Shown here: one piece after another, positions 1-64,000 of the stretch
Layout of the letters: every line of letters starts with the position of its first letter
Numbering within the stretch: the first letter of the stretch is position 1
DNA from: Nitrosopumilus sp.
Lineage (GTDB): Archaea > Thermoproteota > Nitrososphaeria > Nitrososphaerales > Nitrosopumilaceae
Reading direction: 5' to 3'
DNA: 64,000 nt
NCBI RefSeq assembly: GCF_025699255.1
Contig: NZ_JAILWA010000004.1
Location: forward strand, 1 to 64,000
The notes under the pieces: model-generated
What the model was told of the DNA's origin: nothing
Databases searched by the model: none
What the model saw: the letters and a program-made list of their open reading frames with translations, nothing else
Program-made: the position numbers and the translations under genes

Positions 1-1
1 A

Positions 2-790
2 CCAGAACCAATCACAGAACCAGAGGAAGAAGAGGCTACCCCTGAACAGATACAAAAATTAGAAGAATTAGAAAGGCAAATTAAAGAATTAGAATCACAA
101 CCAGAACCAATCACAGAACCAGAACTTCCTAGTCCTAGGGGTTCATTGCCAAAAGAATCTACAGAAGATTTACCTCAAGAACTAGATCTTGCACCAGAAC
201 CAATCACAGAACCAGAGGAAGAAGAGGCTACCCCTGAACAACTATCTCAAATTAATGAACTACAACAACAAATTGATGATTTAGAAAATATTTTATCAAC
301 TCAAAAATTTTCAGAACCAATCACAGAACCAGAGGAAGAAGAGGCTACCCCTGAACAACTATCTCAAATTAATGAACTACAACAACAAATTGATGATTTA
401 GAAAATATTTTATCAACTCAAAAATTTTCAGAACCAATCACAGAACCAGAGGAAGAAGAGGCTACCCCTGAACAATACTCTAAAGTCAAAGAATTAGAAA
501 AAGAAATTGAAAAACTTGAGGCTGTTGATATTGAACATGAAATCATTCAAACATTACGAAAACAAAATAAAAAACTTGATGATATTGAAAGTAAACTTCA
601 CATTCCAAAATTAGATAAAACTAAAAATAATAATTCTTTGTCTCAAGAAGCATACTGTGTTAAATGTAAAATCAAAAGAATAATAAAAAATCCAGAAGAA
701 ACCATAATAAAAAATGGTAGACCTGGGATCAGAGGAACTTGTTCAATATGTAATAGTAAAGTTTTTCGTATTGGAAAAATGAAAAAATAG
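2..790 (+). CDS. Repeat-rich coiled-coil protein with C-terminal zinc ribbon (5' end outside window)
   Basis: The frame is open from base 2, so the gene begins upstream; the first start codon inside the window (TTG at 146) lies in the repeat region and is not a credible start. What is visible is a Glu/Pro/Gln-rich repeat segment alternating an acidic PITEPEEEEATPEQ block with a predicted coiled-coil block (LQQQIDDLENIL). It is followed by a charged helix and a C-terminal zinc ribbon with two CxxC pairs (CVKC near the start, CSIC about 36 residues later, then VFRIGK). The ribbon resembles the DUF5679 family, often found at the C-terminus of archaeal proteins of unknown role. Two perfect 117-bp tandem copies lie inside the coding region. 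Function unknown; a scaffold or nucleic-acid-binding role is a guess. Confidence 0.8.
   Translation, partial: PEPITEPEEEEATPEQIQKLEELERQIKELESQPEPITEPELPSPRGSLPKESTEDLPQELDLAPEPITEPEEEEATPEQLSQINELQQQIDDLENILSTQKFSEPITEPEEEEATPEQLSQINELQQQIDDLENILSTQKFSEPITEPEEEEATPEQYSKVKELEKEIEKLEAVDIEHEIIQTLRKQNKKLDDIESKLHIPKLDKTKNNNSLSQEAYCVKCKIKRIIKNPEETIIKNGRPGIRGTCSICNSKVFRIGKMKK
197..475 (+). repeat. 117-bp in-frame tandem repeat (two perfect copies plus partial)
   Basis: Units at 197-313 and 314-430 are identical base for base; a third copy keeps only the first 45 bases (431-475). The same 45-base head also occurs at 5-49, and a shorter piece near 110-120. Each unit encodes 39 residues: an acidic Pro/Glu linker plus a heptad-like segment. 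The period is a multiple of three, so copy number can change without frameshift. Perfect identity suggests recent duplication or ongoing conversion. Confidence 0.95.
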
Positions 791-818
791 TATGTTTGAT
801 TGAAATCTTATTTAACAT

Positions 819-1289
819 TCAGATTTGACCTGATTGCCACGCCTGATTGAATTTTTTTATGGCCTCTTGATATGCTATAATTGAATCATCTCCTGAAGTT
901 TTCAGAAATTTTTCCCATTGGCTATTGAATTTTTTTATTGATTCAATATTGGTTTCTTTAAAGATATTTTCCATCATCTTTGTTTGTTGTTTGATATATT
1001 CAGGACCAATTTCTTCCCATGTTTCTTCCCAACTAGAACTGACTTTTTTTAACATTTCAGCATCTGATTCTAATGCTTTCTGACATGCATCATGATATGT
1101 CATTAGAGTTTCATTTGTAGCCTTTTGCCATTGAGCAAGAGATTCTTTCCATCCATTTAAGGCAGAATTGTAGTCTTTCCATGCTTTTTCAAATTCAGGT
1201 TTTTTTGATGAAGATTTAGCTTGTTTTTTTGGTTTCGAAGCTGTTTTTTTCACTGTTTTTTTGGAGGTACTTTTTTTCTTGACTGCCAT
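819..1289 (-). CDS. Helical protein with Lys-rich N-terminal tail (phasin-like?)
   Basis: A 156-residue protein. Residues 1-30 are a Lys/Ser/Thr tail (KKKSTSKKTVKK); the rest is almost entirely predicted amphipathic helix with many Trp residues (W37, W47, W54 region and others) and no Cys. Long amphipathic helices with a basic tail are seen in polyhydroxyalkanoate granule proteins (phasins) and in PhaE-type subunits, and related archaea have PHA synthases, but no synthase is visible here. The basic tail could instead bind DNA. The start ATG at 1289 has an A/T-rich TATA-like element about 27 bases upstream. Real gene; function uncertain. Confidence 0.75.
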   Translation of the reverse strand: MAVKKKSTSKKTVKKTASKPKKQAKSSSKKPEFEKAWKDYNSALNGWKESLAQWQKATNETLMTYHDACQKALESDAEMLKKVSSSWEETWEEIGPEYIKQQTKMMENIFKETNIESIKKFNSQWEKFLKTSGDDSIIAYQEAIKKFNQAWQSGQI

Positions 1290-1603
1290 ATTTTAATTTG
1301 ATTATGGTAGATGTTAAATCTTTCAACAAATCTACATTTGGAACTTTTTTGAATTAATTAATAATCAGTTGCCTTGGAAAATCTTGGAAAATGTTTTCTA
1401 TCTTTATTTTTAAATATATTGTAGTGATAATTACATAAATTTCTGGTTTCTCTAAAACTAATTTTTACTGTTTGAATGGCCTTCTCTTTACATTCTGAAA
1501 TACTACATTGCATTAGAAAAAATCTTAATTCTTAACTAATAAAACTTTGAAATTATATTATTACCTATGCTAACTTTTTATGATTGAGTAATATTCAAAA
1601 AAT
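1290..1603. other. Intergenic region with divergent promoters
   Basis: This is the only stretch near 300 bases without a gene. It is AT-rich and shows no tRNA, inverted repeat of note or conserved motif that I can recognise. A TATA-like element near 1310-1320 fits the leftward gene and one near 1575-1583 fits the small rightward ORF starting at 1604. A short direct repeat (CTTGGAAAAT) occurs twice around 1374-1394. Confidence 0.5.
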
Positions 1604-1813
1604 ATGGACGATGAAGAAAAAGGTAAAAGATTTTTAAAATTAATTGATGATCAAAATAATCTTCAATGGGGAATTGTTGCCAAATTAACTTCTCTAATTT
1701 CTTCTGAATGGAAATCTGAAGAATTAAAAATTGAACTTGAGAGTTTGGTAAATAATCATACTAAAATTACAAAAGAACTAAACAGTTTGGATGATAAAGG
1801 CAGTATGTTATAG
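1604..1813 (+). CDS. Small acidic hypothetical protein
   Basis: Encodes 69 residues, charged and helical (KRFLKLIDDQNN..., ELKIELESLV), without Cys or membrane segments. Support for it being real is the ATG with a TATA-like element about 25 bases upstream and codon use like its neighbours. Its stop overlaps the 3' end of the convergent ctaB gene by six bases. No family recognised. Confidence 0.5.
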   Translation: MDDEEKGKRFLKLIDDQNNLQWGIVAKLTSLISSEWKSEELKIELESLVNNHTKITKELNSLDDKGSML

Positions 1814-2737
1814 AGCTGAATCTACCATTAATGCAATAAATAACACTGCTAAATACGGACTCGAAAATTTAAACAATGTCCATGCAGCTTTTTCCATAGG
1901 TTTCACCATTACCCAAACTGATAGTCCTACCATTAATCCCCCTGATGCAATTGCGGTCCATAGATATACTGCGCCTACCATCTCTTCACCTTCTTGAGTA
2001 GTGATGAAGAATGGAGCAATTGAAAACAATACCATGACAACAGTCGATAATGCAATTGCTCTAGCAGATGTTTTTTCTGATTGTACTGCAGTTAACATTG
2101 GCACATTTACTTTGTTATAATCTTCTTTGAAGTGTAGTGTTAAAGCCCAAATATGCATTGGAATCCAAATGAATACTAAACCTGCCATTGCCAAACCCAT
2201 AGTCCATAAATCTGACATAGTTACAGCTACCCAACCAATCATTGGTGGTGAACCTCCACATAATCCGCCTAAAATTATATTGGTTCTTGAATTTCGTTTT
2301 AAGACATATGAGTAAATTAGAATATTATTTACTAATCCAAATGCAATGAATGCTGTTGCCCATGCACCTTGTTCTAATGTAGTGGTAAACGAAATCCCAA
2401 ATGCTAAACCTAATGATATGCCTGCTAACACCAGACCAAAATTCCTTGCTTTGACTGCAGGATAGATTCTTTTTGATGGTAATGGTCTTTCCTTTGTTCG
2501 TTCCATTATTGCATCAATATCTCTATCATGATAATTTGTCAAAGTATTTGCAGCAGCTGATCCTGCAGCAACTGAAAATAACATCAAAATCCATGTAGCT
2601 GGAGATATTTCAATATTGTAAATATTGGACGCAGTTAATGTAGCCCCAAATGCTGTAAAAACTAGTAAATACCAAATTTTTGGCTTTGTTAATTCATAAT
2701 ATACTGCTACTCTTGATTGTGATTTTTGTTTTTGCAA
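1808..2737 (-). CDS. ctaB: Protohaem IX farnesyltransferase (haem O synthase)
   Basis: UbiA-superfamily prenyltransferase of 309 residues with about nine predicted membrane helices. The first Asp-rich motif is clear (NYHDRDIDAIMERT, about residues 68-81), followed by the ERPLPS stretch typical of CtaB/Cox10; the second polar motif (HFKEDYNKVNVPM) is also present. It converts haem B to haem O for terminal oxidases in the cytoplasmic membrane. The start is a TTG only two bases after the stop of the upstream Lrp-family gene, so the two are probably co-transcribed. Confidence 0.93.
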   Translation of the reverse strand: MQKQKSQSRVAVYYELTKPKIWYLLVFTAFGATLTASNIYNIEISPATWILMLFSVAAGSAAANTLTNYHDRDIDAIMERTKERPLPSKRIYPAVKARNFGLVLAGISLGLAFGISFTTTLEQGAWATAFIAFGLVNNILIYSYVLKRNSRTNIILGGLCGGSPPMIGWVAVTMSDLWTMGLAMAGLVFIWIPMHIWALTLHFKEDYNKVNVPMLTAVQSEKTSARAIALSTVVMVLFSIAPFFITTQEGEEMVGAVYLWTAIASGGLMVGLSVWVMVKPMEKAAWTLFKFSSPYLAVLFIALMVDSAL

Positions 2738-2739
2738 TA

Positions 2740-3174
2740 TTAGTCACTATCCTTTGATGGCATATATGGCATTGCTTTCATTCGTGATTTCATTTCAATG
2801 AATGACTCTGATGACTGAATTCCTTCTATTCTTCCTATTCGTTCAGAAACCATTTTGTGCATTTGATCCAACGATTTTGAGTACATTGTTACAAGAATAT
2901 CGAATCTGCCTGTAACTTCAGCCACTTCTCTAACTCCATCAATTTTGAATAATTCACCAATGATATGATCACGTTTTTTTGTATCCATATTGATTCCAGT
3001 TAAAGCTTTGACATTGTATCCAAGTTCTTCATCATTTACAACAATTGTAAATCGTTCAATTAATTTTCTTTTAACCAACCTTTTGATTCTTGAATAAACA
3101 ACAGAAGAATTTACATTGATTTTTTTTGATAATCTTGGAACTGAAATTGAAGCATCATTAGATAATTCTGACAA
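2740..3174 (-). CDS. Lrp/AsnC-family regulator (N-terminus unclear, in-frame TAG upstream)
   Basis: Winged helix-turn-helix (about residues 5-45: SVPRLSKKINVNSSVVYSRIKRL) followed by a RAM/AsnC ligand-binding domain (GVREVAEVTGRFDILVTM). The coordinates use the first usable start, a TTG at 3174, giving 144 residues. However the frame upstream continues the family's normal first helix (AKVDDLDLQILSEL) and reaches GTG at 3216, which sits about 29 bases from a TATA-like element (3241-3249), but with TAG as the third codon. So it is either translated from TTG with a shortened first helix, or damaged or recoded at its 5' end. Lies immediately upstream of ctaB, which it may control together with respiration genes (inference). 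Confidence 0.8.
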   Translation of the reverse strand: MSELSNDASISVPRLSKKINVNSSVVYSRIKRLVKRKLIERFTIVVNDEELGYNVKALTGINMDTKKRDHIIGELFKIDGVREVAEVTGRFDILVTMYSKSLDQMHKMVSERIGRIEGIQSSESFIEMKSRMKAMPYMPSKDSD

Positions 3175-3277
3175 AATTTGTAAATCTAAATCATCAACTT
3201 TTGCCGTCTAAAACACCTGAGACGATCTAGATTTCTGGATCTTATAAAGTTATTATTGTAAAAATTGCAAAAATAAT

Positions 3278-4354
3278 CTAAATTTTGCCTTTTTTGTATA
3301 ACATTTCTGCTAACAATACTGCACCTTTTGCTGAACCCATTTTTTTGTTATGAGAGAACAGCATGTATTTGAGACCATTTTCAAACAATTCTTCTTTTTC
3401 TACTCTTCCAATTGTTGTAGTCATTCCATCTCCAACAGTTCTTTCCATTCTTGGTTGGGGTCTAGTTGGATCTTCGTGAAATGCATAGTAATCTTCTGGA
3501 GCTGAAGGTAATCCAGCTACTGAGATAGTTTTGTTATATTCATTATAGGTATCTTTCGCTTTTGAAGGATCAATATTTTCTGAAGTTTCAACAAAAACTG
3601 ATTCAGTATGACCATCAATCACTGGAACTCTAGTACAGGTAGCACTAATTCTAATATCTGCATCTTCAATTTTTCCATCTTTTAGTTTACCGAGTATTTT
3701 TCTCGTTTCTAATCTTACTTTTCCTTCTTCTTTTGGAATATATGGCAAAATATTGTCTGTAATGCCCATTGCAGATACTCCTGATTTGCCTCCTCCAGAA
3801 ATTGCTTGCATAGAAGTCATCATGACTTTTTTTGCTCCATATTTTTCAAGTAATGGCTTTAATGTAATTGCTAAACCTGTTGTAGTACAATTAGGTAATG
3901 GTGCTACCCAACCTTTCCAATTCCTGTTCTTCTTTTGTACTTCAAGTAATTCACTTTGTTCATCATTAATTCCTGGAATTAAAATTGGCACATCATCTTC
4001 ATATCTATAAGCTGAACTTGTAGAAATAACTGGTAAATCTGCTGCCATTTTGGTTTCTATGTCTCTAGCTGCAACTGATTCAACTGCTGAAAATACTAGA
4101 TCTAATTGAGATACATCTAATTGATCTATTGATTTTACTGTCATTTCTTTGATATATTCTGGAATTTCTCCACCTACATCCCATGCTACAATTCCACTAG
4201 CATCTTTGATTGCATCAAGATATTTTTTTCCAGCAGAACGTTCAGATGCAGCAATTTGGGTTACTTCAAACCATGGATGATTGTTTAATGATTGAACAAA
4301 TTCTTGACCAACAGAACCTGTAACTCCGATAATTGCCACTCTTTTCTTGTCCAT
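3278..4354 (-). CDS. asd: Aspartate-semialdehyde dehydrogenase family (possible malonyl-CoA reductase)
   Basis: NADP-dependent dehydrogenase of the archaeal/fungal Asd type. Rossmann motif GVTGSVGQEF is at the N-terminus and the catalytic Cys lies in LPNCTTTGLA (Cys156 from this start); the substrate region SATCTRVPVIDGHTESV follows. The start at 4354 (MDKKRVAI) is preferred over an ATG at 4378 because the latter falls on the TATA-like element about 29 bases upstream of 4354. Asd makes aspartate semialdehyde for Thr/Met/Lys synthesis. Homologues in 3-hydroxypropionate/4-hydroxybutyrate cycle archaea act as malonyl-CoA reductase, so the substrate is not settled by sequence alone. Divergent from the cobalamin operon. 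Confidence 0.88.
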   Translation of the reverse strand: MDKKRVAIIGVTGSVGQEFVQSLNNHPWFEVTQIAASERSAGKKYLDAIKDASGIVAWDVGGEIPEYIKEMTVKSIDQLDVSQLDLVFSAVESVAARDIETKMAADLPVISTSSAYRYEDDVPILIPGINDEQSELLEVQKKNRNWKGWVAPLPNCTTTGLAITLKPLLEKYGAKKVMMTSMQAISGGGKSGVSAMGITDNILPYIPKEEGKVRLETRKILGKLKDGKIEDADIRISATCTRVPVIDGHTESVFVETSENIDPSKAKDTYNEYNKTISVAGLPSAPEDYYAFHEDPTRPQPRMERTVGDGMTTTIGRVEKEELFENGLKYMLFSHNKKMGSAKGAVLLAEMLYKKGKI

Positions 4355-4437
4355 TACTACAATATGGATCGCTTTCAATTAATAATCGTTTTCTGGATTA
4401 CCACAACATACTAAATCAACGCATTCTATTTGGAACT

Positions 4438-5520
4438 GTGAAAATACGAACAAAATCATCTTTAATTAGACATATTCCAGTTGTTCATGGTGGCAAAAAT
4501 CAATTTCAAAACACAGATCTACAGATAATTGATTTTAGCTCAAATATTTCTCCTATAGGAATCCCATCATCCATAAAAAAAACTCTTAAAAAAAATATCG
4601 ATAAAATCAATAACTATCCAGATTTTAATTCATCTGGAGTAATTTTGAGCCTAGAAAAATATACTCATCTAGATAAACCAAATCTCTTAGTTGGCAATGG
4701 AGCAATTGAAATAATCTATAATTTTTGTAATGCATTTTTATCCAAAAAAACTAAGGTTTTGATTCCTATCCCTACTTTTCAAGAATATGAAACTGCTTCT
4801 AAACTCAATGACTGTCAAATTTCATATTTCAAAACAATGGATCTCTCAGAAAATATTGAACAATTTATTTCAAAAATCCCAAAAAATGGATGTATTTTTA
4901 TTTGTAATCCTAATAATCCCACAGGAAAACTTTTAGAGAAAAATCAACTTTTACAAATTATTAAAAAAGCAAAAAAACTTTCTACCCTTGTATTTGTTGA
5001 TGAATGTTTTATTGACATGGTTCCAAAATCTAATGAATCCGTAATTTCATATGTTAAAACATTTGATAATCTTTTTGTTTTACAATCTTTAACTAAATCT
5101 TTTGCACTAGCTGGAATTCGTATTGGATATGCAGCATCATCAAAATATATGATCAATATTTTACAAAAGATAAGAATTCCTTGGAGTGTAAACACATTGG
5201 CTCAAGAAGCTGCTATTACTGCACTAAAGAATAAAACTCATCTTAAAAAATCTAATTTAATTATTAAAAAAGAATTGAATTATTTAACGAAAGAAATCAA
5301 CAAATTAAACGGATTTGATTGTAACAAATCTTCAACAAATTTTATTCTAATCAAAACTAAAAAAGATTCAACAAGCTTACAAAAAAAATTATTAAAAAAA
5401 CAAATTTTAATTCGAGACTGTAAAAATTTTCGAGGATTAAATAATCATTATGTTAGAATTGCTGTAAAATCACATAAAGATAATCTAAAACTAGTTAAAG
5501 CGTTGGAGAAATTAAAATGA
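4438..5520 (+). CDS. cobD: L-threonine-O-3-phosphate decarboxylase (CobD/CobC-like aminotransferase fold)
   Basis: Fold-type I PLP enzyme of the histidinol-phosphate aminotransferase family. The N-terminal VVHGGKNQF...IDFSSNISPIG is diagnostic for the cobalamin branch, which forms aminopropanol phosphate for the nucleotide loop. The PLP lysine is in LTKSFALAGIRIGY and the NPNNPTG motif is present. GTG at 4438 is chosen: it gives the family's normal N-terminus and lies about 27 bases after an A/T element, whereas the longer frame from 4333 overlaps the divergent asd gene. First gene of an operon whose members overlap by 4-8 bases. It could be mistaken for hisC, but a separate hisC lies in the his operon. 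Confidence 0.88.
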   Translation: MKIRTKSSLIRHIPVVHGGKNQFQNTDLQIIDFSSNISPIGIPSSIKKTLKKNIDKINNYPDFNSSGVILSLEKYTHLDKPNLLVGNGAIEIIYNFCNAFLSKKTKVLIPIPTFQEYETASKLNDCQISYFKTMDLSENIEQFISKIPKNGCIFICNPNNPTGKLLEKNQLLQIIKKAKKLSTLVFVDECFIDMVPKSNESVISYVKTFDNLFVLQSLTKSFALAGIRIGYAASSKYMINILQKIRIPWSVNTLAQEAAITALKNKTHLKKSNLIIKKELNYLTKEINKLNGFDCNKSSTNFILIKTKKDSTSLQKKLLKKQILIRDCKNFRGLNNHYVRIAVKSHKDNLKLVKALEKLK

Positions 5521-6356
5521 AATCTTTGATGGTTCAGGGAACATCATCTGGTGCCGGAAAAACTACTTTAGTTGCAGCATTATGTAGAATTTTTTCTGAT
5601 AAAGGTTATCGTGTAGCTCCTTTCAAATCTCAAAATATGTCTAATTTTGCATACGTCACGCCTGAATTTGAAATTTCACGTGCTCAGGCTATCCAAGCCA
5701 TTGCATCAAGATGTGAAATTACTGCTAATCTTAATCCTATTTTACTCAAACCTGTTGGTAATTACAAGAGCATCGTATACCTTAATGGAAAAAAATACAA
5801 GAAAATGCATGCAAAGGAATACTATGAAAAATTTGTAAACCAAGAAGGAATTAAGATTGCATCAAAATCTCTAAAATCATTACAAAAAAACAATGATTTA
5901 GTAATTTTAGAGGGTGCTGGTTCTCCCGTTGAAATTAATTTACAAAAATTTGATATTGCAAACATGAAGATTGCAAATATAGCAAAAGCATCTGTATTAT
6001 TAGTTTCAGATATTGACAAAGGTGGTTCTTTTGCAAGTCTTGTTGGAACTATGACATTACTTGAACAAAAATATCAAAAATTGGTAAAAGGATTTCTATT
6101 TAACAAATTCAGAGGAGACTTGGAAGTTTTAAAACCAGGATTTCAAAAACTCAAAAAAATAACAAAAATACCTGTAATGGGAACTATCCCTTTGATGTCA
6201 TTAGATTTACCAGAAGAAGATTCTCTTCATGTAAATCCAAAAGAAATTGAGTGGACAAAAAAAAATATTTCAAAAATTGATTCTGAATTAACCAAATTAG
6301 CTAAAACTGTAAAATCAAATATTGACATTAAATCCATTGAGAGGATTTTACAATGA
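5517..6356 (+). CDS. cobQ: Adenosylcobyric acid synthase, synthetase domain only (no glutaminase domain)
   Basis: Matches the N-terminal ATP-dependent amidoligase half of CobQ/CbiP: P-loop GTSSGAGKTT (residues 9-18), FKSQNMSNFA, EISRAQAIQA, NPILLKP, EGAGSPVEIN and DIDKGGSFASLVGT in order. The enzyme amidates side chains b, d, e and g of adenosylcobyrinate diamide. It has only 279 residues, against about 480-500 in typical CobQ, because the C-terminal class I glutamine amidotransferase domain is absent; the next gene begins four bases before its stop, so there is no room for a frameshifted remainder. Either another protein supplies ammonia or free ammonium is used (inference). Confidence 0.9.
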   Translation: MKSLMVQGTSSGAGKTTLVAALCRIFSDKGYRVAPFKSQNMSNFAYVTPEFEISRAQAIQAIASRCEITANLNPILLKPVGNYKSIVYLNGKKYKKMHAKEYYEKFVNQEGIKIASKSLKSLQKNNDLVILEGAGSPVEINLQKFDIANMKIANIAKASVLLVSDIDKGGSFASLVGTMTLLEQKYQKLVKGFLFNKFRGDLEVLKPGFQKLKKITKIPVMGTIPLMSLDLPEEDSLHVNPKEIEWTKKNISKIDSELTKLAKTVKSNIDIKSIERILQ

Positions 6357-7324
6357 TAGTGGAATCCTTACTTGTGATTAGTTTTGCAATTTTAATTGAT
6401 TTTAAATTTGGAGATCCTAAAAATAAATATCATCCTACAGCTTGGATTGGAACTTTAATTGCAAAATTTACTCCAATTGCCAAAAATGAGAATTATTTGA
6501 TTGAAAAGCTTGGTGGTGTATGTATTATAGTAATCACTTCTGGAATAGTTATCTCATTACTTTTAATTTTAGAAATGAGTATTTCTTTGATATCTGTTGA
6601 TATTGTTTCAATAATTGTTTCAGTAGTTGTTGGTGCTTTCCTTTTCAAAACTACTATTGCTATACGTGGAATGGAAAAGCATGCATTATCTGTATTGGAA
6701 TCTATTGATGAAAACAATCTAGATATGGCTAGAAATCACTTATCAATGATAGTTAAAAGGAATACCAAAAATTTAGATAAAAATCATATTCTTTCAGGCG
6801 TGTTAGAAAGTATTAGTGAAAATACTGTTGATGGAATTACTGGTCCATTATTCTATTATGCATTGATAGGACTGCCTGGAGCATTTGTTTATAGAATTAT
6901 CAATACTGCAGATTCAATGATTGGATACAAAACTAATCTCTTCAAAAATATAGGTTGGTTTGCAGCAACATCTGATAGTGTTTTAAATTATATTCCATCT
7001 AGACTTACAGGATTAATCATGATCATTTCTGCTGCAATTTTGCAAAATAATTGGAGAGAATCTTACAACATAATGATACGAGATGGTAAAAATACTGAAA
7101 GCCCAAATGCAGGATATCCTATGGCAGCATTAGCTGGTGCATTGGAAACAAAATTTGAAAAACTTAATCATTACAAATTAGGTGATGGTAAAATAGTTCT
7201 TACAAAACAACATGTGTATTCTGCTATTTCTATAATGAAACTCACTTCGATACTTTTCTTTGTAGTAATAACTATTCCAATGATCATTGCCTTATCATTA
7301 GCTGGATGGTGGATTCATGCTTAA
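6353..7324 (+). CDS. cbiB: Adenosylcobinamide-phosphate synthase CbiB
   Basis: Membrane protein of 323 residues that attaches aminopropanol (phosphate) to adenosylcobyric acid. Family signatures are DFKFGDPKNKYHPTAWIG near the N-terminus, the SENTVDGITGPLFYY motif and DGKNTESPNAGYPMAALAGAL in the C-terminal half, with five or so predicted membrane helices. Overlaps cobQ by four bases (ATGA) and cobS by eight. Length is normal for the family. Confidence 0.93.
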   Translation: MIVESLLVISFAILIDFKFGDPKNKYHPTAWIGTLIAKFTPIAKNENYLIEKLGGVCIIVITSGIVISLLLILEMSISLISVDIVSIIVSVVVGAFLFKTTIAIRGMEKHALSVLESIDENNLDMARNHLSMIVKRNTKNLDKNHILSGVLESISENTVDGITGPLFYYALIGLPGAFVYRIINTADSMIGYKTNLFKNIGWFAATSDSVLNYIPSRLTGLIMIISAAILQNNWRESYNIMIRDGKNTESPNAGYPMAALAGALETKFEKLNHYKLGDGKIVLTKQHVYSAISIMKLTSILFFVVITIPMIIALSLAGWWIHA

Positions 7325-8042
7325 AGAAATAGGGTCTGTTTTTTCATTTTTAACAATTTTCCCTTCATCAAATGCAACTTTAGAAACTATTGCAAAGTAC
7401 ATGTTTGTTTTTCCTATAGTTGGAATTGTAATTGGATTGTTGATTGGTTCTCTAGGATTTGGATTATCTTTTATTTTAGAACCTTTGTTAGTTAGTCTTT
7501 TAGTTGTTGCTTCCATAGCAATTGTAACTGGTATACATCATGCAGATGGATTAGCTGATTTTGCAGATGGACTTATGGTCAAAGGTACAAAAAATAAAAA
7601 ACTTCAAGCTATGAAAGATCTTTCTACTGGCTCAGCTGGAATTGTAGCTATTGTTTTGTATATCGTAGGTTTGATAATTACTATTTCACTTACAAGTGGA
7701 TTTGATCTGTTCAAAGCAATTCTGATCAGTGAGATTTTAGCAAAATTTTCCATGGTATTGATGGCTAGTTTAGGTAAATCTGCTTCTTTAGGCTCAAATT
7801 CCCCATTCATCGAATTTATGAAAGATAAGAAAAAACTTTCAACAGCATTTCTAATTATGTTAATTCCAGTTATATTCATAGGTGAAACCACTGGATTAGT
7901 AATGTTGGGTATTGCCATTATTTTGACTTTATTCATCTTAGCAATTTCTACTCGTAGTTTTGGTGGAATCACTGGAGATGTTCTTGGTGCAACTAATGAA
8001 TTAACACGCTTAGCTTCATTGATGGTGTTTGTTTCATTATGA
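7317..8042 (+). CDS. cobS: Adenosylcobinamide-GDP ribazoletransferase (cobalamin synthase)
   Basis: Polytopic membrane enzyme of 241 residues joining adenosylcobinamide-GDP with alpha-ribazole. Diagnostic motifs: FLTIFP near the N-terminus, HHADGLADFADGLM and MKDLSTGSAG, which bind Mg and nucleotide. Overlaps cbiB upstream and cobY downstream (four bases), so all five cobalamin genes are likely translated from one mRNA. Confidence 0.94.
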   Translation: MLKEIGSVFSFLTIFPSSNATLETIAKYMFVFPIVGIVIGLLIGSLGFGLSFILEPLLVSLLVVASIAIVTGIHHADGLADFADGLMVKGTKNKKLQAMKDLSTGSAGIVAIVLYIVGLIITISLTSGFDLFKAILISEILAKFSMVLMASLGKSASLGSNSPFIEFMKDKKKLSTAFLIMLIPVIFIGETTGLVMLGIAIILTLFILAISTRSFGGITGDVLGATNELTRLASLMVFVSL

Positions 8043-8623
8043 TTGGCATTGTAATGGCTGGTGGTAAAGGGACTCGTATGAAATTAGATGAAGAAAAATT
8101 ATTACTGCAATACAAAAAACCAATTATTCTCCATGTTCTTGATTCATTAAAAAATTCAAATTGTTTTTCAAAAATTTTGGTAGTTACAAGTTGTAATTCA
8201 CCTAAAACCAAGAACCTTGTAGAAAAAAATAATTTTAAAACTTTTGATTCTCCCGGAATAGGATATGTTGAAGATCTAAATCTAGTATTACAAAATATTA
8301 ATGAAAGTGTTTTTGTCGTCTCTGGTGATTTACCTTTATTAGATGAAGAAATTACTCAAAAAATTACAAATAGTTTTGATCCAGAAAAAACATGGACTAG
8401 TATCCTTGTAACAAATAAATTTTTGACTTCATTAGGACTACATTCTGATTACTCAATTAATTTTGAAAACAATACATGCCATTATACAGGGATTTCTCTA
8501 ATTAATTCTGAAAAAATTTCTTCTTTGGAAAATGTAGTTGAAACTTTTGTAATAATCGATGATAAGAGAATTGCTTTTAATCTAAATTCTAAACAGGATT
8601 ATGATTTACTCGGCGCTACCTGA
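8039..8623 (+). CDS. cobY: GTP:adenosylcobinamide-phosphate guanylyltransferase (archaeal CobY)
   Basis: Nucleotidyltransferase of the MobA/GlmU-like fold, 194 residues. The N-terminal GIVMAGGKGTRM is the nucleotide-binding signature and VVSGDLPLLDEE provides the metal-binding Asp. CobY is the archaeal replacement for bacterial CobU and lacks a kinase domain, as here. The operon order CbiB-CobS-CobY supports this over MobA or a sugar nucleotidyltransferase. Its last 18 bases overlap the 3' end of the convergent S27e gene. Confidence 0.9.
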   Translation: MIGIVMAGGKGTRMKLDEEKLLLQYKKPIILHVLDSLKNSNCFSKILVVTSCNSPKTKNLVEKNNFKTFDSPGIGYVEDLNLVLQNINESVFVVSGDLPLLDEEITQKITNSFDPEKTWTSILVTNKFLTSLGLHSDYSINFENNTCHYTGISLINSEKISSLENVVETFVIIDDKRIAFNLNSKQDYDLLGAT

Positions 8624-8803
8624 GACTTTTCCATTTATCAAAGCTTTTGAACCTGTTGGCTCAGAAATAGTATTTCCACAAGAATTACAAGCAATTTGTG
8701 TTGATGCATGTGAATAAATTACTTGTAATTCACCACATTCATTACAATTGACTTTTTGAAATTTACTTGACGGCTTAGGAATTTCAACGTGATCTTTTTT
8801 CAT
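8606..8803 (-). CDS. rps27e: 30S ribosomal protein S27e
   Basis: Zinc-ribbon ribosomal protein of 65 residues with the two CxxC pairs CNECGEL and CNSCGNT, and the C-terminal EPTGSKALINGKV stretch typical of archaeal S27e. Start ATG overlaps the stop of rpl44e (ATGA), the usual archaeal pairing of these two genes. The convergent cobY gene overlaps its 3' end. Confidence 0.96.
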   Translation of the reverse strand: MKKDHVEIPKPSSKFQKVNCNECGELQVIYSHASTQIACNSCGNTISEPTGSKALINGKVSGSAE

Positions 8804-9081
8804 GCTGCCACCAACTCGAATTTCTTAATTCTAACACCTAGTTTATTGTATTTCTTTTTACAAACAGTACATGTCATAATAGGAGTAACTTTTTTTGTAA
8901 CTTTGGCTGGTTTGGCTAATTTTGGGAATTTTTGTCCACCATATCCTTGTTTACGCTCTGCGTGACGACGTTCGCCTCTTGCTGAACCACGTCTTTTTCC
9001 AGCCTTGTAAATGGAGACCTTTTGTTCAGTATGTGTTTTACATTTTGCACAATACTTTCTGATCACCTTTGGAATGTTCAT
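8800..9081 (-). CDS. rpl44e: 50S ribosomal protein L44e
   Basis: 93 residues with zinc-binding CAKCKTHTEQ near the N-terminus and CTVCKK near the C-terminus, and the basic centre KAGKRRGSARGERRH found in L44e (eukaryotic L36a/L42). The leftward promoter element (GCTTAAATTA region near 9105-9115) lies about 28 bases upstream of the ATG. First gene of the rpl44e-rps27e pair. Confidence 0.96.
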   Translation of the reverse strand: MNIPKVIRKYCAKCKTHTEQKVSIYKAGKRRGSARGERRHAERKQGYGGQKFPKLAKPAKVTKKVTPIMTCTVCKKKYNKLGVRIKKFELVAA

Positions 9082-9151
9082 ATCAACAAAACCTCTTCAA
9101 CCGTAATTTAAGCATTGAATCTATAATAGGCGCAAAATCCAATAAACAAAC

Positions 9152-10915
9152 GTGACTTCGAGCCTAGCAAATTCGATCTCGTCTCTCAACTCAGTAGCTA
9201 TGGGTGATAAGAAAGCCGATCTGATTTTAAAAAATTGTAATTTGTTATCTGTCTATACTAGAGAAATTATTCCCAAAACTCAGGTTGCAATTGTTAAGGA
9301 TAGAATTGCATATGTTGGTCCTGATGCATCACATACAGTTGGTTCAACCACCAATGTAATTGATGTTAAGGGCAAATATATCAGTCCAGGTTTTGCAGAT
9401 CCTCATTTGCATATTGATCAATTTGTGTTGCCTTCTGAATTTGCAAAGAAGGCGTTACTTTGTGGTGTTACGTCACTTTTTTCTGATCCAATTGATATTG
9501 TTAGTGTAGCTGGATATAGAGGATTTCAAGAGTTTCTTAAACTTGGAGAACACCTTCCGATTAGAATTTTTCAGGTAGTGCCAGGAGGTCTTCCAGTTGA
9601 TGCAAAATTTAGCAGTAGTAAATCACTATCTTTATCACAAGAAAAATCTGCAGTTAAACATCCAAATGTACTTGGATTGGGTGAAGTTTTTTCATGGACA
9701 AAAGTTACTCTTCGTGAACCAAAAACAATGAAATCTCTTTCTGCAATGTTAGAGTGCGATTGTATAATTAATGGACATACAGCTGGTGCTAGTGAAAAAA
9801 AACTTAATGCATATGTTTCGTCTGGAATACTCTCTTGCCATGAACCAATTAACTTTGATCAAGTTTTAGAACGACTTAGACTTGGGATGTGGATAATGAT
9901 TAGAGAAGGTTCCATTAGACGTGATTTAAAAGAAATTATTCCCCGTGTTTTATCTCACGGTACATATCTTAATCGTCTGATGTTTTGTTCTGATGGTCTT
10001 GATCCCTTGGACATTTCTGAATTTGGTCATATTGATCATTGTATTAGGGAATCAATCAAACTTGGTCTAAAACCAATAGATGCTGTTACTATGGCATCAA
10101 AAAATAATTTTGATTATTACAATATGGGAAAAGATCTTGGAGGTATAGCCCCTGGTAAAATTGCCGATATTCTAATATTTGATGATTTAAAATCATTTAA
10201 ACCCAACAAAGTCTTTGTTGGTGGTAAACTTGTTGTATCAAATGGACGTATTGTTAGTCCAATCAAGAAAAAATCTATCTCTCCTTGGATTAAGAAAACA
10301 GTAAAATTAAAAAATTTCTCAAAAGATGACTTTCAAATTAAATCAAAAAAGAATAATGTTCTTGCAAATACAATCTACATGCAAACTGAAATTATTACTA
10401 AAATTGGTTCTGCTGAACTTTATTCTAAGGATGGTTATGTTTCATCTTCTTTAGATTCTGATATTTGGAAAGTTGCTGCATTTGATCGTATTCATGGTAC
10501 CAATAGACATTCTATAGGATTACTTGAAAACTTTGGCGCAAATATTGGTGCATTTGCTTCTACATGGAGTTTTCATGAAAATGATATGATTGTAATTGGC
10601 TCTGATGATTCTGATATGGCCGTTGCATCCAATCATTTAATCAAAAATCAAGGTGGTCTAGTAGTAGTCAAATCTGGAAAAATCCTTGCATCGTTACCCT
10701 TGCAATTTGGTGGAATTATTTCTACTGATTCCTTTGAAAAAGTTTCAAGCAATTTTGAAAAAATCAATAATACTATTGTAGACTCTGGTTGTAAATTTTC
10801 TAGACCTCATTTGATTCCTCTCTTCTTGCCTTTCTTGGCTTTACCATCTGTGAGAATTCTTTCTGGTGGAATCGTTGATGTGAAAAAGCGCAGCTACATT
10901 TCACCGATCAACTAA
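9152..10915 (+). CDS. ade: Adenine deaminase
   Basis: Amidohydrolase of 587 residues with the metal-binding HxH in ADPHLHID (His85, His87), GHTAGASEKKLNAY, CHEPINFDQ and the FCSDGLDP motif, followed by the C-terminal domain typical of adenine deaminase (SIGLLENFGANIGAFAST). Converts adenine to hypoxanthine in purine salvage, which feeds the guaB/guaA genes further along. The GTG at 9152 lies about 28 bases from a TATA-like element (TCTATAATA, 9118-9126); an internal ATG at 9200 (MGDKKADLIL) is an alternative start that still keeps the full family core. Confidence 0.9.
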   Translation: MTSSLANSISSLNSVAMGDKKADLILKNCNLLSVYTREIIPKTQVAIVKDRIAYVGPDASHTVGSTTNVIDVKGKYISPGFADPHLHIDQFVLPSEFAKKALLCGVTSLFSDPIDIVSVAGYRGFQEFLKLGEHLPIRIFQVVPGGLPVDAKFSSSKSLSLSQEKSAVKHPNVLGLGEVFSWTKVTLREPKTMKSLSAMLECDCIINGHTAGASEKKLNAYVSSGILSCHEPINFDQVLERLRLGMWIMIREGSIRRDLKEIIPRVLSHGTYLNRLMFCSDGLDPLDISEFGHIDHCIRESIKLGLKPIDAVTMASKNNFDYYNMGKDLGGIAPGKIADILIFDDLKSFKPNKVFVGGKLVVSNGRIVSPIKKKSISPWIKKTVKLKNFSKDDFQIKSKKNNVLANTIYMQTEIITKIGSAELYSKDGYVSSSLDSDIWKVAAFDRIHGTNRHSIGLLENFGANIGAFASTWSFHENDMIVIGSDDSDMAVASNHLIKNQGGLVVVKSGKILASLPLQFGGIISTDSFEKVSSNFEKINNTIVDSGCKFSRPHLIPLFLPFLALPSVRILSGGIVDVKKRSYISPIN

Positions 10916-10958
10916 GTAATATTAAAAAGGGGGATTCAGGGATTGAAGCTGAATCTAA

Positions 10959-12581
10959 ATGGCATCAATTCAACAAGGACCAAATGGACCTGTTTTAGTT
11001 CTTAAAGAGAGTGCATTACAGCAAAAAGGTAAAGATGCACAAGAAAACAACATTGCTGCAGCAAAATTAGTTGCACAATTGGTTAGAACCAGTCTTGGCC
11101 CTAGAGGTCTTGATAAAATGTTAGTTGATTCTTTGGGTGATGTTACAATCACAAATGACGGTGCTACAATTTTGAAAGAAATTGATGTCCAACATCCTGC
11201 AGCTAAAATGATGGTTGAAATCTCTAAAACTGTAGATAATGAAGTCGGTGATGGAACTACTTCTTCTGTAATTTTCGGTGGTGCATTATTAGCCAGAGCA
11301 GAGGATCTCTTAAAAAAAGAGGTTCATTCTTCAACAATTATTGATGGTTATCAAGCAGCAGCAGATAAAACACTAGAAATTTACTCTAATTTGGCCAAAA
11401 AAATTGAACCTAATGATAAACCATCTCTTTTAAAAATTGCAACAACAAGCATGCAATCAAAATTAATTTCTGATGACAGTTCTTCTCTTTCTAAAATTAT
11501 TGTAGATGCAATTCTTAGTATTGCAACAAAGAAAGGTGAAAATTATTTTGTTGATCTTGAGAACATCAAAGTAGAAAAGAAAACAGGTGGTTCAATTGAT
11601 GATACACAAGTTATCAAAGGTATAGTTTTGGATAAGGAAATTGTACATAGTGGTATGCCTACAAGAATCGAGAAAGCAAAAATTGCATTACTAAATTCAG
11701 CATTAGAAATTGAAAAAACTGAACTTAGCTCTGAAATTAGAATTACTGATCCTACACAAATGCAGATGTTCTTAGAAGAAGAAAATAGAATGCTAAAGAC
11801 CATGGTTGATAAATTACATGATGTCGGTGCAAATGTCCTAATTTGTCAAAAAGGAATTGATGATATTGCACAACATTATCTATCTAAATATGGTATAATG
11901 GCAGTACGCCGTGTGAAAGAAAGTGATATGATTAAACTTTCAAAAGCTACAGGAGGCCGTGTTATTAGCAATCTTGATGATCTTTCAGAAAATGATCTAG
12001 GTGTTGCAGATTTAGCACAACAAAAGAAAGTTGAATCTGACAAATGGGTATTCATTGAAGGATGCAAACATCCACAATCAGTTACAATGCTCATTAGAGG
12101 TGGAACACAAAGAGTAATTGATGAAGTAGATCGTTCAATCCATGATTCATTAATGGTTGTAAAAGATGTAATTGAAAAACCTGCTATTGTAGCAGGTGGT
12201 GGTGCTCCTGAAGCATTTGCAGCATCTTTACTCAAAGATTGGGCTGATAATTTTGATGGGAGAGAACAACTTGCAATTAAAAAATATGCAGAAGCTTTAG
12301 AAACAATTCCACTAACAATTGCTGAAAATGCAGGAATGGATCCAATTGATACTATGGCTAATCTAAGAGCAAAACAAAATCATGGTCAGAAATGGACTGG
12401 AATTGATGCTAAAAATATGAAAATTGCTGATATGATGGCAATTAATGTTGTAGAGCCAATTGTTGTTAAAGAGCAAATTATCAAATCTGCAACTGAAGCA
12501 GCATGTATGATACTTAGAATTGATGATGTTATCGCAATATCTGGAGCTCCAGGTGGTGGCGGCATGCCTCCAATGGGCTAA
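10959..12581 (+). CDS. thsA: Thermosome subunit (group II chaperonin)
   Basis: ATP-dependent protein-folding chamber subunit, 540 residues, the normal family length. Visible signatures: [23 protein letters not shown], the nucleotide-binding GDGTTS (residues 97-102), and VVAGGGAPE-type motif [10 protein letters not shown] in the equatorial domain; it ends in the Gly/Met-rich tail GGGGMPPMG. An A/T element (TAATATTAAAAAGG) lies about 30 bases before the ATG. Only one subunit gene is in this window. Confidence 0.97.
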
Positions 12582-12625
12582 ATTTTTGTCAAAGCTTTAA
12601 GCGTTTGAATTTTTCTCAATAATTC

Positions 12626-13489
12626 ATGTATAAAATTGGAGTCGATTTAGGTGGAACAAAAATCGAAGCTATTCTTTTAGATGAAAATTTTAATAAGATC
12701 TCAAGAAAAAGAATTCCTACTCCTCAAAATGATTACCAAAAAATCTTAGACTCTATAACATTACTAGTAAATGAAATATCTGAAAGTGTAACTAATTTCA
12801 CAGTTGGAATTTGTACACCTGGAGCAATTTCAAAACAAACAGGATTGATCAAAAATAGTAATACTCAATGTTTGATTGGAAAATCACTCAAAAAAGATTT
12901 GGAAGATAGAATTAATAAAAAAATTTCTATGGAAAATGATGCAAATTGTTTTGCAATGGCTGAAGCAACAATGGGTGCTGCTAAAGATTTTGATTTAATT
13001 TTTGGTGTAATTTTAGGAACTGGAGTTGGAGGTGGAATTGTAAATAACAAAAAGATTCTTTCAGGAAGAACAAATATCGGAGGTGAATGGGGTCACCATA
13101 CACTTCATCGTAATGGTAATCCTTGTTATTGTGGGAAATCAGGATGTGTTGAGACTTACATAAGTGGACCTGCACTTGAACATCGATGGAAGATACTTAC
13201 AGGAGAATCAAAATCTCTAATAGAAATCCTTTCAAGTATTGATAATGAGAATGGTAAAAAATGGAAAGATGAGTTTTTAAAAAATTTTGGATATGGTCTT
13301 GCAAATGTAATTGATATTTTAGATCCTGATGCTATTGTATTAGGTGGTGGATTGTCAAATATTGATTTTTTGTATACTGAAGGAAAAGAATCAATCTATA
13401 GCAAAGTTTTCTCAGATTTGGTAGATACACCTATTCTTAAAAATAAACTAGGTGATTCAGCAGGTGTTTTTGGTGCATGCATGCTCTGA
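12626..13489 (+). CDS. ROK-family sugar kinase (glucokinase-like)
   Basis: ASKHA-fold kinase of 287 residues. Phosphate-1 loop GVDLGGTKIEA at the N-terminus, phosphate-2 GTGVGGGIV, and the ROK zinc site GHHTLHRNGNPCYCGKSGC, which binds zinc through one His and three Cys residues; the catalytic Asp is in MENDANCFA. The sugar (glucose, N-acetylmannosamine, fructose) cannot be decided from sequence. Follows the thermosome gene by about 45 bases. Confidence 0.88.
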   Translation: MYKIGVDLGGTKIEAILLDENFNKISRKRIPTPQNDYQKILDSITLLVNEISESVTNFTVGICTPGAISKQTGLIKNSNTQCLIGKSLKKDLEDRINKKISMENDANCFAMAEATMGAAKDFDLIFGVILGTGVGGGIVNNKKILSGRTNIGGEWGHHTLHRNGNPCYCGKSGCVETYISGPALEHRWKILTGESKSLIEILSSIDNENGKKWKDEFLKNFGYGLANVIDILDPDAIVLGGGLSNIDFLYTEGKESIYSKVFSDLVDTPILKNKLGDSAGVFGACML

Positions 13490-13571
13490 TTTTTCCAAAT
13501 TGGAACTATTTGTAGGATATAATGTCAATTATAGATATAACCAATACATTCTCATCAACTAATGATAGAAA

Positions 13572-14216
13572 ATGATTTCAAAAGTAATACTTGGATTTTT
13601 TTCCATAATTATATTATTTAATATTCATTCTGTTTACGGTCTTGAAGAAGATCCTATTATTACCATAGATTTTATTTCTGGAGATACAATTGATTTAGAT
13701 AAAAATCCACAAATGATTAGAGCTGACATTCAAATTCAAAACTATGATCCACAACATGGCTACCATTTTATGGAAATATCTAGAATTAGCGATGGAGAAA
13801 TAATCAAAACCACTGAAATTCTTCCAAAAGTAATTGATGATGATTTATACGGAGTTCAAATCTTACATTACCTTCAACCAGAAGATGTAGAAGTAAACCT
13901 TGTTGGTGATTATGTTTTAAGAATTTTCTCTGAATATGGTCCAAGCGAAGCAGTTTCTACATTTTCTATAATACAATCTAGTAAACCTTTAGCAATAACT
14001 CAGAATCCTACACAAGAATCAGAAATATCTCAAGAAGAAATTATTGACGATGAAGTTGAATTACTTGAAATTGAAAATACAGAAGAAACTGAATCAAAAA
14101 TTCCTACATGGGTTCATGATATTTTTGTATGGTACGCAGAGGAAACAATTTCAGAAAATGAATTATTATCTGCAATAGAATATCTGATCTCTCAAGAAAT
14201 TCTCAGCATAGATTAG
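13572..14216 (+). CDS. Secreted protein of unknown function
   Basis: 214 residues with an N-terminal signal peptide (hydrophobic VILGFFSIIILF, cleavage probably after VYG). The body is a beta-rich domain (about residues 28-135), then an acidic Glu/Ile linker and a C-terminal IPTWVHDIFVWYAEETISENELLSAIEYLI motif, which resembles the Trp-containing C-terminal helix motif common in secreted proteins of this archaeal group. Probably extracytoplasmic. No enzymatic motif recognised. Confidence 0.7.
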   Translation: MISKVILGFFSIIILFNIHSVYGLEEDPIITIDFISGDTIDLDKNPQMIRADIQIQNYDPQHGYHFMEISRISDGEIIKTTEILPKVIDDDLYGVQILHYLQPEDVEVNLVGDYVLRIFSEYGPSEAVSTFSIIQSSKPLAITQNPTQESEISQEEIIDDEVELLEIENTEETESKIPTWVHDIFVWYAEETISENELLSAIEYLISQEILSID

Positions 14217-14218
14217 AT

Positions 14219-14479
14219 CTAATTTGGACATCCTTCCATCTTTGAAATAGAATATCCATCTGTCATAATTTCAATTTCCATATCTTCAGGTACTGACTGT
14301 GTATGACAAAATTTACATTCATTTGTAGTAACTGTTGAAGATTCTTCTCCTATAGTCTTGAGCCATTCTTTTGCAAACGATATTGCTTTTTCTACATCAT
14401 TCGTATCAGTAACAACATCAAAATGCATCGTATGCCCATCTTTTGCCTTTACATATGTATCAAAAACATGAAAATCCAT
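14219..14479 (-). CDS. DUF2024-like small protein
   Basis: 86 residues from ATG 14479 (MDFHVFDTYVKAKDG); an upstream start at 14488 adds three residues. The HVFDTYVKAKDGHTMHFDVVTD block recalls the DUF2024 family. A CxxC pair (CKFCHTQ) and a late Cys (CPN) could bind metal. Function unknown. Its stop lies two bases after the convergent secreted-protein gene. Confidence 0.7.
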   Translation of the reverse strand: MDFHVFDTYVKAKDGHTMHFDVVTDTNDVEKAISFAKEWLKTIGEESSTVTTNECKFCHTQSVPEDMEIEIMTDGYSISKMEGCPN

Positions 14480-14491
14480 ATCAATCACAAA

Positions 14492-14857
14492 TTATGCTGA
14501 GTATTGATTTTTAATTGTTATAATTTTTTCTACAATAGAATTTACATCTACATCTAATTCTATACTTGCTAAAATTAAACCAGCACCTCCAATAGGAATA
14601 GTTACTCTGTAAATTTTTTCATATTTTGCTAATGCATAAATTGGTTTTCCTATTTTATCTGCAGTTTTTTTCCTTGTTGACCATCGATATACTGCTTGTG
14701 ATAATGACATCTCTGTCTCTTCTCTTGATAAATGACTCTTTATGCCGGGACGCATTTTCTCATATAATTCTCCGAAATCATAGATTCCGGCATATCGGAT
14801 ATTTTCATCACATTCTAAAATCTTCTCACAAATTTTTTCATATTCCAATTTAATCAC
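14492..14857 (-). CDS. Conserved small protein, possibly roadblock/profilin-like
   Basis: 121 residues. It alternates helix and strand, with the pattern ...NIRYAGIYDF..., ...SQAVYRWSTRKKTADKIG..., IYRVTIPIGGAGLILASIEL. This order, with a C-terminal hydrophobic strand pair, looks like roadblock/LC7 folds and resembles proteins conserved in thaumarchaea (I think of DUF6659, not verified). Shares one base with the stop of guaA upstream, so it is co-transcribed with it. Confidence 0.65.
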   Translation of the reverse strand: MIKLEYEKICEKILECDENIRYAGIYDFGELYEKMRPGIKSHLSREETEMSLSQAVYRWSTRKKTADKIGKPIYALAKYEKIYRVTIPIGGAGLILASIELDVDVNSIVEKIITIKNQYSA

Positions 14858-16380
14858 TATTGAGGTTCTATGGTTGCAGGAGGTTTACTGGAAATGGTAT
14901 AGGTAACCCATGTAACATCTTCAATTTCGTTTGTTATTCTATTGCTCATTTTTTCTAGTAAACCATGTGGTAATCTAGTCCAATCTGCAGTCATTGCATC
15001 AACTGAATCTACAACTCTTATCATAACTATATTTCCATACCTACGTTCATCTCCCACCACTCCTACAGCCCTATCATCACCAACCGCTGCATATGCTTGC
15101 CATACTTTTTCATACAAACCAGCTTCTAGTAATTCTTCTTCTACAATTTTACTAGCAATTTTGCATATCTCTAATTTTGTTGGAGTTACTTCTCCAATGA
15201 TTCTAACTGATAAACCTGGTCCTGGAAATGGATGTCTCATGAATAATTTTTCTGGAACTCCCAGAATTTTTGCAATTTTTCTCACCTCGTCCTTATACAA
15301 ATCTCTTAATGGCTCCAAAATTTCCAAATTAAGCCAATCTGGTAATCCTCCAACATTATGATGAGATTTAATAACAGCTGCTGGACCTTTAGATACTCCA
15401 CTTTCAATCACATCTGGATACAATGTACCTTGTGCTAACCATTTGAAAGGACCGTTTCCCTTAGCAAACTCAGTAAAAACTTGTATGAATTCTTCTCCAA
15501 CTATTTTTCTTTTTATCTCAGGATCTTCAATTCCCTTTAGTTTTCCAAGAAATGTTTCTGCAGCATTTATTGCTGTAAAATCTACCTTGAAATTATCTTT
15601 GAACATTTCTTCTATTTCTTTTTCTTCATTTAATCTCAAGAGACCGTTATCTACAAAAACACACTTTAGTCTATCTCCAATTGCTTTGTGAATTAGTAAT
15701 GCCACAACTGTAGAATCTATTCCTCCACTTACCCCACAAAGGACATTTCCTTCAATTTTTGAAATTTTCTCAACAGCATTATCTATGAAACCCTCCATAG
15801 TCCAATCCTGTTTTGCACCACAAACTTTCAAAACAAAATTTTTGAGAATCTCTGTTCCTTGTTCTGTGTGTACAACTTCTGGATGAAACTGAATACCATA
15901 AATTGATTTTTCTTCTGATGCAATTGCAGCTGCTTTAGCACTTTCTGTATGTCCAATAACTTTGAAACCTTCTGGAATTTGTTCTGCTTCATCTCCATGA
16001 CTCATCCATGCTCTAACTGATTCACCTATTCCATTTAGAAGATCTTTATTACTATCAATTGTGAGTAATGAAGATCCATATTCTTTGTTTGCTCTCTTTA
16101 CTTTACCTCCATATTTATTTACAATCAACTGATGACCATAACAAATTCCTAGTAATGGTAAATTCATGTCAAAAATTTTGTTTTCTGGAATTGGTGCATC
16201 AGAACTATAAACACTTGATGGCCCTCCTGAGAAAATTATGCCTGTCGGATTTAGTTTTTGTAATTCTTCATAACTGATATCATACGGCACAAGTTCTGCA
16301 TAAACAGAAAATTCTCTTATTCTTCTACAAATCAAATGACTGTATTGAGATCCAAAATCTAAAACTACAATTTTATCCAT
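14857..16380 (-). CDS. guaA: GMP synthase (glutamine-hydrolysing)
   Basis: Single-chain enzyme of 507 residues converting XMP to GMP. N-terminal class I glutaminase: catalytic Cys80 in LLGICYGHQ and HPE in IQFHPEVVH. Then the ATP-pyrophosphatase domain with the P-loop CGVSGGIDSTVV, and the C-terminal dimerisation domain ending in TYTISSKPPATIEPQ. Many euryarchaea split this enzyme into two subunits; here it is fused as in bacteria. Works with guaB at 18.7 kb. Confidence 0.97.
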   Translation of the reverse strand: MDKIVVLDFGSQYSHLICRRIREFSVYAELVPYDISYEELQKLNPTGIIFSGGPSSVYSSDAPIPENKIFDMNLPLLGICYGHQLIVNKYGGKVKRANKEYGSSLLTIDSNKDLLNGIGESVRAWMSHGDEAEQIPEGFKVIGHTESAKAAAIASEEKSIYGIQFHPEVVHTEQGTEILKNFVLKVCGAKQDWTMEGFIDNAVEKISKIEGNVLCGVSGGIDSTVVALLIHKAIGDRLKCVFVDNGLLRLNEEKEIEEMFKDNFKVDFTAINAAETFLGKLKGIEDPEIKRKIVGEEFIQVFTEFAKGNGPFKWLAQGTLYPDVIESGVSKGPAAVIKSHHNVGGLPDWLNLEILEPLRDLYKDEVRKIAKILGVPEKLFMRHPFPGPGLSVRIIGEVTPTKLEICKIASKIVEEELLEAGLYEKVWQAYAAVGDDRAVGVVGDERRYGNIVMIRVVDSVDAMTADWTRLPHGLLEKMSNRITNEIEDVTWVTYTISSKPPATIEPQ

Positions 16381-16384
16381 ATAA

Positions 16385-16954
16385 TCACTTGTTTACATTT
16401 TCCAGCATTCTAGATAATGACCATCCTGCAGTATTGATTAACTCGTTAACTCTTTCTTTTTGTCTATAATTTTTAATTATAATTTCTCTAATGTCTGCAC
16501 CATTCTTGTTTATAATATAATCAATTACTGATTCTTTTTGTATTCGTCCATTTTCTGCTTCAACTACATCTTTTCTTTTCATTTCTCCAATGATTCTATC
16601 TAAAAAGAATGATTTGAAAGGAGGTGTATCTGCATTAATTATAATTTCATTATCTAAAACTATGGAAACTTGATCTGGTGTTACAAATGCTTTGGCAATA
16701 ATTTTACCATCATTTCCTCTTTTGATTGGAATCGAATTTTCAGTTGGTTTTTCTGTAATTTCAGGCTTGTTTTCTACATCTTTTCGTTTTCCTAATTCTG
16801 AGGCTTTTGTGAAACTAGAGTCTTTTAAGAATAAATCTAAAATACTGATATTTTTTTCCAGCATTTCTATTCCTTCTTGATGTTTGTCAATTTGTTCGAT
16901 CAAGCTCTCCTTCAGAGCAACAATCTCTTTTACTTGCTCCTCAGAGAATTTCAT
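16385..16954 (-). CDS. Conserved hypothetical protein with N-terminal coiled coil
   Basis: 189 residues. Residues 1-52 form a predicted coiled coil (EEQVKEIVALKESLIEQIDKH), followed by a charged linker and a C-terminal domain of about 110 residues (KAFVTPDQVSIVLDNEIIINADTPPFKSFFLDRII). No Cys, no membrane helix and no family that I recognise. Four bases upstream of guaA, so co-expressed with it. The pattern of an anchoring coiled coil plus a compact domain suggests a protein-interaction role; nothing more can be said. Confidence 0.7.
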   Translation of the reverse strand: MKFSEEQVKEIVALKESLIEQIDKHQEGIEMLEKNISILDLFLKDSSFTKASELGKRKDVENKPEITEKPTENSIPIKRGNDGKIIAKAFVTPDQVSIVLDNEIIINADTPPFKSFFLDRIIGEMKRKDVVEAENGRIQKESVIDYIINKNGADIREIIIKNYRQKERVNELINTAGWSLSRMLENVNK

Positions 16955-16989
16955 AATCTGATTAATCAGGGATGGGTATTAAATGCATT

Positions 16990-17727
16990 CTAGGTAATTA
17001 TAATATCTAGATCTTTGTATGATATTTTTTTGAACCCATTAATTGCCTTTGAGGTAGTAAATAATTTGCATTTTGTGAAGGTAGACAACCACTTCAAGAG
17101 AGATTCAGCTTTTTTTAATTTCTGTAATTTGATCTTTCTATCTATTTTTCTAGTTTCTGAAAATTTCCCAATACGTTTTCCGAAATCCATTCCAAATAAA
17201 ATAATTTTTTTTGCTTGAAAGTAATTTGCTAGAAAAACTGCTCTATCCCCATCTGTAAAACCTCCAAAGTTTTGGATTTTATCAAATGGTGTAGATTGTG
17301 TTGTTCCAATACAATTTTTAAATTTTTTTGCAAATTCTAATTTATTCAAATTATCTCCATGTGCATGTACAACAAAAATTGATTTTGTTTTTCCAATTTT
17401 TTTGAGAGAATTTTCATCTCCATCCAAATCTGTAACTATGATATCTGGAATAATGCCATTTTCTACAAGTGGTTTAATTGAACTATCTGCAGCAATTTTA
17501 ACAATTTTCTTATATTTTTTTAATTTTGGAATGGCAGATGATAAAGAGGGACCTGAACCAATAATCAAAACTGTATTATCTTTAATCAAATTCAAAATTT
17601 TTTCATCAGCATTTGATTTTTTTAAAATTGAATTTAATTTAATGGCTGATTCTTTATCCTTTTTTTCAGAATACTTGAATTGCTTTAAAATCTCAAAATA
17701 TCTTTTCTTCCAACCTAAAATCATCAT
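16990..17727 (-). CDS. mptE: 6-hydroxymethyl-dihydropterin diphosphokinase MptE-like (DUF115)
   Basis: The core VLIIGSGPSLSSAI, IAADSSIKPLVENGIIPDIIVTDLDGD and VHAHGDN is typical of the archaeal MptE/DUF115 kinase, which pyrophosphorylates 6-hydroxymethyl-7,8-dihydropterin and replaces bacterial FolK. It lies head to head with folP, the next enzyme in the pathway, which strongly supports the call. ATG 17727 (or 17724) is preferred over TTG 17736, given an A/T element about 29 bases upstream. Confidence 0.85.
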   Translation of the reverse strand: MMILGWKKRYFEILKQFKYSEKKDKESAIKLNSILKKSNADEKILNLIKDNTVLIIGSGPSLSSAIPKLKKYKKIVKIAADSSIKPLVENGIIPDIIVTDLDGDENSLKKIGKTKSIFVVHAHGDNLNKLEFAKKFKNCIGTTQSTPFDKIQNFGGFTDGDRAVFLANYFQAKKIILFGMDFGKRIGKFSETRKIDRKIKLQKLKKAESLLKWLSTFTKCKLFTTSKAINGFKKISYKDLDIIIT

Positions 17728-17760
17728 ATCACTCAAATTGCATTAGATTTGATAAATCAT

Positions 17761-18627
17761 ATGGCAAAAATTGCAAATGTAAGGGTAGGTGGAAAGAATC
17801 CTGTGCGTATTATGGGTATTCTTAACACAAGTCCTGAATCTTTTTATAAAAAATCTGTGAAAACCAACAAAATCCACATTAAAAATACTGTTAAACTCAT
17901 GGAGGAACAAGGTGCAGATTTTATTGATATTGGTGGAATGTCTACTGCACCATATCTAACTACTATTGTTTCAGAAAAAACTGAATCAAAGAGAATTCTA
18001 AATGCAATAAAAATAGTTCAAAATGCTACTAATCTTCCCATTTCCGTAGATACTTGTAGAGCAGCAGTTGCAAAAGATGCTTTGGAAAATGGAGTTGAAA
18101 TAATCAATGACATTTCAGGATTAAAATTTGATAAAAAAATGCAAGAGGTTGTATCAAAATTTACTCCTTCTCTAATTTTATGTTCATATGATACAAAAAT
18201 TGTTCGTGGAAATACTGTATCTTCTACTAAAAAATTACTTAGAGATAGTTTGAAGATAGCTCAAAAATCTAAAATTCCAGATAATCAAATAGTGTTAGAT
18301 CCTGCAATTGGATTCTTTAGAAAAACTGGCAAGGGTTCATTTTACACTAAAATTGATAGAGATTGGTTAGAAAGAGATCTATCAATAATTAAAAATCTAA
18401 ATTCAATCAAACAAAACTATCCTATTTTGATTTCTGTTTCCAACAAATCTTTGATAGGAAAAGTTCTAGTAAAAGATAATCCGTCTGATCGGCTGTTTGG
18501 CTCTATTGCAGCAGAGGCTGTATCTGTAATCTATGGTGCTGATATTATTCGTACTCATAATGTAGATGCAACAAAAGATGCTGTTACGATCGGCTCTAGA
18601 CTAGCTAAACAACACAAAGGCTTATAA
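17761..18627 (+). CDS. folP: Dihydropteroate synthase
   Basis: TIM-barrel pterin-binding enzyme. Signatures are IMGILNTSPESFYK (pterin-binding loop), ADFIDIGGMSTAP, ISVDTCRAAVAKDALENGVEIINDISG and ILISVSNKSLIGK. It condenses hydroxymethyl-dihydropterin diphosphate with p-aminobenzoate (or an archaeal analogue). ATG 17761 is used rather than TTG 17749. Divergent from mptE with only about 33 bases between starts, so the two share a regulatory region. The second loop is GGMSTAP rather than the usual GGESTRP. Confidence 0.93.
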   Translation: MAKIANVRVGGKNPVRIMGILNTSPESFYKKSVKTNKIHIKNTVKLMEEQGADFIDIGGMSTAPYLTTIVSEKTESKRILNAIKIVQNATNLPISVDTCRAAVAKDALENGVEIINDISGLKFDKKMQEVVSKFTPSLILCSYDTKIVRGNTVSSTKKLLRDSLKIAQKSKIPDNQIVLDPAIGFFRKTGKGSFYTKIDRDWLERDLSIIKNLNSIKQNYPILISVSNKSLIGKVLVKDNPSDRLFGSIAAEAVSVIYGADIIRTHNVDATKDAVTIGSRLAKQHKGL

Positions 18628-18657
18628 TCAATATTTTACTTTCTTAACAAGGTTTCA

Positions 18658-20088
18658 TTGGAATTCAAAGAAGGCTTAACTTTTGACGACGTTCTTCTTG
18701 TACCCAAATATTCGGATATTACTAGTAGAAGCCAAACAGATCTAACTACAAAATTATCCCGAAATCTGTCTATCGGAATACCCTTTGTCAGTGCCAACAT
18801 GGATACTGTGACAGAATCTTCTATGGCAGGTGCTATGGCTAGGGCTGGTGGCATAGGAATTATTCATAGATTTTTGACAATTGAGGAACAAGCAAACGAA
18901 GTTCTCAAAGTAAAACGTTCTGGAAGTGTAATGATTGAAAACCCTTACTCTATATCTTCAGACAAGTCTGTTGAAGATGCTTTAGATTATGCTGAAGACA
19001 AAGAGATTTCAGGTCTTTTAGTAGTCGATTCAAATTCAAAATTAATAGGAATTGTTACTGAAAGAGATCTATTATTTGCTAATAAAACTAACAAAATACA
19101 AGATGTAATGACAAAAGATGTTGTTACTGCAAAACTAGGAGTTACTTTAGATGAATCCAAGGAAATTTTACATAAACATAGAATAGAAAAATTACCAATA
19201 GTTGATGATTCAGGAATAGTAAAAGGATTAATCACAAGTAAAGATATTACTAATAATGCCAACTATCCAAATGCATCTAAAGATAAGAAAGGTAGACCCT
19301 TAGTTGGTGCTGCAGTTGGTGTAAAAGGTGACTTTTTAGAAAGAAGTGAATCTCTTTTAGAAGCAGGAACTGATGTTCTTGTAGTTGATATTGCTCATGG
19401 ACATAGTGAAAATGCAATTAGTACATGTAGAAATATCAAAAAAGCATTTCCTGATTGTGAATTAATTGCAGGAAATATTGCAACTGCTCAAGGAGCTGAA
19501 GATTTGATTAAAGCAGGAGTTGATGCAGTTAAAGTCGGTGTAGGTTCTGGTTCAATTTGTATTACTAGAGTAATTACAGGTTCTGGGGTTCCACAATTAA
19601 CTGCTGTAATGGATTGTGCAAAAGTTGGAAAGGATCACGGAATTCCAATTATTTCTGATGGTGGAACAAGAACTTCAGGTGATGCCACTAAAGCATTAGC
19701 TTCTGGTGCTTCTACAGTTATGGTCGGAAGCATGCTTGGAGGAACTGATGAATCTCCTGGAACAGTTTTGACTAAAAATGGAAAACGTTTCAAAGTATAT
19801 CGTGGCATGGCATCATTAGCTGCATCTATTGGAAGGAAATCTAAAGAAACAGGCTCAATATCACTTGATGATGATTTGAATGATTATGTTGCAGAAGGTG
19901 TTGAAGCAATGGTTCCGTACAAAGGAACAGTAACTGATATTCTTAAACAGCTTACAGGTGGAGTACGCTCTGGATTAAGTTATTGTGGAGCTCATACAAT
20001 TCCTCAAATGCAAGAAAATGCTGAGTTTATCAAAATGTCAAGAGCAGGGTTTGCAGAAAGTCAACCTCATGATGTTTCTTTAATGTAG
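18658..20088 (+). CDS. guaB: IMP dehydrogenase
   Basis: 476 residues. N-terminal [14 protein letters not shown], two CBS domains at about residues 95-205 inserted in the barrel, and the catalytic loop [18 protein letters not shown] with Cys301. The C-terminal YRGMASLAA and [12 protein letters not shown] are canonical. Start is TTG 18658: no other start is available upstream and an A/T element (18630-18638) lies about 24 bases before. Oxidises IMP to XMP for GMP synthase. Confidence 0.97.
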
Positions 20089-20132
20089 AATTTAAATTAA
20101 TTTTTATTATATCTCAAAATGTTTAAACTAAC

Positions 20133-20981
20133 ATGAAAATTAAATTTATTATTTATGTAATAATTTTTGTTATCAGCATATCTGTAATAAGTTTTCAATT
20201 TTTTTCAAATGATAAATTTGAAAACACTGATCAACTGCCTAATGAAATTAACAAATCTAAATTAGATATTACTTCTCTGTTTAACATTTATGGTTTTGAG
20301 GATCAATATCAAATCATTAATGGGAAAAAAACATGGAACAATGTTAAATTTGAATTAAATCCCAAAAATGACGAACTTTATGAAAAACTACTCTATTCCC
20401 CAACTGAAAAAACTGTTGTCATATATCCAATTTTTACATCATTAGCATATAGTGAACCTGGATTTTATACATATTACAGAGGAGAATGTGGTGAAGAATG
20501 TCTCATACTTGAAATTCAAAAAGAATCTCCTTTGAATTTTTTTTCAAGTGGTAATGGTTTTCAAGTATTAAAATTACTAGAATATGAAAGCATTACTGAT
20601 ATTGAATTAGATCAAAATCCTGATATTCTTAAACAATACAAAAAAGTCATTTTACTGCATAACGAATATGTTACAAAAAAAGAATTTAATGCAATCACAA
20701 ATCATCCTAATGTAGTATATCTATATCCTAATGCACTTTATGCTGAAATTATAGTTGATTATAACAATAATTCAATGACTCTTCATAGAGGTCATAATTT
20801 CCCTGAATCTCAAATAAGAAATGGATTTGATTGGGAATTTGATAATAGTCCTATGGAATACAATGTAGATTGTATTGATATGGGATTTGATAGGATTGAT
20901 AATGGATGGATGTTAAATTGCTATCCTGAACGTGCCATACACCAAAGCAAAGTTTTGTTAGAAATGATTAAGAATTTTTAG
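20133..20981 (+). CDS. Signal-anchored extracytoplasmic protein of unknown function
   Basis: 282 residues with an N-terminal hydrophobic segment (IIYVIIFVISISVISF) that is either a signal peptide or an anchor. The outer part contains Cys pairs (GECGEECLIL) and a region YKKVILLHNEYVTKKEF...NVVYLYPNALYAEI that looks like a Rossmann-like half of a glutaminase-superfamily fold, but without a visible catalytic triad. Conserved Cys near the C-terminus (VDCIDMGF, LNCYPE) may form disulfides. No function assigned. Confidence 0.7.
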   Translation: MKIKFIIYVIIFVISISVISFQFFSNDKFENTDQLPNEINKSKLDITSLFNIYGFEDQYQIINGKKTWNNVKFELNPKNDELYEKLLYSPTEKTVVIYPIFTSLAYSEPGFYTYYRGECGEECLILEIQKESPLNFFSSGNGFQVLKLLEYESITDIELDQNPDILKQYKKVILLHNEYVTKKEFNAITNHPNVVYLYPNALYAEIIVDYNNNSMTLHRGHNFPESQIRNGFDWEFDNSPMEYNVDCIDMGFDRIDNGWMLNCYPERAIHQSKVLLEMIKNF

Positions 20982-21071
20982 TTCATTGAATTTTATACAT
21001 TTTTCATATCAAATTGAGATTTTCTTTAATGTAGATAATTTTTTAAACAGTATCTGAAGATATCTCAATGT

Positions 21072-21539
21072 ATGCTTTCTAAACGAACTATTATTGGATT
21101 GATAGTTGGAAGTGCAATTATTGCAATTGGAGGGTATTCTTTACTTTCACATGTGGGAACAATAACAATTAATGAAGATTATGTATTGGCAGTAGGAGAT
21201 TCAATTCCGTATACTATACCTGCACCTGATCATACTTCTCAACATATGAAAATTGTAGGAGATGCCTTTGATCTTAAACTACAAAGCCCTGGTGCAGGAT
21301 TACAAATTCCAAATACTTCTTACAAAGATGAGCTAAAATTAGATTGGGTTCATTTGGAAGATGGAGAAACAAAAATTCTTATCCAAAATACGGGTAATTC
21401 TGAATTACATATTACTGGAGAGTTAATTCGTAGTTCTGATCCAATTTGGTTCACTTTTGATATCATGGTAATTACATCTGGGATGGTGATTATAGGATTT
21501 AGTATGGGATTTACTCTAAGAAAACCAAAAGGATTTTAG
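21072..21539 (+). CDS. Small membrane protein with two helices flanking an external beta domain
   Basis: 155 residues. N-terminal helix (TIIGLIVGSAIIAIGGY), an outward domain of about 90 residues rich in beta strands (ITINEDYVLAVGDSIPYTI, ETKILIQNTGNSELHITGEL), and a C-terminal helix (IMVITSGMVIIGFSMGF) ending in a basic tail. The layout recalls GOLD-like cargo proteins, but I see no diagnostic motif. Its last four bases overlap the convergent pheA gene. Confidence 0.7.
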   Translation: MLSKRTIIGLIVGSAIIAIGGYSLLSHVGTITINEDYVLAVGDSIPYTIPAPDHTSQHMKIVGDAFDLKLQSPGAGLQIPNTSYKDELKLDWVHLEDGETKILIQNTGNSELHITGELIRSSDPIWFTFDIMVITSGMVIIGFSMGFTLRKPKGF

Positions 21540-22351
21540 CTTAATTTTGCTGATTGGTAAGATCCTAAAATTTTCATAAATAGTGTATCTTGTTTTATTT
21601 TTTCTAACATTTCTGAGATTTTAGGATTTTTCTGATGCCCTTCAAAATCTACATAGAAGTTGTATTCCCATGTATTTTCTTTTGTTGGTCTTGACTCAAT
21701 TTTTGTTAAATTTACATTATTTTTATGAAAATTTTCTATTATTCTAAATAATGAACCTGGCTCATGTTTGATTGAAAAGATTATTGATGTTTTATCGTTC
21801 CCTGTTTCTGCGTTATCTAATTTTGAAAGAATCAAAAATCTAGTATAGTTATTCAAATTGTTAGCAATATTGTTCTGAATTATTGGCATTTGGTAGATAC
21901 TTGCTGCATCCTTACTAGCAATACATGCACAATTTTCTTTGTTTATCTCTTTAATCATTTTTACACTTCCTGCAGTATCATAAGTAGGAATTGTTTTCAT
22001 CTTGTGTTCTTCAATAAATTTTCTACATTGACCTAGAGCCTGTGGGTGAGAATACACTGTATCTATTTTATCAATACTACCATTTCCAATCAAACAATGT
22101 TCAATCCTATGATAAATTTCCCCAGTTGCACTAAGAGAAGTTGAATATAGTAAATCGTAGCTTTCTCCAACACTACCTTCGATAGAATTCTCTACAGGTA
22201 ACACTGAATATTGTGTTTTATCACTAGAAGTACTTTCTAATACTTCAGCAAAAGTGGTACAAGGAATAGTTTCAATTTGTTCATTGAAGAATGATTTTGC
22301 TGCTGCTTCACTATAAGCACCTCGTTCACCTTGGAACGAAACATAAATCAT
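21536..22351 (-). CDS. pheA: Prephenate dehydratase
   Basis: 271 residues with a periplasmic-binding-like catalytic domain (FQGERGAYSEAAAKSFF; PVENSIEGSVGESYDLL; the catalytic Thr region SKDAASIYQM is divergent from typical TRF motif, which appears as NNYTRFLIL) and a C-terminal ACT regulatory domain (TSIIFSIKHEPGSLFRIIENF; ESRPTKENTWEYNFYVDFEG). Converts prephenate to phenylpyruvate in phenylalanine synthesis; the ACT domain binds Phe. Sits three bases after csl4 in the same direction. Confidence 0.94.
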   Translation of the reverse strand: MIYVSFQGERGAYSEAAAKSFFNEQIETIPCTTFAEVLESTSSDKTQYSVLPVENSIEGSVGESYDLLYSTSLSATGEIYHRIEHCLIGNGSIDKIDTVYSHPQALGQCRKFIEEHKMKTIPTYDTAGSVKMIKEINKENCACIASKDAASIYQMPIIQNNIANNLNNYTRFLILSKLDNAETGNDKTSIIFSIKHEPGSLFRIIENFHKNNVNLTKIESRPTKENTWEYNFYVDFEGHQKNPKISEMLEKIKQDTLFMKILGSYQSAKLS

Positions 22352-22354
22352 TCT

Positions 22355-22906
22355 TTACCCTCTTAAATTTACGAAATCACTATTTCCAAAGTTTGAGGAA
22401 AGTTTTCTTTCATCAATCCATGCACAATCTGTACATTTTATTGCATCGCGCATTGGAACAACTTTGCCTCCACATTTTCGACATTTAGTAAATAAAATTC
22501 CTAATCCTGGCTCACTGATTGTAGCATGAATAGTGCCGTTAAGATGACTTAAAATTTTTAATGTAACAATATCATTTACTAAAGCAACATTTCTAATTCT
22601 TAAATTTCTTGTTGAACAAACACATTCTACTTTAGATGTTGTTGGTTTTCCATTAATGTAATCAATAGATACTGCAATCATAGATGACATTACTGCTACT
22701 ACAGTTCCAATAATTGTATCTCCTACTTTTGGAATTGATAGAAGTTTTGGGTGTTTTATGTTTGCAGTACGTGATACTTTATCAATGTCTTTTTCTCCAA
22801 CAGTTGCTGCTCTAACCATATCTCCATCATCAAAAGCATTTTCTCCCGCCTCATATTCCTCAATAGATGCTATTTTATCTCCTGGAAATATGGCATTTTC
22901 AGACAT
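22355..22906 (-). CDS. csl4: Exosome complex RNA-binding subunit Csl4
   Basis: 183 residues in the expected order: N-terminal domain (FPGDKIASIEEYEAGENAF), central S1 RNA-binding domain (VGDTIIGTVVAVMSSMIAVSI) and C-terminal zinc ribbon (CRKCGGKVVP...CTDCAW). In archaea Csl4 forms part of the cap on the Rrp41/Rrp42 RNA-degrading ring. A TATA-like element (22930-22940) lies about 29 bases upstream of the ATG. Co-transcribed with pheA. Confidence 0.94.
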   Translation of the reverse strand: MSENAIFPGDKIASIEEYEAGENAFDDGDMVRAATVGEKDIDKVSRTANIKHPKLLSIPKVGDTIIGTVVAVMSSMIAVSIDYINGKPTTSKVECVCSTRNLRIRNVALVNDIVTLKILSHLNGTIHATISEPGLGILFTKCRKCGGKVVPMRDAIKCTDCAWIDERKLSSNFGNSDFVNLRG

Positions 22907-22993
22907 ATTGAGAATTCTGATTTTATGATTATAATTGTTTGTGGTTAAAAGGATCTTGATAAATCATATATCATCAAAAATTTGATAAAAATC

Positions 22994-24070
22994 ATGAAAG
23001 CCCTAGTATATGACCAGTATACTGATAATGATGATTTTTCAAAAATCTTAAAAATTAAAGATATTCCAATTCCTAAACCAAAGTCAAATGAAGTCATAAT
23101 CAAAGTAAAAACTGCAGCTTTAAACTATGATGATATTTGGGGCATGCGTGGTAAACCTTTAGCAATTCCTTTACCTCACATTTCTGGAACGGATGCTGCT
23201 GGAGAAGTTACTGCAATTGGTAATGATGTCAAACATATCAAGATAGGCGATAGGGTTGTTTCACATGGAAATATGTCGTGTAGGGTTTGTAAAGCGTGTA
23301 CAGATGGTAGAGAATATGATTGCAGGAAACGAACTATTTGGGGTTTTGAAACTGGTCCATTATGGGGAGGATATTGTGAATTTACACATCTTCCCGAAGT
23401 TAACGTAGTAAAAATTCCAGACACTGTATCATATGATGAAGCAGCAGCAGCATCTATGACATTACTAACTTCTTGGCATATGTTAGTTGGTAGAGCAAAA
23501 ATTCAACCCGGACAAATAGTTCTCATTATGGGTGGCAGTTCTGGAGTTGGTAACTATGGAATTCAAATTGCAAAACTTTTTGGATGTACTGTTATAGCCA
23601 CTGCAAGTCCTGATAAGTTAGATAAATTATTAGAACTTGGGGCAGATTATGCAATAGATCATAGAAAGGAAGATTGGCATAAAGAAGTAAGATCAATTGC
23701 AAAAAAAATTCCAAAACCATCAGGAGATATTCCAGGTGTTGATGTAATTTTTGAACACATTGGAGGTTCTCATTGGAATAAAGAATTAACTCTGTTGAAT
23801 TATGGTGGTATAATTGTGACAACTGGTGCAACAACTGGATATGATGCCAAAACTGATTTGCGCCATATTTTCTTTAAAGGTATCAATATTTTAGGCTCAA
23901 CCCAAGGTACAAGAGCTGAGTTAGAACAAGGATTGTATTGGATGTCTCAAGGAAAAATAAAATCAATTATTGATTCAGTTTATTCTTTAGAAAATGCAGC
24001 TCAAGCTCATACTAAAATGCTTAAAGGTAAAGGATTGTTTGGAAAAATCCTAATCAAACCAGAATTCTGA
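22994..24070 (+). CDS. Zinc-type alcohol dehydrogenase / quinone oxidoreductase family
   Basis: Medium-chain dehydrogenase, about 358 residues. GroES-like N-terminal domain with PHISGTDAAGEV and a structural zinc loop SCRVCKACTDGREYDC (four Cys), then a Rossmann domain with GGSSGVGNYGIQIAK and NADP-type GADYAIDHR. Substrate not determinable. ATG 22994 is chosen: the TATA-like CATATATC is about 27 bases before it, while TTG 22982 would be too close. Confidence 0.85.
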   Translation: MKALVYDQYTDNDDFSKILKIKDIPIPKPKSNEVIIKVKTAALNYDDIWGMRGKPLAIPLPHISGTDAAGEVTAIGNDVKHIKIGDRVVSHGNMSCRVCKACTDGREYDCRKRTIWGFETGPLWGGYCEFTHLPEVNVVKIPDTVSYDEAAAASMTLLTSWHMLVGRAKIQPGQIVLIMGGSSGVGNYGIQIAKLFGCTVIATASPDKLDKLLELGADYAIDHRKEDWHKEVRSIAKKIPKPSGDIPGVDVIFEHIGGSHWNKELTLLNYGGIIVTTGATTGYDAKTDLRHIFFKGINILGSTQGTRAELEQGLYWMSQGKIKSIIDSVYSLENAAQAHTKMLKGKGLFGKILIKPEF

Positions 24071-24074
24071 TAGC

Positions 24075-24674
24075 ATGGAAGATCCAAAAACAAATTCCAT
24101 TTTAGATGAAGGAAATAGATTATTTTTACAAGGAAAATTACATGAAGCAATTGTCTATTATGATAAAATTTTAGATGAATATCCACAACATATCAGCTCT
24201 CTTAACAATAAGGGATATGCTTTGAGTAAACTCAAAGATTATCAAAATGCCATGAAATGTTACAATATAGCATTAGAAATTTCCCCTAATGACCTCTCAA
24301 TTATGGTTAACAAAATATCTACTTTTAGAAAGCAAGGTAATCTTACTACAGCATTATCTATTTGTAATGACATTTTAAATAATAATGAAAATTATAAGAT
24401 TGCACTATATCACAAAGAACGAATTTTATTTTCAATGGGAAAATATGATGAATCAATTTCATGTTGTAATAAAATTTTAGATGATTATCCTAACAATGGA
24501 GATGTTCTCTTTGATAAATCATGTAATTTTGTTATGCAATCTAAAAATGATGAGGCACTATCTATTCTTGAACATGCTATTTCTCAAGGAATAAAATATA
24601 AAATTAAAGCAAAAAAATCAAAAGTGTTTGAATCCTTATCAACCAACCCAAAATTTATGAAATTGATTTTATGA
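24075..24674 (+). CDS. TPR-repeat protein
   Basis: 199 residues made of about five tetratricopeptide repeats (for example GNRLFLQGKLHEAIVYYDKI and NNKGYALSKLKDYQNAMKCY), with no signal peptide or additional domain. A cytoplasmic scaffold for protein interactions is the usual role. Starts four bases after the alcohol dehydrogenase gene and converges on dph2 with no gap. Confidence 0.85.
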   Translation: MEDPKTNSILDEGNRLFLQGKLHEAIVYYDKILDEYPQHISSLNNKGYALSKLKDYQNAMKCYNIALEISPNDLSIMVNKISTFRKQGNLTTALSICNDILNNNENYKIALYHKERILFSMGKYDESISCCNKILDDYPNNGDVLFDKSCNFVMQSKNDEALSILEHAISQGIKYKIKAKKSKVFESLSTNPKFMKLIL

Positions 24675-25670
24675 TTATAGCCAATGTGGAATTTCTAAAT
24701 ATTCATCTATACTTTCTTTTCTCAAAATTTTAAGAAGAGCATTTGCCTGTGGAGTAGATAAAACAGGTTTGTCAAATTGATTATCTGTTGAAATCCTTGG
24801 GCATGCTACTTGAATAAAGGCATCTATTCCTTTGAGATTTCTTAATCTATCATTTGTAATGTCTGTTAATGCAAACAATTGCACCTGTTTACCCTCAGCC
24901 TCTAATTCTTTTTTGATTTTTAATGCAAATACTTTAGATAATTGTCCTTCCTTTAACCCTACAATTACTCCAAATGACTTCGCATCAGCTGCTTTGTATA
25001 TTGCTAAGGTAGCTTTCTTTTTTAATTTTTGTGCAAATTCTGTAACCTCTCGTACTTCATTAAAGTAAGGATCTAAAACATAAGTTGGCAAATTAGTTGA
25101 TAATGCAATTCCCGCTGCATGAAAATTACTTTGTCCCAAAAATACATACGCATCTACTTCTTTTTTGAGTTCTGTTGCTGGATAAAATTCACAACCAAAA
25201 ACTTGCCCATCATTTAACTGTCCTTTTCCTTTTCCAATTTTTACTTTAATACCATTTTCTGTGAATATTTTTTCTACTTTACCCACTTGATGTAAATGCT
25301 GACTGTCAGTAACTAGCGATATGATTTTCCCTTTTAACAAATCTGTACATTTCTTTGCAACACTATCAAATTCTACATCGTCATATGCATCAATTAAAAT
25401 TAGATTTTTTTCTAATGATTCTGTATTGATAGTATGACCTATGTTAAATTGAATTTCTGAACCCAAAACTTTTGCTCCATTAGTGTTTAGATCACATGTT
25501 CCCCAAGTTGTATCAGCCAAAATATATGCTGGAATCCCAAATTTTTGAGTTATTCTAATTGCTGTTTCTTGAACTTGTGGTAATATTCCATCAGGACCGT
25601 TTAATGACACTGATGCTGGATTTTTCTCTTCAATTTCTTTGAAAATTCTTTCCTCATCTACTATAATCAA
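24675..25670 (-). CDS. dph2: Diphthamide synthase Dph2 (radical 3-amino-3-carboxypropyl transferase)
   Basis: 331 residues, archaeal length. It transfers the aminocarboxypropyl group of SAM to a His in elongation factor 2. The three cluster Cys residues are at 59 (WGTCDLN), 160 (FGCEFYPA) and 290 (VACPRIS), close to the spacing known for the archaeal enzyme, with internal triple-domain repeats. Start is TTG 25670, supported by an A/T element about 28 bases upstream. Confidence 0.94.
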   Translation of the reverse strand: MIIVDEERIFKEIEEKNPASVSLNGPDGILPQVQETAIRITQKFGIPAYILADTTWGTCDLNTNGAKVLGSEIQFNIGHTINTESLEKNLILIDAYDDVEFDSVAKKCTDLLKGKIISLVTDSQHLHQVGKVEKIFTENGIKVKIGKGKGQLNDGQVFGCEFYPATELKKEVDAYVFLGQSNFHAAGIALSTNLPTYVLDPYFNEVREVTEFAQKLKKKATLAIYKAADAKSFGVIVGLKEGQLSKVFALKIKKELEAEGKQVQLFALTDITNDRLRNLKGIDAFIQVACPRISTDNQFDKPVLSTPQANALLKILRKESIDEYLEIPHWL

Positions 25671-25752
25671 TTTAGCTTAAAGTACCCAATTATTAATTTA
25701 AATCAACTGAAATCTCCAACAACTAAAAATGTCTGAATAAGCAAAGAAATTC

Positions 25753-27081
25753 ATGGAAAAGGACACCATACTAAATGTTGGATTTGATGACACTGATTCT
25801 CCTAAAGGAATGTGTACTACTTTTTTAGCATACAAAATTGTTGATTTACTTCAAAAACAAAAAACTGAATTTTTAGATTTTCCAAGATTGATTCGATTTA
25901 ATCCAAATATTCCATGGAAAACAAGAGGAAATGGTGCAGTATCTATGAAAATTAAGACAAAAAATCCCTTGAAAATAAAAAACCAAATAAAAAACCTTGT
26001 TTCTAAATATTCGGATACAAAAAATGGAGCAAATCCTGGACTAGTTTTTTTTGAAAGCAATTCAATTCCATCTGAATTTACAAAATTCAGTAAATTAGCT
26101 CTGTGGCAATTAATCAATAGAAACAATGCAAAAAAATTTGCTAAAAAAAATAATCTTGAAATTTATTTTCAAGGAAACGGCCAAGGATTGATTGGAGCAA
26201 TTGGTGCAATAGGTTATGATTTTCATGATCATACATTGGAACTTTTGAGCTATCGTAAAAAATCAAAGTTTGGAAAAGAAAGAAAAATTTCTACTGATAG
26301 TGTTAGAAATATGCAAGAAAAAACTTCACCTCATACTTTCAACAGTTTTGATACCAAAAAAGGTAGAGTTTTGATAACTCCTCATGGACCTGATCCTGTT
26401 TTTTATGGAGTTAGAGGTGAAAATGTAGATTCTTTGATTCATGCAACAAAAATTCTAAAAACTACTGAAAAATTAGACGGTTATATGATTTTCAAATCAA
26501 ATCAAGGAACTGGTGATCATCTAAAAAATGACTTGACTTTTGAAAATATGAAACCCTATGCCTCTGGAAAAATTCAAGGAATTGTTTCCATTTCTCCAAA
26601 AATTGTAAAAGGAGGACATGTTCTCTTTAAAATCACTTCAAATAATCATGATTTTTGGTGTGCAGTCTACAAACCTACTGGTATGACTATTCATGCTTCA
26701 AATTTGCTAAAAGGAGATAAAATTATTGTTGGAGGTGGAGTAAGAAAGGCTTCAAAAAATTATCCTAGAATTATTAATTTAGAATTTCTTGAAATTCTCT
26801 CACCCGTAAAGAATATTTCAATTTCTAATCCTGAATGTAAAAAATGTAACAAAAAAATGAAATCAAAAGGATTGAATCAAGGCTTTCAATGTATTCATTG
26901 TGGAGAAAGAGAATTTAAAAAAACATCTCATGAAATTCCAAGAAAAATCAAAAAGCAACTTTATCTTCCAAAAATCTCTGCACATAGGCATCTTTCAAGA
27001 CCATTGCAACGAATTGGAATGAAGAATAAATCTTCTCAATTTAATGAGTCTCTTTCATGGTTTTGTGTTTATAGAAAATAA
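25753..27081 (+). CDS. tiaS: tRNA(Ile2) agmatidine synthase TiaS
   Basis: 442 residues. The N-terminal VGFDDTDSPKGMCTT is the hallmark of TiaS, which attaches agmatine to C34 of tRNA-Ile(CAU) so it reads AUA. An OB-fold region (IVKGGHVLFKITSNN...GDKIIVGGGVRKASK) and a C-terminal zinc ribbon (CKKCNKKMK...CIHCGE) follow in the normal order. Ends three bases before the opposite-strand initiator tRNA, which is not its substrate. Confidence 0.95.
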   Translation: MEKDTILNVGFDDTDSPKGMCTTFLAYKIVDLLQKQKTEFLDFPRLIRFNPNIPWKTRGNGAVSMKIKTKNPLKIKNQIKNLVSKYSDTKNGANPGLVFFESNSIPSEFTKFSKLALWQLINRNNAKKFAKKNNLEIYFQGNGQGLIGAIGAIGYDFHDHTLELLSYRKKSKFGKERKISTDSVRNMQEKTSPHTFNSFDTKKGRVLITPHGPDPVFYGVRGENVDSLIHATKILKTTEKLDGYMIFKSNQGTGDHLKNDLTFENMKPYASGKIQGIVSISPKIVKGGHVLFKITSNNHDFWCAVYKPTGMTIHASNLLKGDKIIVGGGVRKASKNYPRIINLEFLEILSPVKNISISNPECKKCNKKMKSKGLNQGFQCIHCGEREFKKTSHEIPRKIKKQLYLPKISAHRHLSRPLQRIGMKNKSSQFNESLSWFCVYRK

Positions 27082-27083
27082 GT

Positions 27084-27157
27084 AGCGGGGAGTAGATTTG
27101 AACTACTGAACTGCGGGTTATGAGCCCGCCGGGATGACCTGGCTTCCCCACCCCGCT
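27084..27157 (-). tRNA. Initiator tRNA-Met (CAU)
   Basis: A 74-base cloverleaf without CCA. Acceptor stem AGCGGGG/CCCCGCT, anticodon stem GCGGG/CCCGC with loop CTCATAA (anticodon CAT), T arm AGTAG-TTCAAAT-CTACT. Two initiator marks are visible: the A1-U72 pair at the top of the acceptor stem and three consecutive G-C pairs next to the anticodon loop. These distinguish it from elongator Met and from the Ile2 (CAU) tRNA modified by TiaS. No intron. Confidence 0.95.
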
Positions 27158-27177
27158 GAACATAAATGAAGTTGAGC

Positions 27178-27187
27178 CGTATATACG
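27178..27187 (-). promoter_or_regulatory. TATA box for initiator tRNA
   Basis: CGTATATACG, a palindromic TATA element centred about 26 bases upstream of the tRNA 5' end at 27157, the normal archaeal distance for transcription starting at the mature end. Confidence 0.6.
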
Positions 27188-27239
27188 CTTTATCAAATTC
27201 TTGAAAGTAATTAATAGGATTTGAAAAGATTGTATTCTC

Positions 27240-28331
27240 ATGGATAAAAAAATCCAAGTATCTGCAATTGTTATTGCCACAGTGTTTTCTGTCTTAGTTT
27301 TAACATCTCCATCTGATCCTATTCCATTACCCGAACCAAACTCAAATTCTAAAAGTGATTTTGTAACTGTGTTGGCTGAAAATCTAAATAAACCTAGGTC
27401 TATTGCAGTATCTGAGAATCGAATTTTTGTAACTGAAAAAGATGGAATGATTAGAGTTATACAAAATAATACATTATTAGAATCTCCATTAGCTACATTA
27501 CGTACTGCCAATGTTTTTGACGGTGGATTATTAGGGATAGCATTACATCCAAATTTTTTAACTAATCATCAACTGTATGTCTTTTTGACTTATGAAGAGA
27601 ATGATAAACTGTGGAATAAAATTTTAAAGATTACTGAATCTGATAACAAGCTTGTAAACGCTGAAACTATTTTAGAAAAAGTTCCTGGTTCATCATTTAC
27701 AAATGGAGGTTTCATAAAATTTGGACCTGATGGAAAATTATATGTGGGTACTGGAACTATTTCTGATGCTTCTCATCTTCCACAAGATCTTAACTCGTTA
27801 TCAGGAAAAATTCTACGACTAAATGATGACGGGACAGTTCCTGAAGATAACCCTTTTTCAGATTCATTAGTATATTCGTTAGGACATAGAAATCCTCAAG
27901 GTATGACTTGGGATCAAAATGGAAATCTGTTTGTAGCAGAATTTGGACCAGAGAAAAATGATGAAATCAATCTAGTTCAAGCAGGTAAAAACTATGGATG
28001 GCCTGAACAACAATGTTCAGGAAATGAAAAGTTTGAAGATGCTATTCTTTGCTATGATCCAAGCATTGAACCTGGAGGTATACTGTATTATTCTGGAAAA
28101 TCCTTGGATTTTCAATCTTCATTCATTATGGCATCTATGAGAGCTTCTAATCTATACCAGTTAGATTTTGATGAGGGACTGAGCTCTCAAAAGTCAATAC
28201 TTAGTGGGATTGGTCGTGTAAGAGATGTAGTAGAGGGTACAGATGGTAGTCTTTATGTAATTACATCAAATACTGATGGAAAAGGTTTTCCAGATAGTAT
28301 GGATGATAAACTATTGAGGATAATAAAATAA
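27240..28331 (+). CDS. PQQ-type glucose/sorbosone dehydrogenase-like secreted protein
   Basis: 363 residues with an N-terminal hydrophobic signal/anchor (VSAIVIATVFSVLVL). The rest is a six-bladed beta-propeller of the soluble glucose dehydrogenase / Hhip-like family: NLNKPRSIAVSENRIFVTEKDG, GLLGIALHPNF, GGFIKFGPDGKLYVGTG, SLGHRNPQGMTWD and FVAEFGPEKNDEINLV. These include the usual His/Arg and Ca-site positions. Likely an extracytoplasmic aldose dehydrogenase, but PQQ use is not proven; PQQ synthesis genes are not in the window. Confidence 0.85.
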   Translation: MDKKIQVSAIVIATVFSVLVLTSPSDPIPLPEPNSNSKSDFVTVLAENLNKPRSIAVSENRIFVTEKDGMIRVIQNNTLLESPLATLRTANVFDGGLLGIALHPNFLTNHQLYVFLTYEENDKLWNKILKITESDNKLVNAETILEKVPGSSFTNGGFIKFGPDGKLYVGTGTISDASHLPQDLNSLSGKILRLNDDGTVPEDNPFSDSLVYSLGHRNPQGMTWDQNGNLFVAEFGPEKNDEINLVQAGKNYGWPEQQCSGNEKFEDAILCYDPSIEPGGILYYSGKSLDFQSSFIMASMRASNLYQLDFDEGLSSQKSILSGIGRVRDVVEGTDGSLYVITSNTDGKGFPDSMDDKLLRIIK

Positions 28332-28332
28332 A

Positions 28333-29589
28333 ATGTCAGACTCGTCAATTTCAAAATTTTTTGAGAAATCAAGAAAAGAAAGATTAGATGTTGTTGCAAA
28401 TTTTGCAAATCTAACTAGTGAAGAATTAGAAATTCTACAAAACGATAATGGGGGAATTTCTTTTGATAAAGCCGATAAGATGGTTGAGAACGCTATTGGC
28501 ACATTTTCACTTCCATTGGGCGTTGCTACAAATTTTAAGATTAATGGCAAGGATTACTTGGTGCCAATGGTTATTGAGGAGCCTTCCGTAATAGCTGCTG
28601 CATCAAAAGGAGCTAAGGTAGCTCGAATTAAAGGTGGATTTGAAGTCACTTCAAATGAGTCATTTAGTATTGGCCAAATACAACTTTTGGATGTTGATCC
28701 CACATCAGCAATCCAAAAAATAAAAAATTCAACAAATGAAATTCTTGAACTAGCAAATTCAAAAAGCAACACTTTGTCAAAAATGGGCAAAGGTGCAAAA
28801 GATATTTCTTGTAAAGAAATTGATACACCTTCTGGAATTATGCTTATTGTTGAATTGTTAATTGATGTTGGTGATGCAATGGGTGCAAATGTTACAAACA
28901 CAATGTGTGAAGCCGTTTCTCCTTTGATTGAAAAAATTACGGATGGAAGAGCTTTATTGCGTATCCTTTCAAATTACTCTACTAGAAGAATGGTAAAAGC
29001 AAAAGCTGTATTTGAAAAAGAATCTGTTGGAGGAGAACAAGTAGTTGATAATATCATTTCTGCATTTGAATTTGCAGATAATGATGTGTATAGGGCTGTC
29101 ACTCATAACAAAGGTATCATGAATGGTACTATAGCTGTTGCAAATGCTGTTGGTCAGGATAGTAGGGCAATTGAAGCAGCTGCAAATGCATATGCTGCAC
29201 AGTCTGGGAAATACCGTTCTTTGAGTAAATGGAGTAAGGATGATGATGGAAATCTGGTCGGAATTTTAGAAATTCCTCTTTCTGTTGGAATTGTGGGTGG
29301 AATTGCAAATGTTCATCCAGTTGCTAAAGTTTGTACAAAAATTTTGGGAGCAACATCTGCACAAGAACTTGCATGTGTTATGACCGCTACTGGATTGGCT
29401 CAAAATTATAGTGCTATTAGAGCTCTCTCTACTGAAGGAATACAAAAAGGACACATGCGTCTTCACGCAAGAAATCTAGCTGCTGCTGCTGGTGCGACAC
29501 CTGATCAAATTGATGAAATTGTTCAGAAAATGATTGAAGAAAAGAAAATTTCACTTGATAGAGCTAAAGAATTGCTTGAGCAAATTTAA
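28333..29589 (+). CDS. hmgA: 3-hydroxy-3-methylglutaryl-CoA reductase, class II-like
   Basis: 418 residues making mevalonate for archaeal isoprenoid lipids. Motifs are EEPSVIAAASKGAK (catalytic Glu), DVGDAMGANVTNTM (cofactor/catalytic), NKGIMNGTIAVANAVGQD, and GIQKGHMRLHARN with the catalytic His. These forms match class II enzymes first known from bacteria rather than class I (which has ENxxG-type variants and a longer N-terminus). Starts one base after the dehydrogenase stop. Confidence 0.92.
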   Translation: MSDSSISKFFEKSRKERLDVVANFANLTSEELEILQNDNGGISFDKADKMVENAIGTFSLPLGVATNFKINGKDYLVPMVIEEPSVIAAASKGAKVARIKGGFEVTSNESFSIGQIQLLDVDPTSAIQKIKNSTNEILELANSKSNTLSKMGKGAKDISCKEIDTPSGIMLIVELLIDVGDAMGANVTNTMCEAVSPLIEKITDGRALLRILSNYSTRRMVKAKAVFEKESVGGEQVVDNIISAFEFADNDVYRAVTHNKGIMNGTIAVANAVGQDSRAIEAAANAYAAQSGKYRSLSKWSKDDDGNLVGILEIPLSVGIVGGIANVHPVAKVCTKILGATSAQELACVMTATGLAQNYSAIRALSTEGIQKGHMRLHARNLAAAAGATPDQIDEIVQKMIEEKKISLDRAKELLEQI

Positions 29590-29595
29590 ACATGC

Positions 29596-29604
29596 GATTA
29601 TATA
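29596..29604 (+). promoter_or_regulatory. TATA box of the histidine operon
   Basis: GATTATATA is centred about 28 bases before ATG 29628. It decides the hisG start: GTG 29613 would be only about 10 bases from the element and thus upstream of the expected transcription start. Confidence 0.65.
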
Positions 29605-29627
29605 CCTAAAAAGTGAAAAAATTGAAA

Positions 29628-30605
29628 ATGTCTGAGGTAAAATTTGCCATTCCAAAAGGTAGTCTTGAAGAGGCCACTTTCAAGCTACTTGAAAAATCTT
29701 GGACTAGAGTAAATAGAAAAAGTAGAACTTATCGTGTATACTTGGATGATCCTAGCATAATTGTGAAGATGTTACGTCCTCAAGAAATCCCAACATTGGT
29801 TGCAGAAGGATTGTATGATGTGGGAATTACCGGAAAGGATTGGGTTGGTGAAACAAACTCTGATGTCGAGCCTATTTTGGATTTAGAGTATGGTAAAATC
29901 AGACTTGTAATTGCTTTTCCTGATAAATATAGATACAAAAATTTAGATGAAATGATTGCAGATTATGGTAAAAAGAAAAAAACACTTAGAATCTCATCTG
30001 AATATCTTACAACTGCATCAAAATTTCTTAAACAATCCAAGTCGTATAAAAAATACTATGGTTCTAAAGATCCTCTAATTGTAACTCCTTGGGTTAGATT
30101 AGGAAATAACAAAAATGTACAAATTCATTTGTCATTTGGTGCCACTGAAGCAAAGCCTCCTGAAGATGTTGATGCAATCATGGATGTGACTGAAACAGGA
30201 ACCACACTTAAGCAAAATAAACTCAAAATTGTTGATGAAGTATTAACTTCAACTGCTCACCTGATTGTAAATAAAAAATCATTGAAAGATCCAAAAAAGC
30301 GTGAAAAAATATTTGATATTGTTACCTTAATGAGAGGTGCAGTTCATGGTAGAAAATTCTTACACATTTATCTAAATGTAGAAGAAAAAAACCTAAAAAA
30401 ACTCCTGACACAGATGCCTTCTCTCAAAAAACCTACAATTAGTCCACTAAGTGAACAAGGATGGTTTGGAGTTAATACCGTCATTAAAAAAGAAGAATTT
30501 CACAAACTTATTCCTAAATTAAGGAAGATTGCTCAAGGTCTTGTGGTTCATGAACCAAGACAAATCCTTGAACTTGAGGAGATAAAACGTGACGAAGAAA
30601 ATTGA
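29628..30605 (+). CDS. hisG: ATP phosphoribosyltransferase, long form
   Basis: First enzyme of histidine synthesis. The catalytic domains carry FAIPKGSLEEATFKLL, GLYDVGITGKDWV and a phosphate loop DVTETGTTLKQNKL. The C-terminal roughly 80 residues (KFLHIYLNVEEKNLKKLLTQMPSLKKPTISPLSE) match the ACT-like regulatory domain of the long form, so no separate HisZ is needed and feedback by histidine is expected. First gene of a nine-gene operon; stop overlaps the hisD start. Confidence 0.95.
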   Translation: MSEVKFAIPKGSLEEATFKLLEKSWTRVNRKSRTYRVYLDDPSIIVKMLRPQEIPTLVAEGLYDVGITGKDWVGETNSDVEPILDLEYGKIRLVIAFPDKYRYKNLDEMIADYGKKKKTLRISSEYLTTASKFLKQSKSYKKYYGSKDPLIVTPWVRLGNNKNVQIHLSFGATEAKPPEDVDAIMDVTETGTTLKQNKLKIVDEVLTSTAHLIVNKKSLKDPKKREKIFDIVTLMRGAVHGRKFLHIYLNVEEKNLKKLLTQMPSLKKPTISPLSEQGWFGVNTVIKKEEFHKLIPKLRKIAQGLVVHEPRQILELEEIKRDEEN

Positions 30606-31876
30606 TGAGAATTATCAAAGTATCTAATGTTGAAAAGTTTGCAGAACAAATTACCCCAAAACAGCCTCAAAATAACAAAACCATTGTTGAATCCATTTTA
30701 AAAAATGTTCAAAAGAATGGTGATGCTGCTGTTAGAAAATATGAAAGAAAATTCAGTAAAGCAAATATTTCTTCATTAAGAGTAACTTCAAATGAAATAA
30801 AAAATGCATATTCCAAAGTCTCAAAACTTGAACTTGATGCAATAAGATTAGCTAAAACTAGACTAGGAAAAACTGAATCCTCAGTAAAATCACTATTAAA
30901 AAACAAACAAATTAATCATGATGGAATAAAGATTTCAAAAAAATTTATTCCTATTCAAAGTGTGGGATGTTATATTCCGGGAGGATTAGCTAGATATCCA
31001 AGCTCTGTAATCATGTCTGTTGTTCCTGCAAAAATTGCTGGTGTAAAAAGAATAGTCGTTGTATCTCCACCTAACTCTGATGGTAAAATTGATCCACTAA
31101 CAATTGTATCTGCAGATATTTGTGGTGCAGATGAAATTTACAAGACAGGTGGTGTACAATCTATTGGGGCATTATCCTATGGAACAAAATCAATTTCCAA
31201 AGTCGATAAAATTGTAGGTCCAGGTGGCGCATTTGTTACATCTGCAAAATCTTTAGTAAGTATGCAAACTGGAATTGATATGCTTGCTGGTCCTACTGAA
31301 CTAGGAATAATTGCAGATAATTCAGCTAACCCAAAATTTGTTTCATTGGATTTGATTTCACAAGCTGAACACAGCACTGATACTTTTTGCTATTTGATTA
31401 CTACATCTGAAAAACTTGCAATATCAGTTAAGAAGATGATTTCAGAACTTCTTCCATCAATTAAAAGAGAAAAAATTGTTAAAACAAGTCTTGAAAAAAA
31501 TGGATTTATTGTAATATGCAAGACAACTTCTGATATGATAAAACTAGCAAATATTTTGGCTCCTGAACATTTGCAAATAATGACTAAAAATTCTGAATCT
31601 GTTTCTTCTAAAATCACTTCTTCAGGTTTGGTTTTGATAGGAAATAACACTCCTTCGTCTGCTAGTGACTATATTTTAGGCTCAAATCACATTTTGCCTA
31701 CCAATGGATTTGGGAAAATTAGAGGCTCTTTATCTGTTCTAGATTTTATTAAAATTAACACTCAGATAACATCATCTCAAAAATCACTATTAAAAATCTC
31801 AAAATATCTTGAAGTACTAACGACATCTGAGGGACTTTCTAATCACTATGAGGCAGTTAGAGGTAGACTAGATTGA
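30605..31876 (+). CDS. hisD: Histidinol dehydrogenase
   Basis: NAD-dependent, zinc-binding enzyme of the last two steps. The core has SVGCYIPGGLARYPSSVIM, TGGVQSIGALSYGT, VGPGGAFVTSAKSLV, QAEHSTDTFCYL (metal-binding Gln/His) and APEHLQIM (catalytic Glu-His). 423 residues, normal length. ATG 30605 overlaps the hisG stop. Confidence 0.97.
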   Translation: MRIIKVSNVEKFAEQITPKQPQNNKTIVESILKNVQKNGDAAVRKYERKFSKANISSLRVTSNEIKNAYSKVSKLELDAIRLAKTRLGKTESSVKSLLKNKQINHDGIKISKKFIPIQSVGCYIPGGLARYPSSVIMSVVPAKIAGVKRIVVVSPPNSDGKIDPLTIVSADICGADEIYKTGGVQSIGALSYGTKSISKVDKIVGPGGAFVTSAKSLVSMQTGIDMLAGPTELGIIADNSANPKFVSLDLISQAEHSTDTFCYLITTSEKLAISVKKMISELLPSIKREKIVKTSLEKNGFIVICKTTSDMIKLANILAPEHLQIMTKNSESVSSKITSSGLVLIGNNTPSSASDYILGSNHILPTNGFGKIRGSLSVLDFIKINTQITSSQKSLLKISKYLEVLTTSEGLSNHYEAVRGRLD

Positions 31877-32943
31877 AAAAAAATTGGTTTAATGAAAAAA
31901 TTAAAAAATTCAACGACATTGGAGGTTATCAAAAACCAGAACTAATCCAAGATTCTGTTAAATTAGATTCAAATGAAAATTATGTAATTTCAAAGCAATT
32001 TCAAAATGATATAATTTCTTCTGCGAAAAAAAACTCTGACATTAGAGAATATCCACTTGGAGGAGTTGAGAGATTGATCAATGCCATATCAAAATTTACA
32101 AAAATTTCTTCTACTATGATTGGTGTTGGAAATGGTTCTGATCAAATCTTAGATTTAATTCTCTCAAATTTTGCTTCAAAACAAACCAAAGTTTTAACAT
32201 CTAATCCAACATTTGGATTTTTTGAAGAGCGCTGCAAACTGTATAACATTCCATTAATCACAATTCCATTTTCTGATGGTATGAAATTAAACATTAAAGA
32301 TTTTGTTAAACAATCAAAAAATGCAGATATCTTATATCTTGATTCTCCAAATAACCCAACTGGATTTCAATTTTCAAAAAACGAATTACAGAAACTTGTC
32401 AAATCTTTTGATGGTCTTGTAATTATTGATGAGGCATATGGCGAATTTAGCGAATACTCTCTTTCAAATATGGTGAAAACTCAAGAAAATCTTATTGTTG
32501 TCCAAACTCTTTCAAAATCATTTGGATTGGCTGGATTAAGACTAGGTTATTTTCTAGCAAGCAAAAAATTCACTGAGGCTTTCATGAATATTTTACAATA
32601 TCCATATCCAATAAGTACAATTACAATTGAATCTGGAATACAGGCTCTTGAAAGATCAAACACTATGAAAGACACTATAGACATAATCAAAATTGAGAGA
32701 AAAAGAATTATTGAAACTTTGAAGAAATACGATGCCTTTGAAGTCTTTGATTCTAAGGCTAATTTTGTCCTCTTTGATGCTCATGGTGCCTATAAACGGG
32801 TCTATTCAGCATTAGCTGAACAAGGAATTTCTATAAGAAAACTAGGAAAAATTGGAAATCATAAAGGTTGTCTACGAGTTACTATTGGAACTAAGGAAAT
32901 GAATTCAAAATTTTTACTAGCTATACGTGATTTGTTGGGATGA
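31873..32943 (+). CDS. hisC: Histidinol-phosphate aminotransferase
   Basis: Fold-type I PLP enzyme, 356 residues, with LDSNENY near the N-terminus, GNGSDQILDLI, LDSPNNPTG, the PLP lysine in TLSKSFGLAGLRLGY and ANFVLFDA. TTG start overlaps the hisD stop. Operon position separates it from the related CobD at 4.4 kb. Confidence 0.95.
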   Translation: MKKNWFNEKIKKFNDIGGYQKPELIQDSVKLDSNENYVISKQFQNDIISSAKKNSDIREYPLGGVERLINAISKFTKISSTMIGVGNGSDQILDLILSNFASKQTKVLTSNPTFGFFEERCKLYNIPLITIPFSDGMKLNIKDFVKQSKNADILYLDSPNNPTGFQFSKNELQKLVKSFDGLVIIDEAYGEFSEYSLSNMVKTQENLIVVQTLSKSFGLAGLRLGYFLASKKFTEAFMNILQYPYPISTITIESGIQALERSNTMKDTIDIIKIERKRIIETLKKYDAFEVFDSKANFVLFDAHGAYKRVYSALAEQGISIRKLGKIGNHKGCLRVTIGTKEMNSKFLLAIRDLLG

Positions 32944-33914
32944 CTCTAACAAAAAAATCTGAAGGAATCTATGTTGATGATTCCAAAATTGATATTCTAA
33001 ATGAAGCTGATTCAATAATTTTTGATTGTGATGGAGTTTTAATTGATATAACAAAATCATATGATTCTGCAATAATTAAAACAACACAATATGTTTTAGA
33101 AAACTTTGCTAACATTAAGAATGCAATAGATATAGATTTTAAAATTATTGATGGTTTCAAATCTACAGGTGGATTCAATGATGAAGTTGATTTAACATAT
33201 GCTGCTATTCTTTCGCTTGTTGCTGCAAATCAATTGAAAAAAGATCAAACTAGTTTTATTTTTGATGTGATAAAAAATTCTGATTCCACTGGAATAATTT
33301 CTGTAGAAAAATATGTTGAAACTCTAACTAATATCTCTGAAATCAAAAAAAAATTGTCATATCCGGGAACTCATCATGAAAATCCATTGTATAATATTTT
33401 TGATCAAATTTTCTATGGTCCTGAATTATATGAAAAATTGTTTAACAAAACTTCAAATTTTTTAGAACCTGGTCTTATTGAGCAAGATGATGTAATAATA
33501 AATGATATTTTAATACAAAAACTACTAAGAAGATTCAATTCAAAGATTGCTATGGTGACTGGTAGAGGAAAAGAATCTGTAAGTTATTCCCTAAAATCTA
33601 TTTTGTCTAAATTTGATTTACAAAATTCTATGTTTCTTGAAGATGAATTTCGTGAACTAGCTAAACCGAATCCCCAATCATTGTTAAATTCCATACAAGG
33701 AATGAATTCAACTATTTGCATATATGTTGGAGATTCTATGGAAGATTTTATCATGGCAAAAAAAGCAACCGAATTAGGAAACAAGACAATTTTTTGTGGA
33801 ATCATAGGAACCAGCAAAGATCCTGAGGCTAAATTAGAACTATTTGAAAAAAATGATGCTATTTTGGTTTTGGACTCTATTCATCTCTTACCAAAGGTAT
33901 TAAATTTAGAATAA
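32940..33914 (+). CDS. HAD-superfamily phosphatase, candidate histidinol-phosphate phosphatase
   Basis: 324 residues. HAD motif I is FDCDGVLIDITKSYDSAI (nucleophile Asp and general acid Asp), motif II is MVTGRGKES, and motif IV is YVGDSMEDFIMAK; a helical cap domain of roughly 150 residues lies between motifs I and II. It sits between hisC and hisB, overlapping hisC by four bases, exactly where the otherwise missing histidinol-phosphate phosphatase would be expected. The family also contains phosphoglycolate phosphatases and beta-phosphoglucomutases, so the assignment rests on context. Confidence 0.8.
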   Translation: MTLTKKSEGIYVDDSKIDILNEADSIIFDCDGVLIDITKSYDSAIIKTTQYVLENFANIKNAIDIDFKIIDGFKSTGGFNDEVDLTYAAILSLVAANQLKKDQTSFIFDVIKNSDSTGIISVEKYVETLTNISEIKKKLSYPGTHHENPLYNIFDQIFYGPELYEKLFNKTSNFLEPGLIEQDDVIINDILIQKLLRRFNSKIAMVTGRGKESVSYSLKSILSKFDLQNSMFLEDEFRELAKPNPQSLLNSIQGMNSTICIYVGDSMEDFIMAKKATELGNKTIFCGIIGTSKDPEAKLELFEKNDAILVLDSIHLLPKVLNLE

Positions 33915-33939
33915 TGCAGTTAGATAATCTGTGATAAAA

Positions 33940-34527
33940 ATGGCATCAAGAAAGGCTTCAATTAAACGAAATACAAAGGAAACCAGTGTTTCTGTATATG
34001 TAAATTTAGATGGTTTTGGAAAAACATCAATTAAAACCGGAATTAACTTTCTTGATCACCTAATTGTTTCCTTTGGAAAACATGGTATGATGGATCTCAA
34101 AGTTGATGCAAAATCAAATGATGGAATTGAACACCATTTGATAGAAGATACTGCGATAACAATTGGTCAAGCAATTGACAAAGCATTAGGTGCTAGACGA
34201 GGAATAACTAGATTTAGTTATGCATCAGTTCCTATGGATGAGTCTCTTGCAGAAGCTTCAATTGATCTAGTCAAACGACCATTTTGGAAATTAACACTAT
34301 CAATTAAACGAAGTAAGATTGAAGATGTATCTAAAGAAGATCTTGAACATTTCTTTCAATCGTTACTTCAAAATCTGAATAGTTGTATTCACCTTACTGT
34401 AAAGTATGGAGATAATGATCACCATAAAGTTGAGGCTGCAATCAAATCACTTGCTGTTGCATTAAGAAATGCATCTGGATTAGATAAGAAACAAAAAGGA
34501 ATTCCAAGCACAAAAGGTTCAATGTAA
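33940..34527 (+). CDS. hisB: Imidazoleglycerol-phosphate dehydratase
   Basis: 195 residues from ATG 33940 (GTG 33931 is an alternative). Two metal-binding repeats are visible: [13 protein letters not shown] and [12 protein letters not shown], then the second half [10 protein letters not shown] and [18 protein letters not shown]. Monofunctional, without the fused phosphatase of enteric HisB, consistent with the separate HAD gene just upstream. Confidence 0.96.
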
Positions 34528-35132
34528 TGGTAAGTGTCGCAATTTTTGATTATGGTGCTGGAAATATTTTCAGCTTGAAAAATTCTCTTGAAAAAGCTGG
34601 GGCTACAGTTGATGTAATTACAAATTTTGATAATGACAACACCTATTCTGGATTATTACTTCCTGGTGTAGGAAATTTTGATCCTGCAATGAATAGTATT
34701 AGAGATTTTTCAAAAATTCAATTCAAAGATTATGTTGAGAATATGCCTGTATTGGGAATTTGTCTTGGCATGGAAATGTTTTTTGAAAAAAGTGAAGAAG
34801 GCAAAGAAAAAGGTTTGAATGTAATAGATGGTGAGGTAATTGTACTTCCTTCTTCTATGAAAGTGCCACATATGGGCTGGAATAATCTTGAGATAAAAAA
34901 ACCTGGAAAAATTCTTGAAGGTGTTGTAGATGGTTCTTGGGCTTATTTTGTTCACTCGTATAGAGTAAAACCTGAATCAAATGATGTGATTACTGCTGAA
35001 TCTGATTATGGAATCAAAGTACCTGCAGTTGTTGAACATGACAATTTTTTTGGAACTCAATTTCATCCTGAAAAATCTAGTACTATGGGAAAAATCATGT
35101 TGGAGAATTTTCTAAAAGAGTGTAGAAAATGA
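34527..35132 (+). CDS. hisH: Imidazole glycerol phosphate synthase, glutaminase subunit
   Basis: Class I glutamine amidotransferase, 201 residues: DYGAGNIFSL at the N-terminus, nucleophile Cys in VLGICLGMEMF, and FFGTQFHPEKSS with the catalytic His-Glu. Pairs with HisF three genes on. Start shares one base with the hisB stop (TAATG). Confidence 0.96.
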   Translation: MVSVAIFDYGAGNIFSLKNSLEKAGATVDVITNFDNDNTYSGLLLPGVGNFDPAMNSIRDFSKIQFKDYVENMPVLGICLGMEMFFEKSEEGKEKGLNVIDGEVIVLPSSMKVPHMGWNNLEIKKPGKILEGVVDGSWAYFVHSYRVKPESNDVITAESDYGIKVPAVVEHDNFFGTQFHPEKSSTMGKIMLENFLKECRK

Positions 35133-35836
35133 AAATCATTCCTGCAATTGATCTGATGGACGGTAAAGTTGTTCGTTTGTACAAAGGCGATCCTAATCAA
35201 AAGACAGTATATAGTAACAATCCTATAGAAATCGCAAAACAATGGGAATCTGCTGGTGCCGATATCCTTCATTTGGTGGATCTAGATGCTACTCTTGGAA
35301 TTGGGTCTAATCTAGATGTAATCAAAAAGATTCTTGATACAGTAAATATTCCAGTGGAAGTTGCTGGTGGATTACGAGAAAAATCTCTAGTTTTAGACGT
35401 AGCAAAATTGTCTGAAAGAATTGTGATAGGGACTTTGGCATTCAAAGATAAAAATCTCCTAAAATCATTATTATCTGAACTAGGGCCAGAAAAAATTGTA
35501 ATTTCAGTTGATCATAAAGATGGTGAAATAGTTGTTCATGGTTGGCAAAAAGGTACTGGAATTAAACTAATTCCTGCAATTAATGAATTTCTTGATATGG
35601 GTTTTACAGAATTTCTATTAACTAATGTCAGTAAAGATGGAACTTTAGAAGGACCTGATTTAGAATTTTTAGAGCAAGCATGTAATTTACCAAATACCAA
35701 TATTATTGCAAGTGGAGGCATTTCCAATATTTCAGATGTTAAAGATGTAAAAGAAAAAAATGCATTTGGTGTAATTCTTGGAAAAGCACTTTATGAGAAA
35801 AAACTAACTATACAAGAGGCAAAAAAATTATCATGA
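35129..35836 (+). CDS. hisA: ProFAR isomerase
   Basis: 235-residue beta/alpha barrel, with catalytic Asp in IPAIDLMDGKVVRLYKGD and VDLDATLG, and the phosphate-binding ASGGISNISDV. Isomerises ProFAR to PRFAR. Start overlaps the hisH stop by four bases. Confidence 0.95.
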   Translation: MKIIPAIDLMDGKVVRLYKGDPNQKTVYSNNPIEIAKQWESAGADILHLVDLDATLGIGSNLDVIKKILDTVNIPVEVAGGLREKSLVLDVAKLSERIVIGTLAFKDKNLLKSLLSELGPEKIVISVDHKDGEIVVHGWQKGTGIKLIPAINEFLDMGFTEFLLTNVSKDGTLEGPDLEFLEQACNLPNTNIIASGGISNISDVKDVKEKNAFGVILGKALYEKKLTIQEAKKLS

Positions 35837-36636
35837 CTTTAACTAAAAGAATTATTCCATGTTTGGATGTAAAAAATGGCAGGGTAGTCAAAGGTTTGAA
35901 TTTTGAATCAATTAAAGATGCAGGAGATCCTGTAGAACTTGCTGCAAAATATAGTAATGAGGGTGCAGATGAATTAGTTTTTTTAGATATTACTGCATCT
36001 GACGAGCAACGAAAAACAATCAAAGATTTAGTTAGAAAAGTTGCATCAGTAATTGATATACCCTTTACTGTTGGTGGTGGAGTAAAATCATTAGAAGATG
36101 CTAGAAATATTTTACTAAATGGTGCTGACAAAGTTGGAATCAACACAGGCGCAATAAAAAATCCTAAAGTCATTACCGAGTTAATGGAAATTTTTGGTAG
36201 ACAATGTGTTGTAGTCGCAGTTGATGCAAAAAGAAACTATGATGTTGATCAAACAAAGAATCTTTTTACTGAAAATGATAAAGAGTTTTGGTTCGAGGTC
36301 TTCATTTATGGTGGAAAAGAAGGCACTGGGATTGATGTAATTAAATGGGTTAAGGATGCCGAACGATTAGGTGCTGGTGAAATTCTTCTAACTAGTATTG
36401 ACAAAGATGGAACAAAAGATGGATATGATATTTTGCTAACTAAAACAGTTGTAGATTCAATTTCTATTCCTGTTATTGCTTCTGGAGGATGTGGCAAACC
36501 TCAAGATATGATTGATGTTTTCAAGAAATCAGATGTAGATGCTGCATTAGCTGCATCTATTTTTCATTATGATACTCATGGAGTAAATGGCGTAAAATCT
36601 TATTTGAAGAGAAATGAAATTCCTGTAAGATTATAA
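35833..36636 (+). CDS. hisF: Imidazole glycerol phosphate synthase, cyclase subunit
   Basis: 267-residue barrel with [15 protein letters not shown] (catalytic Asp11 region), [11 protein letters not shown] (second catalytic Asp) and the phosphate motifs [11 protein letters not shown] and [11 protein letters not shown] segment at about residues 143-160 ([21 protein letters not shown]) is slightly longer than in bacterial HisF. Uses ammonia from HisH. Confidence 0.96.
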
Positions 36637-36659
36637 TAGCTATATAGAAATTTTCATTT

Positions 36660-36989
36660 ATGGAAAAAACTATTGATGAAATAGATTTTGAAAAGAGTGG
36701 TGGTCTTGTACCGGTAATTGTTCAAGATGTAAATACAAAAGATGTATTAACTCTAGCCTATGCAAATAAAGAATCGTTACAACTTGCAAAAAAAACTGGA
36801 AATTCTTGGTTCTGGAGTCGTTCAAGAAATAAACTTTGGATGAAAGGCGAAGAATCAGGTAATACTCAAAAAATTAAAGAAATTTTGGTTGATTGTGATT
36901 TTGATGCAATTATTTATCTAGTTGAACCATCAGGACCTGCATGTCATATTGGTGAAAAAGTTTGTTTTCATAATTCTTTAGAAAAATAA
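36660..36989 (+). CDS. hisI: Phosphoribosyl-AMP cyclohydrolase
   Basis: 109 residues, without the HisE domain that is fused in many bacteria. Zinc/magnesium sites are visible in SWFWSRSRNKLWMKGEESGN, VDCDFDAI and GPACHIGEKVCF. No hisE pyrophosphatase is found in this operon, so it must lie elsewhere. Follows hisF by 23 bases. Confidence 0.95.
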   Translation: MEKTIDEIDFEKSGGLVPVIVQDVNTKDVLTLAYANKESLQLAKKTGNSWFWSRSRNKLWMKGEESGNTQKIKEILVDCDFDAIIYLVEPSGPACHIGEKVCFHNSLEK

Positions 36990-36990
36990 G

Positions 36991-37566
36991 CTAACAAACT
37001 GGTTCAAAGTTACTTTCGCTTCCTGGTAGTATTTGTTCTGTTATTTTAAATTCCAAATTTGGATACTCTGTACCTCTAAAAACAACTCTCCAATCTCCAA
37101 TAAAATCTTCTATAGTGCAGTAACCTCTTGTCTTAGAAAGTTGTGGTTCTAAATAATAATTAAAAGTAGTTTTTTCTGCACCATCAAATGGTATCGTTAG
37201 ATAAACAGAGTAATGTGTTGTGTTTAGTGGTCTTAGAAAAGCAACTTGACCTTTTTCATCGTATCCTAATCCTCCAATACGTAGAAATATTTTTTCTCCT
37301 AAAACATATTCACTACGATCTATCTGAAATGGACCTGAAGTAATCCATTCTCTATCTTTTGGTGAATATTCATTTTCTAAATTGATTTTCTCAATTTCAT
37401 CTAATTTTTCTTGAACTTCCGGAGTAATTTCTTCATTTGGTAATAGTTCTTTGTTTAATGTATCTTCTACTTCCATTGTACTAGGTTCTTGGTTGGTTAT
37501 TGCAATGATTCCTACAACTATTATAATAATACCAATTCCTATTGAAATTATAACATTTTTGTTCAC
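36991..37566 (-). CDS. Membrane-anchored extracytoplasmic protein of unknown function
   Basis: 191 residues. An N-terminal helix (VIISIGIGIIIIVVGIIAI) anchors or exports the protein; an acidic linker rich in Glu follows, then a beta-rich domain (GPFQIDRSEYVLGEKIFLRIGG...YSVYLTIPFDG) with two Cys residues (GYCTIEDF and the final Cys). No catalytic motif. Similar anchored beta-domain proteins recur in this window. Confidence 0.7.
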   Translation of the reverse strand: MNKNVIISIGIGIIIIVVGIIAITNQEPSTMEVEDTLNKELLPNEEITPEVQEKLDEIEKINLENEYSPKDREWITSGPFQIDRSEYVLGEKIFLRIGGLGYDEKGQVAFLRPLNTTHYSVYLTIPFDGAEKTTFNYYLEPQLSKTRGYCTIEDFIGDWRVVFRGTEYPNLEFKITEQILPGSESNFEPVC

Positions 37567-37775
37567 AAAAATATCATTTTAAAAATATCTAAAAACCTTC
37601 CTCATTAATTTCTAATTTTAAATTTTGATTTTTACTATATATCCAGAAATTCTGCTTTTCCTATTTTTCACCTTATTATTACTATTATTCATTATATTTT
37701 TTAATCATAAAAATTAAGTGTTACTTAACTTGATATTAGGATTTTTTATCTATATTCTTAGAGGAGATATTGATC

Positions 37776-38990
37776 TTGACTAGAACTTCACTATGTTGTA
37801 GAGAATGCAAAAAAGAGTATGATACTGCTTTCAAATACATTTGTGCTGAGTGTTTTGGACCACTTGATGTAAAATACAATTTCCCCCCAATTACTAAAGA
37901 AACTTTTTCTAACCGTGAGCATAACTATTGGAGATATTTTGAATTATTGCCAATAGAAGAGAAATCTAATATTGTAAGTATTGGTGCTGGCATGACACCT
38001 CTTATCAAAGCTGACAATCTTGGTAAAAAATTAGGATTAAACAATCTTTACATTAAAAATGATTCTGTAAATCCTACATTTTCATTTAAAGATAGACCTG
38101 CTGGAGTTGCAATATCTAAAGCAAAAGAATTTGGATTATCTGCTGTTGGTTGTGCATCTACTGGAAATTTGGCATCTGCAACTGCAGCACATGCAGCAAA
38201 AGCTGGATTACCATGTCATGTATTTGCACCAAGTAATATTGAAATGGCAAAAATTGCTCAAGCATTATCTTATGGTGCTAATTATATTGCAGTTGATGGT
38301 ACATATGATGATGCAAATACCATAGCTGCACAAATTGGTGACAGTAAAGGTATTGGCGTAGTAAATATTAACATGCGTTCACATTATGTAGAAGGATCCA
38401 AAACTTTTGCCTTTGAAGTTGCAGAACAACTTGATTGGCAAGTTCCTGATCAACTTATAGTTCCGGTTGGAAGTGGTGCAATGCTTAATGCAATTTGTAA
38501 GGGATTTGAGGAACTACAAACAGTTTCACTTCTTGATGATGTCTCAAATATGCATATGATTGCAGCTCAACCACATGGTTGTGCACCTATTGTTGATGCA
38601 TTTAAGAAAAATAACAAAGAAGTAATTCCAGTTGAAAATCCTGATACTGTTGCAAAAAGCTTAGCAATTGGTGATCCTGGTGATGGTAGATATGTTTTGA
38701 AACGATTACAACAGTATAACGGATTTGCTGAAGAATCAAACAACAAAGAAATTCTGGATGCAATTTTACTTCTTGCTCAAACTGAAGGAATCTTTACAGA
38801 ACCTGCTGGTGGTGTTTCTATCTCTGTTCTTCAAAAAATGGTTGAACAAGGAAAAATTGATACAAATGACAAAGTAGTATGCTATGTTACTGGTAATGGT
38901 CTTAAAGCAACTGAATCAATTATGGAAGTTTTACAAAAACCGGCTGTCATGAAAGCAGACGTTGGGGAAATATCGGCGGTAGTTAACTAG
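37776..38990 (+). CDS. thrC: Threonine synthase
   Basis: Fold-type II PLP enzyme of 404 residues with an N-terminal zinc-like CRECKKEYDTAFKYICAEC, the PLP lysine in TFSFKDRPAG, phosphate-binding GCASTGNLASATAAHA and VPVGSGAML. Makes threonine from O-phosphohomoserine. A strong Shine-Dalgarno (GAGGAG, 37761-37766) gives better spacing to TTG 37776 than to TTG 37770. The stop shares one base with the start of the MoaD-E1 fusion downstream, so the two proteins are translationally linked. Confidence 0.92.
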   Translation: MTRTSLCCRECKKEYDTAFKYICAECFGPLDVKYNFPPITKETFSNREHNYWRYFELLPIEEKSNIVSIGAGMTPLIKADNLGKKLGLNNLYIKNDSVNPTFSFKDRPAGVAISKAKEFGLSAVGCASTGNLASATAAHAAKAGLPCHVFAPSNIEMAKIAQALSYGANYIAVDGTYDDANTIAAQIGDSKGIGVVNINMRSHYVEGSKTFAFEVAEQLDWQVPDQLIVPVGSGAMLNAICKGFEELQTVSLLDDVSNMHMIAAQPHGCAPIVDAFKKNNKEVIPVENPDTVAKSLAIGDPGDGRYVLKRLQQYNGFAEESNNKEILDAILLLAQTEGIFTEPAGGVSISVLQKMVEQGKIDTNDKVVCYVTGNGLKATESIMEVLQKPAVMKADVGEISAVVN

Positions 38991-40324
38991 TGGCAAATAT
39001 TACATTCACAATTCCGTCAGTACTAAATCAGAGTGGTGGAGAAAAGAAAACAGAAATTTCAGCTGATTCTCTGACTGATGCATTTGTAAAGATTTCAGAA
39101 ATTATGGGTGATGACTTTAAGCGTAGAGTTTTGGAGAGTGACGGGACACCTCGTTCATTGATAAATATCTACATCAATGGAAAGAATGCAAAGTTTTCTA
39201 ATGGAATGCAAACTGATCTTAAAGATGGTGATGAAGTTTATATTTTACCTGCAGTTGCTGGAGGTTCTGAAGAACTTTCTCCTAAAGAACTAGATAAATT
39301 TTCAAGACAAGTAATGCTAGAAGAAATTGGATATGGTGGACAATTAAAATTAAAAAATGCTAAAGTTTGTGTTGTTGGAACTGGTGGTTTAGGACATCCA
39401 ATTATTTCTAGATTGGCTACAATGGGTGTTGGAACTTTGCGAATCATTGATAGAGATGTAATCGAATTATCTAATTTACATAGACAAATGATGTTTGATG
39501 AAGATGATGTAGGACAAGTCAAGGTAGAAGTAGCTGCAAAAAAATTACAAAAACTAAACCCTGATTGTAAAGTAGAAGCATTAGCTGTATCTGTAAATGA
39601 TTATACTGCATTAGAAATTATTGAAGGATGTGATGTTGTAATTGATGCACTTGATAGTGTTAATGCAAGATATGCATTGAACAAAGCATGTGTAAAACAT
39701 GAAATTCCATTTGTAACTGGAGCTGCAGTTGGAACATCTGGACAAGTCTTTACTATTTTACCAAAAAAATCTGCATGTTATTTTTGCATGTTTCCTGAAT
39801 TAAATGAAGATGCAATGCCAACATGTAGTATTGAAGGTGTACATCCACCAATTCTTTCTATTGTTGGTGCGATTGAAGTTGCAGAAGCTGTTAAAATAAT
39901 ACTTGGAAAGATTCCTAATCTATCTGAAAGAATTTTACACATTGATTTAGAAAATCTGAATTTTAACAGTACTAGAACATTCAGAGCTGAAGAATGTCCA
40001 GTTTGTGGAACAGGAAAATTGGAAGTTGCTGTAAAAGAAGAATTAATTTTAGAAGAATTATGTGGTCGCAATCGTGGTAAGAGAACTTATTCTATTACCC
40101 CCACTGAAATATTTGATCTTGATGTAAATGACGTTACTGCAATCGCAAAGGAAAAAGGATTCATCGTTGACAATCAGGGCAGTTTAGGATTATCTTTAAG
40201 AACCAATGATCTTTCTGTTAGCTTCATGAAAAAAGGTTCTGCTGTAGTTGTAGGTCCAAAAGATGAAGCAGAAGCAATATCTCTTTACAAAAGTCTTCTA
40301 GGCAAAGAGATCAAGGCATTATAG
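38990..40324 (+). CDS. MoaD/ThiS-like domain fused to ThiF/MoeB-type E1 enzyme
   Basis: 444 residues. Residues 1-92 are a ubiquitin-fold sulfur-carrier domain ending in ILPAVAGG (Gly91-Gly92), as in MoaD, but the chain runs on as SEELSPKE into a complete adenylating E1 domain: VVGTGGLGHPII nucleotide loop, RIIDRDVIELSNLHRQ, catalytic Cys region MPTCSIEGVHPP, and zinc pairs CYFC and CPVC. A C-terminal domain of about 90 residues follows. E1s of this kind adenylate a C-terminal Gly-Gly for sulfur transfer or protein modification. GTG start within the thrC stop (TAGTG). Role unknown: molybdopterin, thiamin, tRNA thiolation or amino acid sulfur transfer. Confidence 0.9.
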   Translation: MANITFTIPSVLNQSGGEKKTEISADSLTDAFVKISEIMGDDFKRRVLESDGTPRSLINIYINGKNAKFSNGMQTDLKDGDEVYILPAVAGGSEELSPKELDKFSRQVMLEEIGYGGQLKLKNAKVCVVGTGGLGHPIISRLATMGVGTLRIIDRDVIELSNLHRQMMFDEDDVGQVKVEVAAKKLQKLNPDCKVEALAVSVNDYTALEIIEGCDVVIDALDSVNARYALNKACVKHEIPFVTGAAVGTSGQVFTILPKKSACYFCMFPELNEDAMPTCSIEGVHPPILSIVGAIEVAEAVKIILGKIPNLSERILHIDLENLNFNSTRTFRAEECPVCGTGKLEVAVKEELILEELCGRNRGKRTYSITPTEIFDLDVNDVTAIAKEKGFIVDNQGSLGLSLRTNDLSVSFMKKGSAVVVGPKDEAEAISLYKSLLGKEIKAL

Positions 40325-40500
40325 TCTACAAAAATTTCATAAATTATTGGTAAAACACAAAAATTATTGTAATCAGATCTTCTTTTGAGGATTAAAATGT
40401 AATAATTATATACATATAATATAGAAATTATATCAAAATTTACAATTATCTAAAAAAATTCTAAAAAAATAAGTAATTGTGGACAATTCGTCCATTAGGC

Positions 40501-40510
40501 TTTTATACTA
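40501..40510 (+). promoter_or_regulatory. TATA box of the S-layer gene
   Basis: TTTTATACTA lies about 25-34 bases before ATG 40535, so the mRNA of this presumably very abundant protein would be leaderless or nearly so. The preceding 170 bases (40325-40500) are AT-rich with no other gene. Confidence 0.6.
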
Positions 40511-40534
40511 ATTTTTAAGAAAAATGTCAATAAC

Positions 40535-43500
40535 ATGAATAACGAAATAGGACGTAAAATAACTAGTCTTACATTAATGACAATTATGTTAGCCGGTGGT
40601 TTAACATTTGCAGCACCTGGTGTAATGCCAGCTGCATTTGCAGCCAACGCTAACCTATTTGTTTCCGCAGAAAACTCACAGTTTGACAATTACATGTCAG
40701 GTCCTCAAGTAATTGAGGTAGTCATAATTGATTCTGATATCAATGATACAGATGAAGCAAAAGGTGAACCCGATGTTACAGTCAACGGAAAGATCCTGAG
40801 AATGGTTCAAGGTGTTGACGGTAACTGGTATGGATACTTTGCAGACAGAACAATGGCAAGTATCGCAGATTCTACCACAACCATTAGTGGTTCTGGTTTA
40901 GACTTCGGTACATTATGTGCAACAGGCGCAGCAACCAATACCGCAATAGGTTTCAATGTTGACGATACTTCAGGTATCGCAGTACCAAATAACGATGTAG
41001 GTGGTTCTAATGGAACTTCTACTGGTGCTGCACTTACAGCAACATGTACTACTGCAACTACTGGTGATGCCAATGGCACTGCAAACGTTGTTAGAGAAGC
41101 AAAAGATCCAAACACCAATTCAGCTGTTAGCACAGGCCAAATTGGTCTTGCTAGTACTGATATGTGGCCATTTATACAACTCTATCCTCTAAATCCAACT
41201 GGTAATGTTGTCGTACAGTACAACAAAGGTGGTGGTGCTCAATCAACCACATTAACCTTTGATACTGTTGATCAATTTGCTGGTGCAGAATTAGACAGAG
41301 CTATATATCCAAAAGGCGCACAAATTCATGCAACAATTACTGACTTATGGTTAAACATTGACCCAACTGATGAAGACTCTTGGACATTTGGTACAGTTAG
41401 CACTAATGCAACAAGTAGAGGTGCTCACTACCAAGTATTCGATGAAAACGGAGCAAGCGGTGGTACCGCAATTAACATAGATTCTTCAGTATCCTCACTT
41501 ATGTGTGAAGATAACTGTAGACTTCTAGTTAATCCTAACGTACAAGGTTCAACTAACCCTGTACTCACCATTCAAGATAACGATGATTCTATCCTTGATA
41601 ACTTGAATGCAACCAGAGGAACAACTGCAGCTACAAGTAACAATGCAACTGCATTTGGTATTTTAGCTCAAACAGCTGCCTTAGGTTTAGGTTCAGTTCC
41701 TGTAACAATCACCGAACAAGGTCCAAACAGTGGTGTATTTGGTACATATGATGAATCAGATGTATCAGTATTACAAATAACAACAAATGCAAAGAGGGGA
41801 ACCTCCGCATCCGTTGATTATAATGAAACACCAGTAACTGTTCTTGTAGGATTCGGCTTTGCAACAATTGACATCCAGCCAACAGATGATGAATGGAGCT
41901 CTGGTGAAGAGATTCCAGTAATCATCGTTGACAGTGATCAAAACAAAAACAGCAGAGTTGATGAAGACTTAGATTTAGACAACACAGAAATCACACTTGT
42001 TCCTGCCTTAAAGACCGGTGATCCATTTACAATTGGTGAAGCCGCTAATGGCAGTGATGGATACAGAGTAAGTATATTCAACGGAACTTTGAACAAAGGT
42101 GCAATTTCAGCAACAGGTAATGCTGATGTTGGAACTGCAGGTAGTTTAAGTTCAGCCGTGTTGAATTTTACTGCTGGTAACCAAACAGTAAGTAGTGCTT
42201 TAGTGGATACATTCAGTCAAAGACTGATTACTACACAAACAGCAAATACTACTGCTCAAGTTGGTTTAGCTGTAGTTGACTTAGACACAACATTAGAAGA
42301 ATTACAAAAAACTATCTCTCAAGCAGATAGCACTGGCGCTATTTTCAACTTTTTCAACTATAACGTTGAATCATTTGGAACAGATAGAGTAAGTATTTAC
42401 TTACTTAACCAAACCAGTACAATTCTTGATTCCTCTAGCAACTGGCAACTAAATTCAACCGGAAATAACGCAATCGTACTTGTAGCAAATGGTACAGGTC
42501 AAGGTTACGTTTCATTAGACGGTTCAGATGATCAGTTGTTTGCTAATACTGGAGATGCCGCTGATCAGAAACTTGGACTCTTAATTGAATTCAATGATGT
42601 TTCTGGTTCAGGCCTTGGTGTTAACGGTATTGATGAAAAAGAGGCTATTGTTGCTGACTTCTTCTCATTCGGTTTCACAGATGATGGTGTACAAGCATCC
42701 GAAAGGATTGCACACCAAATCATCAGAGTTGAAGCTGAAGAAACAGGTGATAACACCAGTACATTTGAAGGTTCACTTGAGTATATCATGGTAAACCAAC
42801 TCAATATTATTGATGTTAACACATTTGCAGGTATTTCACCAATCGCAGACGATCCTTCATTCATTGTGATTGAAGATTTGACTGACGAAGATTCACCTAG
42901 ATTGTCATACAATGACTTAGGTGCAGATGGTGTAGTAACTCCAATATCTGATCAAGAAGAAGCTCCAAGTCACTCTGGTGTTGTATCTTTCAATCAAGAC
43001 TCTTACAAGATAGCTGACACTGTAATTATTACTCTAGAAGACTTAGATCTTAACGTAGACTCTGATCTTATTGATATTTACACTACCGTCATAGACGTTG
43101 GTGATGTTGATAATGATCAAGTTGGTTCAGATGTACCAACTGCACAAGAGACCCTTTCATTTGGTTCTCAAGGTAGACTCCTTGATATCACATTCGATGA
43201 TCTCAAATGGACTAATACCGGTACAACATGTAACGCTGATGGTGATGATGGTCTTGCCGCTACTGGATTTACTCTGGTAGAGACAAGCAAAGATTCTGGA
43301 AAATTCCTCGGAGATTTCCAGATTCCATCCAATTGGTGTAGAAGTGATGGTACAACTGATGTCCCAGCTTCAGCAAAAGAATCTGTAACTGGACTCGACA
43401 TTGAAGTCAACTACGTAGACTACAGAGACGCATCTGGTGAAATCATCGAAGTCGGTGATTCAGCAGGTGTACGCGCAAACACAGGTTCAGTAAGCCTTGA

Positions 43501-45667
43501 CAGAACTGTTTATCCAGTACCATTTGGTATTCCAGATAACTTTGCTGCAGGTACAACTGAAACTCCATCAAATAGATCAGTATTCCCAGTACACCAAACA
43601 GGAACTGGAGTAGATACTGATACTACACTTGATGCAGGAGAATTCCTTGTTAGCGGTGATCTAATTGTCCACTTAAGAGTAAATGATCCAGACTTTGACG
43701 TTAACCCAGCTGGTGAAGATTCTATTGCCGCAAACTCCACAGCCGGCTATGGCCCAGTTAAAATCTCTGTAATTAGAGGTTCTAGCGAAGTTGTACTCGG
43801 TTATGCTGGTGGCCCAGCAGAACTCGACGGCCCAATTGATGTCGCCGATAATGCACCAAAAGCTGCCAGACAATTTGGTCCAATCGATGAGATTGCACCA
43901 GATGCAGGAATTTACGAATTAGATCTAACCGTAAGATACACTGATGGTCCAGCAAGTACAACCTGTCCTCCAACCACTGTGTTTGAGAACATTATTGGTA
44001 CTAGCACAACAACAGAAACATCCAGATTTGATGTTGCCGCAACAACTGGTGATTACTGTATCCTACAAGGAGATATTCTCCAAGTAGAATACACTGATCC
44101 AGCTGATGCTTCTGGTGACATTAACACTGTAACTGATTCTGCTACATTTGACCTAAGAAACGGTGTATTGCAATCCGACAAATCCGTATACATTATCGGT
44201 TCCGACATGATCTTAACACTCATTGAGCCAGACCTTGATCTTGACAATGATAGTGCTGAGACCTATGACTTGGACTTAATTGAATGGGACTCTGATGCTG
44301 CTACCACAACCATGGGTAACCTTGGTGTAGGTGCAACTGCATTTGACCCAGAACCCGACGCCTTCAGAGAAACAGGTGACAGCACTGGTATCTTCCAGGT
44401 TGTTATCGAGATTCCTGATGCTCTAAGTAATGATAAACTCGAAAGAGGTGAAGAAATTATCTTAGAGTACACCGATTGGGGTCCATCCGGTTCAGATTAT
44501 GTAGGTGATGAAGATGAAGATGTAAACATTACATTGTTCACTTCTAACTTCGGTGCAACTGTCGAACTTGACCAAAAAGTATACTCATGGACTGACAAAG
44601 TCTACATTACCATAGTCGCTCCAGATCACAACTTTGACGGTGATCTAGTTGATGAAATTGGAAACACTTCTGAAGACCCAATAAAGGTCTCCACAAGAGG
44701 ATTCAATCTTGACAACTACAAACTCGTCGAAACTGGAACTGACACAGGCATCTTCACAGGTGAAGTAATCCTCACAGGATTTACAGCACATGATGCAGAT
44801 GGCGATGGTACTACAGGCGATGCATCCGGCTCAATTTCCAGTGACGGCAGTGGTCCAACTGATGGACTGCTACCAACTGATGATGATGACGGTATTACAG
44901 TCTCCTTTGAATTCTCAGAGGATGAAACTGTAGTCGGTTCAGCACTTATCAGATGGAATATTGGTGAGGTACAATGGTTAGAAGCAAGCTATCCAGCTAG
45001 CGGAACAGGTGTTGTAAGAGTAATTGATCCAGACATGAACTTAAATCCAGAAGCAGTCGACAACTTCGATGTCGATGTGTGGTCTGACTCCGATGCCGGA
45101 GGTATTGACCTTACTGTAACTGAGACTAATGAGGCAACCGGAATCTTCGAAGGTACTGTATTCTTTACAGTCTCTGACGAATCATCTGGTCACAGACTCA
45201 GAGTCGCAGAAGGTGACACTGTCACCGCAGAATATGAGGACAATACATTACCAGATCCGTACACAACTGCAGATGAACTTGATATCACTGCCACTTCACT
45301 AATTGGTACTGTTGTACCACCTCTCGAGAGAGCACCAGCTGCTAACTTGAGAACAGTTGATGCCTTCGGTAACAGCTTAGATGCTGTTTCTGTTGACCAA
45401 CAGGTGCAAATCAGTGCTGACTTAGCAAATGGTCAGGATAGAGAGCAATCATTCGCATACTTGGTACAGATCCAAGATGGTAACGGTGTTACAGTCTCAC
45501 TAGCATGGATTACAGGTTCACTATCTGCTGGTCAATCATTCAGCCCAGCATTATCATGGATTCCAACACAAGCAGGAACTTACACAGCAACTGCATTTGT
45601 ATGGGAATCTGTAGATAATCCAACGGCATTATCACCACCAGTCAGTACAACTGTAAGCGTAAACTAG
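40535..45667 (+). CDS. S-layer protein
   Basis: 1710 residues, the size and style of the main surface-layer protein of marine ammonia-oxidising archaea. Signal peptide at residues 1-36 (hydrophobic TLMTIMLAGGLTFAAPGVM, cleavage near AAFA). The mature chain is a series of Ig-like beta domains, very rich in Asp, Thr, Gly and Asn. Each unit tends to open with a motif like DPDxNxD or DSDxNxD (about residues 66, 268, 463, 833, 1049, 1230, 1360, 1496), probably Ca-binding. The C-terminal roughly 110 residues form a CARDB-like beta domain, with no membrane helix or anchor. Codon choice is richer in C-ending codons (AAC, GAC, TAC) than neighbouring genes, as expected for heavy expression. Confidence 0.93.
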   Translation: MNNEIGRKITSLTLMTIMLAGGLTFAAPGVMPAAFAANANLFVSAENSQFDNYMSGPQVIEVVIIDSDINDTDEAKGEPDVTVNGKILRMVQGVDGNWYGYFADRTMASIADSTTTISGSGLDFGTLCATGAATNTAIGFNVDDTSGIAVPNNDVGGSNGTSTGAALTATCTTATTGDANGTANVVREAKDPNTNSAVSTGQIGLASTDMWPFIQLYPLNPTGNVVVQYNKGGGAQSTTLTFDTVDQFAGAELDRAIYPKGAQIHATITDLWLNIDPTDEDSWTFGTVSTNATSRGAHYQVFDENGASGGTAINIDSSVSSLMCEDNCRLLVNPNVQGSTNPVLTIQDNDDSILDNLNATRGTTAATSNNATAFGILAQTAALGLGSVPVTITEQGPNSGVFGTYDESDVSVLQITTNAKRGTSASVDYNETPVTVLVGFGFATIDIQPTDDEWSSGEEIPVIIVDSDQNKNSRVDEDLDLDNTEITLVPALKTGDPFTIGEAANGSDGYRVSIFNGTLNKGAISATGNADVGTAGSLSSAVLNFTAGNQTVSSALVDTFSQRLITTQTANTTAQVGLAVVDLDTTLEELQKTISQADSTGAIFNFFNYNVESFGTDRVSIYLLNQTSTILDSSSNWQLNSTGNNAIVLVANGTGQGYVSLDGSDDQLFANTGDAADQKLGLLIEFNDVSGSGLGVNGIDEKEAIVADFFSFGFTDDGVQASERIAHQIIRVEAEETGDNTSTFEGSLEYIMVNQLNIIDVNTFAGISPIADDPSFIVIEDLTDEDSPRLSYNDLGADGVVTPISDQEEAPSHSGVVSFNQDSYKIADTVIITLEDLDLNVDSDLIDIYTTVIDVGDVDNDQVGSDVPTAQETLSFGSQGRLLDITFDDLKWTNTGTTCNADGDDGLAATGFTLVETSKDSGKFLGDFQIPSNWCRSDGTTDVPASAKESVTGLDIEVNYVDYRDASGEIIEVGDSAGVRANTGSVSLDRTVYPVPFGIPDNFAAGTTETPSNRSVFPVHQTGTGVDTDTTLDAGEFLVSGDLIVHLRVNDPDFDVNPAGEDSIAANSTAGYGPVKISVIRGSSEVVLGYAGGPAELDGPIDVADNAPKAARQFGPIDEIAPDAGIYELDLTVRYTDGPASTTCPPTTVFENIIGTSTTTETSRFDVAATTGDYCILQGDILQVEYTDPADASGDINTVTDSATFDLRNGVLQSDKSVYIIGSDMILTLIEPDLDLDNDSAETYDLDLIEWDSDAATTTMGNLGVGATAFDPEPDAFRETGDSTGIFQVVIEIPDALSNDKLERGEEIILEYTDWGPSGSDYVGDEDEDVNITLFTSNFGATVELDQKVYSWTDKVYITIVAPDHNFDGDLVDEIGNTSEDPIKVSTRGFNLDNYKLVETGTDTGIFTGEVILTGFTAHDADGDGTTGDASGSISSDGSGPTDGLLPTDDDDGITVSFEFSEDETVVGSALIRWNIGEVQWLEASYPASGTGVVRVIDPDMNLNPEAVDNFDVDVWSDSDAGGIDLTVTETNEATGIFEGTVFFTVSDESSGHRLRVAEGDTVTAEYEDNTLPDPYTTADELDITATSLIGTVVPPLERAPAANLRTVDAFGNSLDAVSVDQQVQISADLANGQDREQSFAYLVQIQDGNGVTVSLAWITGSLSAGQSFSPALSWIPTQAGTYTATAFVWESVDNPTALSPPVSTTVSVN

Positions 45668-45677
45668 TTCACATTAT

Positions 45678-45696
45678 CCTTTTTTTCTTTTTTTTG
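45678..45696 (+). terminator. Oligo-T terminator after the S-layer gene
   Basis: Two T runs (CCTTTTTTTC and TTTTTTTT) begin 11 bases after the stop codon. No stem-loop precedes them, as is normal for archaeal intrinsic termination. Confidence 0.65.
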
Positions 45697-45743
45697 AATA
45701 CTACCTAACGTAAGTTATAGACAATTTTTCCAGAAGTAATATC

Positions 45744-45764
45744 TAGGAGAACATGAGTCATTAA
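45744..45764 (+). promoter_or_regulatory. Shine-Dalgarno plus three-codon mini-ORF before the anchor gene
   Basis: TAGGAG is followed three bases later by ATG AGT CAT TAA (45753-45764), and the real start ATG 45770 comes five bases after that stop. The ribosome site is well placed for the mini-ORF and too far (about 20 bases) for the gene itself, suggesting start-stop-reinitiation control. Confidence 0.35.
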
Positions 45765-45769
45765 TTAAA

Positions 45770-46741
45770 ATGAAATATAGAATATTGTTTTCTATTTTAA
45801 TTATTCTTTTGTTTGTAAATATTCCAAATTCTTATTCAGAAGGACTTGAATTATTTACAAATAGTAAAGTCTATGCACCTGCACATACTTTGCAAGTATA
45901 TGGCAAAGGATTGCCCGAAGAAAATCTCATCATACGAATATTTGCACCAGATGAAACCATTGCAAAATTTGATCAAATTACAACTAATAAAGATGGTTCT
46001 TTTAATTACGGATTGCTTACTTGGCCTGAACCATCAACAAATTTTCCTTATGGAACGTATACAGTTGAAGTAATCAGTACAGAACAAAATGGAATATCTC
46101 AAAAAATTGATGTAAAATTTTCATCATCAACTGAATTACTTGATGTAACTGTAGAAAGATTTGTAAATACTTTGGTTTTTGCTCCTGAAACTGCAGCAAT
46201 CAATCAACCAATTCGTGTATTTGTACAAACCACTAGTGATGGTTTACTAATTGGAAATGAACCATCAGAATTATTGGGTACTACACATGTCCATTTACCT
46301 TCTGGCACATCTGTTTTATTATCTAATTCCTTTAAGACACTGCACCAAGGATTATACTATGTAGATTATACTCCAATCGAAGAAGGAACTCATGTATTTC
46401 ATGTAGTTGCATTTAGTCAGGGAACTACTTCACACGGTTCAGCTGCAACAAATGTTCTAAGCCAAGATCTTGGAGGCATCTCAGAACAAATAATCAAACT
46501 AAATTCAATTTTAGATGAAACATCAAGTGAGCTTGATACATTAAAATCTGAAATCTCTGGATTTGGGTCCACACTTGATACTGCAAGTCAAAAAATTGAT
46601 GAAAGTACTGGAACTATTTCTACCTCTGTTGAATTTATCAGCGAAGCATCCTCGCAACTAAATTCATTATTGTTCCCAATCATTGCATCCATAGGAATTA
46701 TTGTTGCATTACAAATTGCTATACTTGCACGAAGAAGATAG
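45770..46741 (+). CDS. Surface protein with beta domains, coiled coil and C-terminal membrane anchor
   Basis: 323 residues. N-terminal signal peptide (ILFSILIILLFVNIPNSYS), two beta domains (about residues 25-120, resembling MG2/Ig-like modules: VYAPAHTLQVYGKGLPEENLIIRI, and 120-225), then a predicted coiled coil of about 60 residues (QIIKLNSILDETSSELDTLKSEI...TASQKIDESTGTIS), and a C-terminal membrane helix (LLFPIIASIGIIVALQIAIL) ending in ARRR. This is the architecture of a membrane stalk such as SlaB of Sulfolobales, but similarity in sequence is not claimed. It follows the S-layer gene by about 100 bases and has its own promoter and ribosome site. Confidence 0.75.
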   Translation: MKYRILFSILIILLFVNIPNSYSEGLELFTNSKVYAPAHTLQVYGKGLPEENLIIRIFAPDETIAKFDQITTNKDGSFNYGLLTWPEPSTNFPYGTYTVEVISTEQNGISQKIDVKFSSSTELLDVTVERFVNTLVFAPETAAINQPIRVFVQTTSDGLLIGNEPSELLGTTHVHLPSGTSVLLSNSFKTLHQGLYYVDYTPIEEGTHVFHVVAFSQGTTSHGSAATNVLSQDLGGISEQIIKLNSILDETSSELDTLKSEISGFGSTLDTASQKIDESTGTISTSVEFISEASSQLNSLLFPIIASIGIIVALQIAILARRR

Positions 46742-46772
46742 TTATAATAATACAGATTACAAAAGTTAACTG

Positions 46773-49700
46773 ATGCCCAAAGCGGCTATTTTCTTTTTCA
46801 TTATTCTTATATCGTCTACATTAACAAATTCATACGGATTTATTTCTAAAGAATCAATATATGAAGACAATCTACAAAAATCAATAATATTTAATTCAGA
46901 TATTATTGATATTGATGAAGATTTTTTTGTTGAAAATGGTTTCAAAAGATATTTGATTTTTGGAAATGGCCTATCTGAACATGATTTAAAAAAATTAAAT
47001 TCACTATATCAAATTCAATCTGACACTGGTTTTTTTTCTGTATCTGTCTTATCTGAAAAATCTGCATTTAATTTAATCTCCCAAGGATATACAGTAATAG
47101 AAGATTTTAAATTAGATTTTCATAACACGGATGAAGAATTTCAAGATGCATCTAGAATAGGTGAAATCACAGGTTCAACTCTAGCTAAAAAAAAGTATAA
47201 TTCGTCTGGTAATGGAACTGTAATAGCAATAGTTGATACTGGAGTAGATTTTTCCAATCCTGATATACAGCATTCTGTTGCACGTGACAAAAACAATCAT
47301 CCAATAATGCTTGATCCTGATGGACAAGGAATTGTTCTTACTAATGCAACTTTTTTTGCATATATAGATGAAAATGAAATAATAAGAAATTATAGCAAAC
47401 CAATCCCTTCACACATGACCTCTTCTGCATATGTTACCCGAGATGGTGTATTTCTTGATGTTTCTCAAGATGGCAAAGGAAGTCAAATCCCAATTTACAA
47501 TTCATTTTATCCACAATATGGAAACTCTGTAATTTTTAATGGCACTCTAGCCATTGATATGAAAATTGGAGAAGACAATAGAAATTACATAAAATCAAAA
47601 AGTGGTGTGTATCATGTAGGAATAATATACCAAGGTGGTTTGCAAGGACAACTTGCAAGAATTCAAGTTGTACCTGTACTCTTAGTTGATTCATTTACAC
47701 CTGGAGTATATGATACAATGATACCTGATCTAAGTACTTCATGGGAAGATTACACTCGGTTTGAATTAAAATCTGGAGAAAAACCAAACTATGATTTTGA
47801 TTTCACTGATGAAAAACCTATCATTTTAGGTAGTGGAAAGGAATTCCTTGTTTATGATTCAAACGATGATGGTAAAAATGATTATAGCGCAGGAACATTT
47901 GGAGCACAAGTTCTAGATGTATATGGTGTAATCAAAAATAATCACACAAACATTGATGATTCATTAAAAGCAATTAATGGAACATTGCTTCCTGGATTAG
48001 ATCCTGATGGTGAATTTTTTGGTTTGATGACTGATTTTATGGGACATGGAACGTCAAGTGCAGCATCAATTACGTCACGTGGGATAATGCCTTATGATAT
48101 TTACAATGATTCAAAAAAACATTTTATTACTGGCGTTGCACCTGATGCAAAAATTCTTCCTGTAAAGGCATTATGGTTTGGTGATACTGTATATGGATGG
48201 TTATGGTCTGCAGGATTTGAGAATAAAGATCAAGAATGGAAATTCTCAGGTAAACCTAAAGTTGATATTATTTCCAACAGCTGGGGTGTTTCAAACTTTC
48301 CAACCTTTAATGCATCTCCTGGAATGGATATCTTATCATTAATTCTAAGTGTATTGACTACTCCAAATTCTTTAGATGATAACTATCCTGGTGTCACAAT
48401 TATTTCAAGCGCTGGAAATTCAGGTCATGGCTATGGGACAATTGGATTACCAAATGCATCTCCGCTTGGAATTTCAGTGGGTGCAACTACTAACAATGTA
48501 TTTGTTGGATATGGTCCATTCAAAGATCAACCTAGATTTGGAAATACTACAACTCATTCAAATCATATAGTTGATTTTTCAAGTAGAGGACCTGGTATTA
48601 TAGGAGATCCTAAACCTGATATCATGAGTATTGGTGCTCATGGTTTCACTCCTTCAAACGTTCTAAAGACACAAAAAGATTCTAAAGATGAATCCTTCTC
48701 TTTGTTTGGAGGAACAAGTATGGCCGCACCAATTGTTTCAGGAAGTGCAGCTGTATTAATTGAAGAACTAAAAAAACAGTCACAAGACTATGATTCATTT
48801 TCTATAAAGAACATCCTAATGTCAACAGCTACTGATCTGTATAATGATCCGCTAACTCAAGGTTCTGGTTTGGCAAACATTGAATCTGCACTAGATTATA
48901 TAAATGGAGAAAATGGAGTTTTTATTGTTCACAATGATAATTCATATCATAACATCAAAAACATACTTGATCCTGCAGTTGAAAAAATAAATTCTACGTC
49001 GATAGGATTTGAAAAATTCCAATTGTCTTCACGCTCATTTCCTATGACGAGCTGGTTTGCAGGACAACTTCTTCCAGGAGATAGAACAACAACAACTTTT
49101 ACAATTGACAATCCCACTAATGATACTCTAACAATTAATGTAAAGCCAGAAACTCTGTCATTGATGTTAAAATCCCAGTTTAATGGTACGACTATACCTA
49201 AGCAACAAGATTCTATTCTAAATAAGACTGATACGTTCATACCAAATTATGTTAAATTATCTGAACTTGGAAATTCTACTGAACTTTTGACATTTTTTAA
49301 TGACAAAAATCCCATCCCTGATGAATCTTCATTAATGGTACTAAATGTGAATTTTGATTTTAATGATTTTATGAATAAAACATCTGATACATATGCTGAT
49401 GATTTGAAAATTTCATCTCTTTATCTTTATGATTGGCTCGATAACAATAATGATACTAAAATTACAAGTGATGAAATTTCTATGGTTAATAGAGCTGGTT
49501 CATGGGGAACAGTTCAAGAACTTAGAGTTTCAGAACCCAATGATAAATTTGAAGGAGTACCATTAATTGGTGTTTATCCAGTACCAACAAGGTATTCATA
49601 TTGGTTAGGTGATACAAAACAAAATTCTACATCAATGGATTATACAATTTCTGCTAGCTATTATCAAAAAGAAAAATGGCCTCTTATCTGGTCTGAATCT

Positions 49701-50567
49701 GACACAATTACCGTTAAACCTAAAACTTCATCTACTGTTGATGTCACATTAATTACTCCAAATGATCTTCAAACTGGAGTTTATCAAGGATTTCTAACTT
49801 TTCAAGGTGACAAACATAAAGTAAATGCACCAGTATCTTTTGTAATTAAACAACCTGTTCTAGAAAATGATTCTACTATTGTAATACAAGGAACCCAAAA
49901 TGATGATGTACTTTATGGAAATGGATACACAAAAGGAGCATTTGATATGGTTAATCGTTACATGGCAGGTGATTGGAGACAATATTATTTTGATATTCAA
50001 AATGAATCTATCAATACAGCTGCAATAGAACTTTCATGGATTAGTAATGACACAAACTTGTCTGTATTTGTCATGAATCCTTATGGCGAAATAATTCAAA
50101 CAAATGTTCCTTCTGGAGTATTTGGACATTTTATGGGATGGGCTTCTCTTGATTGGCTTGGTAACTCTATCTTTAGTCAGGGTGGTGGTTTTTTCCCTGT
50201 AAAGAACAAAGATGATACTTCAACAGTTTTATATGTTCCAATTAACCAAACTGGAACTTATACTCTTTTAACACATTCAACTTTGTTTGGTGGTTCTTCA
50301 ACAACTGAACCTATTACATTGTCAGCTAAATTTACCAACATTTCTCCAGAAATGAAAATAGATGATGTTCAAAATGAAATTGAGATAATGTCAATTCCTA
50401 CAACAAATGAAAAATTTGTAATAATTAATGAAACCAAATCTAATACTGATTCTATTACTTCAAAATCTGAATTGCCATTTAATCTTGGTATTGGTATTGG
50501 TATAGTCATTGGAATTGCGATCGGAATTGTTTTGATTTTTATCATGAGACAAAAACCTCCTAAGTAA
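46773..50567 (+). CDS. Large membrane-anchored subtilisin-like serine protease (S8)
   Basis: 1264 residues. Signal peptide (AAIFFFIILISSTL), a propeptide-like region to about residue 135, then a subtilase domain with the triad Asp155 (IAIVDTGVDF), His425 (GHGTSSAAS) and Ser649 (GGTSMAAPIVSG). The 270-residue gap between Asp and His is much longer than usual and must hold an insert domain. Beta-rich C-terminal domains follow, and a final membrane helix (LGIGIGIVIGIAIGIVLIFIM) with a short basic tail. A TATA-like element (GTTATAATAAT, 46741-46751) lies about 27 bases upstream. Neighbours suggest a role at the S-layer (processing or turnover), which is inference. Confidence 0.92.
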   Translation: MPKAAIFFFIILISSTLTNSYGFISKESIYEDNLQKSIIFNSDIIDIDEDFFVENGFKRYLIFGNGLSEHDLKKLNSLYQIQSDTGFFSVSVLSEKSAFNLISQGYTVIEDFKLDFHNTDEEFQDASRIGEITGSTLAKKKYNSSGNGTVIAIVDTGVDFSNPDIQHSVARDKNNHPIMLDPDGQGIVLTNATFFAYIDENEIIRNYSKPIPSHMTSSAYVTRDGVFLDVSQDGKGSQIPIYNSFYPQYGNSVIFNGTLAIDMKIGEDNRNYIKSKSGVYHVGIIYQGGLQGQLARIQVVPVLLVDSFTPGVYDTMIPDLSTSWEDYTRFELKSGEKPNYDFDFTDEKPIILGSGKEFLVYDSNDDGKNDYSAGTFGAQVLDVYGVIKNNHTNIDDSLKAINGTLLPGLDPDGEFFGLMTDFMGHGTSSAASITSRGIMPYDIYNDSKKHFITGVAPDAKILPVKALWFGDTVYGWLWSAGFENKDQEWKFSGKPKVDIISNSWGVSNFPTFNASPGMDILSLILSVLTTPNSLDDNYPGVTIISSAGNSGHGYGTIGLPNASPLGISVGATTNNVFVGYGPFKDQPRFGNTTTHSNHIVDFSSRGPGIIGDPKPDIMSIGAHGFTPSNVLKTQKDSKDESFSLFGGTSMAAPIVSGSAAVLIEELKKQSQDYDSFSIKNILMSTATDLYNDPLTQGSGLANIESALDYINGENGVFIVHNDNSYHNIKNILDPAVEKINSTSIGFEKFQLSSRSFPMTSWFAGQLLPGDRTTTTFTIDNPTNDTLTINVKPETLSLMLKSQFNGTTIPKQQDSILNKTDTFIPNYVKLSELGNSTELLTFFNDKNPIPDESSLMVLNVNFDFNDFMNKTSDTYADDLKISSLYLYDWLDNNNDTKITSDEISMVNRAGSWGTVQELRVSEPNDKFEGVPLIGVYPVPTRYSYWLGDTKQNSTSMDYTISASYYQKEKWPLIWSESDTITVKPKTSSTVDVTLITPNDLQTGVYQGFLTFQGDKHKVNAPVSFVIKQPVLENDSTIVIQGTQNDDVLYGNGYTKGAFDMVNRYMAGDWRQYYFDIQNESINTAAIELSWISNDTNLSVFVMNPYGEIIQTNVPSGVFGHFMGWASLDWLGNSIFSQGGGFFPVKNKDDTSTVLYVPINQTGTYTLLTHSTLFGGSSTTEPITLSAKFTNISPEMKIDDVQNEIEIMSIPTTNEKFVIINETKSNTDSITSKSELPFNLGIGIGIVIGIAIGIVLIFIMRQKPPK

Positions 50568-50576
50568 CTGAACAAG

Positions 50577-50586
50577 GTTTATAAGC
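50577..50586 (+). promoter_or_regulatory. TATA box of the Rieske/cytochrome b operon
   Basis: GTTTATAAGC is centred about 29 bases before ATG 50610 and only ten bases after the protease stop, separating the two transcription units. Confidence 0.6.
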
Positions 50587-50609
50587 AATTTGCCGAGTAC
50601 GAGAGCTGA

Positions 50610-51215
50610 ATGTCAGAACTGGGGACAAAAAAGTCTGACGGATTATCCCGAAGAGACTTTCTAAAATTGATAGGGGCAGCAGGTACAGGATTGGCTTTTG
50701 CTCCATTTGTCCCATTTGGCAATTTTATGCCAAATCCAAATCAGGCTTCTCTTGAAAGAGTTCCAGTAATTTTACCTGATGGAACTCAAGCAAATATCAA
50801 TACATATCCAATTAATCATGCTGAAGTAATCACTTATCCTGCCACTGGCGATGCTGCTCTTGATGCAGAAGCATTTCGTAAATGGCAATTCATTAGACTT
50901 CCTGAAGAATTAGGTGGAGGAAAAAAAGACACTTCTGCAATAAGAGCTTACAGTATGATTTGTTTGCATCTTTGGTGTCTTTGGAAATATTGGCCTGATG
51001 AAGGTAGAAAACGAGGTGAATGTCCATGTCATGGTAGTATGTATGATCCGTTGACAGGAACTGCGTTTGTTGGACCTGCATCTGTACAAGCATCGCCATC
51101 AAACACTTTACCTAAATTAACTTTGGATATTGATTCGGATGGTTTTGTATTTATCATGCCACCAAAGTTTAACGCAAATGATAATGGAGTAATTGGATAT
51201 GGCCGTTTCGCTTGA
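50610..51215 (+). CDS. Rieske iron-sulfur protein of cytochrome bc-type complex
   Basis: 201 residues. N-terminal twin-arginine signal (SRRDFLKLIGAAGTGLAFAP) indicates export of the folded protein with a membrane-anchored helix. The 2Fe-2S ligands are CLHLWC and CPCHGS, with a long loop between them (LWKYWPDEGRKRGE). Accepts electrons from quinol and passes them to cytochrome or cupredoxin. Overlaps the cytochrome b gene by 17 bases. Confidence 0.94.
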   Translation: MSELGTKKSDGLSRRDFLKLIGAAGTGLAFAPFVPFGNFMPNPNQASLERVPVILPDGTQANINTYPINHAEVITYPATGDAALDAEAFRKWQFIRLPEELGGGKKDTSAIRAYSMICLHLWCLWKYWPDEGRKRGECPCHGSMYDPLTGTAFVGPASVQASPSNTLPKLTLDIDSDGFVFIMPPKFNANDNGVIGYGRFA

Positions 51216-52785
51216 AAGAAGAACAGGAGTTGTAGCATTCCTTTATTGGTTATGGGATGGAGTAGACAGAACCATCTTTACTGCAATTAAATTTTCATTC
51301 CCTGCAAGATTTGTTAGTCCGTTTGGATTTTTGGGCATGCTTACCTTCATTGTTTTCATTATTCTTGGTGTTTCAGGTGCTTTGCTGATGTTTTACTATC
51401 AACCCATTCTTGATAGAGCTTGGGACAGTGTTCAATTCATTAACGATGAAGTTCCATTTGGTTTTCACATAAGAAATATTCACTATCATGGCTCAAACGC
51501 TATGGTACTATTAGCTGTTCTTCACATGTATTATCAATACTTTAGTGGAAGATACAAAATTAGAAACGAAGTTCTATGGATGACCGGTGTCATTCTTGGA
51601 ACAGTTACAATTCTTGAAGCTTTTACAGGATACGATGTGATTTTCAGTGAAAGAGCAGAACTTGCAATTAGTATTGCAGCGTCTCTAACTACTTCTATTC
51701 CAATTGCAGGACCGACGATTAGAGATGCGGCACTGGGAAGTGGATTCTCCGACTTTGTGTTAAGATTCTATGCCCAACATGTATTCTTGTTACCTATTGT
51801 TATGCTGGGATTAATGGCAGTACATTTCCCAAGATTCTTGGTGTTTGATGTCCCTATGGTTATGGCAATAGGTGGTGCTATTCTGATAACTGGAGGTGTG
51901 TTCCCAATTGATATGGGATTCAAGTTTGAACCTACTGTACCGCCTGGTGTTACAGTTCCAGAATGGTATCTTACAGGAATCTATGCTTTCATGAGGACAC
52001 AATATGACAAATTTGTTACAGGATTGTTGTGGCCGTTATTGTTCATTATATCGTTTGTACTTATTCCATTTATTGACAGGTACAAGAAATTCTCTTGGAG
52101 AGATAGACCAATTATCACTGCATTTGGAATTACAAGTCTTGCACAGATTATGGTAACCACATATTGGGGATTCTATATTTCTCCAGATATTTCAGTTCCA
52201 TTAGTAGAGCGTTTGGTAATTGATCCTTTGTTCTTCTATTCAACAATGATCTTGTTGGTACCATTAGGATTTGGGTTCACTTACATGATGATTAAACTTG
52301 CAAATGAGGCTGAAAGAAAATCTAAACTTGCAAAAAGTAATGGTCCACAAAAGGTAGCTACAATTAACCTATCTGAAAAATGGATTAATTGGTTATTAGT
52401 TGCACTTTTGGCATTCCAAGTATTCCTCAACATTGCAGCTTACAATGCAGCCTTGATTGGAATGAAGAATATCTCATTGTTCTATATTGGAATAATTCTG
52501 CTAGTATTTGCAGCATTCTTCCATGTTTACAGGTATGCTATGAGTCAGCAAAAGAATGCACCTCCACCAGCTCCTGTTCCTGTAGTTGAGGAGAAGCCAA
52601 TGCTTGCAGAATCAGAAGAACCAGTTGAACAAAGTCAACTCTCTGAAGGAGAAACAACATCTGATAGTAAACCTGAAGCAAAAGAATTGGCACCTGAGGT
52701 ACCTGCACCAAAAACTCAAGCAGATTTAGGAGTTGGTGCTGATGCCAATTCAAATTCTGGTTCTGATGGAGTGAAAAAATTATGA
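51199..52785 (+). CDS. Cytochrome b of bc/b6f-type quinol oxidase complex
   Basis: 528 residues from ATG 51199. Haem-binding His pairs: HYHGSNAMVLLAVLH in helix B (14 apart) and QHVFLLPIVMLGLMAVH in helix D (15 apart, the b6-type spacing). The quinol-site motif PEWY is in VTVPEWYLTGIYAF, so b6-like and subunit IV-like parts are in one chain. About eleven membrane helices, then an acidic Pro/Glu-rich tail of about 80 residues (APPPAPVPVVEEKP...) of unknown use. Operon partner of the Rieske and cupredoxin genes. Confidence 0.94.
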   Translation: MAVSLERRTGVVAFLYWLWDGVDRTIFTAIKFSFPARFVSPFGFLGMLTFIVFIILGVSGALLMFYYQPILDRAWDSVQFINDEVPFGFHIRNIHYHGSNAMVLLAVLHMYYQYFSGRYKIRNEVLWMTGVILGTVTILEAFTGYDVIFSERAELAISIAASLTTSIPIAGPTIRDAALGSGFSDFVLRFYAQHVFLLPIVMLGLMAVHFPRFLVFDVPMVMAIGGAILITGGVFPIDMGFKFEPTVPPGVTVPEWYLTGIYAFMRTQYDKFVTGLLWPLLFIISFVLIPFIDRYKKFSWRDRPIITAFGITSLAQIMVTTYWGFYISPDISVPLVERLVIDPLFFYSTMILLVPLGFGFTYMMIKLANEAERKSKLAKSNGPQKVATINLSEKWINWLLVALLAFQVFLNIAAYNAALIGMKNISLFYIGIILLVFAAFFHVYRYAMSQQKNAPPPAPVPVVEEKPMLAESEEPVEQSQLSEGETTSDSKPEAKELAPEVPAPKTQADLGVGADANSNSGSDGVKKL

Positions 52786-53240
52786 GTGCTACATCAAGTC
52801 ATGCATATGGTATTGGAATGATTGCACTAATCATTGGAATGAGTGCTGTAACTGTATTTTACACTTCTTTTTATCTCCCAGAATCATTGGCAAAACCTTC
52901 GGTATCTGAACATATCTTACATCCTGAAAAAGAACTAATCATTGAAATTGTTCCTGGTGCTGTGATTGAAGGAAATGAAAACTATGTTCCAAACAAAGCT
53001 GAAGCATTGTTGGAGATTAACAATAAGGTAATTTGGCAAAATCATGATGATACTGCTCATACTGTAACTCCTGATCATAGGCATGCTGATGCTTACAGTG
53101 GCGACTTTGGTTCTACAGGTGTTCTAAAACCAGGAGATACTTACGAATTTCTGTTTACAGAAGCACAAGAAGTACACTATCACTGTCAACCTCATCCTTG
53201 GATGACTGGCTCTATAATAGTAGAGGTTAGTAGATTCTAG
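52782..53240 (+). CDS. Membrane-anchored blue copper protein (plastocyanin-like)
   Basis: 152 residues: N-terminal membrane helix (GIGMIALIIGMSAVTVFYTSF) and an outward cupredoxin domain. Type 1 copper ligands are visible: His in DDTAHTVTPD, then Cys, His and Met in HYHCQPHPWMTG. Ammonia-oxidising archaea use many cupredoxins in place of c-type cytochromes, and the four-base overlap with cytochrome b suggests this is the electron acceptor of the Rieske protein. Confidence 0.93.
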   Translation: MSATSSHAYGIGMIALIIGMSAVTVFYTSFYLPESLAKPSVSEHILHPEKELIIEIVPGAVIEGNENYVPNKAEALLEINNKVIWQNHDDTAHTVTPDHRHADAYSGDFGSTGVLKPGDTYEFLFTEAQEVHYHCQPHPWMTGSIIVEVSRF

Positions 53241-53587
53241 TTAGAATATTTTGCAAAGATTATTTTACTTTCAATCTCTTTGTGCTGTTCAATAATTGAA
53301 ACTCTGAATTTAACCTCATGTTCTTTTTCTGTATTAAAATTAATTTCAGCTGAAAATTCTGCTTTGTGTTCTGGCATGACATCCTTATTGATAAACAGTC
53401 TGGATACATTTTGTGATATTTTTTTTCCATTGTATGATTTGTAAATAATGTGTTCATTTGAATCTAAAATTGTTGTATTTACAACAACACCATCATATCT
53501 TCCTGGATATGCCACTGAAATGGTTCCTTTAATTTCAGAATTTGGATGTATGTCCATTGAATTTAATTCAAATTCTAGATCTTTCAT
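53237..53587 (-). CDS. Small beta-rich cytoplasmic protein (unknown)
   Basis: 116 residues without signal peptide or Cys. The pattern is alternating strands (LEFELNSMDIHPNSEIKGTISV; YDGVVVNTTILDSNEHIIY; EHEVKFRVSIIEQHKEIESKIIF), like an arrestin or Ig-type sandwich. Overlaps the cupredoxin stop by four bases on the other strand. No function assigned. Confidence 0.7.
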   Translation of the reverse strand: MKDLEFELNSMDIHPNSEIKGTISVAYPGRYDGVVVNTTILDSNEHIIYKSYNGKKISQNVSRLFINKDVMPEHKAEFSAEINFNTEKEHEVKFRVSIIEQHKEIESKIIFAKYSN

Positions 53588-53627
53588 GAATTGTTTAGAA
53601 TTTGGTATGAATAATAATTTTGTTAAG

Positions 53628-53702
53628 TGGGCCCAAAGGGCTTCGATCCCTTGACCATTGGATTAGAAGTCCAACACTCTATCCATGCTGAGCTATAGGC
53701 CC
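53628..53702 (-). tRNA. tRNA-Arg (UCU)
   Basis: 75 bases including discriminator A, without encoded CCA. Acceptor stem GGGCCTA/TGGGCCC (one G-U pair), D arm GCTCAGC, anticodon stem TTGGA/TCCAA with loop CTTCTAA (anticodon TCT), T arm AAGGG-ATCGAAG-CCCTT. No intron. A/T element CTTAAAAT (53725-53732) is about 27 bases upstream of the 5' end. Confidence 0.93.
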
Positions 53703-53735
53703 AAAAACCTAGCAATTAATTACCATTTTAAGGGT

Positions 53736-54578
53736 TTACAGCCATTTTTTCTGATAATTTTCTCTTTCCATTTTGAAGAGAAACTGTTGTGCATATCCTG
53801 CATATTCTCCAAAATGTTCTACAATCTTTTCATGAAGAATATCATACTGTTTTTCTGTTATTGTTTTAGTTTCAAGTTGGAATTGTTCTGAATAATATTT
53901 TTCTAAAATTCTTATCATCCATCTGTCTAATGGAAAAGATTCTAGTTTGTTTAAAGAAAATAACATTACACAATCTGCTACTTTGTTTCCAATTCCTGGA
54001 ATTTTACAAATCTCCTCTTTTGCTTGGTGATAACTAGATTTTTTTAAATATTGAAAATCAATTTCTTTTAACGCTACTCTACTTGATGCCTCTTTGATAA
54101 ATTTTGCACGGTATCCTACACCACAACTTTTAATGTCATCTATTGACGCTTTAGCGAGCCTTGACGAATTAGGAAACAAAAAAAATTCCTGATTTTCAAA
54201 TCTCACTTTGGTTCCAAATTTTTCTGATATGTTTTCTAAACTGGTTTTGATTTTTTGAATATTAGAATTTGATGATACAATAAAAGAAATTAAACATTGA
54301 AATGGATCTTGTTCCAAAATCCTCAATCCTAAATACTGTTTAACTGCTTTTTTTGTAATCGTGTCTCTTGAAATAGATTTGATTATTTTTTCAATATTGT
54401 CTCTTTTACGAAAAAAATCTGTTTTGATATTTCGATATGATTTTACACTTCCTAAATTAGATATTTTTAATACATCTTGACCATTAACCCCATACCAATT
54501 ATTGTTAATTTTTTTCCAAAGAAATACTTGGCCACTATTGATTGAGTTTTCGACATTTATGATATGATTTTTTTGCAT
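53736..54578 (-). CDS. ogg: 8-oxoguanine DNA glycosylase / AP lyase (Ogg1-type)
   Basis: HhH-GPD base-excision enzyme, about 280 residues. Typical order: NSINSGQVFLWKK at the start (Ogg1 N-terminal domain), PFQCLISFIVSSNSNIQKIK, then the helix-hairpin-helix KIPGIGNKVADC with the catalytic Lys and FPLDRW with the catalytic Asp. ATG 54578 just follows the stop of the upstream nuclease gene; an ATG at 54599 inside that gene is an alternative. Confidence 0.92.
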   Translation of the reverse strand: MQKNHIINVENSINSGQVFLWKKINNNWYGVNGQDVLKISNLGSVKSYRNIKTDFFRKRDNIEKIIKSISRDTITKKAVKQYLGLRILEQDPFQCLISFIVSSNSNIQKIKTSLENISEKFGTKVRFENQEFFLFPNSSRLAKASIDDIKSCGVGYRAKFIKEASSRVALKEIDFQYLKKSSYHQAKEEICKIPGIGNKVADCVMLFSLNKLESFPLDRWMIRILEKYYSEQFQLETKTITEKQYDILHEKIVEHFGEYAGYAQQFLFKMERENYQKKWL

Positions 54579-54579
54579 C

Positions 54580-55845
54580 TTATACAGTAATTTCATCATT
54601 TACTGCAGGTGAAAATGTCTCTAGACCAAATTGTTCATGAATTTCCTTGGCAAACATCTCACAAGATTCCGTATCTCCATGAACAGTACATACTTTGGGA
54701 TTTCCTTTAATTTTTTTGATCATATCAAATAGCTCTTTTCTATCTGCATGACCCGAAAATTGAAATTGTTTTACTTCAGCTGATACTTTTAGATCTTTAC
54801 CTCTAGTTGAAACCATTCCCGTATCTAGCAATTTTTTGCCTGGTGTTCCTTCTCCTTGATAAGAAACGAGTGCTATTCCATTTTTACTATCAAACGATAA
54901 TTGTTGTAAATAGTATACAGCATTTCCACCTACTAACATTCCTGCAGGAGAAATTACAACACATGGTTCTTCCATTGCTCTTTTTCTTTCAGTATGTTCT
55001 CTAATTGATGTTGCACTTTTGATAGCATCTGAAAATACTTTTGGATCTCTCAAATAATCTGGATGTTTAAACATTATTTCATTGACTTTCAGTGCCATCC
55101 CATCCATGATAATTCTATGTTTAAAGTTTGAACTTCTTAAAATACAAGCAATTTCTTGAGAACGCTCAACTGAAAATGATGGAATAAATAATGTTCCTTT
55201 TCTATCCATCACTTCATTTGCAAATTCTATTAGTTCTCTTTCTGATTCTTTTCTTGGTTTTTGTTCTGTCTTTGCATAAGTGCTTTCAGTAATTAACAAA
55301 TCAATTTCTCCAACATCCAAATCCATTTCTCGTAACATTCTTGAACCATTTGTTTTGATATCTCCTGTATAGAAAAGACGTTTTTTCTCGGATTCTACTA
55401 ACACTGTACTCCCACCTATCACATGACCTGATTCTCTTAATTCAAAGGTAGCATTTCCTTTGGTAACTTTTTGTTTAAATCCGATCTCTTTTGCATTTTT
55501 CATCATATTATTTACTTCAGGAAGATCAAATGGATGGGCATTTTTTTCAATTTTTAGCATATCTTCAATTAATAACTTTGAAAGATCAAATGTAGGTGGA
55601 GTTGCGTATACATCTGTATTCCCGCTAACAAAAAGAGATGGAACATTTCCTGAGTGGTCCAGATGAGCATGAGTAATTATTATTGCATCCAAATCTTTTG
55701 GTTTGACATGAAGTGGATATTGTGGTGGCGTACCTCTTCGTCCAAACATTACCCCATAATCTAATAGTAATTTAGTCCCATTACAATCAACTAAAAACCC
55801 TGATCTGCCAACCTCATTAGCAGCTCCTAAAACTTTAACATTCAA
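54580..55845 (-). CDS. Beta-CASP metallo-beta-lactamase RNA nuclease (aCPSF2-like)
   Basis: 421 residues. Zinc motifs HAHLDHSG, RESGHVIGGS and YTGDIKTNGSRM; beta-CASP part with FIPSFSVERSQEIACIL, SPAGMLVGG and QFSGHADRKEL. No N-terminal KH domains, so it is the shorter aCPSF2 type rather than the termination factor FttA. Processes or degrades RNA from the 5' or 3' side depending on subfamily. Start is TTG 55845; an in-frame stop lies just upstream. Confidence 0.92.
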   Translation of the reverse strand: MNVKVLGAANEVGRSGFLVDCNGTKLLLDYGVMFGRRGTPPQYPLHVKPKDLDAIIITHAHLDHSGNVPSLFVSGNTDVYATPPTFDLSKLLIEDMLKIEKNAHPFDLPEVNNMMKNAKEIGFKQKVTKGNATFELRESGHVIGGSTVLVESEKKRLFYTGDIKTNGSRMLREMDLDVGEIDLLITESTYAKTEQKPRKESERELIEFANEVMDRKGTLFIPSFSVERSQEIACILRSSNFKHRIIMDGMALKVNEIMFKHPDYLRDPKVFSDAIKSATSIREHTERKRAMEEPCVVISPAGMLVGGNAVYYLQQLSFDSKNGIALVSYQGEGTPGKKLLDTGMVSTRGKDLKVSAEVKQFQFSGHADRKELFDMIKKIKGNPKVCTVHGDTESCEMFAKEIHEQFGLETFSPAVNDEITV

Positions 55846-55958
55846 GAATTATGATGAATTTTTATCTACGTTAAAACCTTCTCTGAAGCGATCCGATCAT
55901 TATGCCTTTCATAGAATCTACAAAAGCTTTAATTAGTGTAAGCTAAGATTCGATCGTC

Positions 55959-56171
55959 ATGGGAAGAAGCTTCCAAGAATGGTTAGGACAACAAGATCAA
56001 GCCGTCGTCGCTAAAACACGTGCAGGTGACGAAGCAAACAAACCACTCCTAAACCAAATTAACTGGATTTGGGTTAACAATCTGATGAATCAGAAAGCAG
56101 ACCTTAATCCTTCTTCAGCAGAACTACTTGACTGGGTTACTTCTGGTCAAATAGATGCAATGAGAAAATAA
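55959..56171 (+). CDS. Small conserved protein, probably highly expressed
   Basis: 70 residues (GRSFQEWLGQQDQAVVAKTRAGDEANKPLLNQ at the start, ending SGQIDAMRK), acidic and helical with three Trp residues. Codons are C-rich (ACA, AAC, GAC, CTC), unlike most neighbours, which together with a TATA-like CTTTAATTA about 30 bases upstream and a hairpin-plus-oligo-T terminator suggests strong monocistronic expression. No family or function recognised. Confidence 0.75.
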   Translation: MGRSFQEWLGQQDQAVVAKTRAGDEANKPLLNQINWIWVNNLMNQKADLNPSSAELLDWVTSGQIDAMRK

Positions 56172-56210
56172 ACGTGCAAGACACGTTATCTTTTTGTTTT
56201 TTAATTTTTT
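56171..56210 (+). terminator. Hairpin plus T-rich terminator
   Basis: AACGTG-CAAGA-CACGTT (56171-56187) is a perfect six-base stem with a five-base loop, overlapping the TAA stop of the 70-residue protein gene, followed at once by T-rich sequence. Bacterial-like in form; in archaea the T tract may be enough. Confidence 0.7.
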
Positions 56211-56277
56211 AGTCTAAACTCTGTGCATGTTTTTTGCATCGATCATTTTCATAACAGGGTTATGAATTTCAATCATG

Positions 56278-56287
56278 GTTTAAATAG
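56278..56287 (+). promoter_or_regulatory. TATA box of ferredoxin gene
   Basis: GTTTAAATAG is centred about 30 bases before ATG 56312, matching other promoters in the window. Confidence 0.55.
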
Positions 56288-56311
56288 TCACCAACCATTC
56301 TTAATTTTGTA

Positions 56312-56614
56312 ATGCCAATAGCAATACTTCCAGACATTGATGAACAAAGATGTATCGGATGTGCACTATGTGTAGAAATCTGTACAACTCTTGGTCCAGA
56401 TGTCCTTAGAGTAAAACCAGTTGAAGGCTGGAAGAGAGGTAAAGCATTTGTCTTCTACCCAGAAAGATGTATTTCTGATGGTGCATGCATCGGTGTATGC
56501 CCAACAAAATCAATCTTTTGGATGAGACCAATGAATTACACAGCTGGACAACCAGTACCTCTTCACAAAAACGGTATCTTCATCAAAGGTTGGGCAGAAG
56601 ACGCTGCATTATAA
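56312..56614 (+). CDS. Dicluster ferredoxin with Asp in second cluster motif
   Basis: 100 residues. First motif CIGCALCVEIC (all four Cys). Second motif CISDGACIGVCP has Asp at the usual second Cys position, giving CxxDxxCxxxCP, as in the Pyrococcus furiosus ferredoxin where Asp ligates the cluster. So expect one regular 4Fe-4S cluster and one 3Fe-4S or Asp-ligated 4Fe-4S. The C-terminus carries an extra tail of about 35 residues (FWMRPMNYTAGQPVPLHKNGIF). Codon choice is that of a strongly expressed gene. Electron carrier, probably for oxoacid oxidoreductases or biosynthesis. Confidence 0.92.
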   Translation: MPIAILPDIDEQRCIGCALCVEICTTLGPDVLRVKPVEGWKRGKAFVFYPERCISDGACIGVCPTKSIFWMRPMNYTAGQPVPLHKNGIFIKGWAEDAAL

Positions 56615-56632
56615 GCAGAATCTTTTAGCACA

Positions 56633-56656
56633 TTCTTTTTTCTTATTTTTAATTTT
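56633..56656 (+). terminator. T-rich terminator after ferredoxin
   Basis: TTCTTTTTTCTTATTTTTAA begins about 20 bases after the stop; no stem is seen. Confidence 0.5.
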
Positions 56657-56704
56657 CAAAATGTATCTGTGATCATTTTTTCTAGTATGATTTTAAATCT
56701 TAAA

Positions 56705-58225
56705 TCATGCAGATTTTTTCTTTATCTCTTTAGGCAATTTCTTTGTAAAATATTTTAGAAACTCATCTTCTTTGTCATATCTAATCTCTATAAATTTATT
56801 ATTTTCAAAGAATTTTTTCCATGTCTTTTCAAATTCTAGAAATTCTTGAGGTTCAAAATTTATTCTTGCTGTCTCATGATGTGCTGCAGGAAAAATATCA
56901 GATATCTCAATTGGTATTAATCCCAAATGTGGATTGTATTGACAAACTTGCAATTCATCAAAATCTTTGAGTTTTTTTGAAAGATTTACAAATTGATGTG
57001 ACAGATATCCTGGTTTTGTTGATGATTCTTTTGTAACAAGTAATTTCTTTTTCTTTGATTTGAATTCTCTTACAATTTTGTGAAATGACTGAACTTCAGG
57101 TCTATATTGATCTTCTTTATCGTATAGAAAAATTGCCTTTTCTTTGAATTTTGGTGTACCAACTTTTAAAAATTCTACATTTTCTGTCATCACTTCTATC
57201 ATTTCATATAGCTTTGGATGGGCTCTTGCCTTTTTGATGACATATTCCCATAATCTTCCTTCATGAATAGCCTGTTTGACCTTTTCCACCTCTAATTTTA
57301 TTGCGTAAAGGTTATGAATTGCCAATTCATTGATTTTTTCAGTTTGTTCCAATTGACGTAATTCATCAGGAGTATATTTTGAACAAATCTCACAATTACA
57401 TGGAAAAAACACAATGTCTGACAAATAACGTGTTCCGTCTTCTGTGATGTATCTATCTTGTTTTGCATATAGCATATACGATGCAGAATCAAATGTATCA
57501 CATCCTAACGCAACAGCAAAGGGAATAGTTAATGGATGTCCTGCACCAAATAGATGCAAAGGAATGTTGTGTGGAATCTGTTTTTTGGCTGCTACAATCA
57601 TCTGAGCTAATAATTTGTATTCATATGACTCCATAAACTCAACAGGACTGCCCAATGCTAACATCTTGTATCCAATCTTAACTAGATTCTTTGTTGATTT
57701 TGCAACAAGATCAAAATGTTCTCCGCCCTGAATTGGTCCAATCCATATCTGTCCGTTATCTTCACTATCATCAAGTGTCTGTTTACAAACTTCTAAGGTG
57801 TGTTTGACATATGCTTCTGCTTTTTTAATTGGAAGTCCGAATCCTGTTGGTTTATCAAGTGGTATGGCAAAATCTGTCATTATTCCTTTTTCAAAATCTG
57901 CCATCTCTTTTGGTAAAACTGGAACGTCACCATATTCTAATACTTGATATCCTCCAGAATCTGTCATTATTCCTCTGTCATAATCAATAATTTTATGAAT
58001 TCCTTTTTTGATTGCCTTTTCACCATAACTGTTTCTTGTTATGTATGCATTTGTAATTACTAAATCAAATCCAATTTCTTTAATTTTTTTTGAAGGAATA
58101 GTTTGTTTTACTGGGTGAATTACTGGAACATATGCTGGTGTCTCAATCTTTCCATGATTTGTTTCAATCATACCTATCCTACCAGCTAAATCTGTCTTTG
58201 AAATCTCAAACAAGTAATTTCTCAA
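56705..58225 (-). CDS. tgtA: Archaeosine tRNA-guanine transglycosylase (PUA domain apparently absent)
   Basis: 506 residues. Exchanges guanine-15 of tRNA for preQ0, the first archaeosine step. Catalytic Asp in MTDSGGYQVLEYG and nucleophile in DTFDSASYM; zinc site CNCEIC plus His in LAIHNLY. The C-terminal part has the domain seen in TgtA/ArcS (YNPHLGLIPIEISDIFPAAHHE) but the chain ends about 80 residues later in KKSA, shorter than the roughly 580 residues of euryarchaeal TgtA, where a C-terminal PUA domain binds the tRNA end. Confidence 0.93.
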   Translation of the reverse strand: MRNYLFEISKTDLAGRIGMIETNHGKIETPAYVPVIHPVKQTIPSKKIKEIGFDLVITNAYITRNSYGEKAIKKGIHKIIDYDRGIMTDSGGYQVLEYGDVPVLPKEMADFEKGIMTDFAIPLDKPTGFGLPIKKAEAYVKHTLEVCKQTLDDSEDNGQIWIGPIQGGEHFDLVAKSTKNLVKIGYKMLALGSPVEFMESYEYKLLAQMIVAAKKQIPHNIPLHLFGAGHPLTIPFAVALGCDTFDSASYMLYAKQDRYITEDGTRYLSDIVFFPCNCEICSKYTPDELRQLEQTEKINELAIHNLYAIKLEVEKVKQAIHEGRLWEYVIKKARAHPKLYEMIEVMTENVEFLKVGTPKFKEKAIFLYDKEDQYRPEVQSFHKIVREFKSKKKKLLVTKESSTKPGYLSHQFVNLSKKLKDFDELQVCQYNPHLGLIPIEISDIFPAAHHETARINFEPQEFLEFEKTWKKFFENNKFIEIRYDKEDEFLKYFTKKLPKEIKKKSA

Positions 58226-58244
58226 ATTAAAAGGTGTTATTTAA

Positions 58245-58793
58245 TCAATCAACAAAAAACTTTTTCAAATCATTCCTATTCGTAACCAGTTCTAACCAAT
58301 CTACATCCTCCCCCTGAAGATTTCCTAAAATAATTGATTCTATTTTGTTTACCACGTCTTGAATCTCTTTACCAGTTACATTAATCTGAAAAGTCTTCTC
58401 GTTAAATTGATTAATTGAATTGTGTGTAATCACCCCTAAAATTTCACTTCCTGTATTTTCCTTACTTTTTTTATCTGAATATTCACGTTGTTTGTAAACT
58501 TGGATTAAATCATATGGGCTACGTCGCAAAACTATTGCTGTTTTTACTTGTTCTTTATCTAAAACATATGGGGCCAAATGTCCTACTATAATACAATCAG
58601 AAGAAATTTCTTGTTTTAAAATTTCTTTTAACTTTTCAGTATCTACATCATTTGATTCATTATTTTTTTCAAATAGCCCTGAATTCTTTGCAATTTGATT
58701 AATATCTATAATTTTTAACTGCAATTTTTTTGCAAGTTCTTTTGAAATGGTGTGCTTGCCTACTCCTGGATTACCTGTAATGACTATTGACAT
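58245..58793 (-). CDS. AK6/Fap7-type adenylate kinase (ribosome maturation)
   Basis: 182 residues. P-loop TGNPGVGKHTISKELA at the N-terminus, IDINQIAKNSGLF (NMP-binding region), VGHLAPYVL and VLRRSPYDLIQVYKQR. This is the broad-specificity AMP kinase family that works in small-subunit maturation in eukaryotes. Lies 20 bases upstream of tgtA in the same direction. The leftward promoter is the A/T stretch around 58815-58822. Confidence 0.85.
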   Translation of the reverse strand: MSIVITGNPGVGKHTISKELAKKLQLKIIDINQIAKNSGLFEKNNESNDVDTEKLKEILKQEISSDCIIVGHLAPYVLDKEQVKTAIVLRRSPYDLIQVYKQREYSDKKSKENTGSEILGVITHNSINQFNEKTFQINVTGKEIQDVVNKIESIILGNLQGEDVDWLELVTNRNDLKKFFVD

Positions 58794-58865
58794 ATAATGA
58801 ATTTGTAAGGAGGTGATTAAACGATTTCTGCAATACTAATAAGTAGAATTGGATTTTTCACATTA

Positions 58866-60053
58866 TTGCAAATTGGTTTATTGGGTAAAGCAAATGTAGG
58901 GAAATCTACCTTCTTCTCAGCAGCAACTGAAACTCCTGTACCATCAGGAAACTTTCCATTTACAACAATTGAGCCAAATATAGGAGTTGCATACGTGAAA
59001 GCAGATTGTGCTTGTAAACATTTTGATATCAAACATGATAATGAATTATGTGTAAATGGAACTAGATTCATTCCAGTCAAGCTAATTGACGTTGCTGGAC
59101 TAGTTCCTGGCGCGCATGAAGGAAAAGGATTAGGAAATCAATTCCTTGATGATGCAAGACAAGCTGAAGTTTTAATTCATGTTGTTGATATTGCTGGAAC
59201 CACTGATATTCAAGGACAACCTGTACCGCCTGGAACTCATAACCCCTTAGAAGATGTTGTCTTTGTTCAAGATGAATTTGATCAATGGTTTGCAGATATT
59301 TTGAAAAGAGAATGGGATAAAATAACTCGTGAAATAGATCAAAAGCGTGCAAAACTCACTGATGGAATTGCAAAAAGATTTTCTGGGTTGGGAATTAAAG
59401 ATTTTCAAGTTCAAGAAATTCTTCAAAGGTTGGGATTTATGGCTAAAAATCCTAAGGAATGGGAAGATGTAGACATTGAAACTTTTGTTAAAGAATTGAG
59501 AAAAAGTACAAAACCTATGATTATTGCTGCAAACAAAGCTGATCTATGTCAAGATCTAGATATCCTAAAAAAAATTTCAGATATTGTTATTCCATGTAGT
59601 GCTGAAACTGAATTATTATTACGAAAAGCATCAAAAGCTGGTATTGTAAATTATTCATCTGGCGATGAAGGATTTACCGTTGTTGATGGAAAAGAAATCC
59701 CCCTACCTCAACAAAAAGCTCTTGAACTTGTAAAATCTGTTTTTTCAAAGATCCCTTCTACTGGAATCCAAAAAATACTAAACACTGCAGTTTTTGATTC
59801 TCTAAAATTTATTGTAGTGTATCCTGTTGAAGACGAGACAAAATTGACCAATAAAGATGGAATTATTTTGCCTGATACAAAATTAATTCCACAAGATTCC
59901 ACCGCTAAAGATTTGGCAAGCTTGATTCATGCCGACATTGCAAAGGGATTCTTACATGCAATTGACTGTAAGACAAAACAACGGATTAGTGGTGATCAAA
60001 AACTAAAAAATGGCGACGTCATCAAAATTGTTTCAACTCTAAGTCATGGATAA
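58866..60053 (+). CDS. YchF/Obg-family GTPase with TGS domain
   Basis: 395 residues. G1 LLGKANVGKSTFFS at the very N-terminus, G3 LIDVAGLVPGAHEGKGLG, G4 AANKAD, helical insert, and a C-terminal TGS domain (KDGIILPDTKLIPQDSTAKDLASLIHADI). The archaeal COG0012 group is ribosome-associated. Start is TTG 58866, which gives the family-typical N-terminus QIGLLGK. Overlaps kae1 by eight bases. Confidence 0.9.
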   Translation: MQIGLLGKANVGKSTFFSAATETPVPSGNFPFTTIEPNIGVAYVKADCACKHFDIKHDNELCVNGTRFIPVKLIDVAGLVPGAHEGKGLGNQFLDDARQAEVLIHVVDIAGTTDIQGQPVPPGTHNPLEDVVFVQDEFDQWFADILKREWDKITREIDQKRAKLTDGIAKRFSGLGIKDFQVQEILQRLGFMAKNPKEWEDVDIETFVKELRKSTKPMIIAANKADLCQDLDILKKISDIVIPCSAETELLLRKASKAGIVNYSSGDEGFTVVDGKEIPLPQQKALELVKSVFSKIPSTGIQKILNTAVFDSLKFIVVYPVEDETKLTNKDGIILPDTKLIPQDSTAKDLASLIHADIAKGFLHAIDCKTKQRISGDQKLKNGDVIKIVSTLSHG

Positions 60054-61038
60054 TATGTTAGGCCTTGGAATTGAAAGCACAGCTCACACATTTTCATGTG
60101 CTATTATAGAAAAAAAAGGAAAAAAAGGCAAAATATTATCTGATGTTAGAAAAATCTATCGTCCTGAAGAAGGTGAAGGAATTCATCCACGTGAAGCCTC
60201 TAGACATCATATTGATAATAGTTCTATTGTTTTATCTGACTGTCTTAAAGAAGCAAACGTTTCAATCACTGATTTAGACATTGTTTCATATGCAGCTGGC
60301 CCTGGTTTGGGTCCTTGCTTACGAGTTGGTGCTGTAGTTGCAAGATCTTTATCATCATTTTACAAAATTCCAATCTATCCAGTTAATCATGCAATTGGAC
60401 ATATTGAATTAGGAAAGTTGCTAACTGGAGCAACTAATCCATTGGTACTTTTAGTATCTGGAGGACATACAATGCTTTTGGCATTTTTAAATAAACAATG
60501 GAGAGTTTTTGGTGAAACCTTGGATATTACATTGGGTCAATTGCTTGATCAATTCGGACGATCAATTGGATATGCTTCCCCTTGTGGAAAAAATATAGAA
60601 GAATTGGCAACTACATCTTCAAATTATGTTACCTTACCTTATTCTGTAAAAGGAAATGACGTATCTTTTTCTGGATTATTATCTGCCACAAAATCTGTTG
60701 CCTTGAAAAGTAAAGAAGATGCATGCTATTCACTCCAAGAAACTGCATTTGCAATGATTAGTGAAGCAGTTGAACGTGCATTATCTTTTACAAGAAAAAA
60801 AGAGTTAATGATTGTAGGTGGAGTTGCAGCAAACAAACGATTATCAGAAATGCTACAAGATGTTTGTAAGAGACATGGCTGTGGTTTTTTCGTTGTACCA
60901 TTAAGATATGCGGGTGATTGTGGAAGTCAAATTTGTTGGACTGGTTTATTGGAATCTCAAATTAAAGAAGGCGTTTCTTTAAAAGATACTTTTGTGACTC
61001 AGTCTTGGAGATTAGATTCTGTTAAGGTAGATTATTGA
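60046..61038 (+). CDS. kae1: KEOPS subunit Kae1 (tRNA threonylcarbamoyladenosine synthase)
   Basis: 330 residues of the ASKHA fold. LGIESTAHTFSCAI at the start, HPREASRHH, SYAAGPGLGPCLRVG, metal-binding NHAIGHIELG and Asp in YAGDCGSQICW. Transfers threonylcarbamoyl to A37 of ANN-reading tRNAs. Not fused to Bud32, which is a separate gene about 350 bases on. ATG 60055 right after the YchF stop is an alternative start. Confidence 0.96.
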   Translation: MDNMLGLGIESTAHTFSCAIIEKKGKKGKILSDVRKIYRPEEGEGIHPREASRHHIDNSSIVLSDCLKEANVSITDLDIVSYAAGPGLGPCLRVGAVVARSLSSFYKIPIYPVNHAIGHIELGKLLTGATNPLVLLVSGGHTMLLAFLNKQWRVFGETLDITLGQLLDQFGRSIGYASPCGKNIEELATTSSNYVTLPYSVKGNDVSFSGLLSATKSVALKSKEDACYSLQETAFAMISEAVERALSFTRKKELMIVGGVAANKRLSEMLQDVCKRHGCGFFVVPLRYAGDCGSQICWTGLLESQIKEGVSLKDTFVTQSWRLDSVKVDY

Positions 61039-61358
61039 TTTTTGTTTTCACTGATAGTTTGATCAATGATCTTTACCCAGCTTTTTGTATTAAAAACTCC
61101 AAATTTGTAAGTTTGTTCTCCTTCATCTGTTTTTGCTGTAAAACAAACTTTTTTCATTAACAAGCCTTCTTTCCATGTTTTTGTAATTTTATCTAACGAA
61201 ATATCCAAGATTGTTTCTCCAAAATGTTTTGAAAAATCCATAATCCTTGCATTTGTTTTGTCAAATGCTATCCTCTTATTTGTTAATGTTAAAATTCCTG
61301 CTCCTAATTTGTCTTCGCTACAATCTTCCTGCTTTATCCTTTTTTCTCCTTCATCCAT
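61032..61358 (-). CDS. PH/GRAM-like domain protein (unknown)
   Basis: 108 residues. The segment LGAGILTLTNKRIAFDKTNARIM is typical of GRAM/bacterial PH-type domains, followed by strands (ILDISLDKITKTWKEGLLMKKVCFTAK) and a C-terminal helix (TKSWVKIIDQTI). No membrane segment. Lies on the opposite strand between kae1 (overlap seven bases) and bud32. Function unknown. Confidence 0.7.
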   Translation of the reverse strand: MDEGEKRIKQEDCSEDKLGAGILTLTNKRIAFDKTNARIMDFSKHFGETILDISLDKITKTWKEGLLMKKVCFTAKTDEGEQTYKFGVFNTKSWVKIIDQTISENKNQ

Positions 61359-61389
61359 GATTGACTTTTATTGAATTCCTCAGGATATA

Positions 61390-62016
61390 ATGTTAATGAA
61401 ATTACTTAAGAAAGGAGCTGAAGCTGATATCTATCAAACTAAATGGCAAAATTCTAAAGCAATTTTAAAAATAAGGAAAATTAAAAGATACCGAAATTTT
61501 TCACTTGATTCAAAAATTCGTAAACAAAGAACAATCAAAGAATCTCAAATGCTTTCACTTGTAAAATCATATGGTATACCTACTCCACTTGTTTATTTTG
61601 TAAATCTAGATAAAACTTCAATAATAATGCAAGAAATCTCTGGGAAACCAATTCATGATTTACCTGAACGAAAAATAATTGAATTGTCAAAAGAGATTGG
61701 AAAATTAGTTGGGAAATTACACAAGAACGGAATAATGCATGGAGATTTGACAACCTCAAATTTTATTTTGTTTCAAAATAAAGTATATGTCATTGATTTT
61801 GGGTTATCTCAGATTTCAATTAAACCTGAAGATCACGCTGTTGATTTGAGATTAATTAAAGAAATTCTTAATAGTGCACATGCAAAAATTATGATTCCGT
61901 CATGGAAAAACTTCCTTTATGGATACAAATCTATTGTAGGCGATGCCTATTATAGAAAAATAACTAAACTAGTTTCAGATATTGAAAGTCGTGGTCGATA
62001 TGCACAAGTCGTATGA
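61390..62016 (+). CDS. bud32: KEOPS kinase/ATPase Bud32
   Basis: 208 residues: minimal atypical kinase with the nucleotide loop KKGAEADIY, catalytic MHGDLTTSNFIL and metal-binding VIDFGLS; a short C-terminus rich in Arg/Gly (ESRGRYAQVV) as in other Bud32 proteins. Partner of Kae1. Two ATGs six bases apart (61390, 61396) are possible starts. Overlaps rdgB by 17 bases. Confidence 0.95.
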   Translation: MLMKLLKKGAEADIYQTKWQNSKAILKIRKIKRYRNFSLDSKIRKQRTIKESQMLSLVKSYGIPTPLVYFVNLDKTSIIMQEISGKPIHDLPERKIIELSKEIGKLVGKLHKNGIMHGDLTTSNFILFQNKVYVIDFGLSQISIKPEDHAVDLRLIKEILNSAHAKIMIPSWKNFLYGYKSIVGDAYYRKITKLVSDIESRGRYAQVV

Positions 62017-62554
62017 TCTATATTTTGTATCTTCCAACAAGCACAAATTTCTTGAAGCCCAAAGCATTCTAAATCTTCATGGGATTAATCTTAGATTTTT
62101 AAAATCTAATTTGAAAGAACTTCAATCTCATTCACTACAAAAAATTGCACTGGCAAAAGCAAAAGATGCATTTTCTAAATTCCATAAACCTGTAATCATT
62201 GAAGATGATGGATTGTTTATTGATTCAATAGAAGGATTTCCAGGTCCATACTCTTCTTATGTTTTTAAAACAATTGGAAATAAAGGCATTCTCAATTTGT
62301 TAAATAATAAAAGAAAAGCAAAATTTGTTTCAATAATTACTTATTGTGATAAAACAACTCTCAAATCTTTTCAAGGACAACTTTGTGGAAAAATTTCTAA
62401 AACTCAAAAAGGAAAAGGTTGGGGATATGACCCAATTTTCATTCCAAACAATTCAACAAAAACATTTGCTGTCATGAATAATAAAAATAAAATCTCTCAT
62501 AGATATATTGCACTCAAAAAATTTTCTAAATGGTATTTACGTAAGAAGGAATAA
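62000..62554 (+). CDS. rdgB: XTP/dITP pyrophosphatase (RdgB/HAM1)
   Basis: 184 residues from ATG 62000. FVSSNKHKFLEAQSIL (substrate loop), IEDDGLFIDSIEGFPGPYSSYV, KGKGWGYDPIFIP and SHRYIALKKF are diagnostic. Hydrolyses non-canonical purine nucleotides. The start lies in the end of bud32, and the last 29 bases overlap the convergent taw1 gene. Confidence 0.93.
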   Translation: MHKSYDLYFVSSNKHKFLEAQSILNLHGINLRFLKSNLKELQSHSLQKIALAKAKDAFSKFHKPVIIEDDGLFIDSIEGFPGPYSSYVFKTIGNKGILNLLNNKRKAKFVSIITYCDKTTLKSFQGQLCGKISKTQKGKGWGYDPIFIPNNSTKTFAVMNNKNKISHRYIALKKFSKWYLRKKE

Positions 62555-63554
62555 AACGATCAATAAACCGTTCATTGTTTTGTAATATTGAAATCCTTGA
62601 AACAATACTTTCATCCATTACTGAAAATATTTTACTTTGCTTTGCAATTTCTTGACTGAATTTCTTTACTTCTTCCATTTCTAACATATTATCATGTTCT
62701 AATCTATTTGTTGAACGACCAATATGCATGTAAGATTTAATTTCAATAAAATGCGGACTTGCTTTTCTGAACATTTCAGCAAAAGCTGGAATCCCTTCTT
62801 TTTGATCATTATAACCTCTAATCAAAGTAATTCGTAACACTGTCCTAGTATCCAAATTCTTTAACATGTCCAAAGTTCTATTCCATCGCTCCCAAGAGTC
62901 ATCATATTTTGGCTTGTTTATTCTCATAAATGATTCATAATCTGAAGCATTTGTTGACAAATACAATTGTGTTGGTAATGCATCTTCGTCTTGTAGTTTT
63001 TGAATCATATCTGGTTCTTGTCCATTTGTTACAAGGAAAATTGATTTTGTAGCTTCAAGTGAATTTAGATACTTGATTAATTGTGGAAGTTTAGGATACA
63101 TTGTAGGTTCTCCAGATAATGAAATTGCATAATGGCTAGGTAGTAATGATTCATCTAATCTTTGTTTATCATTTCTTGAATCTCCATAATATCCATTGAT
63201 TAATTTTTTTCTTTCAGCCATTAATTTACTTAAAATTTCTTCAGGTTCTGCAACTTGTTCTGGTTCCATCTTCATTGAATCATAAAATTCCATTGGTCTC
63301 CAGCAATACACACATCTATTTTCACAATGCATTCCAGCTGGAGAAAATTCCATGCACCTGTGAGTAGAAATTCCATAAAATTTGTGTTTGTAACAACTTC
63401 CTTCATGTTTGAATGATTTTTTTGTCCAATGACATAATTCTACAGTAGAATGATCAGCTACACCATACTTAGCTTTTTTCAGTTGTTCTGATATTGCAGG
63501 TTTGATCTGAATTAGACCTTCATCCTCTTCAATTGTTTCCCCAGAACAACTCAT
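62526..63554 (-). CDS. taw1: 4-demethylwyosine synthase Taw1 (TYW1)
   Basis: 342 residues. Radical SAM cluster motif CENRCVYCW, plus three N-terminal Cys residues (LCHW, GSCYK, HRCMEF) each 13 residues apart, matching the second 4Fe-4S cluster of archaeal TYW1. It lacks the flavodoxin domain of eukaryotic TYW1. Builds the tricyclic wyosine base at G37 of tRNA-Phe from pyruvate. Confidence 0.95.
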   Translation of the reverse strand: MSCSGETIEEDEGLIQIKPAISEQLKKAKYGVADHSTVELCHWTKKSFKHEGSCYKHKFYGISTHRCMEFSPAGMHCENRCVYCWRPMEFYDSMKMEPEQVAEPEEILSKLMAERKKLINGYYGDSRNDKQRLDESLLPSHYAISLSGEPTMYPKLPQLIKYLNSLEATKSIFLVTNGQEPDMIQKLQDEDALPTQLYLSTNASDYESFMRINKPKYDDSWERWNRTLDMLKNLDTRTVLRITLIRGYNDQKEGIPAFAEMFRKASPHFIEIKSYMHIGRSTNRLEHDNMLEMEEVKKFSQEIAKQSKIFSVMDESIVSRISILQNNERFIDRFIPSYVNTI

Positions 63555-63692
63555 GAGTTCAGATCGTGTTTTGGTTTACTTAAATTGATCGAGTTTTTTG
63601 TCCAACATGGAAACTTTTCCCAAAACTTTTGATATTTTTAGTCGATTCTAGAGTGAGGTTTAATAACTGGATCCTCGACGTATTTTTAGGCT

Positions 63693-64000
63693 TTGAACAA
63701 AATACACTCGATATCTTTCCTATTGTTACTTGTAACCACATTAACTAGTATGCCCATAAATCCTGCTTTTGCTGCCGTTGATGACTTTGATAATGACGGT
63801 ATTGAGAACTCTGTTGATGCCTGTCCAAATTTACAAGAAGACTATGAAGGTACTGTGGATGGATGTCCATCAAATTTTGTACCTTGGTATGATGAAGATT
63901 ATGACGGTATAGAAGATCATATTGATCAATGTCCAAATCTTAGAGAACATTACAATAAATTCCAAGATGAAGACGGTTGTCCTGATACTTTACCTGGTAC
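63693..64000 (+). CDS. Secreted protein with thrombospondin type 3-like Ca-binding repeats (3' end outside window)
   Basis: Starts at TTG 63693 with a clear signal peptide (NKIHSISFLLLLVTTLTSM, cleavage near PAFA) and then repeats of DFDNDGIENSVDACPNL and DYDGIEDHIDQCPNL type, with Cys-Pro pairs and Asp-rich loops as in thrombospondin type 3 / OmpA-linked repeats. The frame stays open to base 64000. A TATA-like GTTTAATAA (63658-63666) lies about 30 bases upstream, which supports the TTG. Cell-surface, probably Ca-dependent. Confidence 0.8.
   Translation, partial: MNKIHSISFLLLLVTTLTSMPINPAFAAVDDFDNDGIENSVDACPNLQEDYEGTVDGCPSNFVPWYDEDYDGIEDHIDQCPNLREHYNKFQDEDGCPDTLPG

Follow-up and report, generated by a model that had tools for sequence, protein, structure and literature searches.

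A slaB-type gene beside the S-layer gene of Nitrosopumilus and its probable role as a membrane stalk

Introduction

The locus described here raises the question of how the S-layer of ammonia-oxidising archaea (AOA) is held at the cell membrane. The window, that is, the whole 64,000-nucleotide stretch of DNA that was analysed, belongs to a Nitrosopumilus genome of 1.65 Mb in 20 contigs (G000), and carries an S-layer protein (SLP) gene followed on the same strand by a gene for a smaller membrane protein. In Sulfolobus, cryo-ET has shown that SlaB is a trimeric membrane stalk that holds the canopy (PMC6911244; PMC10903991). According to the main text of von Kügelgen et al. 2024 (Nature, PMC11153153), genes for a SlaB homologue are present in N. 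maritimus and in most Nitrososphaerota; it is described as a minor component whose C-terminal transmembrane domain, a feature shared with the window protein, potentially anchors the canopy. The gene is also tabulated across cultured AOA (main text of PMC11559005). The preliminary description of the locus held that an anchor for this type of S-layer would be a new component, a view that these two papers overturn: the core finding is real and has been known since 2024. Because the main texts of both papers give no locus tag, identity with the window locus is inferred, and the published N. maritimus homologue is almost certainly the orthologue of the window gene. Gene order leads one to expect the tag Nmar_1546 for the N. 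maritimus gene, and a literature search for this tag found no paper. Adjacency of the genes, the spacer and the length of the coil, all treated below, are not discussed in the main texts of the two papers.

Results and discussion

The S-layer protein and the architecture of the slaB product

The SLP is an orthologue of Nmar_1547 (NmSLP), and its residues 1–1709 match the N. maritimus S-layer protein (PDB code 8c8k) with 2526 bits. The preliminary description regarded the SLP as lacking an anchor, in agreement with its close orthologues L049 and L050, where no C-terminal membrane segment was found. The SLP and the features of the slaB-type gene are located as follows.

40535..45667, + strand: SLP gene, 1710 aa (match to PDB 8c8k)
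45770..46741, + strand: slaB-type gene, 323 aa plus stop (open reading frame and translation, homology, AF2, Foldseek)
45770..45838, + strand: Sec-type signal peptide, residues 1–23 (read by eye; AF2 helix 2–16)
45848..46120, + strand: beta-sandwich domain 1 (beta-1), residues 27–117 (AF2, profile matches)
46163..46459, + strand: beta-sandwich domain 2, filamin/macroglobulin-like, residues 132–230 (AF2, structure and profile matches)
46463..46666, + strand: heptad coiled coil of 68 residues (232–299), about 10 nm, net charge −9 (periodicity test, AF2)
46667..46738, + strand: C-terminal transmembrane helix (300–318) and ARRR tail (orthologue hydropathy, AF2)

The strand opposite to the slaB reading frame is stop-rich throughout, and the frame is conserved at the protein level in 53 full-length orthologues, which indicates that it is a gene. 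The signal peptide (MKYR, a hydrophobic core, and a cleavage site between SYS and EG) provides the secretion signal expected of a SlaB. The AF2 model (mean pLDDT 82, pTM 0.53, from an alignment of 36 sequences) consists of an N-terminal helix (2–16), two beta-sandwich domains, the number found in some SlaBs, and a single helix spanning residues 234–322. Ahead of the C-terminus, as in SlaB, the continuous helix contains a coil of ten heptads whose 'a' positions are all occupied by I or L, with a period of 3.5, a periodicity equalled by none of 5000 shuffles; the beta regions served as controls and gave no significant signal. Hydropathy of orthologues with the same C-terminus places a single transmembrane segment at 300–318. 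This layout, including the membrane helix with its ARRR end, is the one that had been read from the sequence beforehand; the coil, estimated then at roughly 60 residues, measures 68. No phage relative was found when sought.

The overall plan is that of SlaB from Sulfolobus acidocaldarius and S. solfataricus (8qox chain B), with a signal peptide, beta-sandwich domains, a coiled coil, a C-terminal membrane helix, a gene adjoining the canopy gene and profile-level homology. The window protein has two beta domains, like SlaB of S. solfataricus and S. islandicus, whereas the S. acidocaldarius protein has three; two-domain SlaBs were already known (PMC6911244). Its helix is shorter (about 89 residues versus 132 in Sulfolobus SlaB). 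Unlike Sulfolobus SlaB, it has no N-glycosylation sequons, which average 0.9 per slaB orthologue against 2.7 expected by shuffling. The Sulfolobus canopy protein is not recognisably related to the window SLP. The length of the SlaB coil ranges from 54 to 170 residues, or approximately 8–25 nm. The coils of Nitrosopumilaceae are built of heptads, and those of distant members have an 11/3 (hendecad) periodicity; the coils of L036, L039, L042, L043 and L044 were compared with that of the window protein.

Homology to Sulfolobales SlaB

The slaB product had been described as sharing no visible sequence similarity with the stalks of Sulfolobales, a statement that profile comparisons contradict. A profile from an alignment of 16 slaB homologues drawn from across the order (A1) was searched against 177,635 PDB sequences, and S. 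acidocaldarius SlaB (8qox_B) ranked first with an E value of 1.8e-12, in two stretches that together span nearly the whole profile; the runner-up was filamin (1.8e-5). With hhalign, the alignment scored 99.5% when compared with Sulfolobales SlaB, and 99.8% when the comparison was with short, bridging SlaB-like proteins from other Thermoproteota; omitting the coil changed these values to 98.1% and 99.5%, respectively. Reversed alignments stayed below 2%, and column-shuffled controls scored at most 18 versus 96 and 143. Similarity is visible even from the single sequence, which matches the NCBIfam SlaB model NF040788 over the first beta domain (E value 2.5e-9), with a score of 36.6 that lies far under the curated cut-off of 700 bits of this Metallosphaera equivalog model. 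The model is matched by 15 of the 16 members of A1. As sole proof of SlaB membership the NF040788 match was rejected, since 226 of 300 genomes of the phylum and several bacterial controls match it, and since beta-1 also occurs in PEFG-CTERM proteins.

In a Foldseek search of 350,542 chains, 8qox_B was the first hit (E value 3.7e-9) with a low TM-score of 0.31, probably reflecting different domain orientations. The top 50 rows of VIA-align do not contain SlaB, which is not evidence for a different fold; the top rows list macroglobulin domains of complement, which the beta pair also resembles. The TM-score and these top rows are nevertheless counted against the assignment. The region closest to Sulfolobales SlaB is beta-1. 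Judged from profiles, the homology to characterised SlaB is real.

Since beta-1 is also present in four PEFG-CTERM-type proteins encoded in G000, the resemblance to SlaB might reflect just this shared domain, the window protein being an ordinary thaumarchaeal surface protein of a PEFG-CTERM-like type with a common Ig-like domain. We regard this as very improbable. The Sulfolobales SlaB model gives 32 bits on the window protein, through both the beta-1 and the coil segments, versus 1.5–17 bits on the four PEFG-CTERM-type proteins. Like the window protein, these contain a domain resembling beta-1 and end in a hydrophobic segment, but they differ in having a PEFG sorting motif, in lacking a coiled coil and in not being located beside the SLP. 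An NCBIfam scan of the slaB product gave no match to the PEFG-CTERM sorting signal (TIGR04296), which matched a positive control within the same genome at 1.6e-12; the 68-residue coil and the adjacency to SLP genes across many genera also stand against this explanation. The four PEFG-CTERM-type proteins with a SlaB beta-1-like domain form a cluster (L150:12684-13610 and L151:64-2867, − strand).

Pairing of slaB with the S-layer gene

The slaB gene starts 102 nt after the SLP gene, and this adjacency, to which the preliminary description gave weight, proved to be widespread. The SLP gene lies directly upstream of slaB in 52 of the 59 named loci with sufficient room (62 loci were named, three of them without room). 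The pair is also present in ten distant genomes (L032, L033, L035, L036, L037, L039, L040, L042, L043 and L044); distant families of the order keep it with gaps of 5–295 nt, and the same gene order was found in Sulfolobales and other Thermoproteota families. The gene thus sits beside the canopy gene, as is usual for SlaB. A contig titled Nitrosomonas sp. MAG (L082) carries an SLP–slaB locus 86% identical to that of the window; the record is probably mislabelled or contaminated.

Absence of the gene from genomes with the same S-layer had been proposed as a result that would refute a stalk. The prediction held within the genus, where all eight single-contig genomes carry both genes, and across the 52 named loci, and did not hold for a distant genome (G061, discussed below) that has SLP-type proteins and no recognisable SlaB. 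The seven loci that keep slaB without an adjacent SLP gene are counted against the main reading. At three of them (L115, L138 and L128), a moeB-like gene lies directly upstream of slaB, and the position thus contains no SLP gene. One of the three belongs to the Ianthella basta symbiont (G020), whose genome encodes several S-layer-type proteins elsewhere; six S-layer proteins have been reported as expressed in this organism (PMC6790972). A true loss of slaB was considered for the 16 genomes of the genus that lack it, and was rejected: all are drafts, and none shows a high-identity C-terminus of the main SLP among the matches listed, which makes assembly breaks likelier than loss. Three Nitrosocosmicus-like genomes (G066, G089 and G097) lack both SLP and slaB, in agreement with the absence in Nitrosocosmicus given in the main text of PMC11559005; the label itself was inferred partly from that absence.

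The usual next gene encodes a subtilase, beyond which lie genes interpreted as encoding a Rieske protein and cytochrome b.

46773..50567, + strand: subtilase with a C-terminal membrane helix, putatively linked to the S-layer (open reading frame, domain match, synteny)

The subtilase gene is absent downstream of slaB in seven loci (L122, L123, L125, L126, L139, L140 and L142), in which slaB is closely followed by the Rieske gene.

The spacer and the expression of slaB

The spacer between the two genes (45668–45769) is strongly conserved and contains two elements that look like expression signals.

45680..45695, + strand: conserved T7-C-T8 tract after the SLP stop, a predicted, likely transcription terminator
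45734..45745, + strand: conserved AAGTAATATCTA box lying about 32 nt upstream of the slaB start, a predicted, likely core promoter

In Nitrosopumilaceae, the spacers have a T6-7-C-T7-8 tract right after the SLP stop, and the best 20 nt of the spacer contain on average 16.0 T versus 11.7 in shuffles. The box AAGYAATATCTA is almost always found 32 nt before the slaB start in this family, even where the SLP gene is absent. Because the box by itself is not rare within the window, the promoter argument rests on its conserved position. The spacer also holds a TAACGNAAGTTA-like palindrome. This organisation suggests that transcription may terminate after the SLP gene and start anew from a slaB promoter, and separate expression would fit the low abundance of SlaB reported for N. 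maritimus. In deeper families, where the gaps measure 5–24 nt, the two genes look like operons.

The C-terminal domain of the S-layer protein

The N-terminal half of the SLP is highly variable among species, with stretches of 22–30% identity, in contrast to a membrane-proximal end with some 90% identity. Relative to the window SLP, identity is 44% over residues 1–600 and increases to approximately 90% at the C-terminus, where a candidate docking domain is located.

45290..45664, + strand: last 125 residues of the SLP, with a CARDB-like fold, candidate SlaB-docking domain (conservation, fold)

Almost all of the SlaB-adjacent SLPs examined, whether from Nitrososphaerota or from other families, carry this domain at their C-terminal end; in Sulfolobales it is marginal. 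It corresponds to the tenth SLP domain of N. maritimus, which is not resolved in the cryo-EM map, and the main text of PMC11153153 suggests that it may anchor the layer to envelope molecules, lessening the need for SlaB, a suggestion that counts against a stalk function of the window protein. We consider that the tenth domain could be the part of the SLP that faces SlaB.

Six secreted proteins of G000 end in this domain, none of them with a C-terminal membrane helix: the SLP, a second SLP of 1704 aa, a mini-SLP of 392 aa, a 358-aa protein, and two stand-alone proteins of 145 and 130 aa. The five proteins other than the window SLP are encoded at the following positions.

L152:2805-3242, − strand
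L153:2895-3287, + strand
L151:10684-11862, + strand
L154:2230-3306, + strand
L051:1491-6605, + strand

Since the six proteins share the domain and lack a membrane helix of this kind, SlaB could be a shared anchor. That the last SLP domain is a SlaB-docking module, and that a single SlaB serves several such proteins, is put forward tentatively, as a possibility that may well prove wrong. The genome G061 (loci L034, L155, L158 and L173) argues against strict docking: this draft, 97% complete, has SLP-type proteins and about 30 copies of the domain, and no recognisable SlaB was found in it. In one protein of the same genome (L173), domains like beta-1 of SlaB are combined with the SLP C-terminal domain.

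As modelled, the domain resembles both CARDB and the carbohydrate-binding domain of Wzt, and its ligand may accordingly be a glycan. This bears on an alternative for the window protein, namely that it associates with the S-layer without bearing load, for example as an assembly or nucleation factor or as a tether for the subtilase, with the SLP held in place by its own C-terminal domain, which would bind glycans or lipids of the envelope. The likeness to carbohydrate-binding domains, the domain copies of G061, and the low abundance of SlaB relative to SLP together with the tenth-domain proposal in the main text of PMC11153153 all favour such an arrangement. A tether for the subtilase is at odds with the loci that keep slaB and lack the subtilase gene downstream, and a protein that bears no load is at odds with the stalk layout of coil plus membrane helix and with the homology to a proven stalk. 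We therefore judge this alternative to be unlikely.

A thaumarchaeal SlaB as a membrane anchor of the S-layer

The product of the slaB gene is very probably the thaumarchaeal SlaB: a membrane protein of type I that forms a stalk under the SLP lattice and anchors the S-layer. Homology to the Sulfolobus stalk seen by cryo-ET makes anchoring the most likely function, and the membrane-stalk reading of the preliminary description is well supported by architecture, conserved pairing and homology. In such a stalk, the C-terminal helix would sit in the cytoplasmic membrane, the coiled coil, probably a trimer by analogy, would span part of the pseudo-periplasm, and the two beta domains would meet the underside of the lattice, where the C-terminal, membrane-proximal end of the SLP is the probable point of contact. 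A p3 S-layer like that of Sulfolobales has been reported for Nitrososphaera viennensis (PMC4129164), and by analogy its symmetry would fit trimeric stalks in that organism; the N. maritimus S-layer is described as pseudohexagonal in the main text of PMC11153153.

The same main text reports a considerably lower abundance for the N. maritimus SlaB homologue than for its SLP. Being scarcer, SlaB cannot anchor every subunit, and would act as a substoichiometric membrane anchor. The N. maritimus cryo-EM data described there show only diffuse density under domain 9 and no stalk, which counts against the stalk reading, as does G061.

We have not found reported elsewhere the shared candidate docking domain, the conserved spacer, the range of coil lengths or the change from heptad to hendecad coils. 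The way in which the S-layer of ammonia-oxidising archaea is held above the membrane determines how large the space is in which ammonium gathers, and what it contains. That a SlaB homologue exists was known already, yet its scarcity left the anchoring unexplained; the candidate docking domain, the variable coil length and the separate expression signals now lead to testable predictions of where the lattice is tethered, how far from the membrane and how often.
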